Positions 1 to 56,024 of a stretch of 56,024 bases of DNA are shown here, piece after piece. A program made the translations under genes and the position numbers. How positions within the stretch are numbered: the first letter of the stretch is position 1; each line of letters opens with the position of its first letter. Source of the DNA: Roseburia sp. (lineage in GTDB: Bacteria > Bacillota > Clostridia > Lachnospirales > Lachnospiraceae); NCBI GenBank assembly GCA_023662875.1, contig JAMPIG010000011.1, forward strand, positions 1-56,024. Direction: 5' to 3'. Under the pieces are notes generated by a model that was given only the letters and a program-made list of their open reading frames with translations, did no database searches and was not told the DNA's origin.

Positions 1-37
1 CATAAATACTGGGGTTGTGGGTGCTTTTCACCCACTA

Positions 38-436
38 TTACCCCTGAAGAGCCTTTTTATCCCGCATTTCTTCGCGCAGCCTGTCCAGTGCGGCATCCCT
101 CTGGCGTTCTACTTCAAGAACCCGCTGCTCAAGGCGTGCGATTTCTTTGCGCAGGGCAAATTTTCCGGCATCCGCTTCCCTATAAACATCATCAAAGATT
201 TCAGACCATATTTTCCGGACACTGACCGTCTGCGCATGGGCCTTCCCAAGCTCCTCTTCCAGCCTGCGGATTTTAGCATTCTGCTCACGGAAAATGGCTT
301 TAAACTGTTCCTGCATCCGCACATACTTTTCTCCGGACTCAAAAGCTTTCACTTTATCTTCTGCAGTTTTTAGTCTTTTTCTTAATACGTCCGCATCAAA
401 CGATCCAATGGGCATGTCAGCCTCCCGTTCAGTCAT
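38..436 (-). CDS. Small coiled-coil protein, probably insertion-sequence accessory ORF
   Basis: A 132-residue, highly charged protein made almost entirely of heptad-like Leu/Glu/Arg/Lys segments (about residues 15-70 and 90-130), so a long coiled coil is likely. It has no catalytic motif. Its start overlaps the end of the upstream 98-aa ORF by 8 nt, so the two are translationally coupled. Pairs of small ORFs like this commonly precede the transposase of clostridial insertion sequences (inference). The transposase would lie left of position 38, outside the window. The IS family cannot be decided here. Confidence 0.55.
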   Translation of the reverse strand: MTEREADMPIGSFDADVLRKRLKTAEDKVKAFESGEKYVRMQEQFKAIFREQNAKIRRLEEELGKAHAQTVSVRKIWSEIFDDVYREADAGKFALRKEIARLEQRVLEVERQRDAALDRLREEMRDKKALQG

Positions 437-725
437 TTCTTAGTTCTTCAATCTGTTTCTTTAAGGATTCGATAAGTGTTTCCTGGGCTTTATACTTTTT
501 CAGAAGCTTTTCATACATTTTTTTATAATCGGCGCTATCCATGGTCGTTGTCCTGCATTTCTTGTTCCGTCCATCTGTCGGGACGATCTCCCCGGTTTCC
601 GGATCGACTCTTCCAATAAGTTTTCTCTTTGCCCGGGTCATCTTTTTCTCCGGATCCCAGTAAGAATGAGATTCGTAGGCATAAGTGATACCAGAACGCT
701 TGTCGTATTGCTTAATGATTGCCAT
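429..725 (-). CDS. Short transposase-N-terminus-like protein (IS accessory ORF)
   Basis: A 98-residue protein. Its first 50 residues (IKQYDKR, YESHSYWDPEKK, RKLIGRVDPETGEIVPT) resemble the N-terminal segment of many DDE transposases of clostridial insertion sequences. The C-terminal third is a Lys/Glu-rich coiled coil. A good ribosome binding site (AGGAGGA, read on the minus strand at about 731-737) precedes the ATG. The ORF stops before any DDE catalytic domain, so it is either a split accessory ORF or the remnant of one. It is coupled to the downstream coiled-coil ORF. The family is inferred from memory of such proteins, not from a search. Confidence 0.5.
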   Translation of the reverse strand: MAIIKQYDKRSGITYAYESHSYWDPEKKMTRAKRKLIGRVDPETGEIVPTDGRNKKCRTTTMDSADYKKMYEKLLKKYKAQETLIESLKKQIEELRND

Positions 726-741
726 GATAATCCTCCTTCAA

Positions 742-859
742 ATATGGTTACGAATATATTATATCACATAACCACATAGAACGCAATAGGAAATGCCAAA
801 AAGAATTGAAAATTCAACATTTTTTGGCATTTCCATACCTTGATTTATATGGTTATGAA
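742..859. repeat. Repeated TGGTTAYG motifs upstream of the IS-like ORFs
   Basis: ATATGGTTACGAA (742-754) and ATATGGTTATGAA (847-859) are near-identical direct repeats. An inverted copy, CATAACCACAT, lies at 767-777. They surround a hairpin and sit directly upstream of the minus-strand IS-like ORFs. They could be transposase or repressor binding sites (inference). Confidence 0.35.
789..834. repeat. Perfect 14-bp inverted repeat upstream of the IS-like ORFs
   Basis: GGAAATGCCAAAAA at 789-802 is the exact reverse complement of TTTTTGGCATTTCC at 821-834. The 18-nt spacer can itself fold (TTGAA/TTCAA). It could be the subterminal end of the insertion sequence, an operator, or a terminator facing either way, since both arms end in A or T runs. 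Confidence 0.5.
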
Positions 860-945
860 AATTCAGAAATCAAAAAATCCTAATCGGTTAGACCATGAAT
901 TGTAACACCTCCGACAAATATTCGCGTCAAAAAAAGAAATAGATA

Positions 946-975
946 TTGACATTCCGTAAAAGGAAGTGTTATACT
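946..975 (+). promoter_or_regulatory. Sigma-A promoter for the cold-shock gene
   Basis: TTGACA (946-951), an 18-nt spacer, then TATACT (970-975). Transcription would start near 982, giving a leader of about 140 nt before the cold-shock start codon. Confidence 0.75.
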
Positions 976-1007
976 ACACATGTATTCTAAATGAAAGTCA
1001 TTGAACT

Positions 1008-1075
1008 CACATATTTTTGTAAGTCATTACGGCTTTGATGATGGTTTACAAAAATATGTGATTTTTTTGTCCTCC
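1008..1075 (+). promoter_or_regulatory. Terminator-like hairpin in the cold-shock mRNA leader
   Basis: CACATATTTTTGTAA (1008-1022) pairs perfectly over 15 bp with TTACAAAAATATGTG (1046-1060) and is followed at once by seven T residues. It lies between the promoter and the coding start, so it can act as an attenuator or as the end of a short leader RNA. CCTCC at 1071-1075 is complementary to the Shine-Dalgarno GGAGG at 1109-1113, so part of the leader could also mask ribosome binding. Temperature control is an inference from cold-shock leaders in other bacteria. Confidence 0.6.
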
Positions 1076-1120
1076 GTTTTAGAATTACAATTATATTTAA
1101 ATTTTTAAGGAGGTACCAGA

Positions 1121-1336
1121 ATGAATAACGGTACAGTAAAATGGTTCAACGCACAGAAGGGTTACGGTTTCATCACCAACGATGCTACCGGCGAGGAGGT
1201 ATTCGTACACTTCTCCGCGATCAACGCCGAGGGCTTCAAGTCCCTTGAAGAAGGCCAGAAGGTTACCTTCGACACCGAGTGCGATCCTCAGAACAGCAGC
1301 AAGATTCGCGCTACCAACGTTACTGTTGTAGCATAA
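1121..1336 (+). CDS. cspA: Cold-shock protein, CspA family
   Basis: A 71-residue single cold-shock domain of normal length. It carries both nucleic-acid-binding motifs, RNP1 KGYGFI (about residues 13-18) and RNP2 VFVHF (about 27-31). Proteins of this family bind single-stranded RNA or DNA in the cytoplasm and act as RNA chaperones during cold adaptation or growth transitions. The start is fixed by a strong AAGGAGG at 1107-1113. The gene is monocistronic: it has its own promoter, a structured leader and a strong terminator, and is convergent with the inositol operon. Confidence 0.95.
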
Positions 1337-1376
1337 ACGCGTCTGAATTGAATCATGAGAGCGGTTTCATCCGCTG

Positions 1377-1408
1377 AAAAAGCGTGGCTTTCAGGCCACG
1401 CTTTTTTA
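1377..1408. terminator. Bidirectional intrinsic terminator
   Basis: Stem AGCGTGGC / GCCACGCT (1381-1402) with loop TTTCAG, flanked by AAAAA on the left and TTTTTT on the right. It ends the cold-shock transcript on the plus strand. It can also stop readthrough from the inositol operon on the minus strand. Confidence 0.88.
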
Positions 1409-1576
1409 CGATGGAACAAATACTTTCTTTTATTCTTGCAAGAATCTATCTTTTTGATATAAATCTTTTAACACTTATCAACCCTTCCGTCAACGAATTT
1501 TTCCATACGCATCCGCAACGCGCTGACAATGAAACCTACCATTTTCCCATCCTCCGGCTTCGGAAGCGCCTTCGTC

Positions 1577-2761
1577 CTACACCAGAGAGCGATAAATCCC
1601 TTCGATATCCTCCGCGTTCAGCTCCTTCCTGGTATTGGCAGGCGAACCGGACGCCAGGGCGTCCTGCGTCATCTTCGGGATCTTCTCCAGAAAAGCCTCC
1701 CTGTCGATGCCGTACTCCACCGGAGTCGGGATATGACAGGACTCGCAAAGCTCCCGGCAGGCGCGGATAAACTTCTCCGCCGCCTCAAGATCGGCTTCCG
1801 CCGCTTCTGCGACGCCGATTGCCCTTCCCAGGTCGGCAAACCGATCCGCCGCCGCCCGGTACACATAGGCAAAGCAAGCGGGCAGCAGCATGGCGTTGCT
1901 GACGCCGTGAGGCACATGGAACAGCGCGCCGATGGGGCGGCTCATCCCGTGAATCACCGTGACGGAAGCGTTGTTGAAGGCGATTCCCGCCTCCAGGGCC
2001 GCAAGGCTCATCTGCATCCTGGCCTCCGCAGCCGTTACTCCGGCTCCGTCCGAATCCTTTCCCCCGCCCGCCGCCGAATAGCAGACCGGCAGATACCGGA
2101 AGATCCGCTTCACCGCGCTGAGGGCCAGGGTATCGGTCATGGGCTGGGCCTTCCGGGAGGTGTAGGCCTCCGCCGCATGGCAGAGGGCGTCCAGCCCGGT
2201 AGCGGCGGTCACGGAAGGCGGCGCGGTCACAGTAAATCTGGGATCGTCCACCGCGATATCCGGTATCAGATTCTTCCCCTTTAACAGCATCTTAATATCG
2301 GCCTCCGTGTTGGTGATGATCGTAAACTGCGTTGCCTCGGAGCCCGTTCCGCTGGTGGTCGGGATCGCGGTCATGGGCGGCAGAACGCTCTTGATTTCCT
2401 TCCCGTACCAGTCGTTAATGGAACCGCCGTTCACCGCCACAACGCCGATCGCCTTCATGGTATCGATGGGCGAGCCGCCCCCCACGGCGATCAAAAAGTC
2501 GCAGCTCTCCTTCTCCCATACTTCTCTTCCGGCCTCCACCATCCGGTCGGTAGGCTCCCCCGTCACGCCGTCGAAAACCGCGTATCCGACGCCGGACTGC
2601 TCCAGAATTTTCGTCACAATCTCCACATTCCCCAGCTTTACCATCGCGGGATCCGTCACAATCAAAGCCCTGCTGCCGCAGGCTGTCAGCGAGGGAGCCG
2701 CCTGCTCCAGCGCGCCCTCCCCGTAAAAAATCTGTTTCGGCATAATAAACTGATAAGCCAT
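1577..2761 (-). CDS. Iron-containing alcohol dehydrogenase, last gene of the inositol operon
   Basis: A 394-residue group III (iron-dependent) alcohol dehydrogenase. GGGSPID (94-100) and TTSGTGSE (about 138-145) form the NAD(P) site. The metal ligands are visible as GLDALCHAAE (Asp and His near 197-201) and the two His of VIHGMSRPIGALFHVPHG (about 266-280). It reduces an aldehyde or oxidises an alcohol in the cytoplasm. It follows iolG after 18 nt with its own GGAGGAGG site, so it is co-transcribed with the inositol genes. Because no malonate-semialdehyde dehydrogenase gene is seen nearby, reduction of malonate semialdehyde to 3-hydroxypropionate is a plausible but unproven role. Confidence 0.88.
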   Translation of the reverse strand: MAYQFIMPKQIFYGEGALEQAAPSLTACGSRALIVTDPAMVKLGNVEIVTKILEQSGVGYAVFDGVTGEPTDRMVEAGREVWEKESCDFLIAVGGGSPIDTMKAIGVVAVNGGSINDWYGKEIKSVLPPMTAIPTTSGTGSEATQFTIITNTEADIKMLLKGKNLIPDIAVDDPRFTVTAPPSVTAATGLDALCHAAEAYTSRKAQPMTDTLALSAVKRIFRYLPVCYSAAGGGKDSDGAGVTAAEARMQMSLAALEAGIAFNNASVTVIHGMSRPIGALFHVPHGVSNAMLLPACFAYVYRAAADRFADLGRAIGVAEAAEADLEAAEKFIRACRELCESCHIPTPVEYGIDREAFLEKIPKMTQDALASGSPANTRKELNAEDIEGIYRSLV

Positions 2762-2779
2762 ATTCTTATCCTCCTCCGT

Positions 2780-3781
2780 TCAAACTTTTACCGGCCTGTG
2801 TTCCTCCACGGATTTCTTCGCCGCCAGACCGATCTTGACAGCCTGCATCCCCGCGTGAATGCCGACGGGAACCTCCCCGTCCTCCTCGCAGGCCTTTACA
2901 AACTGCCGCATCTCCTCGGAGAAGGATTCCATGTATCTTTCCAGGAAGAAGAAAAGAGGCTTCTCCCCGGTGACTCCGTTTTCATTGGAAATCACTACCG
3001 TGGAAAGGGTGTCGTTAGAGGTAGCCGCCATCCCCTTGGAGCCGAACAGCTCCGCCCTCTGGTCGTAGCCGTAGGCAGCCCGTCTGGAATTGTCGATCAC
3101 AGCCAGAGCGCCGTTTTTCATCTTCATGGTGATGATCGCGGTATCCACATCCCCCTGCTCTCCGATGGCCGGATCCACCAGCACGGCGGACTGTACATAA
3201 ACCTCCTCCACATCGCTGTTTGTCAGGAAGCATGCCATGTCAAAGTCATGGATCGTCATATCCAGGAACATTCCGCCGGACACCTTGATATAAGCGGGAT
3301 TGGGGGGCTCGGGATCCCTTGAGGTAATCTTCAGGATATGCGCCTCCCCGATCTTTCCCTCGTCGTAAGCCTTTCGGATCGCCGCGAAATTGTGGTCGAA
3401 GCGGCGGTTAAAGCCCACTTGAAACTTGCAGCCTGGGTGCGCCTTCAGGGTCTCCTCCACCGCCTGGATGCGATCCAGGGCGTGATCCACCGGCTTTTCG
3501 CAGAAGACATGCTTCCCAGCCTCGATGGCCTCGATGGAGATAGATGCGTGTGTGTCTGTGGAAGAGCAGACCAGAACCGCGTCGATCTCCGGATCCGCCA
3601 GAATCTCCTTATAATCCTTGCAGACCTTCTCCACCCCCATGCTGCGGACAAAGCTCTCCGTCTCCTCGTTCATAAAGGGATCCGCCACCGCCTTCACACA
3701 GGCGTTTTTCACATGGTAAGTGATGGACTGTAAATGTACCTTTCCGATGCGCCCCGCACCGATAATGCCGATATTGATCAT
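2780..3781 (-). CDS. iolG: Inositol 2-dehydrogenase
   Basis: A 333-residue Gfo/Idh/MocA oxidoreductase of usual length. The N-terminal Rossmann motif is GIIGAGRIG (4-12). The family motif EKP is at 95-97, supplying the catalytic Lys, and the D-x-x-x-H pair of LDMTIHDFD lies near 170-180. It oxidises myo-inositol to 2-keto-myo-inositol (scyllo-inosose) with NAD+, the first step of the pathway. Its position among iolE, iolD, iolB and iolC supports this substrate over other members of the family. Ribosome binding site GGAGG precedes the ATG. In this operon it is separated from iolE by the DUF4303-like gene. Confidence 0.9.
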   Translation of the reverse strand: MINIGIIGAGRIGKVHLQSITYHVKNACVKAVADPFMNEETESFVRSMGVEKVCKDYKEILADPEIDAVLVCSSTDTHASISIEAIEAGKHVFCEKPVDHALDRIQAVEETLKAHPGCKFQVGFNRRFDHNFAAIRKAYDEGKIGEAHILKITSRDPEPPNPAYIKVSGGMFLDMTIHDFDMACFLTNSDVEEVYVQSAVLVDPAIGEQGDVDTAIITMKMKNGALAVIDNSRRAAYGYDQRAELFGSKGMAATSNDTLSTVVISNENGVTGEKPLFFFLERYMESFSEEMRQFVKACEEDGEVPVGIHAGMQAVKIGLAAKKSVEEHRPVKV

Positions 3782-3831
3782 TTTCTTTCCTCCGTTCCGC
3801 CGCTTGTCACGCGGCTCCTGTCATAATTTAA

Positions 3832-3875
3832 TTTTTCGGAAAAACGTTCTCACCGCTATTTCCCAAAAATTTCAC
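3832..3875 (+). repeat. Dispersed 44-nt repeat, copy 1 (family R1)
   Basis: This 44-nt stretch matches 14003-14046 at about 36 of 44 positions, in the same orientation. Both copies lie just 3' of a minus-strand accessory gene. The rest of the gap 3782-4070 holds no convincing gene; it contains an imperfect hairpin (about 4030-4062, arms GCGGGA / TCCCGC) directly after the DUF4303-like stop codon. Confidence 0.5.
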
Positions 3876-4070
3876 ATTGCAAAAACCAGATGGCTTTCGC
3901 TCATATTCAAAGTCAACAACTCCGCTGCAAAGCGCATTGCGTCCTTCGGACGTTATGGTGTGTGACGCAGCATTCACCAAATGTCCGCTTCGCGTCCGCT
4001 TGCCATGTGTCCGAAAAATACGTTTTGCCCGCGGGAACCGATCGAAGTCTGCGGTTCTCCCGCTGCGTCC

Positions 4071-4586
4071 TTACCTGCCGGAAGGAACCGGCTGCTGCCC
4101 GAGTCCGTACCGTTCCAGCGTCTCCGAAGCGTTAAACAGCTTTAAGGACGCGTCCGTCATTTCCTGCATGTAATCGCCGTCGCCCATGGTCGCAAAGAAG
4201 AGGACGTCCTCTCTCTCGAAGCCGTGTTTCCGGAAAACTTTCTCCGGGATCTGTTCCAGGCTGCCCTTTAACACGGCGAGCAGCGTTTGGGCAAAGTCCC
4301 ACTTTTCATCCGACGGATTGCAAAAGTCGATTTCCGGGCAGGATTCCACAACCTCCACCAGCGGCCGATAGAGAAAAGCCGGATTCGACGCATTCTTCCA
4401 GGCATAATATTCCTTTAAGCTTTTGCCGTAATCCCAGGTCAGGTAAAACCCGTAAAAGTCGTCCGTGGTGATAAAACCGATTATACAGTCGGATTTCCCC
4501 TCCGCCCCCTTCAAGATGCCGGCAATTTCCTTCGGCAGCCGCCTGGAGCATTTCTGACTGAATTTTTTAAATTTTGTAATATCCAT
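4071..4586 (-). CDS. DUF4303-like protein of unknown function
   Basis: About 171 residues when started at the ATG at 4586, which has AAGAGGA at 4594-4600; a longer in-frame start at 4628 lacks comparable support. The protein reads as a small soluble alpha/beta protein with IIGFITTDDFYGFYLTWDYG near the N-terminus and a C-terminal helical part (GDGDYMQEMTDASLKLFNASETLERYG). The pattern resembles the DUF4303 family, which has no established biochemical role. It sits between iolE and iolG but has no obvious link to inositol. Dispersed repeats flank it on both sides, so it looks like an inserted accessory gene. Family assignment is from memory. Confidence 0.6.
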   Translation of the reverse strand: MDITKFKKFSQKCSRRLPKEIAGILKGAEGKSDCIIGFITTDDFYGFYLTWDYGKSLKEYYAWKNASNPAFLYRPLVEVVESCPEIDFCNPSDEKWDFAQTLLAVLKGSLEQIPEKVFRKHGFEREDVLFFATMGDGDYMQEMTDASLKLFNASETLERYGLGQQPVPSGR

Positions 4587-4602
4587 GCTTGTATCCTCTT
4601 CC

Positions 4603-4654
4603 CGCTTCATAAGATGGTATGTAAACACCCTCTTTGGCCTCCATTTAATACTTG
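4603..4654 (+). repeat. Dispersed ~50-nt repeat, copy 1 (family R2)
   Basis: CGCTTCATAAGA..TGTAAACACC..TCTTTGGC..TACTTG recurs at 25852-25907 with roughly 80% identity in the same orientation. This copy lies just upstream of the DUF4303-like start, in the gap between it and iolE. It contains no ORF. Confidence 0.55.
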
Positions 4655-4739
4655 CCTTTCAACAAGTGGCCGACCGATCTGACATCAGAAGACTTTCTTC
4701 CAAAGCCCCTCCCAATTTCCCTCCGAAAATCCGAACCTC

Positions 4740-5633
4740 TTACAACCCAGCCTTCTCCGCAATATACTTCCGCGCCCGAATCGCGTACTCCAGAGGATTC
4801 GCCACCGCCGGATCCTGCTCCGCCTCCACCAGCACATATCCCTCGTAGCCGCTTTCCGCCAGGATATCAAAGATCGGCTCGAAATCCAGGCTGCCGTCCC
4901 CGGGTACGGTAAAGGTTCCCATCCGCACGCCCTGCAGGAAGCTTAAGTTCTCCGCCTTTACCTTCGCCACCACCTCGGGACGGATGTCCTTCAGATGTAC
5001 ATGTCGGGTTCTGTCCGCGTACTTTTTCAGCACCGCCAGATAGTCCTCCCCGCAGTAAGCCAGATGGCCGCTGTCGAACAAAAGCCCTACCAGCTCCGGA
5101 TCCGTGTTCTCCATCATCCGGTCGATCTCCGCCGCCGTCTGGACGACCGTTCCCATGTGATGGTGGAAGGTCAGGGCGATTCCCATCTCCTTCGCCGCCT
5201 TCCCCAGCCGGTTTAAGCCGGAGCAGAGAAGCTCCCACTCCTGATCGTTCATCACATACTTATCCCGGAAAATAGCCTTGTCCGTGCCCTGGATGGAATG
5301 GCCCTGTTCGGAGACGCCGACAACCTTGGCCCCCATCTCCTTTAAAAACGTGATGTGCTCGATGAATCCTTTTTCCGTCTCCTCATAGGGAGCCGTCGTG
5401 AGGAAGGTGGAGTACCAGGCGTTGCAGATCTGCATTCCCCGCAGCTTTAACGCCTTTTTCAGCACCGCCGTGTCCTTCGGATACTTGTTGCCCACCTCGC
5501 AGCCGGTAAAGCCCGCCAGCGCCATCTCGGACACGCACTGCTCAAAGGTGTTTTCCGCCCCCAGATCGGGCATATCGTCGTTGGTCCACGCGATGGGCGC
5601 GATTCCCAATTTTACCTTACTCTTGTCTAGCAT
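4740..5633 (-). CDS. iolE: Inosose dehydratase
   Basis: A 297-residue sugar-isomerase-fold (xylose-isomerase-like TIM barrel) protein of the usual IolE length. Recognisable segments are the N-terminal [49 protein letters not shown] and [11 protein letters not shown], which carry the metal-binding Glu, Asp and His residues. It dehydrates 2-keto-myo-inositol to 3D-(3,5/4)-trihydroxycyclohexane-1,2-dione. Its ATG shares a base with the iolD stop codon (TAATG), and GAGGAAA lies inside the end of iolD, so translation of the two genes is coupled. Confidence 0.93.
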
Positions 5634-7552
5634 TAATATTTCCTCGCCTTCTCCAGATTTTTTTCTTTCCCTTCATAAGCGGCGCGAACCGCCTCGCTCT
5701 CGGAGGTTCCCGCCACGCCCACATGCCACCAGGCCCCGTATCCGTCGGTCATGGTCTTCGGCAGCACCTTGATATCAAGCAGCGTGGAAACCGTCTGCTT
5801 CCTGCTGTCCTCCAAAGCCGCGTCCAACTCCTCCATGGTCGTCACCCGGTAGGTTTTGACCCCGTAGCCCGCAGCGCAGGCCGCAAAGTCGATGGGGATC
5901 AGATCGCCCAGAAGCTTTCCCTCCTGATCCCGGTAACGGAACTCCGTGGCCAGGTTGCTCACCCCGTTTGACATCTCCAGATTGTTGATGCAGCCGAAGC
6001 CGCTGTTGTCGAAGAGCATCACGTTGATTTTCCTGTGCTCCTGGATCGACGTCACCAGCTCCGAGTGCAGCATGAGATAGCTTCCGTCTCCGCACATGGC
6101 GTAGACCTCCCTGTCCGGCTCCGCCAGCTTGGAGCCGAGGGCCCCGGCAATCTCGTAGCCCATGCAGGAGTAGCCGTACTCCATGTTGTAGGAATACCGG
6201 CTGTCGGAGGTCCACATCCGCTGCAGATCCCCGGGCAGGGAACCCGCCGCTCCCACGCAGATCGCATCCTCCGGAATCTTTTCCCGGATCCTCGCCACAA
6301 CCGCCGTCTGGGTCAGGCTGCTGCCCGTCATCTCCCGGAACTCCGGGATGGTTCTGGGATCCCCCGCGCCGATCAGAGGCTTGAAGTCCTCGCTCCAGTG
6401 GTAAGACGCCAAGAAGGCCATCTCCTTTTCCCAGCCCTCCTTCGCCCGTTTCACCTCGTCCGTATATCCGGAGCGATACCCGGCTGCCCGAAGAAGCTCT
6501 CCCAGACCTTCGACGGCAAGCCTGGCGTCCGCCACCACCTTTACGGCCCCCAGCTTGCAGGCGTCAAAGCGGGAGGTGTTAACCGTCAGCATCCTGACGT
6601 CCTCCCGGAACAGGGATTTGGAGGCGGTGGTAAAATCCGAAAACCGGGTGCCGATGCCCAGCACAACGTCCGCTTCCCGGGCGATATCGTTCCCCGCGCT
6701 GTTGCCTGTGACGCCTAAGCCCCCTAAATTGTACGGATGCGAGGACAGGCAGGCCGTCTTGCCGCTCTGGGTCTCCGCAAAGGGAATCCCAAACTCCTCG
6801 CAGAAGCGCTCCAGCGCCTCTCCGGCCTCGGAATACCGCACCCCGCCGCCGCAGATTACCAGCGGCTTCTTCGCTCCTTTTAAGAGCTCCGCCACATCCT
6901 CCAGTTCTTCCTTCGCAGGCACAACCCGCGTGATCCGATGCACCCGCTTCCTGAAAAATTCCTCCGGGAAGTCGTAGCACTCCCCCTCCACATCCTGAGG
7001 CAGGCTGATACATACCGCCCCGGTCTCCGCCGTGTCCGTCAGCACCCGCATGGCGTTGATCATGGCGGACATCAGCTGCTCGGGCCTCGCGATCCTGTCC
7101 CAATACCGGCACACCGCCCGGTACGCGTCGTTGGTCGTGATCGACAGGGAATCCGCCTGCTCAAACTGCTGCAGCACCGGATCCGGCTGCCTGGTAGAAA
7201 AGGTATCCGCCGGGAAGAGCAGCAGCGGCACATGATTCACCGTCGCCGTGGCCGCCGCCGTGATCATGTTCGCCGCCCCGGGCCCGATGGACGAGGAACA
7301 GGCGATGATCCTTCTCCTGTTATTCTGCTTGGCAAAGGCCGTGGCCGCGTGGGCCATCCCCTGCTCGTTTTTGCCCTGATAGACCTTCAAGCCTCCGGCG
7401 CAGTGATCCAGGGCTTCCCCCAGCCCGCAGACAATCCCGTGGCCGAAGATGGTGAAAATTCCCTCCACAAACTTGTTTTCTTTCCCGTCAAAGGACACAT
7501 ACTGGTTATCCAGGAACCGGACCAGCGCCTGTGCCGTCGTCATGTATGCCAT
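5633..7552 (-). CDS. iolD: 3D-(3,5/4)-trihydroxycyclohexane-1,2-dione hydrolase
   Basis: About 639 residues with the three-domain layout of thiamine-diphosphate enzymes. The N-terminal pyrimidine-binding domain includes [15 protein letters not shown] and [11 protein letters not shown] middle domain follows ([13 protein letters not shown]). The C-terminal pyrophosphate domain has the GDG...N motif, GDGSYLM near residue 486 and [11 protein letters not shown] about 28 residues later. It opens the ring of the dione to 5-deoxy-D-glucuronate. The ATG at 7552 with AAGGCGG upstream is preferred over the TTG two codons earlier. It ends coupled to iolE. Confidence 0.94.
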
Positions 7553-7595
7553 TCTCAAACCGCCTTTCTATTTGAATTTTTTTAACCTTGCGCCG

Positions 7596-8168
7596 TTATA
7601 CGCCATACTTTGTCCTCATTTCCGCCAAAGCCGTTCTGGCATCTTTGACCTGTCCGTTTTCGATTTGCTGTTCTGACAGTTCAATATCTCTGTATGCGGA
7701 AAGCCACAGCGTTTTTTCCAGCATAATAAAATCTTCATTTCTCCACTTTTCTATAAAGCCAAGCTGCTCAAACAACCCGATGGCCGGGTTATCTCTGGCA
7801 ATATTATCACAGACCGCGGAGATTCCCTGTCTCCTCGCCTCGTCGAGCAAAAGCAGCAGCCCGCTTCTGCCAAATCCTCTGCCCCTGTAACAATGCCGGA
7901 TGATAATATTGCAAATGTAGCATTGAAATTCTTCGTCAAAGTGGAATGCGATTTCACCAACCGCGGCATTGTCCTCCATGGAATATAAGTACCTGTAAAA
8001 GCGTCTTTCGGGATGCTCCACCCAATACTCATACCAATGATCCCAACGTTCGGGTGAAAAGTCAATCGTCCCGCCCCATTTTGCGTTGTACGACATGGTT
8101 TCCTCATCGGCCAGCAGTTCCTGTCGGAAGGTAAGCTCTTCCCGCTTTGGCTTTACCAGCTTGATCAT
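7596..8168 (-). CDS. GNAT-family N-acetyltransferase inserted in the inositol operon
   Basis: A 190-residue protein with the acetyl-CoA-binding loop YRGRGFGRSG near residue 100, followed by the characteristic helix, and the later DNPAIGLFEQLGFIEKWR strand-helix segment. These are GNAT motifs A and B. Such enzymes transfer acetyl from acetyl-CoA to an amine; the substrate cannot be read from the sequence. It has its own AGGAGA site and lies in the iol operon in the same direction, between iolB and iolD. Its base composition is visibly less GC-rich than the iol genes, which suggests a later insertion. Confidence 0.85.
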   Translation of the reverse strand: MIKLVKPKREELTFRQELLADEETMSYNAKWGGTIDFSPERWDHWYEYWVEHPERRFYRYLYSMEDNAAVGEIAFHFDEEFQCYICNIIIRHCYRGRGFGRSGLLLLLDEARRQGISAVCDNIARDNPAIGLFEQLGFIEKWRNEDFIMLEKTLWLSAYRDIELSEQQIENGQVKDARTALAEMRTKYGV

Positions 8169-8182
8169 AGTTCAGTCTCCTG

Positions 8183-8971
8183 TTAATAGTCCGAATGGTC
8201 CAGCCAGTCGTGGGCCGGTTCCACAATCCGCGTCTTGCGCCAGGGGTCTCCCTCCAGATGCCGGATCAGCCAGACGTAATACATCCGGTATCCCGGGGCC
8301 GCCGCCTGCTGGTGGGCGTGCATGGGAGTGATGGCCAGGCAGCCCTGATCCTCCACCCGGAAGCACTCCTCCCCCACAAAGCCCACGCCGAAGCCCTGGG
8401 GCTTGTCAAACTCGTAGTAATACAGCTCCGGCTGGGGATGATAGTGCGGCGGATAGCTGGACCAGCAGCCCGGCTTATGGAAGACCTCCCCCATCACCAG
8501 ATTGGAGTAAGGCGCGTTTTCATAATCAAAGACCGTCAGCACCTGCCGATGCGCCGTACCCTCCCACTGGGTTTTGCCAAACTCCTGCAGGGTACACATT
8601 TCCGGCGTATAAAACACCGTGTCGAACTCTCTTTCGTTCGTGGTCTGCTGGATCAGCACCCGGCTGTCCTCTCCCGCCGTGATCGTGATTTCCTTTCCCC
8701 GGCAGCAGTGCAGGACGTAAGACTTATCCAGAAAGACGCTACGCCTCTCCGCACTCTTTTCTTTTCCCTCGAAGCCGAAAACCACCTTCCCGGCCAGCAG
8801 CATCACCGCCGTCTCCTTCTCCGGTGCCAGAATCGCAAGCCGCTGCCCGGCGGACAGCTTCTGCACCCGCACATCCATCAGCATCTGGCTGTTTTTCCCC
8901 TGGCCGCCCTCGCCGTTTTCCTCGCAGAGAATTTTTTCTCCCTTTTCGTTAAATTCCGGATTTTCGTACAT
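8183..8971 (-). CDS. iolB: 5-deoxy-glucuronate isomerase
   Basis: About 262 residues from the ATG at 8971, which has AAGGAGA just upstream; an earlier in-frame ATG at 9007 is less well placed. The protein is a double cupin. The second half carries the conserved His/Glu metal cluster in HYHPQPELYYYEFD and the HAHQQAAAPGYRMYY segment. It isomerises 5-deoxy-D-glucuronate to 2-deoxy-5-keto-D-gluconate. It lies between iolC and the inserted acetyltransferase gene. Confidence 0.93.
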   Translation of the reverse strand: MYENPEFNEKGEKILCEENGEGGQGKNSQMLMDVRVQKLSAGQRLAILAPEKETAVMLLAGKVVFGFEGKEKSAERRSVFLDKSYVLHCCRGKEITITAGEDSRVLIQQTTNEREFDTVFYTPEMCTLQEFGKTQWEGTAHRQVLTVFDYENAPYSNLVMGEVFHKPGCWSSYPPHYHPQPELYYYEFDKPQGFGVGFVGEECFRVEDQGCLAITPMHAHQQAAAPGYRMYYVWLIRHLEGDPWRKTRIVEPAHDWLDHSDY

Positions 8972-9135
8972 GTCCGATCTCCTTTCCTTTTTTCGTCCGA
9001 GAAGCACGCCTTACCCGGTTTTTTTCTTCTGCCTCGGACTCATTCCCTCCGGCTCACCTGCCGCCCCGGACGCCTTCCCCCGGCTCATCTGCCGCCTCGG
9101 ACGCCTTCCCCCGGCTCATCCTGCAGGCGCGTCCG

Positions 9136-10227
9136 TCACGCCCGCGCCACCATCTCGCCGTACTTCTCCTTCTCCTCCCGGATAAACCGCTCCACTTCCT
9201 CCAGCGTCGGCATGGCCGCCGAGCAGCTGTGGGCGGAAATCAGCATGGAGGCCGACGCGGAACCGTACTCCAGCGCCTGCGGCACGCTGCAGCCGTCGAT
9301 CAAAGCCCGGATAAAGGAGGAAGCATACCCGTCCCCGCCGCCGAAGCCCTTCAGGGCGTTCGTGGGAAAAGGCTTTACCGCGTAATGATTCCCGTCGCAG
9401 GTATAAGCGGTGGAGCCCTCCTTGCCGTGCTTGATCACTACAATCTTACAACCGTAGGACTGCCAGTATTTTGCGCTCCTGCCGTCCCTGGAAGAACCGG
9501 CTTCCGACTGGTTCCCTTCCATGGAATTGCCCTCCGCAAAATCAGCTTTCGAAGAATCCCCCTCCCCGGAAAGCCCGGTCAGCCGCTCCGTCAGGTCGAA
9601 CTCCTCCCGGGAACCTAAGATCAGATCGCTCTCCTTTGCCACCGTGGAATAATAAATCGATATCTCGTCCGGGTTTTTCCAGGTGTACGCCCGATAATCG
9701 ATGTCAAAGATCACCGCGACCCCGTTCTTTTTCGCCAGCATCACGGCCTTCAGCGCCGCCTCCCTGGACGGGCTGGCCGCCAGCGCCGTCCCGGAAATTA
9801 ACAGCGCCTTCGCCTTTTTGATATACTCCTCGTCCACATTCTCCGGCTCCAGCATCAGATCCGCCACGCCGTCCCGGTACATCAGAATCCGGCTCTCCGA
9901 GGGACTTAAGATCTCCGTGAAGGTCAGCCCCAGATTCTCGCCGTTTTTACAGCGGGTAATGTGGCTGGTATCAATTCCCTCCTTCTCGAAATAGTGCGTC
10001 ACATAATCTCCGAACTGATCGTCGGACACCCTGGCGATAAACCCGACCTTCTTCCCCAGCCGCGCCATCCCCACCGCGATATTGGCGGGAGAGCCGCCCA
10101 GATACTTGTTGAAATTGCTGCTCTCCTCCAAAGGGCGGTTCAAATCCACCGGGTTAAAATCGATGGCCACCCTGCCCAGCAAAATCAAATCGTACTCCTT
10201 TGCCGGATCAAACGTAATATACTGCAT
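9136..10227 (-). CDS. iolC: 5-dehydro-2-deoxygluconokinase
   Basis: About 363 residues from the ATG at 10227 (GGAAAGGAG upstream). It is a PfkB/ribokinase-family sugar kinase: GGSPANIAVGMARLG near residue 45 binds the sugar, and LKGFGGGDGYASSF near residue 310 is the PfkB signature with the catalytic Asp. It phosphorylates 2-deoxy-5-keto-D-gluconate. Residues about 217-252 are a Ser/Glu/Gly-rich low-complexity insertion that makes the protein about 25-35 residues longer than usual IolC. It is the first inositol gene on the minus strand. No clear sigma-A promoter was seen in the gap 10228-10410. Confidence 0.92.
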   Translation of the reverse strand: MQYITFDPAKEYDLILLGRVAIDFNPVDLNRPLEESSNFNKYLGGSPANIAVGMARLGKKVGFIARVSDDQFGDYVTHYFEKEGIDTSHITRCKNGENLGLTFTEILSPSESRILMYRDGVADLMLEPENVDEEYIKKAKALLISGTALAASPSREAALKAVMLAKKNGVAVIFDIDYRAYTWKNPDEISIYYSTVAKESDLILGSREEFDLTERLTGLSGEGDSSKADFAEGNSMEGNQSEAGSSRDGRSAKYWQSYGCKIVVIKHGKEGSTAYTCDGNHYAVKPFPTNALKGFGGGDGYASSFIRALIDGCSVPQALEYGSASASMLISAHSCSAAMPTLEEVERFIREEKEKYGEMVARA

Positions 10228-10410
10228 CGTACCACTCCTTTCCTTGCTGTCCCTTTTCATTTCCTGTTTTATTTCATTTCCCTGTTTCACTTCAGCACCC
10301 TGACGCGCATACCAATCAAAATTTGCCCTATGATGACAGACCGGCAGGTCTGGCATTGGAAGCTTACCTCCAAACTTGCATCCTCTGCTTTTCTGCAAAT
10401 CGAAGCCGCG

Positions 10411-11061
10411 TTACCAAAATCCGAACGGAAGCACCGCTTTCATGACGATAGCGAAAGCAACGGCAATTCCCAACGCGGCTATGGTTTCTTTCGCGGATTT
10501 ATGTAAAACAAATATTCCAAACAGCAGCATCAGGACGTTAAGCCATGACCTGATATCGATATAAAACATCCCATACGCGAAAGCGGTGTTCAGCAGAACA
10601 CCCAAAATGCCCGAGGAAAGAATAAGGGCAATGAAGCCTGTCCCCTTTGCATACCAGCTTAAAAAGGCGAGAAAAGGGGATGCGATTGTAAAGGCAATCC
10701 AAATGAAAGCATAGCTTTTTGGAAAGAACCCCGCCACAAAATTACTGTACAGGTAATAACTTGCCACAAATCCCGAAAAAAAGAAAAAGACATTGACGGC
10801 AGCCCCGACAGGGGTATGGCTATATACTGATATGCAGACCGCGATAACAATCCACGGCGCAAATCCGCCTAAAAAATTATGAAAATCCAGGGTGTCGTCA
10901 ATCACCTGCAGCAACGCCGGAAGCTCTGCCTGCCGATAGTCCAAATATTTCGAAAACAATCCCATACCGATTCCAAAAAGCAAAATGCCTATCGTAATAA
11001 GGGCCTGCCTTTTGATGGAATCTGATTTTTGAGGCACCCGTATTTTATCTAAAAAAACCAT
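10411..11061 (-). CDS. Predicted polytopic membrane protein, unknown function
   Basis: About 216 residues from the ATG at 11061 (AGGAG upstream; an in-frame ATG at 11085 is possible). About six hydrophobic segments span it, for example LITIGILLFGIGMGLF, WIVIAVCISVYS, VNVFFFFSGFVASYYLY, FIWIAFTIASPFLAFLSW and LMLLFGIFVL. No transporter or enzyme motif is visible. It directly follows the methyltransferase gene on the same strand, in an AT-richer accessory block. A DUF6518-type protein is a possible identity, but I am not sure of it. Confidence 0.7.
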   Translation of the reverse strand: MVFLDKIRVPQKSDSIKRQALITIGILLFGIGMGLFSKYLDYRQAELPALLQVIDDTLDFHNFLGGFAPWIVIAVCISVYSHTPVGAAVNVFFFFSGFVASYYLYSNFVAGFFPKSYAFIWIAFTIASPFLAFLSWYAKGTGFIALILSSGILGVLLNTAFAYGMFYIDIRSWLNVLMLLFGIFVLHKSAKETIAALGIAVAFAIVMKAVLPFGFW

Positions 11062-11075
11062 CTGCAAATCTCCTG

Positions 11076-11855
11076 CTAACTGCAAATAAACATCCCGTAT
11101 TCCTTTGGTACTTTCAAAATTCCGTCCGTCCTGTTTTGCTCTAAAGCTTTTTTAATAACGTCCCTCTTTATATTTGAAACTTCTGTCATGCCGGTAAGAG
11201 AATACAGGTAATCCAACATATCATCTATGTCTGTGACCTCCAGCGAGTCAATGTATTCCATCCTCTCTACGGACGAAAAATATGGAGCAAGTATTTGCTT
11301 CCCGTTTTGAAGCGTAAAATTTTTATTTACTCTGTCTTCTACTCCATACGGCTTTAGTAAACCGGCGATAAAATGCATCATGCCATGCTCTCCGTAAGTA
11401 GCGCAGTAAAATCTTCCGCTTTCTTTCAAAACCCTTTTGACCTCAGACAGCCCCTTCCCCAGATCAGGAACATGATACAACATCATATTGGCGATCACAA
11501 TGTCGAAGCTGTCCGTTTCAAACGGGATTTCCTGAATATCGACAACCTGATATGTGACATTGGGAAAATCCCCTATCTTACTGTGCGCGGTTTGAATCAT
11601 TCCTTCCGAGAAATCCGACAGCACAAGCTCTGCACATTTCGTTATCAGCTCAGACTTTCCCGTCCACATGTCACCCGTACCGCAGCCGAGTTCCAATATC
11701 CTCATACCATTCGTTATCTGATAATTGGATACAATCCAGTTTCCGAATCCCTGCTTATTAACAGAGTATTTATCATGAATAGAAATTCTTGTATTCAGAT
11801 TTGCCGAATTTTTGTATTGCTCTTGAACGATATTCTTATCATTGATTACGCACAT
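11076..11855 (-). CDS. SAM-dependent methyltransferase, class I
   Basis: A 259-residue protein with the Rossmann-type SAM site ILELGCGTGD (about 53-62), motif II region VDIQEIPFETDSFDIVIANMMLYHV, and motif III VLKESGRFYCATYGE. This layout is of the UbiE/Methyltransf_11 type; the acceptor substrate cannot be inferred. AGGGG precedes the ATG. It is low in GC relative to the inositol genes and sits among other accessory genes on the same strand. Confidence 0.88.
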   Translation of the reverse strand: MCVINDKNIVQEQYKNSANLNTRISIHDKYSVNKQGFGNWIVSNYQITNGMRILELGCGTGDMWTGKSELITKCAELVLSDFSEGMIQTAHSKIGDFPNVTYQVVDIQEIPFETDSFDIVIANMMLYHVPDLGKGLSEVKRVLKESGRFYCATYGEHGMMHFIAGLLKPYGVEDRVNKNFTLQNGKQILAPYFSSVERMEYIDSLEVTDIDDMLDYLYSLTGMTEVSNIKRDVIKKALEQNRTDGILKVPKEYGMFICS

Positions 11856-11890
11856 ATGCTACCCCTGAAAAGTTGTCTCTGAGTTCCTGT

Positions 11891-12289
11891 TTAGCAGATA
11901 GCAAATTTATAAATACCTGTCATAACAAAACAAGACGCTGCAATAAACATCTGCACAAATTCTTCCCGATATGGATATTCCATTAGCCCAAGAACATAAA
12001 GCAGGGTCAAAATACCGAGAAAGACAAAATACCATGCTTTAATGGCTCTTTTTCTAATGCCTGCAATCCCGCAAAATCCACAAACAATGGTGATGATTCC
12101 GCGAAATGCCCCCGAGAAATAGTTAAGAACCAACGTCCCCACTGTTAGTGAAACCTCCGCCTGATTTCTTAAATCTTCCGTAAGATATAAGTACTCATTT
12201 GTAGCATCAATTCCCGCAACAACGCCGTATATTCCTGAACAGACGAGCAAGAGGAACCACACTATTGCACAATTCTGAATTTTCTTCAT
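11891..12289 (-). CDS. Small four-helix membrane protein, unknown function
   Basis: A 132-residue protein with four hydrophobic segments: near the N-terminus (IVWFLLLVCSGIYGVVAG), in the middle (IITIVCGFCGIAGI), then YFVFLGILTLLYVLGL and FIAASCFVMTGIYKF. AAGGGG precedes the ATG at a longish spacing. No family was recognised. It lies 16 nt after the nucleotidyltransferase gene and could be co-transcribed with it. Confidence 0.65.
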   Translation of the reverse strand: MKKIQNCAIVWFLLLVCSGIYGVVAGIDATNEYLYLTEDLRNQAEVSLTVGTLVLNYFSGAFRGIITIVCGFCGIAGIRKRAIKAWYFVFLGILTLLYVLGLMEYPYREEFVQMFIAASCFVMTGIYKFAIC

Positions 12290-12305
12290 ATTTCACAGCA
12301 CCCCT

Positions 12306-13124
12306 TTAAAACCTCGATTTGTCCTGGCCAGCCTCTGAAAACCCTTTGCTTTCAAGCCCTCTCAATTCCTCCTCTAATACGTCGGCAAAATCCTGAATTG
12401 GGCCGGAAAGTGATTCCGCATAATCGAGGGTTTGTTGATTATCCTTATACTCTAACGGAGCTTTGCGAACCTGCAGGGCAGCTTTAAGTACATCGGGAAC
12501 CGGACACAAATTGTTTTCCAGAGCCCATTCAGCCGCTGCGGTTTTCGCAATAATTTTTCCGGTGCGCAGGGTGTACAGGCACCGCGCAATATCCAACAAC
12601 CAGCCGAATGAGTACAAGCTGCGTTCCGTCTCCTGTGCATATTTTCGGATGCTTTCATAATGATGTTTTATATCGGCATACAAATCGTTGAAATTCGGCG
12701 CTTTCAACCGACTGCGGATGTCGCCGCCATATAGCAAAGTGCCTCTCTCCATCAGTTCTGCCATACAAAAACTGTCAAACCGATAGGTATCGGTAATTCT
12801 TTCGCCGCCGGTTCCCCAATAGACCACCCGGTCGGAGGATCCCGATCGAAAAGCATCCAGCGTCAGCATTCCGCCCTCAAACGATCGATAATATAGATTG
12901 TCAGGTTCTGCTTCAAGCATTGTCTGGCGAAGCTTTACAAGCCTTTGTGCCTGTTCCTCAGATATCTGCCTGTCCGTTAAGACAAGAATATCAATATCGC
13001 TCCACCCCAGTCTGAAATCATCCAGCACCGAGGATCCATACAAATAAACGGACGGTTTACAGTCTGATAAAATGCCGCTGATTTCATGGGTCATCTTGTT
13101 TATGGCCTTCTGACGCTCGCTCAC
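12306..13124 (-). CDS. Nucleotidyltransferase, aminoglycoside-adenylyltransferase-like
   Basis: A 272-residue protein. Residues 29-49 form the polymerase-beta-type nucleotidyltransferase motif YGSS followed by WSDIDILVL (GS...DxD). A helical C-terminal half (residues about 150-260) resembles the second domain of ANT(3'')/(9)-type enzymes. The probable start is a GTG with GAGGAAGG upstream; an internal ATG at residue 11 is the alternative. Such proteins adenylylate an aminoglycoside or other small molecule, but the resistance phenotype cannot be predicted. It sits in the accessory block. Confidence 0.78.
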   Translation of the reverse strand: MSERQKAINKMTHEISGILSDCKPSVYLYGSSVLDDFRLGWSDIDILVLTDRQISEEQAQRLVKLRQTMLEAEPDNLYYRSFEGGMLTLDAFRSGSSDRVVYWGTGGERITDTYRFDSFCMAELMERGTLLYGGDIRSRLKAPNFNDLYADIKHHYESIRKYAQETERSLYSFGWLLDIARCLYTLRTGKIIAKTAAAEWALENNLCPVPDVLKAALQVRKAPLEYKDNQQTLDYAESLSGPIQDFADVLEEELRGLESKGFSEAGQDKSRF

Positions 13125-13134
13125 AATACCTTCC

Positions 13135-13845
13135 TCACTTTTCCGGATCCAGCCCGCCGCAGATTTTTTCCTTCCGCTCCGTCAGCCGCTCCACGATCAT
13201 ACGGTCCAACTGCCCGTAAGGCATCAGCAGCTCCTCCGCAGTCCGTCCGTCGGGACTTTTCTCCGTAAATTCCCAGCTGGGACGGAACGCATAATGCTCG
13301 CGCAGATACGCCTCCACCTTCCGATCCGTCTCCTCGTCCGTACTCAGCCGTCCCGCGAACAGATCCATGACCAGGAACCCTGCCGCTCCCGCCGCCTCCA
13401 GGCAGCACCGATCCCGCTCCAGAACCAGCTGAAAATACTCCGGCGACGCCAGCACCGCGTGCTTTCCCGGCTGCACATAAAGCACCGGATGACTGCCCTC
13501 GTATTCTGTTACGCCCTCGATCCTGCTGTTTAAAAACTTTCCGTGAAAGCTGCTCTCCACGCCGACGATCCGCTCTTCCCCGTCCAGGTACACAAAAGCG
13601 TGCTCCAGATCGTAGAGATGCTGGATGTCATAATCGTAATAGAGGGCGTATTCGATGGCCGTCCCTCCCGGAGGCGCTTCGATCACCCGGCGGCAGGAGG
13701 GGCTTTTTGCAGCCGCTTTATAAATCGTATACCCGATCCCCTGCATGGGGAAGGGCTCCTTTTTATCATACCGAAAATGCGGAACAAAGGTTTCCGCCAG
13801 CCTTTTGTCATTCATCTCTTTCGTCATACTTTTTTCTTCTGTCAT
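13135..13845 (-). CDS. Conserved-looking protein of unknown function
   Basis: A 236-residue soluble protein with a good GAGGGAGA site. No family was recognised with confidence. Visible features are a central EYALYYDYDIQHLYDLEHAF segment followed by VYLDGEERIVGVESSFHG, then LYVQPGKHAVLASPE. This order of an acidic/aromatic stretch, a Leu-Glu-His, then a charged strand and a His resembles proteins that bind metal or lipid, but the comparison is weak. It is first in the run of minus-strand accessory genes, 10 nt before the nucleotidyltransferase gene, so the two are probably co-transcribed. Confidence 0.6.
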   Translation of the reverse strand: MTEEKSMTKEMNDKRLAETFVPHFRYDKKEPFPMQGIGYTIYKAAAKSPSCRRVIEAPPGGTAIEYALYYDYDIQHLYDLEHAFVYLDGEERIVGVESSFHGKFLNSRIEGVTEYEGSHPVLYVQPGKHAVLASPEYFQLVLERDRCCLEAAGAAGFLVMDLFAGRLSTDEETDRKVEAYLREHYAFRPSWEFTEKSPDGRTAEELLMPYGQLDRMIVERLTERKEKICGGLDPEK

Positions 13846-13897
13846 GCGCTATCTCCCTCTCAGCTTTCCTGTCTTTTCGCCTTCGCCTGCGGCACAT

Positions 13898-13963
13898 ATA
13901 ATAGAAATCACTTCGTAATTTCTATTATCCAAATTCTATAATAGAAATCACTTCGTAATTTCG
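13898..13963. repeat. Two AT-rich hairpin repeats upstream of the accessory block
   Basis: ATAATAGAAAT (13898-13908) pairs perfectly with ATTTCTATTAT (13918-13928). A second copy of the left arm and loop follows at about 13938-13961 (ATAATAGAAATCACTTCGTA, then ATTTC). The arms resemble those of hairpins at 25908, 30512 and 39214, so this belongs to a dispersed family. The surrounding gap 13846-14103 has no other gene. Confidence 0.6.
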
Positions 13964-14002
13964 GTGTGCGCGCACCCTCTTACGGGCTTGGAAAACTTAT
14001 CC

Positions 14003-14046
14003 CTTTTCGGAAATATGTTCCCACTGCTGTTTCCCAAAATTTTCAT
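14003..14046 (+). repeat. Dispersed 44-nt repeat, copy 2 (family R1)
   Basis: About 82% identical to 3832-3875 and in the same orientation. It lies 58 nt beyond the stop codon of the minus-strand 180-aa accessory gene, matching the position of copy 1 beyond the DUF4303-like gene. Confidence 0.5.
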
Positions 14047-14103
14047 GAATAATTTTACATTTCTTGATTTTCTACGCAGCTCTACAAACCGGGATTTGTA
14101 CGA

Positions 14104-14646
14104 TTACCATTCCACTTCTATCGCACATTTATCTGCACCAGTTTTTATACTTTTAAGCAATGTAACTTTTACGTCTTTCCCGAATACTTTACTGAAAATT
14201 CCTTCTGCATTACCTAAAGTGCAGTAACACCATGTTTTTGATAATTCCTGTGGAATCCTTTTTACACAGGCGCAATAGCATTCAGGATAGCAAAATAAAA
14301 TCCTGTTATCAGACAAATATTCCAGGAAAGCAAATGTCTCATTCTGATTAAACATATTCACAAACTCTTCAATACTGTTTGCTCTGTTTAAATATTTTAG
14401 AAGCTTGTCGGCGATTGATTTTCCGTCATTACATCTACAGCCTTTTCTAATTCTAATAATAGTATCTATATCAAAATGTTCTTCAAGATAACTGCACACA
14501 TTTTTTGCCCATTCATATTTCTTTTCAATGCTTGCACTTTTGGACAATGGATATTTTTTCTCAAAATCTTCGGCTGTTTCATGTCCCGAATTTCTTTGCA
14601 AACTGTCAATTAAACGAACGGAATGTGCATTATCGTTTTTAGCCAT
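14104..14646 (-). CDS. Cysteine-rich protein with V4R-like C-terminus, unknown function
   Basis: A 180-residue AT-rich gene with a strong TTGGAGGA site. The protein is helical at the N-terminus. It then has Cys residues in KGCRCNDGKS and LFCYPECYCACVKRIP, and ends in WCYCTLGNAEGIFSKVFGKDVKVTLLKSIKTG. That end resembles the strand-helix pattern of V4R-type ligand-binding domains (DUF6144-like proteins; assignment from memory). The Cys clusters suggest metal or heme binding. Its codon use and GC differ sharply from the flanking carbohydrate genes, so recent transfer is likely. A 13-bp inverted repeat lies on either side. Confidence 0.6.
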   Translation of the reverse strand: MAKNDNAHSVRLIDSLQRNSGHETAEDFEKKYPLSKSASIEKKYEWAKNVCSYLEEHFDIDTIIRIRKGCRCNDGKSIADKLLKYLNRANSIEEFVNMFNQNETFAFLEYLSDNRILFCYPECYCACVKRIPQELSKTWCYCTLGNAEGIFSKVFGKDVKVTLLKSIKTGADKCAIEVEW

Positions 14647-14909
14647 AGTATCTGTCCTCCAAAAATTCCAAATTGTATGTGCGACTCAGAAGAAAATGCA
14701 AGAAAATTATTTGTAATACGTTCGCGCCAAAAAATCATTTACAACACATTCCATGGATTTTTGCAGCAGTTCCCCAAGGAGTTGACGCGGCTGCTCTCTA
14801 TCTGCAAGCTGTGCGGTCTTACATTGACATGGACGGTTTGCCCAGGCACTGCCAAGCTGCATAAAGGAAGTTACCTTTGTCACGATTTTTCTATTTGAGT
14901 GGTACTTAA

Positions 14910-14940
14910 TTCCGAAAAGGGAGAAAATCTTTGCACGCTT
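14910..14940 (-). repeat. Inverted-repeat arm and dispersed 3' motif
   Basis: TTCCGAAAAGGGA (14910-14922) is the exact reverse complement of TCCCTTTTCGGAA at 14000-14012, so the pair brackets the 180-aa gene. AGAAAATCTTTGCAC (14922-14936) recurs at 41541-41555, there also just past the stop codon of a minus-strand gene. The gap 14647-14909 holds no gene I can support. Confidence 0.45.
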
Positions 14941-16604
14941 CACAGCTTCATCATCGACCTCTTATCCCGAATCTCGATTACATGATCAAAGGCGGTATAA
15001 TCCGTAAAATACAGGGTGGCGGCTCTGGGAGTCTTCGCTTCGCTGTCCTCCTTGCCCTCGGTGAAATGATGCTCGCCAAAGCCCGGGCCCACGATCAGGG
15101 CGTCCCGGCCGTTCCCTACCTCCGCATAACCCTTCTTCAAAACGATGACCTCGCTGCCGGTAAGAGGCATCTCCACCGATTCACCAGTCAGGAAATTCAC
15201 CCCCGTAAAGGCCAGCTCGAGCCGCCAGGGCGCGCCCTCCACGCCGGAGGTCTTCACCCGGATATCCACGCCGTTTTCCGCCTCCTTTACCCAGACGTCG
15301 ATCTGCATATCCGGCCCCAGCTTTTTCTCCCGGGAGGCGTTATCCATCTTCCACCAGTCGCTGGTCTCCGGCTTCTCCTCAAAGGGAAGATAATACCACC
15401 CCCGCATGGTCTGGGAAAGATGATATTCCCCTTCGGAGAGCCGCTCCATCTTCTCGCTCTTAAAGGCCCGGTGCTCGCAAAAGCTCCCCGCCACCTTCAT
15501 CTCCAGCTTGACCGTCCCGTTATGGAAATAAAAGAAATTGGACTTCCCGTTCATCACCGTATAAGTGTACCGGCCCCTCTGGGCTCTGGCAATCCCGGAC
15601 TCCGGATAATAACGGCCAAAGTCCGGCCGCTTATAGCTGCCCTCTACCTCCAGCGTCCTGTACTCCGGATGCAGCATAAACCAGATCAGGAAATCCGGCG
15701 AAGTAATCTGCCGCCTCTCGATGATCTCAAAGAGCGTGTTGCACATCTGCAAAAGCTCCGGAATATCATACTTCAGTCCCATCTTCAGATATTCCAGATA
15801 ATAATCCTTGGGGTACATCAGCCGATCCTTGTCAAAGCGGGTGGAATTTGCCGTAAACACACTGTCGTCCGGCTCCCAATAGGTCAGCATCATCCGCAGA
15901 TTGCGGACGGCGTTCTGATCGTAAGTATCGTCCCCCGTGGCCTCCGAGAGCAGGATCATCGCGTCATTGTTGACCCGGTTGTAATTTCCGGCGGACTTCT
16001 CCGCAAACTCCCCGTCCCCGTTACAGTCAATCCCCTCGTTCAGATAAGTAAAGGCGGCCTCCTCCATCTCCTTACTGTCAAACAGCCTGCTGCAGGCCAT
16101 CAAAAGAGACGCGATCGCCCAGCGGTGATTCGGCGTATGGAACCCGCCCTCCAAAAGCCCGTAAGCCCCCGCCCGGACAATACGCTCCGTCTTCTCCAGA
16201 ATCTGCCGCTCTCCCTCCGGCAGCTTCTCGCTGCCCGCCCGGCCCGCCAGATACTCGTAGACGGGAAGCAGCTTTTTGATACAGAAGGCCGTATCCGGAG
16301 CCGAAAAGAAATTACAGGTGATAAAGTCAAACAGCCCGTTCCCATGCTGCACCCGCATCACATAGTCCAGCCCCAGCAAAATACTCTCCAACACCCGCGC
16401 ATTATGATAATAAACCGTATCCTGATTACAATAGGCCGCCGCCATACTCGCCGCCCGATAAATCGAGAATTTCGCCTGCACGATCCCCGTCGGATCCGCA
16501 AAGCCCCCGTACCTGGGACTAGCCGGATCCAAAATCTGAATCTCCAGCGATTTCACCACCCGATTCTCGGTATCCCGAATTATCCTCTGATAATGCTTCT
16601 CCAT
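14940..16604 (-). CDS. Polysaccharide-lyase-like (heparinase II/III-type) protein
   Basis: A 554-residue protein with no signal peptide. The first 350 residues look like an alpha/alpha-toroid (FSIYRAASMAAAYCN, LLGLDYVMRVQHGNGLFDF, RVNNDAMILLSEATGDDTYD). The C-terminal 200 residues look like a beta-sandwich (YTYTVMNGKSNFFYFHNG, VDIRVKTSGVEGAPWRLELAF). This two-domain layout is that of heparinase II/III-like and related lyases, and of some uncharacterised glycan enzymes. Candidate catalytic residues are the His/Tyr in GGFHTPNHRWA and the Tyr of GRYTYTVMNG (inference). It lies downstream of the GH38 and HAD-GH105 genes and is probably intracellular. AGGAGGAG precedes the start. Confidence 0.55.
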   Translation of the reverse strand: MEKHYQRIIRDTENRVVKSLEIQILDPASPRYGGFADPTGIVQAKFSIYRAASMAAAYCNQDTVYYHNARVLESILLGLDYVMRVQHGNGLFDFITCNFFSAPDTAFCIKKLLPVYEYLAGRAGSEKLPEGERQILEKTERIVRAGAYGLLEGGFHTPNHRWAIASLLMACSRLFDSKEMEEAAFTYLNEGIDCNGDGEFAEKSAGNYNRVNNDAMILLSEATGDDTYDQNAVRNLRMMLTYWEPDDSVFTANSTRFDKDRLMYPKDYYLEYLKMGLKYDIPELLQMCNTLFEIIERRQITSPDFLIWFMLHPEYRTLEVEGSYKRPDFGRYYPESGIARAQRGRYTYTVMNGKSNFFYFHNGTVKLEMKVAGSFCEHRAFKSEKMERLSEGEYHLSQTMRGWYYLPFEEKPETSDWWKMDNASREKKLGPDMQIDVWVKEAENGVDIRVKTSGVEGAPWRLELAFTGVNFLTGESVEMPLTGSEVIVLKKGYAEVGNGRDALIVGPGFGEHHFTEGKEDSEAKTPRAATLYFTDYTAFDHVIEIRDKRSMMKL

Positions 16605-16679
16605 CTCCGCATCTACTCCTCCTGTTTTCCTTTATTCCGCTGTACCTAGCGCGCCGTCTACCTGCGCCACTTATCGCAC

Positions 16680-17238
16680 CTCGGCGCGCCGCCCCCTGCT
16701 GCAATCCAGTCGGCGGGCGGCCTGCGTTCCCGCGAGGACTGTGCCGGACGCCGGTGCTTAGCGAGGTACTTTCGAGCTTAGCATCCGCTGCGTCCGGCCC
16801 CCAAGCGCGAGCGTGTCCGAGCGGGAATGCCGACCGTCCGTCGGCGTCACTCGCCGCATCCTCGGCGCGCCGCCCCCTGCTGCAATCCAGCCGACGGACG
16901 GCCTGCGTTCCCGCGAGGACTGTGCCGGACGCCGGTGCTTAGCGAGGTACTTTCGAGCTTAGCACCCGCTGCGTCCGGCCCCCAAGCGAGAGCGTGTCCG
17001 AGCGGAAATGCTGACCGCCCACCGGCGTCACTCGCCGCATCCTCGGCGCGCCAGCCCCTGCTGCAATCCAGCCGACGGACGGCCTGCGTTCCCGCGAGGA
17101 CTGTGCCGGACGCCGGTGCTTAGCGAGGTACTTTCGAGCTTAGCACCCGCTGCGTCCGGCCCCCAAGCGAGAGCGTGTCCGAGCGGGAATGCTGACCGCC
17201 CGCCGACGTCACCCGCCGCATCCCCGGCGCGCCACCCT
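16680..17238. repeat. 181-bp tandem repeat array, three full units plus a stub
   Basis: Units begin at 16680, 16861 and 17042 with CTCGGCGCGCC, and a stub begins at 17223. The period is exactly 181 bp, not a multiple of 3, so it is unlikely to be coding. Each unit is itself palindromic. CCGGACGC (16744-16751) pairs with GCGTCCGG (16790-16797), enclosing GGTGCT...AGC stems in units 2 and 3. GCGTTCCCGC (16724-16733) pairs with GCGGGAATGC (16821-16830), with one G-T pair. A third pair of arms lies at about 16711-16720 and 16834-16844. The array fills the whole gap between the GH38 gene and the lyase-like gene. Confidence 0.92.
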
Positions 17239-17241
17239 GCC

Positions 17242-20200
17242 TCACCCGCAGTCCAGCATCACCGTCTTAATCTCAAACCCCCGGAAATCCAGGCTCACGC
17301 TTCCGTCCCGAATCTCCAGCTCCTCCTGCTTCTCCTCCAACAGATTACAGCTCCAAACCCGCTTCACCGCCTCCGGCAGCGAAAGAACCGTCCTCCCGGC
17401 GCACCCCTTCGACTCATAGAGCCGCAGCACCACGCCCTTTTCCTCGTCAAAGGCCAGCTTACAGGTCTCCAGAACCGCGTGTCCGCCCTCCAAGCCGAAG
17501 AAGGAAACCTGCTCCTCTACCGCATCCTCTCCATACATGTCGGAACCTGATTTTCCGGCTTCCTTACTGCAACGGTCAGATTCACATCTTCCGGCTTCCC
17601 GTTCACAGCTGTCAGCAACACACTCCCCTGCTTTCTGATCACATTCGCCGCTCGCAGCCGTATGCTCCTTCTCCTGACGTCCACTCCGGGCCGTCTCCAA
17701 AACCTCCACATTGCACTCGTAAGCTTCCTCGGTTACCCTGCTCTGTACGAAAGGCCCGCTAAAGGGCAGAATCGAATAGGTAAAACGATGCTCTCCCCTG
17801 TCCGCCGTCGCGTCCGGAAGCACCGCCGCTTTCAGCAGCGTCAGGGAAAGCCTGCTGTCCTGGGCGGAAATGCCGTATTTGCAGTCGTTGATCAGGGCAA
17901 AACCGTTCTCCCCGTCGGTCAGCGCCGCGTATTTATGATGGCTGGTCTCGTACAGATCCCGCTCGTACTGCCGGGATCTGTGGGTAGGCCGTCGGATATA
18001 GCCAAACTGAATCTCCTCCAGCACCTCCCTGGTAAATACCGCCGTGGGAAAATCCGCCTTCAAGACCCTGTGCCGCTCCTGCCAGTCCACCCACGTCTCA
18101 AAGTCGATCCGGGGACTGTCCTTTCGAAACCGAATCTTCTGCACCGCGGTAAAATAAGCCTCCCGACGCTCCACCGTCACGGTAAGTCCGCCGTCCGGCA
18201 GACGCTCCGCCCGGAAAATACAGTCTTCCCCCAGCTCCTCCGGGGTCTGCTCATACATCCGCCCTAACTCCCACGCGTCATATCCGATATTGACATCCCG
18301 GTACAGCCGCCATTGGTTCAGGGGCGCTTTTGCGTACTCGAAGCCAGTCCCCTGATCCCGCAGGCTTACGATCCGCCCCTTTTTGTCAATTTTGGCGCAA
18401 TAATACAGATTCTCGAAGATCAGTCCTTCCGCCTCGAAATTTTCCGTTTCGGATGCTTCCGCCACATCCTCAAAACTTTCGATCTCTGAAACTGCCCCCG
18501 CAAGACTCCCTGCTTCAGCCTCCGCACCGTCTGACTCTCCCGCAGTCCCTTCCTCCCGCAGCCGCAGATATCCGCAGGCCGGGAGCGTCAGCCCCTTCGC
18601 CCGCCTCTCCCAGCTTAGAGAGTTAAACAGAGCCCTGCCGCCCGCAAGCCTGTTCAAAAGCTCCTCCGCCAGCGTCCGGCTTTCCTTTTCCGCCCGGTTC
18701 AGCGCATCCAGAGCCTCCTCGTTCACCCTCTGAATCGAGCTTCCCGGCAGGATGTCGTGAAACTCCTGCAAGAGCAAAAGCTTCCAAAGCTCCTCCAGCT
18801 TCTCTAACGTCTCCTTCTCGCCTTCCGTCCGGCCCGCAAGCCGCAGCAGTCCGGCAAGATACTCCGCCTCCCGCAGGGCGTACTCCGCCTTGCGAACACC
18901 CCGCTTGATCCTGGCCTGGGAGGTATAGGTGCCCCTGTGCCAGGCAAGGTACAACTCGCCGTAATAAACGTTTCGGATCCTTTTTCCGTCCAGCCTGTCG
19001 AAAAAGTCCGCCGGACTCTCCATGGCACACCGGGGCGCTCCCTCCAGATCCCGGCAGCGCTCCGCCGTCTCCGCCATGATCTCCGTGGGGCCGCCGCCCC
19101 CGTCCCCGTAGCCGAAGGGAAAGAGGAAGGTATCGATCTCCTGCCGCTGGTTCCGATCCTGCTCCCATCTCACCCGCAGCGCCCCCGGCGTGAAGATCTC
19201 GTTGTTTTTCTTGTAAATATGGGACAGGATCCGAGTTCCGTCGATCCCCTCCCACCAGAACAGATTATACGGGAACTGCTCGCACTCCGGGTCGGCCCGC
19301 AGCAGCTTCTGGGTTGCAAAATAAGGAACCCGGCAGCCCGCCATAATCTGGGGCAGCGCCCCCGAAAAGCCGAAGGTGTCCGGCAGCCAGGCGACCTTAC
19401 TGTCTACGCCCAGCTCCCTCTGATACCATCGCTTCCCCAGAACAAACTGCCTGACCAGGCTCTCGCCCCCCGGCAGATTCATATCGCTCTCCACGTAAAC
19501 CGCGCCCTCCGGCAGAAACTGCCCCTTCCGGACGCCCTCCCTCACCCTGTCGTACAGGTTCGGATACCAGGCCTTCAAGTCCTCCAGCACGGTAGGCGCG
19601 CAGAGCAAAAACTTATAATTCGGATAACGCTCCGCCAGCGCCGCCTGGTTGGAATAGGTTCTGGCCGCCTTCCTCCTGGTCTCCTCCAGAGGCCAGAGCC
19701 AGGCCAGATCCAGGTGGGACTGGCCGATGATCGTATAATTCGGTACGGTATCCCCGTTCTTTTTTTCCAGAAGAGGCTTCAGGATCTCCCGACCACGACG
19801 GACGCTCTCACTGCGCGCAGGCTCATCCGCCTCGAAATCCGCCCGGAGGGTAAACTCCTGCAGCGCTTCCCCGATCTTCATGGTGCGCAGCTCGCTCTCC
19901 GGCATAGCCTTCCAGAGTTCATACAGGGTATGATAATCCGCGTAGGCCGCGAACATCTCCTCATCCCAGATTCCGTAATGGCTGCTCTCCACCCGGCACT
20001 GCCTCTCCGGCGGCTCCGGAACGGAGATCTGGTCTCTGGTATAAATCCCGCCGTTCTCCAGCCGGACGCCGTGTCCCGCGTAGCACTCCGCGTAAATTTC
20101 AAAGAGCTCCCCCGGAACCGCCCGGGCGGTCAGTTCTACCATATTATGCTGCTTATCAATCGATCCCGCCTCCCGGCCGTTTACAAAGACCAGCATCTCC

Positions 20201-20472
20201 GGCCCTGCGCCCAGATGCAGCAGGATCCGCTTTCCCGCCGCCTCCTGCGGCAGAAGAACCTCTGTCCGGAACCACCCGTACTCCCACTTTCCGCCCCAGA
20301 GGCTCCCTTTGGGAAAAGGCCGGAAGGAACGCTCCGCCGCCTCAGCCAGGGACAACTGTTCCCTGGTGACAAACCCGGTCAATTCGATCTCTCCAAGGGA
20401 CGTATAAAGAAACCTTTCAAAGGCTTCATCCCATATCCTTAGCCGTTCGTCCCACTGTCTCCCGATCTTCAT
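17242..20472 (-). CDS. Alpha-mannosidase, glycoside hydrolase family 38
   Basis: About 1076 residues from the ATG at 20472 (GGGGAG upstream). The GH38 catalytic domain shows QSHLDLAWLWP with zinc His/Asp near 254, the nucleophile Asp in WLPDTFGFSG near 365, and a further zinc His in EFHDILPGSS. The C-terminal half is the usual beta-rich region. There is no signal peptide, so it acts in the cytoplasm on imported oligosaccharides. Two low-complexity insertions are unusual: an acidic Glu/Ala/Ser stretch before GLIFENLYY, and a Cys/Glu/Ser-rich stretch of about 60 residues near the C-terminus (from about 920). It follows the HAD-GH105 gene by 52 nt. Confidence 0.93.
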   Translation of the reverse strand: MKIGRQWDERLRIWDEAFERFLYTSLGEIELTGFVTREQLSLAEAAERSFRPFPKGSLWGGKWEYGWFRTEVLLPQEAAGKRILLHLGAGPEMLVFVNGREAGSIDKQHNMVELTARAVPGELFEIYAECYAGHGVRLENGGIYTRDQISVPEPPERQCRVESSHYGIWDEEMFAAYADYHTLYELWKAMPESELRTMKIGEALQEFTLRADFEADEPARSESVRRGREILKPLLEKKNGDTVPNYTIIGQSHLDLAWLWPLEETRRKAARTYSNQAALAERYPNYKFLLCAPTVLEDLKAWYPNLYDRVREGVRKGQFLPEGAVYVESDMNLPGGESLVRQFVLGKRWYQRELGVDSKVAWLPDTFGFSGALPQIMAGCRVPYFATQKLLRADPECEQFPYNLFWWEGIDGTRILSHIYKKNNEIFTPGALRVRWEQDRNQRQEIDTFLFPFGYGDGGGGPTEIMAETAERCRDLEGAPRCAMESPADFFDRLDGKRIRNVYYGELYLAWHRGTYTSQARIKRGVRKAEYALREAEYLAGLLRLAGRTEGEKETLEKLEELWKLLLLQEFHDILPGSSIQRVNEEALDALNRAEKESRTLAEELLNRLAGGRALFNSLSWERRAKGLTLPACGYLRLREEGTAGESDGAEAEAGSLAGAVSEIESFEDVAEASETENFEAEGLIFENLYYCAKIDKKGRIVSLRDQGTGFEYAKAPLNQWRLYRDVNIGYDAWELGRMYEQTPEELGEDCIFRAERLPDGGLTVTVERREAYFTAVQKIRFRKDSPRIDFETWVDWQERHRVLKADFPTAVFTREVLEEIQFGYIRRPTHRSRQYERDLYETSHHKYAALTDGENGFALINDCKYGISAQDSRLSLTLLKAAVLPDATADRGEHRFTYSILPFSGPFVQSRVTEEAYECNVEVLETARSGRQEKEHTAASGECDQKAGECVADSCEREAGRCESDRCSKEAGKSGSDMYGEDAVEEQVSFFGLEGGHAVLETCKLAFDEEKGVVLRLYESKGCAGRTVLSLPEAVKRVWSCNLLEEKQEELEIRDGSVSLDFRGFEIKTVMLDCG

Positions 20473-20524
20473 ATCTGCTCTCCCCGGGGCCTTTATCGCC
20501 CCTGCGCTTTTTCTCAATCTTCCC

Positions 20525-22147
20525 CTACCTCATGCTCCGGTACTCGATCAAAAACAAAATCGCCAGCGCCTGTCCGTAGGGCATGGATTTTAATTCGATT
20601 TTCTTATAGAAATCCTTCGTGACGCGTCCCATGGGCGTCCCGTAGGAAACCTGATTTACCACGCCGTCGTCGTCTATGTAATTTAAGATCGGCTCCAGCG
20701 CCTTTTCCGCCGTCTCCAGAAATGACTCATCCGCCAGCCCGTCCTTCACCGCTTTTAAGATTCCGTAGGCAAAGCCGCAGGTGGCGCTTGCCTCCACATA
20801 GGAATCCCCGTCGTCCACCAGCGTATGCCACATCCCATTCTCCGCCTGAAAGCGCGTCAGGCTCTCGATCTGCGCCCGCAGGGAACCGACCAGCAGTCTC
20901 CTCACCGCCCCGCCGCAGCCGCTGACGGAAAGGAACTCCGGAATTGCCATGGTGATCCAGCAGTTTCCCCGGCCCCAGAAGGCTCCCGCGAAGTTATTGC
21001 GCTCTTTAAAGGTCCAGCCGTGATACCAGAGGCCGGTGACCCGATCGCTGAGATACCGGTCGTGCAGCAGGAATTGATACTCCGCCTCCTGCTCCATCTC
21101 CTTGTTCCCCAGGATCCGGCCCATGTTCGCCAGAAACAATACCGTCATATACAGGGTGTCGTCCCAGAGCTCCTGATCGTTCCGGGAATCCGAGGTCATA
21201 TGCTGGAAGCCGCCCTCCTGCGTCCTGGGGAAGGAGCTCATAATCTCCTCCGCCGCCGCGATACAGGGCTGCATATATTTCTCCTCCCCGGTGTACTCCG
21301 CCAGGAAGGACATCGTCAGGTACGGCGCGGCTGTATTGACGTTCAGCGCCGGAAAACCGATTTCGATCTGCCGGTCATAATATTTTTTCAGCGTATCCAG
21401 AAACCGCTCCTCCTTCTTCGCCAGGAACAGCTTCCAGAGCCCGTACAGGCCGACTCCCTGCGTCCACTCCCAATACCGGTATTTTGCGATATCGTCCCCC
21501 GCCAGATTGTGGCTCTCCATATTCTTCAGGAAGGTATCGTCCGTCTCGTAAAGAATCCGGGAAAAGGACTCCGCCAGCCTCCCGAGCTTATCGTCGATCC
21601 GCCGGTTCCGCTCCTTCCTCCGGCGGCATTTCTCCTCCAGCTCGCCGATCAGCCCTTTCAGCTCCTCCGGGGTTCTCACCCGGTAATCAGGCTGCCAGTC
21701 CGGCTCTTCCATCTCATGAAAGTACCGGGGGGACCAGTCCAGCCAGACGGAGGTAAGCCCGTATCGGTTGGCTCCCGCCACATCCTTCTTCAGATTGTTT
21801 CCGATCATAACGATAAAGGGCTTGTCGTCGTCGGTAAGCCCCATCTTTTCCATCGCGGTATCGAACATGGATCTGGCCGGCTTCTGCTCTCCCACAACCT
21901 CCGACACAATCCACTGCTCAAAGCAATAGCCCAGCCCGTTTTTCCGGTACACATTCTGAAAGGACTCCCACTCCCCGTCCGCCACAAGGGCAATGCGGTA
22001 GCCCTCCTCCTTCAGCGCCTTCAGTACCTCTCCCGCGCCGGGAATAAACTCCGCCCCGGTAACGATTCCCCTCTCGTCATAAACCTGGGTGCTCTCGTCG
22101 ATGATTGTGTCCCCGCTGTCCGTGAATAGGATCAGATTCTTGCTCAT
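20525..22147 (-). CDS. HAD-like domain fused to GH105/GH88 unsaturated uronyl hydrolase
   Basis: A 540-residue two-domain protein. Residues 1-175 are a HAD fold: motif I LFTDSGDTIID, motif III Lys in GEQKPARSMF, and motif IV MIGNNLKKDVAGA. The position two after the motif I Asp is Gly rather than Asp, so phosphatase activity is doubtful. Residues about 195-540 are a GH88/GH105 barrel like YesR: LNVNTAAPYLTM, LWDDTLYMTVLFLA with the likely catalytic Asp, FHGWTF-type WYHGWTFKERNNFAGAFWGRG, and WITMAIPEF. GH105 enzymes hydrolyse unsaturated rhamnogalacturonan or pectin fragments inside the cell. It is first in a minus-strand operon with GH38, behind a plausible promoter. Confidence 0.88.
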   Translation of the reverse strand: MSKNLILFTDSGDTIIDESTQVYDERGIVTGAEFIPGAGEVLKALKEEGYRIALVADGEWESFQNVYRKNGLGYCFEQWIVSEVVGEQKPARSMFDTAMEKMGLTDDDKPFIVMIGNNLKKDVAGANRYGLTSVWLDWSPRYFHEMEEPDWQPDYRVRTPEELKGLIGELEEKCRRRKERNRRIDDKLGRLAESFSRILYETDDTFLKNMESHNLAGDDIAKYRYWEWTQGVGLYGLWKLFLAKKEERFLDTLKKYYDRQIEIGFPALNVNTAAPYLTMSFLAEYTGEEKYMQPCIAAAEEIMSSFPRTQEGGFQHMTSDSRNDQELWDDTLYMTVLFLANMGRILGNKEMEQEAEYQFLLHDRYLSDRVTGLWYHGWTFKERNNFAGAFWGRGNCWITMAIPEFLSVSGCGGAVRRLLVGSLRAQIESLTRFQAENGMWHTLVDDGDSYVEASATCGFAYGILKAVKDGLADESFLETAEKALEPILNYIDDDGVVNQVSYGTPMGRVTKDFYKKIELKSMPYGQALAILFLIEYRSMR

Positions 22148-22324
22148 ACTCTCTTACCTCTCCTGTCCCTTCGTCCGGGCGGCAGACCGCCGCCCCGCTT
22201 CCTGCGACTTTCTTTAAGCTTATCAAAAGCCGTCCTCTATTTCCACGCATCTATTGTTTTTTTCGTCCTTTACCTCGCAGTTTTTGCTCTCCTTTTTTGG
22301 GCTTTCTTTCTTCATTGCACAATA

Positions 22325-22354
22325 TTTATAAAATCCGGCTTTTCATTTTGTCTA
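22325..22354 (-). promoter_or_regulatory. Probable sigma-A promoter for the HAD-GH105/GH38 operon
   Basis: Read on the minus strand: TAGACA (22349-22354), a 17-nt spacer, TTATAA (22326-22331), or TATAAA with an 18-nt spacer. TTGTACA is repeated just upstream (about 22357-22373, TTGTACATGTTGTACAA), which may be a regulator site. The rest of the gap 22148-22423 holds no gene. Confidence 0.5.
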
Positions 22355-22423
22355 TTTTGTACATGTTGTACAAGGCTTTGCGCAAACCCTGCGCCTTTCG
22401 TACCAGCTCATCCCGTCAGCGCG

Positions 22424-23338
22424 CTATGCGCCCTCCTGCGGCCCGAAAAATCCCTGCGCCCCGCTTTCCTTCCGAAACCTCGAGGGCGACATCTGCAGAA
22501 ATTTGTTAAAGGCCCGGTTAAACTGGGAAAAGCTCTTAAATCCGCTCTGCAGGGCGATCTCCGTAATCGGGATATCCGTGGACAGCAGGAGGGTCTGGGC
22601 GTTGCGCACCCGGGTCATGGAGATGTAATCGGTCAGGGTAAACCCGGTGACCCGCTTAAACTGGTGGGACAGGTAATAGCTGCTGATATAAAATTCCTTC
22701 GAGAGCAAGGCCAGGGAGAGATCCTCGGTATAACGGCTGTGGATATAAGCCGTAATACTGTAGATTTTATTTTCGATGCTGCCCGGCTCTTCCTTATCCA
22801 TATAGACGTTTTTATCCCGGTACTGATAAATCAGGCCCAAAAACTCGATAAATTTCTGATGGACAGCCAGATTGGTCAGCTCGTTCGGCGTCCGGGAGAG
22901 ATAATAAATCTCATTCAGCTTCTCAAAAATTTCCTTCTTATATCGCCCCTCAAAGCGGAAGACCGGGATCTTCTCCCGAAAGATGCCGTAAATACTCTTC
23001 ATACAGCCCTCCAGACCGGCGGGCATGGGAGGGATGGAAAAATTGATAATCAGGCGCTTGTTCGGAGCGCCCTCCGGATAGGACGTCTTATGCAGCAGGG
23101 CGGGCCGGATCGCCACAATATCGCAGCAGCGCAGATCATGCCAGGCCCCGTCGATCAGGTGCCCCGCGTGCTCGTCGAGAAAAATGCACAGCTCGTAAAA
23201 CGAATGAAAATGCTGGAACTCCATATTGATCGTGTAGGAGCGCTCGTCCCAGTCAAAAAAATAAAAAAACGAATTTTCCGGTTTATTGATTTCAATCTTA
23301 TAACCGCCCTCGTAGATTACCGTGTTGTCAATCAGCAT
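22424..23338 (-). CDS. AraC-family transcriptional regulator
   Basis: A 304-residue protein. The N-terminal 170 residues form a cupin-like sensing domain (FQHFHSFYELCIFLDEHAGHLIDG, RPALLHKTSYPEG). Residues about 195-292 contain two helix-turn-helix units of the AraC/XylS type (LSKEFYISSYYLSHQFKRVTG and PITEIALQSGFKSFSQFNRAFNKF). It binds DNA and usually activates adjacent sugar genes when ligand is present. It is divergent from the Opp-type transporter and directly downstream of the HAD-GH105 promoter region, so it most likely controls this carbohydrate locus (inference). GGGGGGAGG precedes the start. Confidence 0.92.
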   Translation of the reverse strand: MLIDNTVIYEGGYKIEINKPENSFFYFFDWDERSYTINMEFQHFHSFYELCIFLDEHAGHLIDGAWHDLRCCDIVAIRPALLHKTSYPEGAPNKRLIINFSIPPMPAGLEGCMKSIYGIFREKIPVFRFEGRYKKEIFEKLNEIYYLSRTPNELTNLAVHQKFIEFLGLIYQYRDKNVYMDKEEPGSIENKIYSITAYIHSRYTEDLSLALLSKEFYISSYYLSHQFKRVTGFTLTDYISMTRVRNAQTLLLSTDIPITEIALQSGFKSFSQFNRAFNKFLQMSPSRFRKESGAQGFFGPQEGA

Positions 23339-23420
23339 CCAAACCTCCCCCCTTCGTTTCCGATTACCAGCTTACACCCCGGGTTCCAATTCACTATTGA
23401 TAAAAGGCAGAAAGCTACAG

Positions 23421-23439
23421 AAAAGCAGCTGCAGCTTTT
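23421..23439. promoter_or_regulatory. Palindromic candidate operator
   Basis: AAAAGC (23421-23426) and GCTTTT (23434-23439) flank AGCTGCA, giving a near-perfect 19-bp palindrome between the divergent AraC regulator and the transporter. It could bind a regulator; this is inference from symmetry and position. Confidence 0.35.
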
Positions 23440-23560
23440 GTCTTTCCTCTATCTTGCATTTAACTTTTTAAAAAAATAGTAAATATGACCAATTTTTAAA
23501 TGTCGGTTTTGTCAATATTGTGTAAAACGCAAATAAATAATACCACAAAAAAGCAAAATA

Positions 23561-23624
23561 CGCAATATAATTGCGAAAAAAGGCAAGAGATGCGTGGCGG
23601 TTTTTTCTTTTTCGTTGTTATACT
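23561..23624 (+). promoter_or_regulatory. Extended -10 promoter with upstream palindrome for the transporter operon
   Basis: TGTTATACT at 23616-23624 is an extended -10 (TG-N-TATACT) with no recognisable -35, as in activator-dependent promoters. CGCAAT-ATA-ATTGCG (23561-23575), a perfect 15-bp palindrome, lies about 40 nt upstream where an AraC-type activator could bind. The remainder of the gap 23339-23680 is AT-rich leader with AAGGAGG before the start codon. Confidence 0.5.
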
Positions 23625-23680
23625 GATAAAAGAAACGGTCGGCTCGATCGGCCTTCTAAATTCATCAAGGAGGAAATTTT

Positions 23681-25750
23681 ATGAAGAAAAAGCTTTTTGC
23701 CCTGCTTCTGGCGGGCACAATGGTTCTTTCCCTGGCAGCTTGCGGCGGACAGGATAATTCGGGCAGCAGTACCCCGTCCGATTCTTCCGAACCCGTACAG
23801 CAGTCCTCGGAAAGCACACCGAGTTCTGACGCAACAACCCCCCCCGCTGAAGAGGCGGGACTCAGCGAGTCTCCCACCCTTACGGCTCTGGTGGAGGCAG
23901 GCTCCCTGCCTAAGCTGGAGGATCGTATCCCCGTGGAGAGCGATCTGTTCATCGAAACCACTGACGCGGCCGGAAACGCGCTGGAGATCGGTACTTACGG
24001 CGGCGTGATCAACCTCGGCGGCGCGGGCGGCAGCTGGGGCTTACTCAGACCCGCCTGGGAAGGCATCATCCACTACAATGCGGACGGTTCCTACTATCCC
24101 AACGTCATCAAGAGCTATGAGTTCAACGACGATTATACCGTATGGACCTTCCATCTCAGAGAGGGCATGAAGTGGTCCGACGGCGAGGATTTCAACGCCG
24201 ACGATATCACCTTCTGGTACTATATGTGCCATCTGAACAATTATGATACCAAGAAGAGCTGGGCAGCTCTGAAGGAAACCGTAAACGGCGAGGACGCTTA
24301 CGCAACCTTGGAGAAGGTGGACGACTACACCGTAACCTGGACCTTCGTCAACCCCAAGTTCCCCGCGGACTTTATCGAGAACGGCGACTTTAAGTGGTGC
24401 TGGGCTCCCGAGCATTATCTGCACGACATGATTCCGGAGACCGAGGAATTCCCTTATGTAGAGAATCCCTACTGGGAGGGAACCGGATTAGGCGACGAGC
24501 AGGTTCTCCTGAACGCTCAGGCAAAGGGGATCGACGCTGCCACCGTCAAGGATCTGGGCAAGCAGGTTGCCTACTACTGGTGGAACGAGGACGGCCTTCC
24601 CTGCTTAAACTCCTATATGCTGACCACAAAGGAAGGCAACAACTCCAGAGACGCTCAGCTCTGTATTCTGGAGCGCAACCCTTACTTCTGGAAGGTGGAC
24701 GCTCAGGGCCAGCAGCTTCCCTACTGTGAGGAGATTCACTTTAACGCCACCTCCGAGGACGGCCAGGATCAGCTGATGTTCCGTTCCGGCGAGCTGGATA
24801 TTCTCGAAGTAGCTATGCAGGATATCGCCTCTTTGCTGGCTGACCTGGGAGATCAGGCAAGCCTGCGTACCTTCGCCAATACCAACTGGGGCTCCTACCT
24901 GATGACCTTCAACTATACCTGCAAGGACAAAAATTACGCGGATCTGTTCGCAAATTCCAAATTCCGTCAGGCTATGTCAATCTGCGTGGATCGTACCGAG
25001 GTCTCCGGTCTTCTCTCCGAGGGCTTCCTGGAACCCGGACAGTGCGCTCCTCAGGAAGGTAACTTCGGCTACGACGAGGAGTGGATCAACAAGTGGACAG
25101 AGTACGATGTAGACGGCGCAAAGAAACTCCTGGAGGAGTGCGGACTTGTCATGGGCAGCGACGGCTTCTACGATTTCGCGGACGGCTCCGACTTTGTCCT
25201 GACCGTTTACACCTATACCGATCTGGGCATGAGCGATACCGCTTATCCCGTTCTGGAGCAGTACTTCCAGAAGGCGGGCGTCAAGTGCGCGCTCAAGGAT
25301 CTGGATGTATCCGCCTTCGACCAGGAGATCGACAATAACGACTGGTATGCGGTTCTCGGACCTCACACCGCCATCGGCGGCGTTTCCATGAGATCCAGAG
25401 TGGCTCCTTTCGTTCCCATCGCGCAGGCTGCGGAGTGGTACGGCGAGTACGGCACCTACTACGCGACAGGCGGCGCTCAGGGCGTTGAGCCGACCGGCGA
25501 TATGGCGAAGCTGATTGAGATTTATGAGAAGTGGAATTCCACTCCCGATCCTGATGAGAGAGATCAGTACAACCTGGAAATTTATAACCTCCACAAGGAA
25601 AATCTCTGGACCATCGCTTATCTGAAGGCGGAAAGCAGCTACTGCCTGGTAAGTTCCAAGATTCACAACTATCCGGAACTTCTGGTGTCCGATGATCTGT
25701 ATCAGTATCTGAATATCGTTCATTACTGGACGCTGTTCAAGACCGAATAA
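23681..25750 (+). CDS. Extracellular solute-binding lipoprotein of an Opp/Dpp-type ABC importer
   Basis: A 689-residue protein with a lipoprotein signal peptide: KKK at the N-terminus, a hydrophobic core, and lipobox LAAC with the lipidated Cys at 21. A Ser/Pro/Glu-rich linker follows (to about residue 60). The mature part is an SBP family 5 fold (VWTFHLREGMKWSDGEDFNADDITFWY, FRQAMSICVDR). The family binds peptides or oligosaccharides outside the membrane. It is longer than a typical OppA (about 540), as are several relatives beside glycosidases. The AraC regulator and GH genes suggest oligosaccharide import (inference). A strong terminator separates it from the permease genes. Confidence 0.9.
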   Translation: MKKKLFALLLAGTMVLSLAACGGQDNSGSSTPSDSSEPVQQSSESTPSSDATTPPAEEAGLSESPTLTALVEAGSLPKLEDRIPVESDLFIETTDAAGNALEIGTYGGVINLGGAGGSWGLLRPAWEGIIHYNADGSYYPNVIKSYEFNDDYTVWTFHLREGMKWSDGEDFNADDITFWYYMCHLNNYDTKKSWAALKETVNGEDAYATLEKVDDYTVTWTFVNPKFPADFIENGDFKWCWAPEHYLHDMIPETEEFPYVENPYWEGTGLGDEQVLLNAQAKGIDAATVKDLGKQVAYYWWNEDGLPCLNSYMLTTKEGNNSRDAQLCILERNPYFWKVDAQGQQLPYCEEIHFNATSEDGQDQLMFRSGELDILEVAMQDIASLLADLGDQASLRTFANTNWGSYLMTFNYTCKDKNYADLFANSKFRQAMSICVDRTEVSGLLSEGFLEPGQCAPQEGNFGYDEEWINKWTEYDVDGAKKLLEECGLVMGSDGFYDFADGSDFVLTVYTYTDLGMSDTAYPVLEQYFQKAGVKCALKDLDVSAFDQEIDNNDWYAVLGPHTAIGGVSMRSRVAPFVPIAQAAEWYGEYGTYYATGGAQGVEPTGDMAKLIEIYEKWNSTPDPDERDQYNLEIYNLHKENLWTIAYLKAESSYCLVSSKIHNYPELLVSDDLYQYLNIVHYWTLFKTE

Positions 25751-25793
25751 GAAGCTCTTTTTCGCAGTACTCTGCGAAAGTCAATAATGACTT

Positions 25794-25833
25794 CCGGAGG
25801 CGGGGAACCCGGTTCCTCGCCTCCGGTTTTTTT
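25794..25833 (+). terminator. Intrinsic terminator after the binding-protein gene
   Basis: CCGGAGGCG..GGAACC (from 25794) pairs with GGTTCC..CGCCTCCGG, followed by seven T. Partial readthrough would give more binding protein than permease, a common arrangement. A second small hairpin, TTTCGCAG/CTGCGAAA, lies just upstream at about 25760-25779. Confidence 0.88.
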
Positions 25834-25851
25834 CACTTATTACCCCATGTC

Positions 25852-25937
25852 CGCTTCATAAGAGGATGTGTAAACACCCCTCTTTGGCATAAATTCAATC
25901 GTACTTGACAATAGAATCCTCTTTTGGATTCTATTGT
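25852..25937 (+). repeat. R2 repeat copy 2 plus AT-rich hairpin
   Basis: 25852-25907 matches 4603-4654 at roughly 80%. It runs straight into a perfect 12-bp hairpin, ACAATAGAATCC (25908-25919) / GGATTCTATTGT (25926-25937), with loop TCTTTT. The element lies between the binding-protein terminator and the first permease gene. Confidence 0.6.
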
Positions 25938-26017
25938 ATGAAAGGGACTTTCATACTTGTTACCATTCAAACGCAGGAATGTTTACTTTCCTGCTTATTT
26001 CAGAAAGGGAATTTCTC

Positions 26018-27148
26018 ATGGAAGAAAATGCGAACAGACAAAAAAGCATGCAGGAAGACCTCCCGAAGAAAACCCTGTGGGAAGCGGTGCGCGATTTTCT
26101 AAAAAAGGATCTCGTCCAATACATTGTAAAACGGGTTCTGATGTTTATTCCCACCCTGCTTTTGATTTCTATCCTGGTTTTCTTCGTGATCCAGCTTCCG
26201 CCCGGGGACTACGTTTCCGCTCACATCGCCGCCCTGGCGACAGAGGGCGAAATTGTAGACGGCGATTACGCAGCCCAGCTGCGCGCGGACTACGGACTGG
26301 ATCTGCCGATTTACGAGCAGTATTTTAAATGGATCAAGGATATTATCTGGACTCCCACGGATTCCACCTATTACCGCTTATACGGCTCTCACCATAACTG
26401 GAAGTATTCCTTCGCCTACGGGCGGGACGTCTGGGACGTGGTGGACGACCGGCTGGGCCTGACGATCCTGGTCACGGCGATCATCATGATCTTCCAGTAC
26501 GCGGTATCCCTTCCCATCGCGGTCTACGCCTCCACCCATCAGTACTCCGTGGGAGATTATATCTCCTCGGTCATCGGTTTCCTGGGGGCGGCAATCCCGA
26601 ACTTTATTCTGGCGATCGTGCTGATGTACCTGTCCTATAAGTGGACGGGAAATGCAAATGTGGGCCTGTTTACTCAGGAGATGCTGCAAAACGGCGTTCA
26701 CTTATATAATTTCGGCGACTTTTTAAAGAGAATGATTATCCCGATCATCGTCATCGGCACCAGCGGCACCTGCGGCATCATCCGTTCCGTCCGGGCCCAG
26801 ATGCTGGATGAGGTGGGCCGTCAATACACCCTGACCGCAAGGGCAAAGGGCGTTCCGGAGCGCACCATCGTCATGAAGTACTGCTTCCGGGCGGCAATCA
26901 ACCCTACCGTCTCCGGCCTGGGCGGCGTTCTCTCCAGCCTGTTCTCCGGTTCCACGGTGACCGCCATGGTTCTGAACATGCAGATTCAGGGTCCTGTCCT
27001 TCTGAAGGCTCTCCAGGTTCAGGATATGTACCTTGCAGGAGCAATCGTTATGGTTCAGGCCGTTCTGGTTGTGATCGGCGTTCTCTTCTCCGATATCGCG
27101 CTGGCGTTCCTGGATCCCAGAATCCGTTATTCGGGAGGTGGCAGATAA
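26018..27148 (+). CDS. ABC transporter permease, OppB/DppB type
   Basis: About 376 residues from the ATG at 26018, with AAAGGGAA upstream; an earlier in-frame ATG at 25934 overlaps the repeat hairpin and is unlikely. It has an N-terminal membrane anchor (IPTLLLISILVFFVIQLPPGDY) and five further membrane segments. The coupling motif region (IIRSVRAQMLDEVGRQYTLTARAKG) lies before the end. It forms the channel together with the next gene product. An inserted periplasmic loop (about residues 95-135) is longer than in classical OppB. The stop codon overlaps the next start (TAATG). Confidence 0.9.
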   Translation: MEENANRQKSMQEDLPKKTLWEAVRDFLKKDLVQYIVKRVLMFIPTLLLISILVFFVIQLPPGDYVSAHIAALATEGEIVDGDYAAQLRADYGLDLPIYEQYFKWIKDIIWTPTDSTYYRLYGSHHNWKYSFAYGRDVWDVVDDRLGLTILVTAIIMIFQYAVSLPIAVYASTHQYSVGDYISSVIGFLGAAIPNFILAIVLMYLSYKWTGNANVGLFTQEMLQNGVHLYNFGDFLKRMIIPIIVIGTSGTCGIIRSVRAQMLDEVGRQYTLTARAKGVPERTIVMKYCFRAAINPTVSGLGGVLSSLFSGSTVTAMVLNMQIQGPVLLKALQVQDMYLAGAIVMVQAVLVVIGVLFSDIALAFLDPRIRYSGGGR

Positions 27149-28269
27149 TGTTTAAGAAAAAACAGAAAACAAACGAAGATTATTATCTTGCTTCCCAATG
27201 GACTCTGATGGGAAGGAAACTGAAAAAACATAAGCTGGCGAAGATTTCCATCGCTATCCTGCTGGTCTTATATCTGGGCGCGCTCTTCGCGGACTTCCTT
27301 GCGCCTTATTCCCTGGAGGAGTTTGACTCCCTGTATAAGGACAGCGCCCCGACGAAGATCCACTGTATGCACGAGGGAAAGTTCGTAGGCCCCTTCGTCT
27401 ACAAACAGGAAAAGACCATCAACAAGACAGACTTCTCCATCACGATCACGGAGGATACCTCCGAATACTATAAGCTGAAGTTCTTCGTACACGGCACAGA
27501 ATATAAAATCCTCTGGCTGATTCCCTGCGATCTCCATCTCTTCGGCGTAAGCGAGGGAAGCAACGGCGGAACCGGGGCGAAGATCATGCTCTTCGGCACG
27601 GACACCCTGGGACGGGATATCTTCTCCCGCGTCCTTTTAGGCAGCCGGATCTCCCTGACAATCCCCTTTGCCAGCGCGGTGATCAGCTTCTTCCTGGGCG
27701 TCTCCATCGGTTCGATCTCCGGTTACTTCGGCGGGGCCGTTGATATCGCGATCCAGCGTATCATCGAGGTCATCGGGGCCGTGCCTCAGATTCCCCTCTG
27801 GATGGCTCTCTCCGCGGCGATTCCTCCTGGAATCTCCACCGTAAAGATGTATTTCTACATAACGATCATCCTCTCCTTCATCAACTGGACCGGCATGGCC
27901 CGGGTGGTGCGGGGCAAGTTCCTGTCCCTGAAGAACGAGGATTATGTTATGGCGGCGAGGCTCTCCGGCGTTTCCACCTGGAAGATTATCTGGAAGCATC
28001 TGGTTCCCGGCTTCATGAGCTACCTGATCGTCTCGATCACCTTAGGTATCCCGGGATCCATCGTCGGCGAGACCTCCATGTCCTACCTGGGACTGGGCAT
28101 CAAATCCCCCGCTACCAGCTGGGGCGTGCTGCTGCAGGAGGCCAGCTCCGTCACCGACGTTGCCAGCCATCCTCACAAGCTGATCCCGATTCTTTTTGTG
28201 ACGATCACTGTCCTTGCCTTTAACTTCCTGGGCGACGGAATCCGTGACGCTGCAGACCCGTACAAGTAG
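27148..28269 (+). CDS. ABC transporter permease, OppC/DppC type
   Basis: A 373-residue permease with a first membrane segment near residue 30-50 (ISIAILLVLYLGALFADFLAPY) and five more after residue 160. The coupling loop is VVRGKFLSLKNEDYVMAARLSGVS. Between the first and second segments lies an unusually large extracytoplasmic insertion of about 85-100 residues (roughly 55-140), predicted beta-rich and containing HGTEYKILWLIPCDLHLFG. Similar insertions occur in some oligosaccharide-type Opp systems and may contact the large binding protein (inference). Translation is coupled to the upstream permease. Confidence 0.9.
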   Translation: MFKKKQKTNEDYYLASQWTLMGRKLKKHKLAKISIAILLVLYLGALFADFLAPYSLEEFDSLYKDSAPTKIHCMHEGKFVGPFVYKQEKTINKTDFSITITEDTSEYYKLKFFVHGTEYKILWLIPCDLHLFGVSEGSNGGTGAKIMLFGTDTLGRDIFSRVLLGSRISLTIPFASAVISFFLGVSIGSISGYFGGAVDIAIQRIIEVIGAVPQIPLWMALSAAIPPGISTVKMYFYITIILSFINWTGMARVVRGKFLSLKNEDYVMAARLSGVSTWKIIWKHLVPGFMSYLIVSITLGIPGSIVGETSMSYLGLGIKSPATSWGVLLQEASSVTDVASHPHKLIPILFVTITVLAFNFLGDGIRDAADPYK

Positions 28270-28322
28270 AAGCTGCTTCCTGATATGGAACCAACGCCCG
28301 TCAAACCGGGCAAGGAGTGAAC

Positions 28323-28373
28323 GGTTGAAGAGATTCAACCTCCTTGATTGAAATGTGCGCCGCAGCGCGCACA
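28323..28373 (+). repeat. Two hairpins between the permease and ATPase genes
   Basis: GGTTGAA gaga TTCAACC (28323-28340) and TGTGCGC cgcagc GCGCACA (28354-28373) are perfect inverted repeats in the leader of the ATPase gene. Neither is followed by a T run, so mRNA processing or stability is more likely than termination. Confidence 0.6.
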
Positions 28374-28386
28374 GATGGGAGTAAAC

Positions 28387-29448
28387 ATGAACAATGATAA
28401 TATTCTTGAAGTCAAAGACCTCCATGTTGACATTCATATGACGGAGGGACTTCTGACAGCGGTCCGGGGCGTGAACTTTGAGATGAAAAAGGGCGAGACG
28501 CTGGGGCTGGTAGGCGAGTCCGGCTGCGGAAAATCCCTGACCTGTAAGGCGATTCTGGGCATCAACGATAAAAAATGCGTACCCAGCGGGCAGATCCTGT
28601 TCGATTCCGAGGGAATGGGTCAGATCGACCTTCTCTCCCTGGATCAAAAGGGCAAGGAAATCCGCTCCATCCGCGGCAAGGAAATCTCCATGATTTTCCA
28701 GGAGCCCATGGTAGCCTTTTCCCCGATGTATACCATCGGCAACCAGATCAACGAGGCGACCCGGCTGCATATTACGAAGGACAAGAAAAAGTCAAAGGAA
28801 ATTTCCATGGAGGTCATGCGCAAGGTCGGCATCGCCAACGTGGAAAAGCGTTACAATCAATATCCCCACGAGTTCTCCGGCGGTATGCTGCAGCGCGCCC
28901 TGATCGCCATGGCGCTGGTCTGCAATCCCAAGATGCTGATCGCCGACGAGCCTACTACCGCCCTGGACGTTACGATTCAGGCGCAGATTCTGGAGCTGAT
29001 GAAGGAGCTGCAGAAGGATTTCAATATGGCCATCCTCTTTATCACCCACGATCTCGGCGTCGTCGCGAAAATGTGCGACCGCGTAGCCGTCATGTACCTG
29101 GGCAAGATCGTGGAGAGCGCGGATGCCATGGAAATCTATAAGAATCCCCAGCATCCCTATACCCGCGGACTGATCGGCTCCGTCCATAAGATCGGCTCCC
29201 GGAAGGAAGACCGGCTGTTCTCTATCGAGGGAACCGTGCCTCTGGCTATGAACCTTCCGAAGGCCTGCGGCTTCTACGACCGCTGCGACGCCCGCATCGA
29301 GGGGCTCTGCGACAAGGCCGAGCCGGATCTCGTCGAAATCGAACCGGGACACAAGGTTGCCTGCTTTAACTGTCCTCACGAGGCCTGCCGGGCGGAGAGA
29401 GCGAGGGTTGAGGCGCTTTTGAAGAAAGGGGGAACCGATCAGGCATGA
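28387..29448 (+). CDS. ABC transporter ATP-binding protein, OppD/DppD type
   Basis: About 353 residues from the ATG at 28387 (TGGGAG upstream). Walker A is GESGCGKS near residue 42. The signature motif is [15 protein letters not shown], Walker B is [12 protein letters not shown], and the switch His is in [11 protein letters not shown]. The C-terminal oligopeptide-transporter domain has the Cys cluster [19 protein letters not shown] and a further pair at the end, which may hold an iron-sulfur centre as in DppD relatives. It powers the permease pair. The next ATPase starts 4 nt before its stop (ATGA overlap). Confidence 0.93.
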
Positions 29449-30461
29449 AGAGAGACACTATCTTAGAGGTCAAGGGACTGCATAAGCGTTTTACGTCCAA
29501 AGGCGTCACGGTAAAGGCCGTCACGGATGTCAGCTTTGACGTAAAGCCGGGCGAAACCATCGGTATCGTAGGCGAGTCCGGCTGCGGCAAGACGACGTTG
29601 GGACGCTGTATCGTCCGCGCCTATAACGCTTCCGAGGGCGAGGTCTTCTACCGCACGAAGAGCGGCGAGGAAGTAGACTTCTTAAAGGTTGACAAGAAAA
29701 AGATGAAGGAAATCCGCAAGGAAATCCAGATGATCTTCCAGGATCCCTATTCCTCGCTGGATCCCAGGATGACCGTCCTCGATATCATCAAGGAGCCCCT
29801 GAAAGCGAATTTCCCGAATATGTCGAAGGACGAGATGGATCAGAAGGCAAAGGCTATGGCCGAAAAGGTGGGCTTAAATCCCACCTACCTGATGCGTTAT
29901 CCCCACGCCTTCTCCGGCGGACAGCGCCAGCGTATCGGGATTGCCAGGGCACTGGTCATCGAGCCCCAGATCATCGTCTGCGACGAAGCCGTATCCGCCC
30001 TGGACGTATCCATCCAGGCGCAGGTCATCAACCTGCTGCGGGATCTGCAGAAGGAGCTGAATCTGACCTACCTGTTTATCAGCCATGATCTTTCGGTAGT
30101 AGAGCATATTTCCGACAAGGTCGGCGTTATGTATCTGGGAAGGATGGTGGAATTCGGGCCGGCGGAGGATATGTTTGAAAAGCCCATGCACCCCTATACG
30201 GAGGCGCTGCTCTCCGCGGTGCCCGTTGCGGATCCTACGATTCAGATGGATCGTATCCCCCTGAAGGGCGAAATCCCGAACCCGGCCAACCCGCCCAGCG
30301 GCTGCTACTTCCACGAGAGATGCCACTACTGCATCGAAAAGTGCAAGACGGAATCCCCGGAGCTGACGCAGATGCCTGACGGCAGATTCTGTGCCTGCCA
30401 CCGCGCGAAGGAGCTGGAGCTGCGGGGCTTCACCTACGACGAAGGAGCGAAGGCACAGTAA
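29445..30461 (+). CDS. ABC transporter ATP-binding protein, OppF/DppF type
   Basis: A 338-residue ATPase with Walker [10 protein letters not shown] near residue 45, signature [15 protein letters not shown], Walker [13 protein letters not shown] and switch His in [11 protein letters not shown]. The C-terminal domain carries Cys residues in [17 protein letters not shown]. It forms the heterodimeric motor with the preceding OppD-type protein. The start overlaps the upstream stop by 4 nt, so the subunits are made together. The order binding protein, two permeases, two ATPases is the classical Opp/Dpp operon. Confidence 0.93.
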
Positions 30462-30488
30462 GTCAACCTTGCTGGCTTGACTCATTGT

Positions 30489-30546
30489 TCGCGAAAATTT
30501 TACTGTCATGAACAATAGAATTTACGCCTCGCGAAAATTCTATTGT
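30489..30546. repeat. Direct repeat with AT-rich hairpin
   Basis: TCGCGAAAATTYTAYTGTCA occurs at about 30489 and again at 30530, a 41-nt period. Within it ACAATAGAATTT (30512-30523) pairs perfectly with AAATTCTATTGT (30535-30546). The arms are nearly those of the hairpin at 25908-25937. Confidence 0.6.
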
Positions 30547-30566
30547 CACGAATCATAAGAATGACT

Positions 30567-30600
30567 CCTTCGAAGCAAAACGCCTCGAAGGGGCTTTCTT
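30567..30600 (+). terminator. Probable terminator after the transporter operon
   Basis: CCTTCGA (30567-30573) pairs with TCGAAGG (30585-30591), followed by GGCTTTCTTTCTCT. The T tract is interrupted, so efficiency is uncertain. Confidence 0.5.
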
Positions 30601-30604
30601 TCTC

Positions 30605-30633
30605 TTGACAAGAACCGTTCCTTCGGCTATACT
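30605..30633 (+). promoter_or_regulatory. Sigma-A promoter for the Mn riboswitch and mntP
   Basis: TTGACA (30605-30610), a 17-nt spacer and TATACT (30628-30633): a near-consensus promoter. Transcription would start at about 30640, just before the riboswitch. Confidence 0.85.
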
Positions 30634-30649
30634 ACAGATTAGCATTTGC

Positions 30650-30750
30650 TGTGAGGGAGTAGTCAACGGCTTCGGCTGTGGCAATATCAACATAATGACG
30701 GTCTTCGTCTGGTATTGCCGAAGCAATTTTTTGCGATGATGAGACTCATG
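30650..30750 (+). promoter_or_regulatory. Manganese riboswitch, yybP-ykoY class
   Basis: Helix P1 is TGTGAG (30650-30655) with CTCATG (30745-30750). Directly inside it are the conserved GGAGTAG (30656-30662) and GAGA (30741-30744) of this class. An inner helix GGCAATA/TATTGCC lies at about 30680-30718. The P1 3' strand is also the beginning of the terminator stem at 30743-30785, so folding with Mn2+ would block termination and turn the gene on. The next gene is the Mn exporter mntP, a known member of this regulon. Class, layout and gene all agree. Confidence 0.9.
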
Positions 30751-30792
30751 GGCAATTATGAAACGCGCATAATTGTCCATGAGTCTTTTTTC
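30743..30792 (+). terminator. Riboswitch-controlled terminator before mntP
   Basis: GACTCATGGGCAATTATG (30743-30760) pairs with CATAATTGTCCATGAGTC (30768-30785) through one G-T pair, followed by TTTTTT. It overlaps helix P1 of the riboswitch, making the two structures exclusive. Confidence 0.92.
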
Positions 30793-30838
30793 TTCTCCCG
30801 CACTTCCCGTCATGTCAGCAAAAGAGGAGGAAAATCCT

Positions 30839-31414
30839 ATGAGTCTGTTTACCTTATTTGTCACCGCCGTCGGGCTGTCCATGGACGCCTTCGCCGTCTC
30901 CGTCTGCAAGGGTCTTGCCATGAAAAAGCTTTCCCTGAAAAACGCCCTTATCGTCGGTCTCTGGTTCGGCGGCTTTCAGGCGCTGATGCCGACGGTCGGC
31001 TATCTGCTGGGAGCCCGCTTTCAGAACGCCGTATCTGCAATCGACCACTGGATCGCTTTCGTGCTGCTCGCGCTGATCGGCGCAAATATGCTTCGGGAAG
31101 CCTTCTCCCGGGAGGAAGAGCCCGCAGACGACTCCGTATCCTTCAAGGTCATGCTGCCCCTTGCGATCGCCACGAGCATCGACGCGCTGGCCGTAGGGAT
31201 TACATACGCCTTCCTCCAGGTTCGCATCATCCCGGCCGTATCCCTGATCGGCGCAACTACCTTCGTCCTGTCCGCCGTCGGGGTAAAAATCGGCAATGTC
31301 TTCGGTCTGAAATATAAAACCCGGGCGGAAATCGCAGGCGGCGTCATCCTGATTCTGATGGGCGTCAAAATCCTGCTGGAGCACCTGGGCGTCCCTTTTC
31401 TCAATCAGTTTTAA
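30839..31414 (+). CDS. mntP: Manganese efflux pump MntP
   Basis: About 191 residues from the ATG at 30839, with GAGGAGG upstream; this matches the usual MntP length. There are six membrane segments in two related halves, with conserved acidic residues in [15 protein letters not shown] (about 10-25) and [16 protein letters not shown] (about 105-120). It exports Mn2+ across the plasma membrane and protects from manganese excess. Control by the upstream Mn riboswitch confirms the substrate. It is its own transcription unit within the carbohydrate locus. Confidence 0.96.
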
Positions 31415-31475
31415 AAGCCGGGCGGCTTCTCGTCACGGGCGGATTCGGAAAACATCCCAAATTCGTGCTGTTCGT

Positions 31476-31503
31476 CAAAAATGCGGACTCCGTCGAGTCC
31501 GCA
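31476..31503 (-). terminator. Intrinsic terminator for the GH105 gene
   Basis: On the minus strand TGCGGACTC / GAGTCCGCA (31482-31503) forms a perfect 9-bp stem with a 4-nt loop followed by TTTTT. It lies about 140 nt beyond the GH105 stop codon. The rest of the gap 31415-31641 shows no gene. Confidence 0.75.
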
Positions 31504-31641
31504 CCTCAATTATCTGTTTCTGGCAAAATGAAGTCTCTCGCGATTCCGGTTCCCGTCGGATTCAAAATACATTGTCATTCCAGAAATTCCGTTCCGCTTT
31601 TATCTCTTCGGGTGTCATTCCCTAGCTTATCATGAGATTGC

Positions 31642-32784
31642 TCAATCTTCAAGCCGCCTCAGCTCCGTATAGGCCAACAACAGCGGCCCTACGCCCTTTG
31701 CGTCGTTCTCCACTACCGGCTCCGACATATAATAGTCAAAGCTTCCGTCCCGGCGGAGATTATCCGCAGGCCCCAGCCCCGCCACCAGGCAGATTCCGCC
31801 TAAGTTCAGGCCCTCCTCCGTCTCCTTGAGATACCTGTCGCAAATCCCGCGGAAAGCCTTCAGACCGTATTCCCGATAGTTTTCCGGCAGGAAGCCCAGC
31901 CGCACGCCCTTCAGCAGGGAATAAGCCATGATCGCGCTTCCGCTGGTCTCCAGATAATTCGGCTCCCTTCCCGGAAGAGCGGGCAGCTGATACCACATAC
32001 CGCTCTCATCCTGGAATTTCAGCATATCCTCCATCAGCTGCAAAAAGACCTTTTTCAGATTCTCATACTCCTCCCGGTAGTCCTCCCCCGGCTCGCACTT
32101 CGCCAGCGTATCCAGAAGCGCCATAGAATACCATCCCAGCGCCCGGAGCCAGAAGTTTTTGGAAAGCCCGGTCTCCCTGTCGCACCAGAATACTTCCTTC
32201 GACGCGTCGTAGCCGTGATAATACAGGCCTGTCTTTTCATCCCGCATATGCTTCACCACATTCGCAAACTGGGCGAAGATATCGCCGTAATGTTCCCTGT
32301 TGTTGAATTTCGTCTCATACTCCATGTAAAAGGGCTGCCCCATATACATTCCGTCCAGCCAGACCTGATTCGGGTAAATCTTCTTATGCCAGAAATTTCC
32401 CTCCGACGTCCTGGGCTGATTCCGCACCTGGCTGTAGATCAGGTCGATGGCCTTGCGGTATTTCTCTTTCCCGTTGATCTCATACAGGGCAAATAACGTC
32501 TTTCCGGCGTTGACGTTGTCGATATTGTACTCCTCCGGCGAGTACCCATTGATGCTTCCGTCCTCCCAGACCCGGTGGTCGATAAAGGCGTCCGCAAACT
32601 CGTAATACTTCTTCTCTCCCGTCGCCTGGTAGGTCTCCAGCAGAGCCAGAATCATACACCCGTCAATATAATTCCAGCCCCCCGCCTTCCCGGCCCGGGC
32701 CTTCTCGATATTCCAGACCGGAATATCCAATGTGCTCTTTTCAATCAGTTCGTCAATATACCTTTCAAAAACCGGCAGCTGCAT
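31642..32784 (-). CDS. Unsaturated rhamnogalacturonyl hydrolase, GH105
   Basis: A 380-residue (alpha/alpha)6 barrel of normal YteR length, with no signal peptide, so it is cytoplasmic. Conserved segments are GWNYIDGCMILALLETYQATG, NIDNVNAGKTLFALYE with an active-site-region Asp, VWLDGMYMGQPFYMEY with the presumed catalytic Asp, and WLRALGWYSMALLDTL. It removes the unsaturated galacturonyl residue from rhamnogalacturonan disaccharides made by lyases. It is monocistronic, with GGAGGGGA at the start, a cre-type operator 45 nt upstream and a terminator downstream. It is a second GH105 in the locus besides the HAD fusion. Confidence 0.92.
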   Translation of the reverse strand: MQLPVFERYIDELIEKSTLDIPVWNIEKARAGKAGGWNYIDGCMILALLETYQATGEKKYYEFADAFIDHRVWEDGSINGYSPEEYNIDNVNAGKTLFALYEINGKEKYRKAIDLIYSQVRNQPRTSEGNFWHKKIYPNQVWLDGMYMGQPFYMEYETKFNNREHYGDIFAQFANVVKHMRDEKTGLYYHGYDASKEVFWCDRETGLSKNFWLRALGWYSMALLDTLAKCEPGEDYREEYENLKKVFLQLMEDMLKFQDESGMWYQLPALPGREPNYLETSGSAIMAYSLLKGVRLGFLPENYREYGLKAFRGICDRYLKETEEGLNLGGICLVAGLGPADNLRRDGSFDYYMSEPVVENDAKGVGPLLLAYTELRRLED

Positions 32785-32828
32785 CCTGTCCCCTCCGTTT
32801 CCGAATCCGCCGGATATCCCGGCTTAAC

Positions 32829-32842
32829 TGTAAACGCTTACA
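32829..32842. promoter_or_regulatory. Catabolite-responsive element (CcpA-type operator)
   Basis: TGTAAACGCTTACA fits the cre consensus TGWAANCGNTNWCA at every position and is almost a perfect palindrome. It lies 45 nt upstream of the GH105 start codon, where CcpA or another LacI-family repressor would block transcription. Confidence 0.8.
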
Positions 32843-32899
32843 ACTAAATTTTACCTGTTTCCGCTCTCTTCGTCAACGGGATTTTGCGGCGCATCTTCC

Positions 32900-34465
32900 T
32901 TAGTTCTCCAGCTTTTCAAAATTCAGCGACGCAAGCGCCATAAAGGCCGTCGTAAACAGCAGCAGAAATACATCCATCAGCAAAAAGGCGATCGTCACCC
33001 CTCCCAGCATGTTCCCCAAACCGGCGCCCAGACCCGCCACCAGAATCGCGAATCCCTGCATCAACATCTGAAGCATCTGCTTTCCCACCGCCCCGAAGGT
33101 ATTGCCCGCCACAATCTCCGCCACCGCCAGCGCGTACAGCTTGTTGGCCGAGAGAATGACATAGCCTGCAATCCCCAGCAGAATCAGCGCCGGGGACAGC
33201 CTCATGACAATAGCGCCCGGGATTGTGATCAGCAGCGCGTTGATCAGGCTCTGGATATGCTGGATCGCCGTGGCGTTGACCAGCTTCGCGAAGGAGGTAT
33301 CAGGAATCAGATACGTATAGGGGGACTTCAACTCCTTCGCCCACTTCCCGTTCATGGCCGTAAAAATAAAAATCAGATAAGCGGAGGCCGCCGGAATGAT
33401 AAAGGGCGCAAACTCACCGAAGCCTTCCCGCAGCGCGATCCAGGCGATCCCCAGTCCCGCCGCAAGGGCGATCACCGTCGTCGAGTCAAACAAAAAGAAC
33501 CGTCTCTTCTTATACTCCAAAAGCTGTCGGTCAAAAATAGCCCGGGCTCCCGTTCCCTTCCAGCTGACGCTGGCCTTGCCGAGCTTCTGCTTCCTCCCCA
33601 GCCTTCGCTCCGTGTTGCCTTGTCTCCGGCTGGCGAGCACTTCCTCGTAATCCTCCGCAAACTTCATAGCGTCCTCATAAAAGGCTCCCGTACATTTCAT
33701 GCGCCCGGCCGCCGTCAGCACGGCCAGCGCCAGGCAGAGATAGAGGACGGAGCCGACGAGATTGACCGTCGTCGCTCCCGTAAATAAGAGATGCAATACC
33801 GAGATATACCATCCGATCACCGGCACCATCTGTACCGCATCGCTGTGCAGAAAATGCTTCACGGTCTCAAAGCTTAAGCCCTCCCGAAGATAGAAGACCA
33901 GCGCGATCACGACAAGAACCCCCACCAAGCTGTATGCGCCCCGGATAAACCAGCCTCGCTGCCGCTCCTCCAGCCGCTCCGTCCCGTACAGGAGCAGCAT
34001 GATGCCCCCTTCCAGCACATTCTCCAAAAGGACGGAAAACAGGAAATAGAGAAGCATCTTCCATCCCGGCACGGAAAAGGTAAACAGGCCGCAGAAAACC
34101 GCAAAAAGATTCAGAAGCAGCTGGCTCGGCAGCATCCGCAGATAAGCATAAACTAAGACCCGCTTAGGACTTACCGGCGCGGGAAACAGAAAATGAATAT
34201 CGCTGTTCCGGTAAGCCAGACCTTTTCGCTTTGCGAAGGCGATCAGATTCCCGGGAATCAGCCAGAAGGCAATGACTGTCAACACTCCCGTCAGCCCCTC
34301 CGGCGTATCGATGCCGAACTCTCCCGTCCAGATCCGAAGGCTGAAAGGAAGCGCCAGCATATAAAACAGGATGATAACCAGATAAAAATAGGTGATCGGT
34401 TTATGAACAGCCGTCCTGATCCTGTTTTTCAGCGTCCGCACATAGAGATACCCGATTGCTCCCAT
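32900..34465 (-). CDS. ABC exporter membrane subunit
   Basis: A 521-residue integral membrane protein with about 12 hydrophobic segments, including LVIILFYMLALPFSLRIW, VVIALVFYLREGL, ITIPGAIVMRLSPALILLGIAGY and the C-terminal GGVTIAFLLMDVFLLLFTTAFMAL. A central charged cytoplasmic loop (about residues 265-310) has many Arg and Lys. This architecture matches the putative ABC exporter family of Gram-positive bacteria. It starts 2 nt after the ATP-binding subunit gene ends, with GGAGGT inside the end of that gene. Substrate is unknown. Confidence 0.8.
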   Translation of the reverse strand: MGAIGYLYVRTLKNRIRTAVHKPITYFYLVIILFYMLALPFSLRIWTGEFGIDTPEGLTGVLTVIAFWLIPGNLIAFAKRKGLAYRNSDIHFLFPAPVSPKRVLVYAYLRMLPSQLLLNLFAVFCGLFTFSVPGWKMLLYFLFSVLLENVLEGGIMLLLYGTERLEERQRGWFIRGAYSLVGVLVVIALVFYLREGLSFETVKHFLHSDAVQMVPVIGWYISVLHLLFTGATTVNLVGSVLYLCLALAVLTAAGRMKCTGAFYEDAMKFAEDYEEVLASRRQGNTERRLGRKQKLGKASVSWKGTGARAIFDRQLLEYKKRRFFLFDSTTVIALAAGLGIAWIALREGFGEFAPFIIPAASAYLIFIFTAMNGKWAKELKSPYTYLIPDTSFAKLVNATAIQHIQSLINALLITIPGAIVMRLSPALILLGIAGYVILSANKLYALAVAEIVAGNTFGAVGKQMLQMLMQGFAILVAGLGAGLGNMLGGVTIAFLLMDVFLLLFTTAFMALASLNFEKLEN

Positions 34466-34467
34466 GG

Positions 34468-35220
34468 TCAGACCTCCTCTCCCGCTTCTTCGGCGGACGG
34501 ATTTGCGGCGGACTGGCCCGCAGCGGTTCCGCCCTGTCCCGTCACAGAGAAGAACAGCTCTTCCAGATCCTCGTCCGCCAGCTCCTCCCGGGCGTAAATC
34601 CCCAGAATACGCCCCTTATCCATGACAAAGGTCACATCCCAAAGCTCCTTCACCATCTCCAGCATATGGGTGCTGATCAGGACGGTACACCCCCTGTCCC
34701 GCAGCTCCAGGACGACATCCTTCAGCTCCTTGATCGCCGCGGGATCCAGCCCCACCATAGGCTCATCCAGCAAAATGACGTCCGGCCGGATGATCAGGGC
34801 ACAGCAGATGCTGACCTTCTGCATCATCCCCTTGGAGAGCTCGCTGCCCAGCTTATCCTGCTTGTCCGTCAGCTCAAAGCGATCCAGCAGCCCCCGAATC
34901 TCCTCCTCCGAGATCTCCAGGCCGTAAGCCCTCATAATAAATTCCATATGCTCCCGCACCGTCAGCGCGTCGTACATGCTGGGCATCTCCGGCACATAGG
35001 CAAAGCGCCTCTTCGCCTCCACCGTCCTGGCGTCCAGTCCCTGGATTCGGACGCTCCCCCGATACCGCAGAAGTCCTGCGATACTCTTGATCACCGTGGA
35101 TTTTCCCGCCCCGTTTGGCCCCAGCAGAATCCCTACCTTTCCGTCCGGAACCGTAAAGCCTACCCGATCCGCCGCCAAGACCTTGCCGTATTTTTTCGTC
35201 AGCTCGCTTACCTCTAACAT
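34468..35220 (-). CDS. ABC transporter ATP-binding protein
   Basis: A 250-residue ATPase with Walker A GPNGAGKST near residue 37, Q-loop region FAYVPEMPSMYDALTV, signature LSKGMMQKVSICCAL, Walker B VILLDEPMVGLD and switch His in STHMLEMV. It is of the CcmA/exporter type and pairs with the downstream membrane subunit, which it overlaps functionally and abuts in sequence. GGAGGG precedes the ATG. No substrate can be inferred. Confidence 0.92.
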   Translation of the reverse strand: MLEVSELTKKYGKVLAADRVGFTVPDGKVGILLGPNGAGKSTVIKSIAGLLRYRGSVRIQGLDARTVEAKRRFAYVPEMPSMYDALTVREHMEFIMRAYGLEISEEEIRGLLDRFELTDKQDKLGSELSKGMMQKVSICCALIIRPDVILLDEPMVGLDPAAIKELKDVVLELRDRGCTVLISTHMLEMVKELWDVTFVMDKGRILGIYAREELADEDLEELFFSVTGQGGTAAGQSAANPSAEEAGEEV

Positions 35221-35281
35221 GGTTTCCCTCCTTCTCTACCCTTCCATCATACGGAAGAGCGCCTGGAATTCCTTTACACAC

Positions 35282-36316
35282 TTATACCGCCGAAATCCCG
35301 CCCATCCCCATGGCCGCCGAGATCAGCCAGAGCAGCAGCAGATGCGCCGGGTAAAAGACGTAAAAGAAATACTTCATCTTCAGTCCCCGCTCCCCGTTGT
35401 AGAGGGCGATGGGCAGCAGGGCGAAAAAGGCCGGAATCTCGCTGGGATTCATCTCCAAAAAACACATCAGGTTCAGCGCCCCGCAGCCTGCCGCCATGGA
35501 GCCCGCCTTATTCCGCCGGAAGCAGTACATGACCGCTATCGTAAGGACACCCATCCCGGCGTAGTCCGTGCGCAGCAGATCCGCCGCCGCCATCAGAACC
35601 GCCAATGCCGCCAGATCGGCGCAAACCCGCCAGGCCCTGTCGCTCCCTTTCCCCTTTCGATAAATTCCGTAAAAGAGCAGAACCGCCGCGAAAAACACCC
35701 CGAAGAGGACGCCGAACACCGCTCCGCCCACCGGGTAAAAAAACCAGCTCCGCAGCTGCAGAAAAAGGAAAACCGCCCCATACAGCGGCAGAAGCAGAAG
35801 CCCTGCCAGCGTCAGAAGAGCCTGAAGTCCCTTTCCCGGATTCCACCTTGCCATATAGTCAAAGGCCGTCAGACTCAATATCCCGAGGAACAGGGTAAAG
35901 TAAACGTTCTGGTATTGAAATTCCAAGACCCTGCCGGAAATCGCCAGATCAAAGGGGATCTCGGAAATCAGGGCAAACAGCCCCAGCCGAAGGATATACT
36001 TTTTCAGATTCCGCGTCTTCTGAAACCCTTCCGTCAACAGGAAGCAGAAGATCGGGAAGCCCAGACGTCCGATCGCCCTCATCGTTGTCATGATCAAATA
36101 TAAATCCCCATTTTCCGCCAGCCAGGCCGCCACCGACGCCACATCCCCCGGCAGAGAATACAGCCCTCTGACGATCAGCATCCTCGTCAGAACCGTCGCC
36201 GCGATATGATCAATCAACATGCTGACCACAGCGATAATCTTGATTGTACTGCCGGTAAGTCCCCTCTTTCTCTGCGAGGCCTGATACAACGCCTCCCCTG
36301 TCGCTATTCCGTCCAT
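35282..36316 (-). CDS. TraX-family membrane protein
   Basis: A 344-residue membrane protein with about eight hydrophobic segments. The TraX-type core is visible: IKIIAVVSMLIDHIAATV near residue 25, MRAIGRLGFPIFCFLLTEGFQKT near 88-110, and LRLGLFALISEIPFDLAIS, FQYQNVYFTLFLGIL. The family includes the F-plasmid pilin acetylase TraX, but chromosomal clostridial members have no proven role and probably act as membrane acyltransferases. Gly/Phe-rich segments near the C-terminus are well above average. GAGGG precedes the start. Confidence 0.85.
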   Translation of the reverse strand: MDGIATGEALYQASQRKRGLTGSTIKIIAVVSMLIDHIAATVLTRMLIVRGLYSLPGDVASVAAWLAENGDLYLIMTTMRAIGRLGFPIFCFLLTEGFQKTRNLKKYILRLGLFALISEIPFDLAISGRVLEFQYQNVYFTLFLGILSLTAFDYMARWNPGKGLQALLTLAGLLLLPLYGAVFLFLQLRSWFFYPVGGAVFGVLFGVFFAAVLLFYGIYRKGKGSDRAWRVCADLAALAVLMAAADLLRTDYAGMGVLTIAVMYCFRRNKAGSMAAGCGALNLMCFLEMNPSEIPAFFALLPIALYNGERGLKMKYFFYVFYPAHLLLLWLISAAMGMGGISAV

Positions 36317-36460
36317 TTTTCCCTCATTTCCGCGCCGCTTTCGCGCTCTTCTGGATTCTGTTTTGATTCTGATAATACAATAACTCCATTTCCCGATTTT
36401 TTCAATGCCTTTCCGCGCACGATAAAGCGGGAAACGTGCGGAAATTCTATTGTCATACCG

Positions 36461-36492
36461 AAAAAACTCGGAAGGTTTTTCCCTCCGAGTTT
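36461..36492 (-). terminator. Terminator for the response-regulator gene
   Basis: On the minus strand ACTCGGAGG pairs with CCTTCCGAGT (one bulge) around a GGAAAAA loop and is followed by TTTTT. It begins about 15 nt after the stop codon. An isolated arm of the AATAGAAT hairpin family (GAAATTCTATTGTCA) lies just beyond at about 36441-36455. Confidence 0.8.
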
Positions 36493-36507
36493 GCGCCGCT
36501 CATATTA

Positions 36508-37203
36508 TCATCCTACCTTATACCCGTTTCCCCAGACTACCTTCAGATAGCGGGGCTCCTTGGGATTGCTTTCGATCTTCTCCCGGATGTGGCGGATGTG
36601 TACGGCAACGGTATTGTCCGCGCCGATCGCCTGCATATTCCAGATCGTCTCATAAATCTGGCTGTTGGAAAAGACCCTTCCCCTCTGCTGTACCAGCAGA
36701 CGAAGGATTTTATACTCGATGGGAGTCAGCCGGACATTCCGCCCGTCTACCGTAACCGTTCTCTGAATATCGTTAATCACTAATCCGTCTACCTTATAAA
36801 TTCTGTCGATATTAGCGCACATGTTAACCAGCTGGGTATACCTGCGGATCTGGGATTTTATCCTGGCCAGAAGCTCCAGCGGATTGCAGTCCGCCACCAC
36901 ATAATCGTCCGCTCCGGCCTCCAGGGCCATGATCTTGGCGGTCTCCGCCGACTGCTTCGACACGACGATCAGCGGAACGCTGCTGGCCTTGCGCAGTCCT
37001 GCGATCAGCTCGATTCCCCTGTCCCAGCCCTTGTCGTTCAGCGCCACATCCACCAGCATCAGATGAATTTCCTTATCCTGCAGCTTGCTTTCCAATTCCT
37101 TTTCGTCCGCCGCGACCAGCATGGAAAGCCCTTCGCCCACAAAGAGCGGCTCCATCTTCTCCGCAATCCCTGTCTGATTATTGTACACTAATATTTTTTT
37201 CAT
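36508..37203 (-). CDS. OmpR-family response regulator with degenerate receiver
   Basis: A 231-residue protein with a receiver-like domain (1-115) and a C-terminal winged-helix domain (about 130-230: VRLTPIEYKILRLLVQQRGRVFSNSQIYE, DNTVAVHIRHIREKIE, YLKVVWGNGYKVG). The phosphoacceptor position Asp52 is present in LMLVDVAL. The acidic pair of a normal receiver is replaced by Asn8-Asn9 (LVYNNQ), and the conserved Lys near 104 is Ala (YVVADCNP instead of the usual YVxKPF). Mg2+-dependent phosphorylation is therefore unlikely, and control may be by binding or expression. No histidine kinase gene is adjacent. Confidence 0.9.
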   Translation of the reverse strand: MKKILVYNNQTGIAEKMEPLFVGEGLSMLVAADEKELESKLQDKEIHLMLVDVALNDKGWDRGIELIAGLRKASSVPLIVVSKQSAETAKIMALEAGADDYVVADCNPLELLARIKSQIRRYTQLVNMCANIDRIYKVDGLVINDIQRTVTVDGRNVRLTPIEYKILRLLVQQRGRVFSNSQIYETIWNMQAIGADNTVAVHIRHIREKIESNPKEPRYLKVVWGNGYKVG

Positions 37204-37377
37204 TCCGACACTCCTTTGCTTCCTTCGGCTCTTTCCGCCGCCATTCTATCTTCGTCCGTCCTGAAATCGGAAGATTGATTTCGGAACCTATATTCTTTTC
37301 TGAAATCGAAAATCGATTCTATCCTCCAAATCCTTTTTCGTGGTTCAAGAAGGCTTCCACAATTCGACTCCTGCGTG

Positions 37378-37515
37378 CCTTGTCCCTGTGCGCCTTGTCC
37401 CTGTGCCTTGCTCCTTGTGCGCCTTGCTCCTTGTGTGCCTTGCTCCTTGTGCACCTTGCTCCTTGTGCACCTTGCTCCTTGTGCGCCTTGTCCCTGTGTG
37501 CCTTGCTCCTGTATG
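37378..37515. repeat. 16-bp tandem repeat array (9 units)
   Basis: The unit CCTTGCTCCTTGTGCG repeats nine times. Five central copies are exactly 16 bp and differ only in the last two bases (CG, TG, CA); outer copies are 13-15 bp with CCTTGTCCCTGTG. Since 16 is not a multiple of 3, it is unlikely to be translated as a repeat protein. It lies between the anti-sigma-like gene and the response regulator. It is likely length-variable by slippage (inference). The weak ORFs reading through it are not credible genes. Confidence 0.92.
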
Positions 37516-37527
37516 TCTTACTCTGCG

Positions 37528-38472
37528 TCATCGAAAATACAGCTCCAGATTCAATTCCTTCAGAATCCTCTCAATAAATTCCGCTTCCCATCCGCAGAAA
37601 TCCAGGGAGAGCTCTCTTCCCTCCAGCAGGATCACCGCGTGCGTCGCTTCGATGTGTCCCTCTTCATCCACCGTGTCAAATACTGTATAGCAGAAGCCCT
37701 GTCCGCTGATCACATTCCTCTCGTTGGCGTTCTCGCCTCCATAGGCCGTCGCGGCGGAAAAGCCCTCCACATTCCGGTAATCCGTCTGCCGGAGACAGAA
37801 GCTCCTGCCGTTTTCTGTCACATGGAGGAAAATTGTCATATCGTCCTCCGCAACCAGAACCTTACCGTTCTCCCATTCCTCCGCCAACAGAGAAAGATCC
37901 GGTATCTCCAGGGCCGCCGGAGCGTTTTGCAGGAACGCCGTCAGGCTTTCATACTCCGTCTCCTCTATCGGAATCTCAACCACATCGTCCAGCGCGGCGC
38001 CCCCGTCTTCTCCCGTGATCGTCCCCTCTGCGGGCCAAACGCCCTCCGCGGTGCCTCCCGCCTTCGCTTTTTCCCCGGTTCCAGCGTTCTCCGCCGCGCT
38101 TCTTGCGCCCGAGCCTTCTCCGGTTTCGACGTTTTTTGCATCTCCTGCGCCCGCCCTTTCCTCCGGCCAGGCAGTCTCTGCAGCTCCCGCATCAGCCGTT
38201 AAAAATCCATCTTCCCCATCCGCGCCGCTGACGACATATCCGTTCTTCCGCATCTCAAGCGCCGCGCCCACATAGCTTTTCGCTGCCGCCGTACCGGCTC
38301 CCAGCAGAAGAAAAACAACCGCGGCGGTACATCCCTTGACTGCTATACTCCGTCTTCGCCGCACCTGCATCTTATGATGATGCAGCTCATCCCGGACTAT
38401 CCCGGCGTCCATCTGAAATTCAGGCAGCTCCTGATCCACCGCCTGGCGGTATTCCTCCTGAAAATTATGCAA
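37528..38472 (-). CDS. Putative membrane anti-sigma factor
   Basis: A 314-residue protein. The N-terminal 40 residues are cytoplasmic (HNFQEEYRQAVDQELPEF, then RRRRS). One membrane segment is at about 46-65 (GCTAAVVFLLLGAGTAAA). A Glu/Gly/Ala-rich low-complexity linker follows (about 80-150), and then an external domain that resembles DUF4367/DUF4179-type modules (about 160-314). Its start overlaps the end of the ECF sigma gene by 8 nt, the usual pairing of sigma and anti-sigma. It would hold the sigma factor at the membrane and release it on an envelope signal (inference). The linker is unusually long. Confidence 0.72.
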   Translation of the reverse strand: MHNFQEEYRQAVDQELPEFQMDAGIVRDELHHHKMQVRRRRSIAVKGCTAAVVFLLLGAGTAAAKSYVGAALEMRKNGYVVSGADGEDGFLTADAGAAETAWPEERAGAGDAKNVETGEGSGARSAAENAGTGEKAKAGGTAEGVWPAEGTITGEDGGAALDDVVEIPIEETEYESLTAFLQNAPAALEIPDLSLLAEEWENGKVLVAEDDMTIFLHVTENGRSFCLRQTDYRNVEGFSAATAYGGENANERNVISGQGFCYTVFDTVDEEGHIEATHAVILLEGRELSLDFCGWEAEFIERILKELNLELYFR

Positions 38473-39010
38473 AATCGTACTCCTCCTTCAACGACTTCCG
38501 CAGCAGCTCCCTGCCCCGGGTCAGCTGGGAAGTGACCGTTGACTGCCCACGTCCCGTGATTTCCGCTATCGCCTTAACCGACAGCTGTTGATAGTAGAAA
38601 AGGTGTATCACATCCCGGTACTTTACGGGAAGCGCCATCACGGCGTTCAGCAGCTGCTGCCGCCTCTCCTTCTCCAGAGAATAATCCTCCGGATCCGGAA
38701 CTGCCTCCTCCGTCCCCCGCTCAGAAAGCCACGCCGTAACATCCTGCCAGTCTTCGCCGCTCCGATGCCGTTTCCAGGCGCTGCGCCAGACCCTGCGGCA
38801 GCCGTTGACCGCTACCTTCAACAGCCATGCCTTCTCATGCTCCTCGCTCTCGAACGACTCCTCCCTCTTTAAGTACTGGTAAAACACATCCTGCACCACA
38901 TCCTCCGCGTCCTGCACATTCTGCAGCCGCATCAGGCAGAGCTTAAAGAGCATATTGCCGTAGGCATCTATCTTCAGTTGTATGTCCCGATTCCTGTTCG
39001 GATTTCCCAT
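38465..39010 (-). CDS. ECF-type RNA polymerase sigma factor
   Basis: A 181-residue sigma-70 family protein with region 2 (MLFKLCLMRLQNVQDAEDVVQDVFYQYLK, about 20-50) and region 4 (LPVKYRDVIHLFYYQQLSVKAIAEITGRG then STVTSQLTRGRELL, about 120-170) and no region 3, which defines the ECF group. It directs RNA polymerase to an envelope-stress type regulon. It is co-transcribed and translationally coupled with the anti-sigma-like gene. The ribosome binding site is weak (TTAAGAG). The target regulon cannot be read here. Confidence 0.92.
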   Translation of the reverse strand: MGNPNRNRDIQLKIDAYGNMLFKLCLMRLQNVQDAEDVVQDVFYQYLKREESFESEEHEKAWLLKVAVNGCRRVWRSAWKRHRSGEDWQDVTAWLSERGTEEAVPDPEDYSLEKERRQQLLNAVMALPVKYRDVIHLFYYQQLSVKAIAEITGRGQSTVTSQLTRGRELLRKSLKEEYDFA

Positions 39011-39208
39011 ACTCTTAACTTAAAGCCTTTTCTACTATTTATTAATATCCCGTACCGCACGATTTTACTGCACTATAAATTAATTTTTTTCAGGGATGCA
39101 AAGCATCCCTTGTCTCGCTCGTCAAATCCCCGAAGAAGCCTCTGCTCGTGTAAACAAGGCATCTGTTTCGTCGAGCGCTTGACTCTACCCTTTGCGGACA
39201 TTATAGCT

Positions 39209-39286
39209 CTTGGATAATAAAATCTGCTCTTAGATTTTATTATAGAACTTGGATAATAAAATCTGCCTTTCGATTTTATTATAGAA
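39209..39286. repeat. Two tandem 39-bp AT-rich hairpin repeats
   Basis: Units at 39209-39247 and 39248-39286. Each has ATAATAAAATC paired perfectly with GATTTTATTAT, with loops TGCTCTTA and TGCCTTTC and the same CTTGG leader and AGAA tail. They lie in a 480-bp gap (39011-39493) between the sigma-factor gene and the AI-2E family gene. The gap also has a GGGATGC/GCATCCC hairpin (39093-39109) and no gene. Confidence 0.85.
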
Positions 39287-39493
39287 TACAGTTGTATCAA
39301 AGTTGCAACAGATTCTGATATTTTTTTGACAATTTGCGACATGATGCAAAAAAGATGCAATATTGCCTTAAACACGAGAATCAAAAAAGCCGCTCTGCCG
39401 TTCTGAACCTGTCAGATGCGGTATCGCAGCTCTTCCTCTCTATAAGACGTATTTTACCCTTCTATTGTTTCAAAAAAATGTATTTTACCAAAA

Positions 39494-40762
39494 CTATTTT
39501 TCTTTCTTTTTTTCCGGTCTTCGATTCCGGCGTCTCTGCTCCTTTTCCCGACGTTTTTCCTCCTCCGCCTCCAGTCGCTGCTTCTCTGCCAGCTTCGCCT
39601 TCTCCGCATTTTGCAGATTCATCGCCTCTACCTCGAACAGATCTCCCTTGCCCAGGGCGCGGAAACGATTAACCCCCGCGATCAGGATCATCAGGCTGTT
39701 CTTCGTCGTGTCAAAGGCCCCGTCCTGGTACATGGAGAAAAGCAAAAGTCCCAGAGGCACCGCCAGAATCATTCCAAAAACCCCGCCCACCTTATAGCCG
39801 ATATACAGCAGAAACAGGGTCGGGAGAGGCGGAACTCCCATGGAGTCGCCTACGATCTTCGGCTGGATTAACTGTCTCGCCAGCTGACCGCCGCCCCAGA
39901 TAATCAGGAGGCCGACGGCTACCTTATAGTCCGCCGTAAAAATCCGGATGACGGCCCAGGGAATCAGAACCGTACCGGTTCCAAAAAAGGGCAGGAGATC
40001 CAGAAACGCAATCCCGATAGCGATCAGCGCGTAATAATTAACCCCTAAAACGCCCAGTCCGATCACCAGAAGGAGGTACATCCATACCTCGATCTTGAGC
40101 TGCGCCTTGAAATAACCGCCAACCGAGGCCATCAGACTGTGGCAGACCATGCGATAGCGCAGCTGAAGCGCCGCCGGAGTATGCTTTCGAAACCACTCGT
40201 TGAGCTGCTGACGCTCCGCCACAAAGAAGTACGCGGAAAGCAGGGCCATAATTACCCCGATAAACACGTTGGGCAGCTGCTTCGCGAAGTTTCCGGCGGC
40301 GGCGATGGTCGGCGTGCCGATCCGCCCGAAGAAATCTCCCAGGTAAGTCCCGATCTGCGCCGCAAAATCGTTAATTTTCGAGCTGACCTCGCTCGGCAGC
40401 TTATCCAGCAATACGCTGAGGGATCTTCCGATACTGGTTAAATCCGCCTCCATACCGGCCCACATACCGGGCAGCGCGCCGAGCAGCCCGGCGATCTGCT
40501 CGATCAGCCAGGATCCCAGGCTGTAAATCAAAAGCACCACCAGGCCGATGACCACCACGATCACAAAGGCGCTGCCGACCTTCCGCTTCAGCTTTACCTT
40601 CTCCTCGAAGAAGCGAACCGGAGGACCGGCCAGCAGCGCAATAATCCAGCCTGCCACAAAGGGCAGGAAAAAACCGATGGCCCGGGGCAGCAAAAAGATC
40701 ACCGCCAGAAATAGAACCAACGCCACAATCAAATTAGTCAGCGCCTTGATGTATCTCCTCAT
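39494..40762 (-). CDS. AI-2E family transporter (PerM-like)
   Basis: A 422-residue membrane protein with the AI-2E family pattern. Two membrane segments are near the N-terminus (LIVALVLFLAVIFLLP, PFVAGWIIALLAGPP), one at about residue 70, then a long amphipathic region. Five further segments follow, including VFIGVIMALLSAYFFVAERQQL and the conserved DLLPFFGTGTVLIPW. Members export or take up small molecules or ions; the AI-2 name is historical. The last 45 residues are an Arg/Lys/Glu-rich tail (EKQRLEAEEEKRREKEQ) likely to be a cytoplasmic coiled coil. The 5' end overlaps engB by 29 nt. Confidence 0.9.
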   Translation of the reverse strand: MRRYIKALTNLIVALVLFLAVIFLLPRAIGFFLPFVAGWIIALLAGPPVRFFEEKVKLKRKVGSAFVIVVVIGLVVLLIYSLGSWLIEQIAGLLGALPGMWAGMEADLTSIGRSLSVLLDKLPSEVSSKINDFAAQIGTYLGDFFGRIGTPTIAAAGNFAKQLPNVFIGVIMALLSAYFFVAERQQLNEWFRKHTPAALQLRYRMVCHSLMASVGGYFKAQLKIEVWMYLLLVIGLGVLGVNYYALIAIGIAFLDLLPFFGTGTVLIPWAVIRIFTADYKVAVGLLIIWGGGQLARQLIQPKIVGDSMGVPPLPTLFLLYIGYKVGGVFGMILAVPLGLLLFSMYQDGAFDTTKNSLMILIAGVNRFRALGKGDLFEVEAMNLQNAEKAKLAEKQRLEAEEEKRREKEQRRRNRRPEKKKEK

Positions 40763-41351
40763 GCTCCACCTCCAGAATACCGTCCAGGATTTCGTAGATC
40801 TCCTCCCGGCCCTGCTTCGACACCGCGGAAAAGGGAATCACCGTCGTGTCCTTCTCCAGCGCCAGCGTGGTACGGATCAGCTTTACCTGCTTTGCCAGCT
40901 GGCTCCGGTTGATCTTATCCGCCTTCGTCGCAATGATCACCGGCCGGAATCCGTTTCCGCGGATCCAGTCATACATGATGCGGTCATTCTCCGAGGGCGC
41001 GTGCCGGATATCGATCAGCAGAAATACCAACTTCAGCTGCCGGGATTTCCGCAGATACCGCTCGATCATCTTCCCCCACTGCGCCTTAACCGCCTCGTTG
41101 GCCCGGGCATACCCGTAGCCCGGCAGATCCACAAAATAGAGGGCGTCGTTAATATTATAAAAATTAATAGTCTGGGTTTTCCCCGGCTGCGCGCTTGTTC
41201 GCGCCAGGGATTTCCGGTTCATCAGAGCGTTGATCAGGGATGATTTCCCCACATTGCTCTTCCCCGCGAAGGCGACCTCCGGATGCGCGTTATCCGGCAG
41301 TCGGCTGGTCACGCCGCAGACCATCTCCAGACTGACATTTTTTATTACCAT
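40734..41351 (-). CDS. engB: Ribosome biogenesis GTPase EngB/YsxC
   Basis: About 205 residues from the ATG at 41351 (AAAGGAG upstream; the longer start at 41390 is not supported). GTPase motifs are G1 GKSNVGKSS, G2 Thr in GKTQTINFY, G3 DLPGYG, G4 TKADK and G5 SAVSK, in the order and spacing of EngB. It assists assembly of the large ribosomal subunit. It follows clpX, as is common in Firmicutes, although the lonA often found between them is missing here; two hairpins occupy the gap instead. Confidence 0.96.
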   Translation of the reverse strand: MVIKNVSLEMVCGVTSRLPDNAHPEVAFAGKSNVGKSSLINALMNRKSLARTSAQPGKTQTINFYNINDALYFVDLPGYGYARANEAVKAQWGKMIERYLRKSRQLKLVFLLIDIRHAPSENDRIMYDWIRGNGFRPVIIATKADKINRSQLAKQVKLIRTTLALEKDTTVIPFSAVSKQGREEIYEILDGILEVEHEEIHQGAD

Positions 41352-41446
41352 AAATTCATTCTCCTTTATGGAAACAAAGCGCCGTATCAACGGCGCTTTT
41401 TCTTACTTCCCGTCATGCCGCCTGCGGCGGCACAAACAATCCGTGA

Positions 41447-41473
41447 GAAGAATGCCTGCTCTTGGCATTCTTC
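41447..41473. repeat. Perfect hairpin upstream of engB
   Basis: GAAGAATGCC (41447-41456) pairs with GGCATTCTTC (41464-41473) around the loop TGCTCTT, which is the same loop as in the 39209 repeat. Confidence 0.7.
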
Positions 41474-41474
41474 C

Positions 41475-41557
41475 GTGTGCAACTTAGATTTTCTTAGCGG
41501 GCGTACTAAAGAGGTGGGCTACGCCCCCTCTTGACCGCTTAGAAAATCTTTGCACAC
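41475..41557 (-). repeat. Long hairpin immediately after the clpX stop codon
   Basis: GTGTGCAA pairs with TTGCACAC at the base (41475-41482 and 41550-41557). Next come AGATTTTC..TAGCGG with CCGCT..GAAAATCT, and an inner GGGC/GCCC. There are small bulges. It has no strong T tract, so it may stabilise the clpX mRNA 3' end or attenuate engB. Its AGAAAATCTTTGCAC arm recurs at 14922-14936 after another minus-strand stop codon. Confidence 0.75.
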
Positions 41558-42832
41558 TTATATAGCGGGATCCAGCCTCCTGCGGTTTTCGCCCCTGTGG
41601 ATGACAAGAGGCTCGCTCTCCTCCTCCACCACATTCTTTGTGATGATGCACTCCTCGATCGTGTCGTCGGAGGGGATGGTGTACATAGTGTTCATCAGTA
41701 CATCCTCCATGATGGAGCGCAGTCCCCTGGCCCCGGTCTTCCGCTCGAAGGCCTTCTCCGCGATAGCGGTTACCGCCTCATCGTCAAAGGTCAGCTCTAC
41801 ATCGTCCATATCGAACAGCTTCCGATACTGCTTGATCAGGGCGTTCTTGGGCTCCTTCAGGATCCGGATCAGCGCCTCCTTATCCAATCCCCTCAGAGCG
41901 ACGCAGATCGGCACACGACCCACAAATTCCGGGATCAGCCCGAATTTCACAAGATCCTGAGGCGTTACCTCCTGCAGCAGCTCGCTGATCTCCTTTGTGC
42001 TCTTCTGGGTCACCTCCGTATTAAAGCCGATGGCCTTCCGGTCAAGCCGGGCCTCCACAATCTTCTCCAGACCGTCGAAGGCTCCTCCGCAGATAAACAG
42101 GATATTGGAGGTATCGATGGAAATCAGCTCCTGATGAGGATGCTTTCTGCCGCCCTGGGGCGGAACATTGGCGATCGTTCCCTCAATGATCTTCAGCAGC
42201 GCCTGCTGGACGCCCTCGCCGGAGACATCCCTGGTGATCGAGACGTTTTCCCCTTTTTTCGTAATCTTGTCAATTTCGTCAATATAGATGATCCCGTACT
42301 GCGCCCGCTCCACGTCGTAATCCGCAGCCTGCAGCAGCTTCAGCAGGATATTTTCCACATCCTCGCCCACATATCCGGCCTCCGTCAGCGTAGTAGCGTC
42401 GGCGATCGCAAAGGGTACGTTGATAATCTTCGCCAGGGTCTGGGCCAGGTAGGTCTTGCCGGAGCCGGTAGGCCCCACCATGATAATATTGCTCTTCTGC
42501 AGCTCGATATCGTCCAGATCCTTCGGCGCGGTCACACGCTTATAATGGTTATACACCGCTACGGACAATACCTTTTTCGCCTCTTCCTGTCCCACCACAT
42601 ATTCGTCCAGAAAGGTTTTAATCTGAATCGGTTTCAGAAGATTGATCTCCGCATGTACGCTCTCCTCAATCTCCTCGTCCTCCAGCTCCTCCTCCAGGAT
42701 GTCCGCGCAGATATCGATACACTCGTCGCAGATATAGACCCCGGCCGGGCCCGCGATCAGCTTGCGAACCTGAGACTGCGTCTTATTGCAGAAGGAACAT
42801 CTTATATCGTTGTTCGTCATTTTTGGCGCCAT
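41558..42832 (-). CDS. clpX: ATP-dependent Clp protease ATP-binding subunit ClpX
   Basis: A 424-residue AAA+ unfoldase of standard length. The N-terminal zinc-binding domain has the four Cys of CSFCNKTQ and YICDECID. Walker A is GPTGSGKT near residue 118. Walker B is IIYIDEIDK. Sensor and arginine-finger regions follow, including the ClpP-contact loop FIGG-type segment and the pore loop GYVGED. It recognises and unfolds substrates and feeds them to ClpP in the cytoplasm. It directly follows clpP after 18 nt. Confidence 0.97.
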
Positions 42833-42850
42833 TTTTCTACTCCTGTTATT

Positions 42851-43441
42851 TTACTTTGCGTCATGGGAAGAGATCACCACATCGATGATACCGTAATCCT
42901 TCGCTTCCTGGGCGGTCATCCAGTTGTCCCGCTCGGTGTCGGCGCAGATCGTCTCATAATCCTTACCCGTCTTCTCCGCAAGAATATGGTTCAGCTTTTC
43001 CCTGGTCTTCAGGATCTGCCTTGCCGTAATATCGATCTCCGTAGCCTGACCCTTGACGCCGCCCGAGGGCTGGTGGATCATCACCTCGGCGTTCGGCAGC
43101 GCAAACCGCTTCCCCTTCGCTCCCCCCGCCAGCAGGAAAGAACCCATACTTGCCGCCATGCCGATACAGACGGTAGACACATCGCATTTAATGTAATTCA
43201 TGGTATCGTAAATCGCCATCCCCGCCGTGATAACGCCGCCGGGGCTGTTGATGTAAAGATGGATATCCTTCTCCGGATCCTCCGCCTCCAGGAACAAAAG
43301 CTGCGCCACCACAATGCTGGCCGACGCGTCGTTGACCTCTTCTCCCAAAAAGATAATTCTATCCTTTAAAAGTCTGGAATAAATATCATAGGATCTTTCG
43401 CCCTTACTGGTCTGCTCGATGACATAAGGCACTAAACTCAT
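42851..43441 (-). CDS. clpP: ATP-dependent Clp protease proteolytic subunit ClpP
   Basis: A 196-residue serine protease with the catalytic Ser in [13 protein letters not shown], the catalytic His in [10 protein letters not shown], and the acidic residue in the C-terminal part ([17 protein letters not shown]). It forms the double heptamer that degrades proteins delivered by ClpX. It lies between tig and clpX, the classic order. A strong GGAGGA precedes the ATG. Confidence 0.97.
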
Positions 43442-43570
43442 ATCCGTTCCTCCAATCTGTCAGATTTTTCTAATTTCAAAATATCTACTATATCTTATCC
43501 TACTCTTACCGGTTTTTCAATGAAAATGTAAGGATTTTATAAAATATTAAGCAATATTAAGACACAGGAA

Positions 43571-43602
43571 ACGGCTGTACCTCTTCCCTGAAGTACAACC
43601 GT
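43571..43602 (-). terminator. Hairpin after the trigger-factor gene
   Basis: ACGGCTGTAC (43571-43580) pairs with GTACAACCGT (43593-43602) with one mismatch. It lies between tig and clpP. The following T content on the minus strand is weak, so partial termination or mRNA processing is more likely than a full stop. Confidence 0.45.
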
Positions 43603-43628
43603 CCGTATCCTCCTTACCGGCCGGGAAA

Positions 43629-44936
43629 TTATTCCTCCGCCGCGGGCTTTCCTTCCTTTGCGTTCTCCACCACAAATTCCACAGCCTTCTTAATACAGAT
43701 ATCCTCCAGAACCTGCTTCTTTCCGTTCTCTCCTAAGACCTCCAGCACCTTATCCGCGTCCATCTGGTAAGCCTCGCCCATCGTCTTAGCCTCCTCCTGG
43801 AACTCCTCCTCGGAGGCGGTAATCCCCTCCGCGGCCACAACGGCCTCCAGAACCAGTCTGGACTGGATCCTGCTGACCGCCTGAGGCTTTACCTGCTCCA
43901 GCAGAGCCTCCACGGTAAGTCCGGTAAACTTCATATACTGATCCATGGAAATTCCCTGGGACTGCAGTCTCTGGGCGTAATCCTGAACGATCTGCCTCTG
44001 CTGCGTCTCTATCATAGCCTCCGGAATATCCATCTTCGCGTCGTCGATGATCGCCTGGATGACAGCTTCTTCCCTCGCATTCTTCGCCTGGGTTTCCTTA
44101 TTCCCAGCAAGCTTCTTCCGGATCTCCTCCCGGTATTCCTCTACCGTATCGCTCTCGTCGGAAACCTCTCCCACAAAATCATCGTCCAGATCGGGAAGCT
44201 GCTTCTCCTGAAGCTTCTTGATCTTACACTGGAAAACGGCCGCCTTTCCGGCAAGCTCCGCCGCCTGGTAATCCTCCGGGAAGGTAACATTTACCTCGGG
44301 GGCGCTTCCGATCTCCGCGCCGATCAGCGCCTCCTCGAAGCCGGGGATAAAGGAACCGGATCCGATTGTAAGAGGATAATCCTCGCCCTTTCCTCCCTCG
44401 AAGGCCACTCCGTCCACAAATCCTTCAAAATCAATCGTAGCGATATCGCCGTCCTGCACAGCCCTGTCTGTAATATCTACCGTCCTAGAGTTCTTTTCCC
44501 GCTCTCTGTCGATCTCGGCGGTAATCTCCTCCTCCGTCACATCCACATCGATCTTCTCGATTTCCACGCCCTTATATTTCCCAAGAGTCACCTCGGGCTT
44601 CAACGCCACCTCAGCCGTAAAGATAAAGGGCTTACCCGCCTCCAGCTGTACGACGTCAACCTTCGGGGAGGATACGATCTCCTCCGTACACTCCTCCAGC
44701 GCCTTATCGTAAGCGTCCGGCATCAGCTCGTTCGCGGCGTCCTCATAAAAGATTTCCTTCCCATACATCTGCTCGATCAGCTTACGGGGCGCTTTCCCCT
44801 TCCGGAACCCGGGAACACTGAGCCTGCTCTTGCTCTTCTGATAAACGCTTTCGATCGCCTTCTCCAGCTCCTCCGCAGATACCTCGATGGTCAGCTTCGC
44901 CATGTTGTTTTCCAACTTTTCTACCTGTAAACTCAT
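43629..44936 (-). CDS. tig: Trigger factor (ribosome-associated chaperone)
   Basis: A 435-residue protein of usual length. The N-terminal ribosome-binding domain has the signature GFRKGKAPRKLIEQMYG. The middle FKBP-type peptidyl-prolyl isomerase domain (about 150-240) includes VQDGDIATIDFEGFVDGVAFEGG and GSFIPGFEEALIGAE. The C-terminal helical chaperone arms run to residue 425. It binds nascent chains at the ribosome exit. GGAGGAAATG precedes the start. It heads the tig-clpP-clpX cluster. Confidence 0.97.
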   Translation of the reverse strand: MSLQVEKLENNMAKLTIEVSAEELEKAIESVYQKSKSRLSVPGFRKGKAPRKLIEQMYGKEIFYEDAANELMPDAYDKALEECTEEIVSSPKVDVVQLEAGKPFIFTAEVALKPEVTLGKYKGVEIEKIDVDVTEEEITAEIDREREKNSRTVDITDRAVQDGDIATIDFEGFVDGVAFEGGKGEDYPLTIGSGSFIPGFEEALIGAEIGSAPEVNVTFPEDYQAAELAGKAAVFQCKIKKLQEKQLPDLDDDFVGEVSDESDTVEEYREEIRKKLAGNKETQAKNAREEAVIQAIIDDAKMDIPEAMIETQQRQIVQDYAQRLQSQGISMDQYMKFTGLTVEALLEQVKPQAVSRIQSRLVLEAVVAAEGITASEEEFQEEAKTMGEAYQMDADKVLEVLGENGKKQVLEDICIKKAVEFVVENAKEGKPAAEE

Positions 44937-45165
44937 TGCTGCATTTCCTCCTTCAAGCTGCTGTGCTTTTCTATTTCATCTGTCGCCGCAAATTCCGGAC
45001 ACAGTCACAGTCATTTTAAAATTATAGCACAGAGGCGGCGAAAATACAAATGTTTTTTGAGGAAACCGCAGCCATCCCCGCCAAAACTTTCCAACATATT
45101 TCTTTTTTTCAAGGCCATACTAAGACCAAGATAAGTCGCAGCAAAGCGTTATGCCGTGAACATAG

Positions 45166-45200
45166 CTTCAGGATAGGCGCATGCGGCGCTTATCTTGAAG
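45166..45200 (+). repeat. 15-bp hairpin upstream of the spore-protein gene
   Basis: CTTCAGGATAGGCGC (45166-45180) pairs with GCGCTTATCTTGAAG (45186-45200) over all 15 positions, two of them G-T, with loop ATGCG. In the gap 44937-45245 no sigma-G type promoter could be identified with confidence. The hairpin could lie in the mRNA leader and protect it during spore dormancy (speculation). Confidence 0.7.
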
Positions 45201-45245
45201 ATAGAGAAAGAAGCAAAATACACTTAAGTATGGAGGTGAAAAAGA

Positions 45246-45446
45246 ATGTCCGGTAACAAGAGTAATAGAGTAGAAGTGCCTGAAGCAAAGGCAGCAATGG
45301 ATCGTTTTAAGACGGAGGTTGCGTCCGAGCTTGGCGTTAACCTGAAGGAGGGGTACAACGGGGATCTGACTTCCCGTGAGGCAGGCTCCATCGGCGGCGA
45401 GATGGTTCGTCGTATGATCAAGAAGCAGGAAGAGCAGATGAAGTAA
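45246..45446 (+). CDS. Alpha/beta-type small acid-soluble spore protein
   Basis: A 66-residue protein with the SASP family pattern: VPEAKAAMDRFKTEVASELGV with the region cut by the germination protease (TEVASE), then YNGDLTSREAGSIGGEMVRRMIKKQEEQ. Such proteins coat and protect DNA in the spore core. The start is fixed by GGAGGTG at about 45232-45238. This gene shows that the organism forms endospores. It is monocistronic with its own terminator. Confidence 0.95.
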   Translation: MSGNKSNRVEVPEAKAAMDRFKTEVASELGVNLKEGYNGDLTSREAGSIGGEMVRRMIKKQEEQMK

Positions 45447-45503
45447 GGCTCCTGCGACAAGAACAAGATGAAACAGCAAACTGCTTCACTTGTCATAAAA
45501 AGA

Positions 45504-45533
45504 AGGGCCGGGAATTTTCCCGGCTCTTTTTTT
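45504..45533 (+). terminator. Intrinsic terminator of the spore-protein gene
   Basis: GCCGGGAA (45507-45514) pairs with TTCCCGGC (45517-45524), followed by TCTTTTTTT. It also faces the end of the convergent aldolase gene. Confidence 0.9.
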
Positions 45534-45564
45534 GTCCTTGCTCTCACCCGGCTGCCGAATCCGC

Positions 45565-46218
45565 TTATTCGCCGAAGACAGCCTTATAGTCCGCCTGGAA
45601 CTTCGCGATTCCGGCCGTAGTCAGAGGATGCTTTACCATCTGTTCGATCACAGCGTAGGGAACCGTCGCGATATCTGCTCCCGCCAAGGCGCAGTCGGTT
45701 ACATGAACCGGATTGCGGATGCTCGCCGCGATGATCTTCGTATCCAGATCGGTCATGGAAAAGATATCAGCGATCTCACGGATCAGATCCACGCCCCGCT
45801 CGCTGACATCGTCCAGACGTCCCAGGAAAGGAGATACGAAGGTAGCGCCTGCGCGGGCTGCCAAAAGCGCCTGGTTCGCCGTAAAGATCAGCGTCATATT
45901 GGTCTTGATTCCCTCGGCGGAGAGAGCCTTGCAGGCCTTCAGCCCCTCTACGGTCATGGGAATCTTTACGACCATATTGGGATGAATCTTCGCGATCTCC
46001 CGTCCCTCTTTGATCATGCCCTCCGCGTCCGTGGTGGTCGCCTTTACCTCTCCGCTGATCGGCCCGTCAACGATCGACGCGATCTCCGCGATGACCTCCT
46101 CAAAAACCCTTCCCTCCTTGGCGATCAGGGAGGGATTTGTGGTCACGCCGCAGATCACGCCCATGTCGTTTGCCTTTCTGATATCCTCTACCTTTGCGGT
46201 ATCGATGAAAAAACGCAT
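45565..46218 (-). CDS. fsa: Transaldolase/fructose-6-phosphate aldolase
   Basis: A 217-residue small transaldolase. The Schiff-base Lys is in MVVKIPMT near residue 85, with the surrounding pattern [59 protein letters not shown]. The short length fits the TalC/FSA group rather than the 310-residue enzyme. It would interconvert pentose-phosphate intermediates or cleave fructose 6-phosphate; which one cannot be told from the sequence. GGAGAG precedes the ATG. It is convergent with the spore-protein gene. Confidence 0.92.
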
Positions 46219-46330
46219 AATTTTACTCTCCTTTTCCTGAATTTGGTTTTTGGTGCAAAACCTTCTGATTTCAGTATACTCGCGCGGGGGACAAAACTCA
46301 AGCTTTTTGTACGCCCCGGCGAGATAAAAT

Positions 46331-47344
46331 CTAACGGATCACAACATTCTTCCGCACCTGTATCTTCCCTTCCAGATACGCCCGCTGTACCTCGTCGAAC
46401 CGGCCGCCGCCCGCCGTCCCGCTGCACACGGCCAGCAGTCCTTCCACTGTCCGCATATCCGGCAGTCTTTCCTCAGGAAGCTCCCGGGTGCATTTTTCGA
46501 TTACCTTCCCGAGGGGGCTGTAAAATCCCAGAGTTTCCCGGATTCCTTTGACGCCCCGAGTTTCCTTGGCTACCTTGATTTCCTTAATTTCCTTGGTTTC
46601 CCCGGCTTCCTTAGCTCCTCTGGTTTCCCGGACGCCTCTGGCTTTTCGGGCTTCTTCAGGTTTCTGAACTTCTTCGGGTTCCTGCGCTTTTCCGCCTTCC
46701 TGAACGCCTCTGGCTCCCCGCGCTCCCCTGGCTTCCCGGGCTTCCCTGTCCCGCCTGCCGTCTCCTCCCGTCATAGCGAGCAGAAGCCGCCCCAGGCCGT
46801 AGAGATCTACCGTGATATCCTGTCTGCTGCCCGCCGTAAACTGCTCCGGCGCGCCGAACCCCGGCGTCCCCGCGGCGCTCTGGGGATATCCCGCCGGGCA
46901 GACGCAGCCCAGATCCAGCAGCCTGACACGCCCTCCTTCCTCCAGCAGGACATTAGCCGGCTTCAGATCCCGAAAGAGCAGCGGCACAGCCCTTTCCTGC
47001 AGCTTTCGCAGGCCGCCCGCCAGAGCCAGTCCAATCTCCGCGGCTCTTTTCCTCGGAAGAGATTTCTCGCGTCGTAAAACGCTTTCCAGCGTCTCTCCCC
47101 GGATATACTCCATGATCAGCCAGCCGCCGTCCGCGGCTTCTCCGTACTCCACAAAGGCCGGAAACAGAGGATGCCGGAGCTCCTTCTGGTATCCTGCCTC
47201 TCTCGCCAGCATCTCCGTCTTTTCACTGATTTTACAGGCATACCGCCTTCCCTGCGGATCCTCCGCCAGATAGACTCTCGAAAAGGCCCCCTCCCCCAGC
47301 AGGTTCGTCAGCCGATATCTTCCTCCGCCGATCTCCCGATTCAT
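46331..47344 (-). CDS. Serine/threonine protein kinase, soluble, with low-complexity tail region
   Basis: A 337-residue Hanks-type kinase. The glycine loop is GEGAFSRVY (17-25), the catalytic Lys is in ACKIS near residue 38, the loop is [11 protein letters not shown] (usual HRD replaced by FRD) and DLG replaces DFG in LLDLGCV. The Gly-x-x-Gly APE-like motif is GAPEQF. Residues about 200-270 are a repetitive Arg/Glu/Gly/Lys stretch ([23 protein letters not shown]) inserted into the C-lobe. No membrane segment or PASTA domain is visible. It follows a small gene that may encode its partner. Confidence 0.87.
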
Positions 47345-47523
47345 TCCGCTCCTCCTTCCCTTCCTTTCATGACGATATTTCCTCTATACGGCAAACGAAC
47401 GACATACGGTCGACAATTCCGCTGCAGGCAACTGGCGTCAGGCGTGCAACGCTGTCGGCACAATGCGTCCTGAGGTCGCCTGGTATACGGCCCTTGCGGT
47501 CGTCTGGCTCATACTCGCTGGAA

Positions 47524-48141
47524 TCAAGCGCTCTCCTTTGTCAAAAGCAGAACCGCCGTCCCGGAATCCTCTTCCCCGTTCCGCCCGCTTCCCGCCAGCT
47601 CCTTCAGGCGCTTGTCCGCCTGCTGCTGCGTCCGAATCTCCCAGCCCCGTGCCACCTGAGCCAGCGCCTGGGGCGGCCTGCTTTCCAGAAAGTCCTCCTC
47701 CGCCAGCAGGATACCGGCCTCCGGCTCCAGACAGCCCCGAAAGCTTCCCTGCAGGCGTTTTGCGCTGCCCTGCCCGAAGGCTCCGCTTAACAGGTATAGC
47801 GCATAGCCGTTTCCCAGCGTCAGAAGCTCCTGATCCACGCAGACCACCAACCGCCACATAATCCCGCCCCGGCCCTTCGCGGTGAGGCTCTCGGAAGTCT
47901 CCGCCATCCCTTCCCGCAATTCCCGCTCCGCCCGATCCAGAAAGCGTCCGGGAGCCTTCGCCGCCCTGTGCCAGGGGAACCGGCGGTTCCAGGAGAGAAG
48001 CTTCTCAGTAATCTCCCGGCTCTCCTCTGCGTCCCGAGAGCAAAGGCACGCAAAACACGCCGGAACCTCCCGGCATAAGTATTCCTGCAGCAGGAGGGAG
48101 GAGCCTCCCTCCCGCCTGCTGTAAGCTGTCAGATAATTCAT
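47524..48141 (-). CDS. Possible PP2C-like phosphatase relative or kinase partner
   Basis: A 205-residue protein. It has the order of a reduced PP2C-type fold: MWRLVVCVDQELLTLGNGYALYLLSGAFGQG, EAGILLAEEDFLESR and a C-terminal GTAVLLLTKE strand. The metal-binding Asp residues of true PP2C enzymes (DG near the N-terminus and DN near the end) are not evident, so catalysis is doubtful. It lies directly upstream of the Ser/Thr kinase on the same strand, where a cognate phosphatase is often found. The identification is tentative. GGAGATT precedes the ATG. Confidence 0.4.
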   Translation of the reverse strand: MNYLTAYSRREGGSSLLLQEYLCREVPACFACLCSRDAEESREITEKLLSWNRRFPWHRAAKAPGRFLDRAERELREGMAETSESLTAKGRGGIMWRLVVCVDQELLTLGNGYALYLLSGAFGQGSAKRLQGSFRGCLEPEAGILLAEEDFLESRPPQALAQVARGWEIRTQQQADKRLKELAGSGRNGEEDSGTAVLLLTKESA

Positions 48142-48198
48142 GAAAATCTCCGTTCTGAAAAAGATTTTTACCCGGGCGAATGCAATCCGCCGGTAAAA

Positions 48199-49275
48199 TT
48201 ATTTGAAAAAGATGTTCGCCAGATCGTTAAAGAATACAAAAACCATCAGAATCATGAAAAATACAAAACCGATAAAATGAACAATGCCCTCTTTTTCCGG
48301 CGGAACCGGCTTCCCCCGGATGACCTCGATCAGAAGGAAGACCAGCCTTCCCCCGTCCAACGCCGGGATCGGAAGGAGATTCAGGATCCCCAGGTTCACC
48401 GACAGGGCAAGCGTGATATTCAGCATATTGACCAGAACATTCTGCCAGCCGTAATCCTTGGCGGCCTCGTAGGTAGCTCCCACCACATTTACCGCGATGC
48501 CCACCGGCCCCGCTACGTCCTGTCGGCTGACTCTGCCGCTGAGCAACATGCCCAGGCTCTTGTAGGTAGACTTTACGGAAAAGCGCATCTCATACCAGGC
48601 GTATTTCAGCGTATCGAAGCCCTCGGCCTCCCGGTAGTCCCCGTTGCTGATCCCAAGCATAAAATAGCCGTACTCCTCATTGTACTGCGGCGTCAGCGTC
48701 GTCTGGTATCGGACGCCCTCCCGCTCGTAGACCACATCAATATCGCCGCCCCGGTAGGTGAGCTGCATAAACATACTGATCTCCTGAAACAGGTAGACCC
48801 GCTCCCCGTCCAGCGAGATAATCCGATCCCCGTCCCGCAGCCCGGCGGCCTCGGCGCCGCTGCCCTGCTGTACCTGGGTCGCCACCGGGTCGCTGATCAC
48901 AATCATATTCACCATGATAAAGGCGATAAGGAAGGCCAGAATAAAGTTAAAGAAGGGACCTGCCGCCACCGTCGCAATCCTGCTCCAGACCTTCGCCTTC
49001 AGGAAAGAGCCGGGGCCGGGTTCTTTCGTTTCTCCCGATTCCTCGTCCTTTTCCGCCAGCCCGTCCTCTCCCTCAAACATACAGGCTCCGCCGATCGGAA
49101 GAAGCTTCAGCGAATACTTTGTTCCGCCCTTCTGAAAGGAGAGCAGGTTCGGCCCCATCCCCACCGCGAACTCCACGACGTGGATTCCATTTACCTTGGC
49201 GATCAGGAAATGCCCGAACTCATGGGCGATGACGACTGCTCCAAAGATGACAATAAATAAAATAAAGGTTACCAT
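48199..49275 (-). CDS. rseP: Site-2 protease RseP (zinc membrane metalloprotease)
   Basis: A 358-residue M50 protease. HEFGH lies in the first membrane segment (AHEFGHFLIAK, about 18-28), a PDZ domain is central (about 130-225: GSGAEAAGLRDGDRIISLDGE), and NLLPIPALDGGRLVF in the third segment supplies the second metal Asp. There are four membrane segments in total. It cuts membrane-bound anti-sigma factors and other signal remnants. The ECF sigma and anti-sigma pair in this window is a possible target (inference). It is coupled to dxr in the usual order. Confidence 0.96.
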   Translation of the reverse strand: MVTFILFIVIFGAVVIAHEFGHFLIAKVNGIHVVEFAVGMGPNLLSFQKGGTKYSLKLLPIGGACMFEGEDGLAEKDEESGETKEPGPGSFLKAKVWSRIATVAAGPFFNFILAFLIAFIMVNMIVISDPVATQVQQGSGAEAAGLRDGDRIISLDGERVYLFQEISMFMQLTYRGGDIDVVYEREGVRYQTTLTPQYNEEYGYFMLGISNGDYREAEGFDTLKYAWYEMRFSVKSTYKSLGMLLSGRVSRQDVAGPVGIAVNVVGATYEAAKDYGWQNVLVNMLNITLALSVNLGILNLLPIPALDGGRLVFLLIEVIRGKPVPPEKEGIVHFIGFVFFMILMVFVFFNDLANIFFK

Positions 49276-49309
49276 TTACCGTGTTGTCCTTCCCAAATAT
49301 ATCTTATGA

Positions 49310-50464
49310 TTACAGATTCCTCATGGCGGTTTCCGCAATGTATTCACAGGTCTCCGCTTCCGCCTCCAGAATTTCCTCCACATTCGGATCCGCCAGCGGT
49401 TTATGATGAGCCATGGCCTCGGCGATCAGCTCCGGGATCCTTAAGTATCCGATCTTCCCGGCCAGGAACAGGGCCACTGCCTTCTCGTCGGCCGCGTTGT
49501 ACACCGTCGGCATACTGCCGCCCTGCCGCGCCGCGTCGTAAGCCAGCGCGAGCCCCGGGAAGTTCCCGGTATCCGGCCTCTCAAAGGTCAGGCTCCCCAG
49601 CTCGAAAAAATCCACCCTCTTCCCGTACATGGGTCTTCTGTCCGGATAGGACAACGCGTACTGGATCGGCAGCTTCATGTCCGGCACGCCCATCTGGGCA
49701 ATAATCGCGCCGTCGATAAACTGTACGGCGGAATGAAGGATACTCTGGGGGTGTACCAGTACCTGGATCTGATCCAGCTCCACCCCGAACAGCCACTTCG
49801 CCTCCATCACCTCCAGCCCCTTGTTCACCAGGGTAGAGGAATCCACCGTAATCTTGGGGCCCATGAGCCAGTTGGGATGCTTTAACGCGTCCTCCGCCCG
49901 GATATTGGCCAGTTCCTCCCGGCGCTTTCCCCGGAAAGGGCCGCCGGAGGCCGTCAGCAGAATCTTCTCCAGCCGGTTCTTCGGCTCGCCGTTCAGAGAT
50001 TGGAAGATGGCGCTGTGCTCGCTGTCAACCGGCAGGATCGACACCCCGCGCTCCCTCGCCAACGGCATGATGATATGACCCGCCGTCACCAGGGTCTCCT
50101 TGTTGGCCAGGGCGATATCCTTTCCCGCCCGGATCGCGGCGATGGTCGGTCTTATCCCGATCATGCCCACAATCGCCGTAACCAATACCCGACTCTCCGG
50201 CAGAACCGCAGCCTCCAGAAGTCCCTCCATGCCCCAGAGAATCCGTATCTCCAGATCCGCTGTTCTTACCCTCAGATCCGCCGCCGCCGCTTCCGTCCAC
50301 ATGACCGCCAGCCTCGGCCGAAACTCCCGGATCTGCTCTTCCATCCTTTCCACATTGGTTCCCGCCGCCAGCGCCGCTACCTGTAGCTCAGGATTTTCCC
50401 GGACAACCTCCAGAGTCTGTGTGCCGATGGAACCGGTAGAACCTAAAACAACGATTTTTTTCAT
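49310..50464 (-). CDS. dxr: 1-deoxy-D-xylulose-5-phosphate reductoisomerase
   Basis: A 384-residue enzyme of standard length. The NADPH site is VVLGSTGSIGTQTL (4-17). The catalytic-domain motifs are ANKETLVTAG, PVDSEHSAIFQ and NWLMGPKITVDSSTLVNKGLEV. It makes 2-C-methyl-D-erythritol 4-phosphate in isoprenoid synthesis. It lies between cdsA and rseP, as in most Firmicutes. Confidence 0.97.
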   Translation of the reverse strand: MKKIVVLGSTGSIGTQTLEVVRENPELQVAALAAGTNVERMEEQIREFRPRLAVMWTEAAAADLRVRTADLEIRILWGMEGLLEAAVLPESRVLVTAIVGMIGIRPTIAAIRAGKDIALANKETLVTAGHIIMPLARERGVSILPVDSEHSAIFQSLNGEPKNRLEKILLTASGGPFRGKRREELANIRAEDALKHPNWLMGPKITVDSSTLVNKGLEVMEAKWLFGVELDQIQVLVHPQSILHSAVQFIDGAIIAQMGVPDMKLPIQYALSYPDRRPMYGKRVDFFELGSLTFERPDTGNFPGLALAYDAARQGGSMPTVYNAADEKAVALFLAGKIGYLRIPELIAEAMAHHKPLADPNVEEILEAEAETCEYIAETAMRNL

Positions 50465-50489
50465 AAACGACTCTTTTCTCCCAAAGTAT

Positions 50490-51320
50490 CTACAGCAGGA
50501 ACAGGGACAGGAAATAAACCAACGGTGCCGTCACGATCACGCTGTCAAAGCGATCCATAATTCCGCCGTGCCCCGGAATCAGCTTCCCGTAATCCTTGAT
50601 CCCCTTATTTCGCTTGACCGCCGAAGCCGCCAGATCGCCCACCATGCTGACAACCGCGCCCAATCCGCAGATCAGGGCCGCCAGTCCCGCGACCTCCGGC
50701 GCTTCCTTCATGACAAAGCGGCAGTAAACCGCTCCCAGCAGCGCAGCTCCCAATACCCCGCCGATACAACCCTCCAGGGACTTTTTCGGACTGAGCACAG
50801 GAAAGATCTTCTTCTTCCCGATCAGCTTTCCCACGCAGTAGGCGCAGGTATCGCAGCCCCAGGAACAGATCAGGATAAACCAGACCAGATACCAGCCCTT
50901 CTCCTCCATGCGGAGAAAGTCGATAAAGGACAGCATCACCGGAACGTAGAGGAAAGAAAAAACAGCAAAGGCAATCTGCTCCGCCTGGTATTTGGGAAAC
51001 CGAAATACGTAGACCGCCAGCTCCGCCAGAAAAACGCCCACGATACAGGCCAGATAGAGGAGAAGATCTCCCTCCACCCAATTCCAATCCGCGAGGAGGA
51101 TCAGCAGATAGTATACGGCAATCCCTAGATAACCCACGATCTCCGGCGCTCCCGGACGCTTCTTTGGCCCGCCGGACACGCCAAGCGCCTTCGCCAGCTC
51201 CCGGTAACCCGCCAGGGAAATCAGAAGCAGCAACAGCGTCAACACCGGCGACCCCGCATAAAAAGCGGCGAACGCAACCGCGACCAGCACAATTCCGCTT
51301 ATCAGTCTGGTTCGGAACAT
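50490..51320 (-). CDS. cdsA: Phosphatidate cytidylyltransferase
   Basis: A 276-residue membrane protein with about eight hydrophobic segments. The CDP-DAG synthase signature is near the C-terminus: SAVKRNKGIKDYGKLIPGHG followed by GIMDRFDS. It makes CDP-diacylglycerol for phospholipid synthesis. It follows uppS by 3 nt with GGAGGAG inside the end of uppS, so the genes are coupled. Confidence 0.96.
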   Translation of the reverse strand: MFRTRLISGIVLVAVAFAAFYAGSPVLTLLLLLISLAGYRELAKALGVSGGPKKRPGAPEIVGYLGIAVYYLLILLADWNWVEGDLLLYLACIVGVFLAELAVYVFRFPKYQAEQIAFAVFSFLYVPVMLSFIDFLRMEEKGWYLVWFILICSWGCDTCAYCVGKLIGKKKIFPVLSPKKSLEGCIGGVLGAALLGAVYCRFVMKEAPEVAGLAALICGLGAVVSMVGDLAASAVKRNKGIKDYGKLIPGHGGIMDRFDSVIVTAPLVYFLSLFLL

Positions 51321-51323
51321 AGC

Positions 51324-52043
51324 CTACTCCTCCTTCAGTCCTCCGAATTTTCTGTCTCTACGATTATATGCCTCTACGGCTTTTATCAATTCTTCCTTTG
51401 TAAAATCAGGCCAGGGAACCGGGGTAAAGTACAGCTCCGTATAGGCCAGCTGCCAGAGCAGGAAGTTTGAGATTCGCTGCTCGTTACAGGTGCGGATCAG
51501 CAGATCCGGATCCGGAATTCCTTCCGTATCCAACGCTCCCGCCAGCGCCTCCTCCGTAATCTCCTCCGCCTTTAGCGCTCCCGACTGTACCTGCCCGGCC
51601 AGCTTCTTTACCCCGCGCAGGATCTCGTCCCGGCCGCCGTAATTGATGGCGATCTGGAAGTGCAGGCCGTCATTCTCCCTGGTCGCCTCCTCCAGCTCCA
51701 GGATTCGGCTGCGGATATCCTCGTCCAGACGGGACTTCTCCCCCAGAACCCTGACGCACATCCGGTTTTTCTTCGCCGTCTGCAGGCAGGTCTTCATATA
51801 ATTCCGCAGAAGCTTCATCAGGGCGTCCACCTCTTCCTGCGGCCGGTTCCAGTTCTCTGTGGAAAAGGCGTAGACCGTCAGATACTGAATCCCCATCTTA
51901 TACGCCTCTTCGCAGATGACCTCCACCGTCTTCGCCCCCTGCGCGTGGCCGTAATTGCGCGGCATTCCCTTCGCCCTGGCCCATCTTCCGTTGCCGTCCA
52001 GGATAATCGCCACATGCCGCGGCACCTTCCATTCCTCTTCCAT
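51324..52043 (-). CDS. uppS: Undecaprenyl diphosphate synthase
   Basis: About 239 residues from the ATG at 52043 (AGAGGAGAG upstream; a longer start at 52115 is not supported). The family motifs are present: IILDGNGRWARAKGMPRNYGH (about 12-32), the substrate region TVYAFSTENWNRP, and the C-terminal DLLIRTCNEQRISNFLLWQLAYTELYF. It builds the C55 carrier for cell-wall and other polymer synthesis. It is part of the frr-uppS-cdsA-dxr-rseP operon. Confidence 0.97.
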   Translation of the reverse strand: MEEEWKVPRHVAIILDGNGRWARAKGMPRNYGHAQGAKTVEVICEEAYKMGIQYLTVYAFSTENWNRPQEEVDALMKLLRNYMKTCLQTAKKNRMCVRVLGEKSRLDEDIRSRILELEEATRENDGLHFQIAINYGGRDEILRGVKKLAGQVQSGALKAEEITEEALAGALDTEGIPDPDLLIRTCNEQRISNFLLWQLAYTELYFTPVPWPDFTKEELIKAVEAYNRRDRKFGGLKEE

Positions 52044-52143
52044 AGAACTCTCCTCTTCGCGGATGATATAACGCTTACTGCAAGTCAGGAAAGAGGGAGC
52101 GGAATCCTTCTCCACTCCCCCGCCATACAGGATACGATCGGCG

Positions 52144-52695
52144 CTATACCGTCATAATCTCTTTGGATTTCTTCTCCATCAGCGCATCGATATCCTTGAT
52201 ATACTTATCGGTAGCCTTCTGCAGCTGATCCTCCAGCTGCTTGATCTCGTCCTCGGAAATCTCCGTTTTCCCCAGCTTCTTCAGCGCGTCGTTTCCGTCT
52301 CTTCTGATATTCCGGACAGCGACCCTCGCCTCCTCCGCCTTCTTCTTGACGTCCTTTACCAGATCCTTTCTGCGCTCCTCCGTCAGCTCCGGGAAAACCA
52401 GGCGGATCACGCTGCCGTCGTTGGTAGGATTAATCCCGATATCTGAGGTCTGAATCGCCTTCACAATCTCCTTCAACAGCGACTTCTCCCAAGGCGCGAT
52501 CTGGATGATCCTGGCCTCAGGCACCGTCACATTCCCCACCTGCTGGATCGGGGTAGGCGTCCCGTAATAATTGACCCGCAGCTTATCCAGCACATGAGGA
52601 TTCGCGCGCCCCGCACGGATCGCCGCGTAATCCGCGTCCAGATAATCATAGGTCTTCTTCATTTTATCTTCATACTGCTGCAATCTGGCATCCAT
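52144..52695 (-). CDS. frr: Ribosome recycling factor
   Basis: About 183 residues from the ATG at 52695 (GAGAGGAA upstream), the normal RRF length; a start at 52722 is less likely. The conserved segments are [20 protein letters not shown], the [14 protein letters not shown] surface, and [35 protein letters not shown]. It separates ribosomal subunits after termination. It follows pyrH closely. Confidence 0.97.
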
Positions 52696-52723
52696 CTCTT
52701 TTTCCTCTCTTTCTCCGTACAAT

Positions 52724-53419
52724 TCACACTTCCACTTTTGTCCCGTGGAAGCTGCCCCTCACCGCGTTCACGATACTGTTTTCCTCGTTCAGGCCGAACA
52801 CCCACATCGGCATCTTATTGTCCCGCGCAAGTATCGACGCCGTCATATCGACCACCTGTAAATTTTTCGCGATCACTTCGTCGATGGTTACCCGGTCATA
52901 TTTCCTGGCCGCCGGATTTTTCACCGGGTCGTCGTCATACACGCCGTCGATGGACTTGGCCAACAGGATAACCTCCGCCTCTACCTCTACGGCCCGCAGC
53001 ACAACGCCGGTGTCCGTAGAAAAATACGGATGTCCCGTGCCGCCGGCGAAAAAGACGACCCGTCCCTGTTCAAAATAACGGTTCGCCAGATCCTTGGAAA
53101 ACAGCTCTGTAAAGGCTCCGCAGACAAAGGGCGTCAAGACGGCGGTCTTCATGCCGACAGAGCGGAAAATCTCCGAGACATAAATACAGTTCATCACCGT
53201 AGCCAGCATCCCGATCTGATCCGCCTTTGTCCGGTCGATATTCTCGCTGGTTCTGCCTCTCCAGAAATTTCCGCCGCCGGTAACGATTCCAATCTGGATC
53301 CCGTCCTCCGCAAGCTGCTTTACCTGCAGGGCCACCTCTCTTACCGTCTTTTCGTCAAATCCGGTCTTCTTATCGCCGGCGAGCGCTTCGCCGCTGAGCT
53401 TTAACAATATTCTTCGCAT
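52724..53419 (-). CDS. pyrH: Uridylate kinase
   Basis: A 231-residue UMP kinase of the amino-acid-kinase fold. Motifs are [10 protein letters not shown] near the N-terminus, [23 protein letters not shown] and [18 protein letters not shown]. It phosphorylates UMP to UDP for nucleic acid and wall-precursor synthesis. GGAAGGCGG precedes the start. It heads the pyrH-frr-uppS-cdsA-dxr-rseP series. Confidence 0.96.
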
Positions 53420-53436
53420 TCTGAAAACCGCCTTCC

Positions 53437-54519
53437 TTATTTGGATCTGGGCTTACGGGTTTCCGGCTTATAATCCTCGAAGAAGGAAGTAGGGCTGACG
53501 TCCGCGTAGCACTGAGAGCACATACCTTCGATCACTGCGCCGTTGTTGATCTGTACAGACTTGGACTTGATATTCCCCATAACGATAGCGGAAGCGTCCA
53601 GAATTACGGGGCCGCGCACGTCGATATCGCCCTTTACCGCGCCTGCGATCGCCGCGCTGGTAGCGGAAATGTTGCCGATGATAACCGAGCTTGCGCCGAT
53701 CTTGATCGCGCCCTCGCTGACTACCTCGCCGTTGATCTTTGCGCCCTCCGCGTAAATTTCAGCAGCCTTGGAATTCCCGTTGATGTGTCCGGTAATATTC
53801 AGCTTCCCAAGGACATCGATATTTCCGTTCACCGTGCCAAGGATATCGATCGACCCCTCCGACAGGATGTCTCCCGTAATCGCCATTCCTCCCGTAATTA
53901 CGGAAGTCTCGTCCACTGCCTCTCTCGCTATTGTCATATCCATTTTCTTTTCCGCTCCTTTGCTCTCTTCAAAAATTGTCTCTGTAAGTATTTCCTGTGT
54001 CTCCGAAACCTCCGGGGACTCCCCGACAGGCGTTTCCTCCATCGCTGCGGGCGCTTCCTCCTCTTCCGCAGCGGTTTCCTCCAGCATCTTTTCCAGCATC
54101 TTCTCCATCTCGTCGTCCACAGGCCCGTCGTCTCCCGACTCCGTATCCCAGATTCCCTCCTCAGGCGGGACAGGATCCGTCTCCCAGCCAGTTCCCTCCT
54201 CCGCCGAAACAGGTTCCGTCTCCCAGACGACATCCCCCTCCGCCGAAGCAGGTTCCGCCTCCCAAACGGTTCCCTCTCCCGCCGAAGCAGATTCCGCTTC
54301 CCAGCCGATTCCCTCCGCGGCTGCAGAAATCTCCTGCGGCTTTTCCGCCTCAGCTTCCTCGTCCTCCTCCAGACGGATGTCATCGATATTCTTCAACATT
54401 TCATCCAGAGAAATCTCCTTTTCCTCCGTCTTGCCCTCATCCCTGATCCCTTCCTCCTCCGGAATCAGCTCATTCACGGCCTGCGACAGATCCTCCTTCA
54501 AGTCCGAAAAAAAACCCAT
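53437..54519 (-). CDS. Bactofilin-family protein with long acidic N-terminus
   Basis: A 360-residue protein. Residues about 205-340 form the bactofilin beta-helix: repeated turns such as GGMAITGDILSEGSIDILGTV, GNIDVLGKLNITGHINGN, GEVVSEGAIKIGASSVIIGNI, with Gly at regular intervals. Bactofilins polymerise at the membrane and organise wall enzymes. The first 200 residues are very acidic and repetitive, with imperfect repeats of a GxxWExEPxSAE type (about 70-125). Normal bactofilins have only short tails, so this extension is unusual. It sits between pyrH and the deacetylase gene, which may be functionally linked through the wall. Confidence 0.88.
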   Translation of the reverse strand: MGFFSDLKEDLSQAVNELIPEEEGIRDEGKTEEKEISLDEMLKNIDDIRLEEDEEAEAEKPQEISAAAEGIGWEAESASAGEGTVWEAEPASAEGDVVWETEPVSAEEGTGWETDPVPPEEGIWDTESGDDGPVDDEMEKMLEKMLEETAAEEEEAPAAMEETPVGESPEVSETQEILTETIFEESKGAEKKMDMTIAREAVDETSVITGGMAITGDILSEGSIDILGTVNGNIDVLGKLNITGHINGNSKAAEIYAEGAKINGEVVSEGAIKIGASSVIIGNISATSAAIAGAVKGDIDVRGPVILDASAIVMGNIKSKSVQINNGAVIEGMCSQCYADVSPTSFFEDYKPETRKPRSK

Positions 54520-54560
54520 GGTAAATCAATCCTCCATTTCTTTGGTTTCAGCCCAAAAGT

Positions 54561-55694
54561 CTAGCGTATATGATGAACCGGCTCGGTGTCCTCCGTAATC
54601 GGTAAGATCTCGGTATCCTCCATCGCCAGAATGGTCTCGATAATGTCAGGCAGCGCCTCCACCGTCGTCTTCTTGCTGACCGAATCGTGCAGTAAAATTA
54701 CGGAAGTCCCATGCTTCTCAATCTCACCGGTACAGTTTTTCACCAGCGTATCTACCGACAGCAATTCCTTTCCCCCGTCCCCGGAGGCGATATTCCAATC
54801 AAAGAATTCTACCTCCTGCTCCGCAAGATAATCTGCGAATTCATGCATATCAATCCGGCTGACCGTGTTCGAGCTTCCTCCCGGGAATCGGTAGACATCG
54901 CAAGTCACGCCGGTCACCTCATACAGATAATCCCGCAGCTTTGTAAAATCCTCCGCGAAATCCTCCACCGAGTGATAGACCTCCGAGTATTTATGGCTGT
55001 ACGAATGCATCCCCAGGGTATGGCCTCTTGCCACAATATCCTGCAGGGCCGCCTTCGCGGAGTCCGTCTCCTTCCCGACCACAAAGAAAGTCGCCTTTAC
55101 CCCGTACTGATCCAGAATATCCAGAATATCGTCCGTATATGCGCTGGGGCCGTCGTCAAAGGTCAGATACACCCGGTGAGCGGCCTGCTCCCCGCCGATG
55201 TCTTCGGGAGCTTCTGATTCCCCGGCGTTCTCCGAACCCTCCGTCCGCTCCTGCGCTCCCGCGGAATTCTCAGGGTCTTCCGCTCCCTCAGCGCTCCATG
55301 AACCCTCCGTCCGTTCCTGCGCTCCCGCGGCGCTTTCCGACTTTCCGGCTTCGCCCTCCTGCGCCTCCGGCTTTTCCGGAAGTGTCCCCTGGGTTTGCCC
55401 CTGTATCTCCCTGCCGGATTCCCTGACAACAGGATTCCCCTGGCCCTCCACCGACCTCTCCGCAAGCAATTCCTCCAGCTGCTCCTGCTGTACCTTCAGC
55501 AGCTCCGCCAGAACCTCCGTCTGCTCCGTCAGCCGGTTCAGTCTGACGCCCATACGGCAGACCAGCGCCAGCATAACAATGCACAGACAGAAGGCCGCGG
55601 CCGTCCCGGCCGCCATCGCTCTCACAATGCCTTTTTTCAGCTTTTGTATTCGCTGCCGCCTGGCGGCAGACATCGGAACGCTTTTCTCTGACAT
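54561..55694 (-). CDS. Membrane-anchored polysaccharide deacetylase
   Basis: About 377 residues from the ATG at 55694 (GGGGAA upstream). There is one membrane anchor near the N-terminus (MAAGTAAAFCLCIVMLALVC). A Leu/Glu-rich coiled coil and a repetitive Glu/Ser/Ala linker follow (GAQERTEGS twice), to about residue 180. The C-terminal NodB domain has TFDDGPS, HSYSHKYS for the metal, RFPGGSS, DWNIASGDG and LLHDS. It removes acetyl groups from peptidoglycan or another wall polymer outside the membrane. It lies next to the bactofilin gene. Confidence 0.93.
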   Translation of the reverse strand: MSEKSVPMSAARRQRIQKLKKGIVRAMAAGTAAAFCLCIVMLALVCRMGVRLNRLTEQTEVLAELLKVQQEQLEELLAERSVEGQGNPVVRESGREIQGQTQGTLPEKPEAQEGEAGKSESAAGAQERTEGSWSAEGAEDPENSAGAQERTEGSENAGESEAPEDIGGEQAAHRVYLTFDDGPSAYTDDILDILDQYGVKATFFVVGKETDSAKAALQDIVARGHTLGMHSYSHKYSEVYHSVEDFAEDFTKLRDYLYEVTGVTCDVYRFPGGSSNTVSRIDMHEFADYLAEQEVEFFDWNIASGDGGKELLSVDTLVKNCTGEIEKHGTSVILLHDSVSKKTTVEALPDIIETILAMEDTEILPITEDTEPVHHIR

Positions 55695-55837
55695 GTTTTC
55701 CCCAATCCATTCCTTTCGCGTCCGACCAGACACGACTCTTTATTTACTATATCATATTTCCCTGCTTTCGGAAAGCTAAAAATGAAAAAAGAAAAAAATT
55801 ATCCTCATTTTCCTCTACTTGCGCGTTTTTTCCCGGT

Positions 55838-56024
55838 ATGGTACAATGATTCTGCTTCGCAGAATTCAAGTCAGCTGCGCTGCCTTGCCGCCGCATTCGC
55901 GGCGCATTGTACCCGGCTATCCATGGCTTGAAAAGTAAATGCCCCTTCGGGGCGCTTCCTTTTCTGCGCTCATGGTACAATGATTCTGCTTCGCAGAATT
56001 CAAGTCAGCTGCGCTGCCTTGCCG
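55838..56024. repeat. 134-bp structured tandem repeat at the right edge
   Basis: ATGGTACAATGATTCTGCTT begins 53-nt copies at 55838-55890 and 55972-56024 that are identical; the second runs to the window end, so the array may continue. In the unit GGTACAATG (55840-55848) pairs with CATTGTACC (55905-55913). Three small hairpins, TTCTGC ttc GCAGAA, GCCGC attc GCGGC and GCCCC ttc GGGGC, lie along it. The rest of the gap 55695-55837 holds no gene. Confidence 0.9.

What the first reader, a model, noticed from the sequence alone, without database searches (positions are those of the whole stretch)
16680..17238. 181-bp tandem array made of long palindromic units with swapped arms
Seen in the sequence: three full units with a period of exactly 181 bp, each a nested palindrome of about 135 nt. 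The outermost arms do not match within each unit alone. The right arm of unit 1 (CCGTCCGTCGG) is the perfect complement of the left arms of units 2 and 3 (CCGACGGACGG). The left arm of unit 1 (CGGCGGGCGG) is the perfect complement of the right arm of unit 3 (CCGCCCGCCG). This pattern suggests inversion or recombination between units, or selection to keep pairing across units. The array lies between two genes of a probable operon, so in RNA it would form huge structures and could separate expression of GH38 from the lyase-like gene. The function is unknown.
Basis: partly seen in the sequence, partly recalled or inferred. Interest (0 to 1): 0.72.

Follow-up and report, generated by a model that had tools for sequence, protein, structure and literature searches.

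The report
Dispersed hairpin element, tandemly tripled
The three palindromic units are head-to-tail copies of a highly structured repeat, not found in the RNA-family library searched, that is scattered between genes in many bacteria of the family Lachnospiraceae and whose long hairpin arms differ from copy to copy yet stay complementary.

Summary
The array is real: 3.1 x 181 bp at 16675-17237. But each unit is one complete copy of a dispersed intergenic element. A covariance model made from it finds 21 copies in this genome, 140 in one relative and matches in 95 of 299 sampled Lachnospiraceae genomes. Rfam has no credible match. The element is a conserved ~80-nt head (three-way junction, GNRA loop) on a long stem. 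Covariation is strong: 589 double-change cells against 160 shuffled. The arms are largely copy-specific: in relative G017, 78 of 83 copies pair over 20 bp or more with their own partner arm, but only 6 of 83 with another copy's arm. A relative with the same gene order lacks the insertion. The 'swapped arms' rest on three transitions per arm, and unit order does not change the fold energy, so recombination or arm conversion suffices. Best reading: a REP/REPIN-like non-autonomous mobile element whose arms are homogenised by template switching. No transposase was identified: no Y1 enzyme was found in this genome or in the copy-richest one. Mobility and arm conversion are inferred, not shown.

The parts
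16679..16859 (+). unit 1, one complete element copy (left arm type X, right arm type Y')
   Evidence: covariance-model match 16724-16830, 125.3 bits
16860..17040 (+). unit 2, complete copy (left arm type Y, right arm X'-like with extra changes)
   Evidence: model match 16905-17011, 119.8 bits
17041..17221 (+). unit 3, complete copy (left arm type Y, right arm type X')
   Evidence: model match 17086-17192, 124.3 bits
17222..17237 (+). start of a fourth, cut-off unit
   Evidence: 3.1 copies; copies extend over 197 nt
16757..16781 (+). most conserved hairpin of the head in unit 1 (also at 16938-16962 and 17119-17143)
16709..16734 (+). left arm of unit 1 (L1; L2 at 16890-16915, L3 at 17071-17096)
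16820..16845 (+). right arm of unit 1 (R1; R2 at 17001-17026, R3 at 17182-17207)
17242..20517 (-). GH38 alpha-mannosidase-like gene; its stop codon lies just beyond the array
14940..16604 (-). next gene of the same direction (554 aa, no Pfam match); orthologue in G014 at 78% identity

Best explanation
The array is a head-to-tail triplication of one member of a dispersed, structured repeat family of Lachnospiraceae. Each copy is a conserved ~80-nt head (three-way junction, a hairpin with a U.U mismatch, a GNRA loop) on a long stem whose arms differ between copies but stay complementary. SHOWN: the family, its covarying fold, its copy numbers, its place between unrelated genes, one orthologous site without it. 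INFERRED: it spreads as a non-autonomous mobile element, its folded head being recognised as single-stranded DNA or RNA by an enzyme supplied in trans. INFERRED: the arms are kept complementary largely at DNA level, by template switching between the arms. INFERRED: the swapped arms here come from crossover or conversion between near-identical units, and the array from unequal exchange. Any effect on the GH38 operon would be a side effect of a very stable hairpin just behind a stop codon.
For: Copies: 21 own, 140 in G017, 16 of 25 genomes of the genus and 0 of 16 genomes of other families of the order, 95 of 299 family genomes. Covariation: 28 of 32 pairs with double changes, 589 cells against 160.5 shuffled and 98-129 slid (model-fitted alignment), 66 against 19.1 on the MAFFT alignment of own copies. 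Arms: 78 of 83 against 6 of 83; 55 concordant, 22 single, 0 discordant changes in 27 copies. Site without the element in G014 with the same gene order. Varied neighbours. Other tandem arrays: C107 and C74 in this genome, 4.1 x 164 bp in G150.
Against: No movement was seen and no target duplication or exact insertion ends were found. No enzyme identified. The one clean element-free site could be a loss. Head-stem wobbles lean to G.T over A.C (P1 37:14, P2 11:5), which fits selection on RNA. Elements sit in a preferred place, tail to the stop codon, which a neutral insertion model does not by itself predict.
Confidence: 0.6

Rival explanations
1. A host-beneficial structured RNA element: the long hairpin directly behind a stop codon blocks 3' exonucleases or polymerase and so tunes expression between genes of an operon.
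For: Tail-side distance to a stop codon is 25-65 nt in 10/12 own, 20/28 other and 18/37 G017 cases, against 0/3, 2/15 and 4/31 on the 5' side. GNRA loop in 142 of 142 readable copies (copies were found with a model that contains this loop, which favours it). G.T exceeds A.C in the head stems.
Against: Copy number runs from 0 to 140 among genomes of one genus. Neighbours are unrelated. In G017 tails face gene starts as often as ends (50 against 37). In this window the head's folding strand is antisense to the genes. Arm mismatches are G.T 54 and A.C 51.
Confidence: 0.2
2. A composite unit of two divergent heads with a spacer (REPIN or MITE style) is what moves; single copies and tandem arrays are remnants.
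For: 24 of 26 close neighbours in G017 are divergent, 0 convergent.
Against: Of 22 spacers compared, only one pair shares more than 24 bp (83% over 122 bp). The own genome shows tandem arrays and no divergent pair among its 21 matches.
Confidence: 0.12
3. The tandem array is an assembly artefact of a single element.
For: The genome is a 151-contig draft; repeats like this are hard to assemble.
Against: The units differ from each other at defined positions and arrays with other periods occur in another genome (164 bp in G150) and on C107 (starts 188-189 bp apart).
Confidence: 0.03

Closest known systems
REP / BIME / REPIN elements with RAYT (TnpA-REP) transposases (PMC3116915 abstract and outline, PMC6006769 passages)
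   Same: Dispersed, intergenic, palindromic, many copies per genome, inverted doublets common, tandem clusters occur, predicted to fold as ssDNA or mRNA.
   Different: REPs are about 21-65 nt with a GT[AG]G foot and a Y1 transposase; this is about 170-190 nt with a branched head and copy-specific arms, no Y1_Tnp was found in own genome or in G017, and doublet spacers are mostly unrelated.
MITEs and other small non-coding bacterial repeats such as ERIC, BOX, RUP, Correia (recalled)
   Same: Short, non-coding, dispersed, structured, intergenic.
   Different: MITE ends are shared between copies (recalled); here the inner head is shared and the arms are not. No target duplication was found; exact ends were not mapped.
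Quasipalindrome correction / template switching between inverted repeats (PMC8604942, PMC8794818: abstract and outline pages)
   Same: Predicts arm homogenisation, spacer inversion and multi-base compensatory changes.
   Different: It is a mutation process, not an element; those papers treat yeast coding genes and RNA genes, not a dispersed bacterial repeat.
Candidate structured RNAs of human microbiomes, palindromic class (PMC8040213: outline and one section)
   Same: Computationally found palindromic structured candidates in gut bacteria.
   Different: The four palindromic examples in that section are from Bacteroidetes; the supplement lists could not be read, so overlap is not excluded.

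Membership tests
REP/REPIN-RAYT system | dispersed intergenic palindromes in many copies | tested here: met
REP/REPIN-RAYT system | Y1 (PF01797) transposase in the same genome | tested here: not met
   0 in own genome; 0 in G017, G012, G005, G013, G018, one match each in G006 and G016; own and G017 are 92% and 87% complete
REP/REPIN-RAYT system | GT[AG]G tetranucleotide at the foot, 21-65 nt size | tested here: not met
   size about 170-190 nt; no constant GT[AG]G foot seen by eye
REP/REPIN-RAYT system | inverted doublets with related spacers as the replicating unit | tested here: not met
   doublets yes in G017 (24 of 26), spacers mostly unrelated
MITE | terminal inverted repeats shared between copies | tested here: not met
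   G017: 6 of 83 pair over 20 bp or more with another copy's arm; within one subfamily arms are similar but not identical
MITE | target site duplication | not tested
   needs closely related strains; G014 is too distant to place exact ends
known Rfam RNA family | match at or above the gathering score | tested here: not met
   window and 16 further loci; permissive scans gave only sub-threshold chance-level hits or none
functional structured RNA | covariation beyond controls | tested here: met
functional structured RNA | strand-specific pairing (G.U over A.C) | tested here: inconclusive
   arms 54:51; subfamily arms 4:14; model-fitted head stems lean to G.T
functional structured RNA | transcription as RNA | not testable with these tools
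   no expression data
intrinsic terminator | stem followed by a T run | tested here: not met
   0 terminator-like sites in 16400-17500

The most novel reading that the evidence does not exclude
A Lachnospiraceae-wide class of mobile structured element, moved by an enzyme unrelated to Y1/RAYT transposases that recognises the branched head, in which one arm is rewritten from the other at or after each move, so that each copy carries its own private palindrome; it settles preferentially just behind stop codons with its 3' side facing the gene.
Probability: 0.25. Interest if true: 0.85.

Novelty: new variant of a known kind. Interest (0 to 1): 0.6.

Why it matters
A repeat family with up to 140 copies in a genome, matched in 95 of 299 sampled genomes of a major gut family (nearly all from different genera), is absent from Rfam 15 and was not found in the eight literature searches made. 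If mobile, it points to an unidentified enzyme. Its copy-specific but complementary arms are a natural data set for telling RNA selection from template switching as the cause of compensatory changes, which are usually credited to selection.

Tried and rejected
Rejected or unsupported: a known Rfam RNA; RAYT-driven REP; a fixed composite pair as the mobile unit; phage or plasmid origin, since there was no match in viral contigs (one exact 27-mer), plasmids or phages (blastn of one unit); selection for cross-unit pairing. An autonomous version with an enzyme gene between divergent heads was looked for only lightly: pair spacings in G017 and flanking proteins of 44 loci (86 of 87 listed proteins scanned, the 25 commonest of 171 families shown). 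A 127-aa ORF between one G017 pair looks by eye like a small lipoprotein.

Results that disagree: a first, looser arm alignment gave A.C/G.T of 148/82 in G017, 33/28 own and 34/50 elsewhere, with arms running into unrelated flanks; the stricter run gave 29/29, 11/11 and 11/14. In the 27-copy subfamily mismatches lean to A.C (14 against 4 G.T). In the model-fitted alignment A5, P1 leans to G.T (37 against 14). The strand of action is therefore left open. The orientation bias to gene 3' ends holds in own (12 of 15) and other genomes (28 of 41) but not in G017 (37 of 87). Genes were called with a home-made codon-usage script, so distances are approximate.

Led nowhere: a strict head pattern in 9 genomes, 0 matches; orthologues of the gene beside the C96 copy gave no usable synteny; a first length-based gene caller was unreliable. 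Literature searches gave no description of this repeat; the library lacks most subscription journals and supplements could not be opened.

Full report
OBSERVATION. The array is as described: three units of exactly 181 bp starting at 16679, 16860 and 17041 plus a short fourth piece, 93-94% identical, each a palindrome of about 137 nt. The cross-unit match is real: over 26-bp arms, own partners pair at 18-19 positions, and L1-R3, L2-R1 and L3-R1 at 22.

IT IS A DISPERSED FAMILY. The whole unit matches 22 places in the own genome, including a second tandem triple on C107 and a double on C74. An exact 30-mer from the head hits 11 stretches in public genomes, titled Lachnospiraceae MAGs, [Clostridium] symbiosum, Clostridium transplantifaecale and one Muribaculum MAG contig. 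There the ~80-nt head is kept while the arms are unrelated in sequence and mostly 23-55 bp and nearly perfect (the C. transplantifaecale copies, L009 and L011, pair poorly). A covariance model from 19 own copies finds 21 copies in the own genome, 140 in relative G017, and matches in 16 of 25 genomes of the genus but 0 of 16 genomes from other families of the order. It matches 95 of 299 family genomes, with only the best 12 candidates per genome scored, so a lower bound. Rfam has no match at gathering score in the window or in 16 further loci, and permissive scans gave only chance-level hits or none.

STRUCTURE. On an alignment of 64 copies from 50 loci (44 genome or MAG handles, which may overlap), 95.4% of pair cells are standard, 28 of 32 pairs show double changes, and 589 cells carry double changes against 160.5 in shuffles and 98-129 in slid controls. 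That alignment is fitted to the model, which helps it; on the MAFFT alignment of 19 own copies the figure is 66 against 19.1. The small hairpin after P2' has a GNRA loop in 142 of 144 anchored copies of 145; the other two contain N. The copies were found with a model that contains this loop, so the count is not independent. Its closing pair varies from C-G to U-A in 6 of 64. In most own copies GA faces GA at the P1/P1b boundary. These features suggest that the + strand of the window is the one on which the head folds.

ARMS. In G017, 78 of 83 copies have arms complementary over 20 bp or more with their own partner, and 6 of 83 with the arm of a random other copy; own genome 10 of 18 against 0, other genomes 23 of 37 against 0 (copies sharing a left arm were counted once: 88 to 83, 19 to 18, 38 to 37). 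In one G017 subfamily (27 copies) arms differ by 0.81 of 15 positions from their own partner and by 3.75 from other copies; 55 changes are concordant in both arms, 22 single, 0 discordant. Mismatches over all strict arm alignments are G.T 54 and A.C 51, unlike an RNA stem selected on one strand, although subsets lean either way. I read this as upkeep largely at DNA level; template switching between inverted arms is an established mechanism for that (PMC8604942, PMC8794818; abstract and outline pages). This step is inference.

SWAPPED ARMS. The swap consists of three transitions per arm (positions 2, 5 and 9). The left arm of units 2 and 3 is also the left arm of the single copy on C59, beside an X'-like right arm, so the mismatched combination exists outside the array. 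Exchange or conversion between units in the near-identical head, or between neighbouring arms only 44 nt apart, gives the pattern. The predicted fold of the whole array does pair unit 1 with unit 3 and is more stable than the sum of single units, but that follows from any tandem of near-palindromes: unit order is irrelevant and a triple of unit 1 would be more stable than the real array.

PLACE. The window gap is 637 bp; relative G014 has the same three genes (74-78% DNA identity) with a 125-bp gap and no element. For the copy on C151, none of 8 orthologous genes compared (of 10 genomes searched; one split, one only a paralogue) shows the element in the 220 nt printed behind its stop codon, judged by eye, but the next gene differs there. 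Neighbours are ordinary and varied: 171 Pfam families in 86 proteins from 44 loci, none in more than 3 proteins. When an element lies close to a gene end, its 3' side usually faces the stop codon: 25-65 nt in 10/12 own, 20/28 other and 18/37 G017 cases, against 0/3, 2/15 and 4/31 on the 5' side. In G017, close neighbours are almost all divergent (24 of 26) with mostly unrelated spacers (22 compared).

MECHANISM. Most likely a non-autonomous mobile intergenic element of the REP/REPIN kind in a broad sense. Membership in REP-RAYT proper fails: no Y1 transposase in the own genome or in the copy-richest relative, though G006 and G016 have one match each, a different size and no GT[AG]G foot. A host RNA role behind stop codons is the main rival and could coexist. 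No transposition was observed, the enzyme is unknown and expression could not be tested.

Noticed in passing
L132 (G017:C23), in the 624-nt spacer between two divergent heads: A different palindrome with long arms and a short head, suggesting a second long-armed repeat family.
   Followed up: no
window 37377-37510: 16-bp tandem repeat, 8.7 copies, between genes 36508-37203 and 37528-38472.
   Followed up: no
window 54148-54316 and 9031-9124: 39-bp and 31-bp tandem repeats; the first lies inside the gene 53437-54519, the second between 8183-9007 and 9136-10398.
   Followed up: no
window 20525-22147: One protein matches both a HAD hydrolase (residues 12-137) and glycoside hydrolase family 88 (207-538), an apparent fusion.
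   Followed up: no
L007: A contig titled Muribaculum carries this Lachnospiraceae element, perhaps a misbinned MAG contig.
   Followed up: no
L189 (G150:C59), 584-1248: An independent tandem array of the same family, 4.1 copies of 164 bp.
   Followed up: partly
L120 (G006:C1:1723914-1724237): A Y1 transposase match with one in-frame TAG in a relative that has 14 copies of the element.
   Followed up: no
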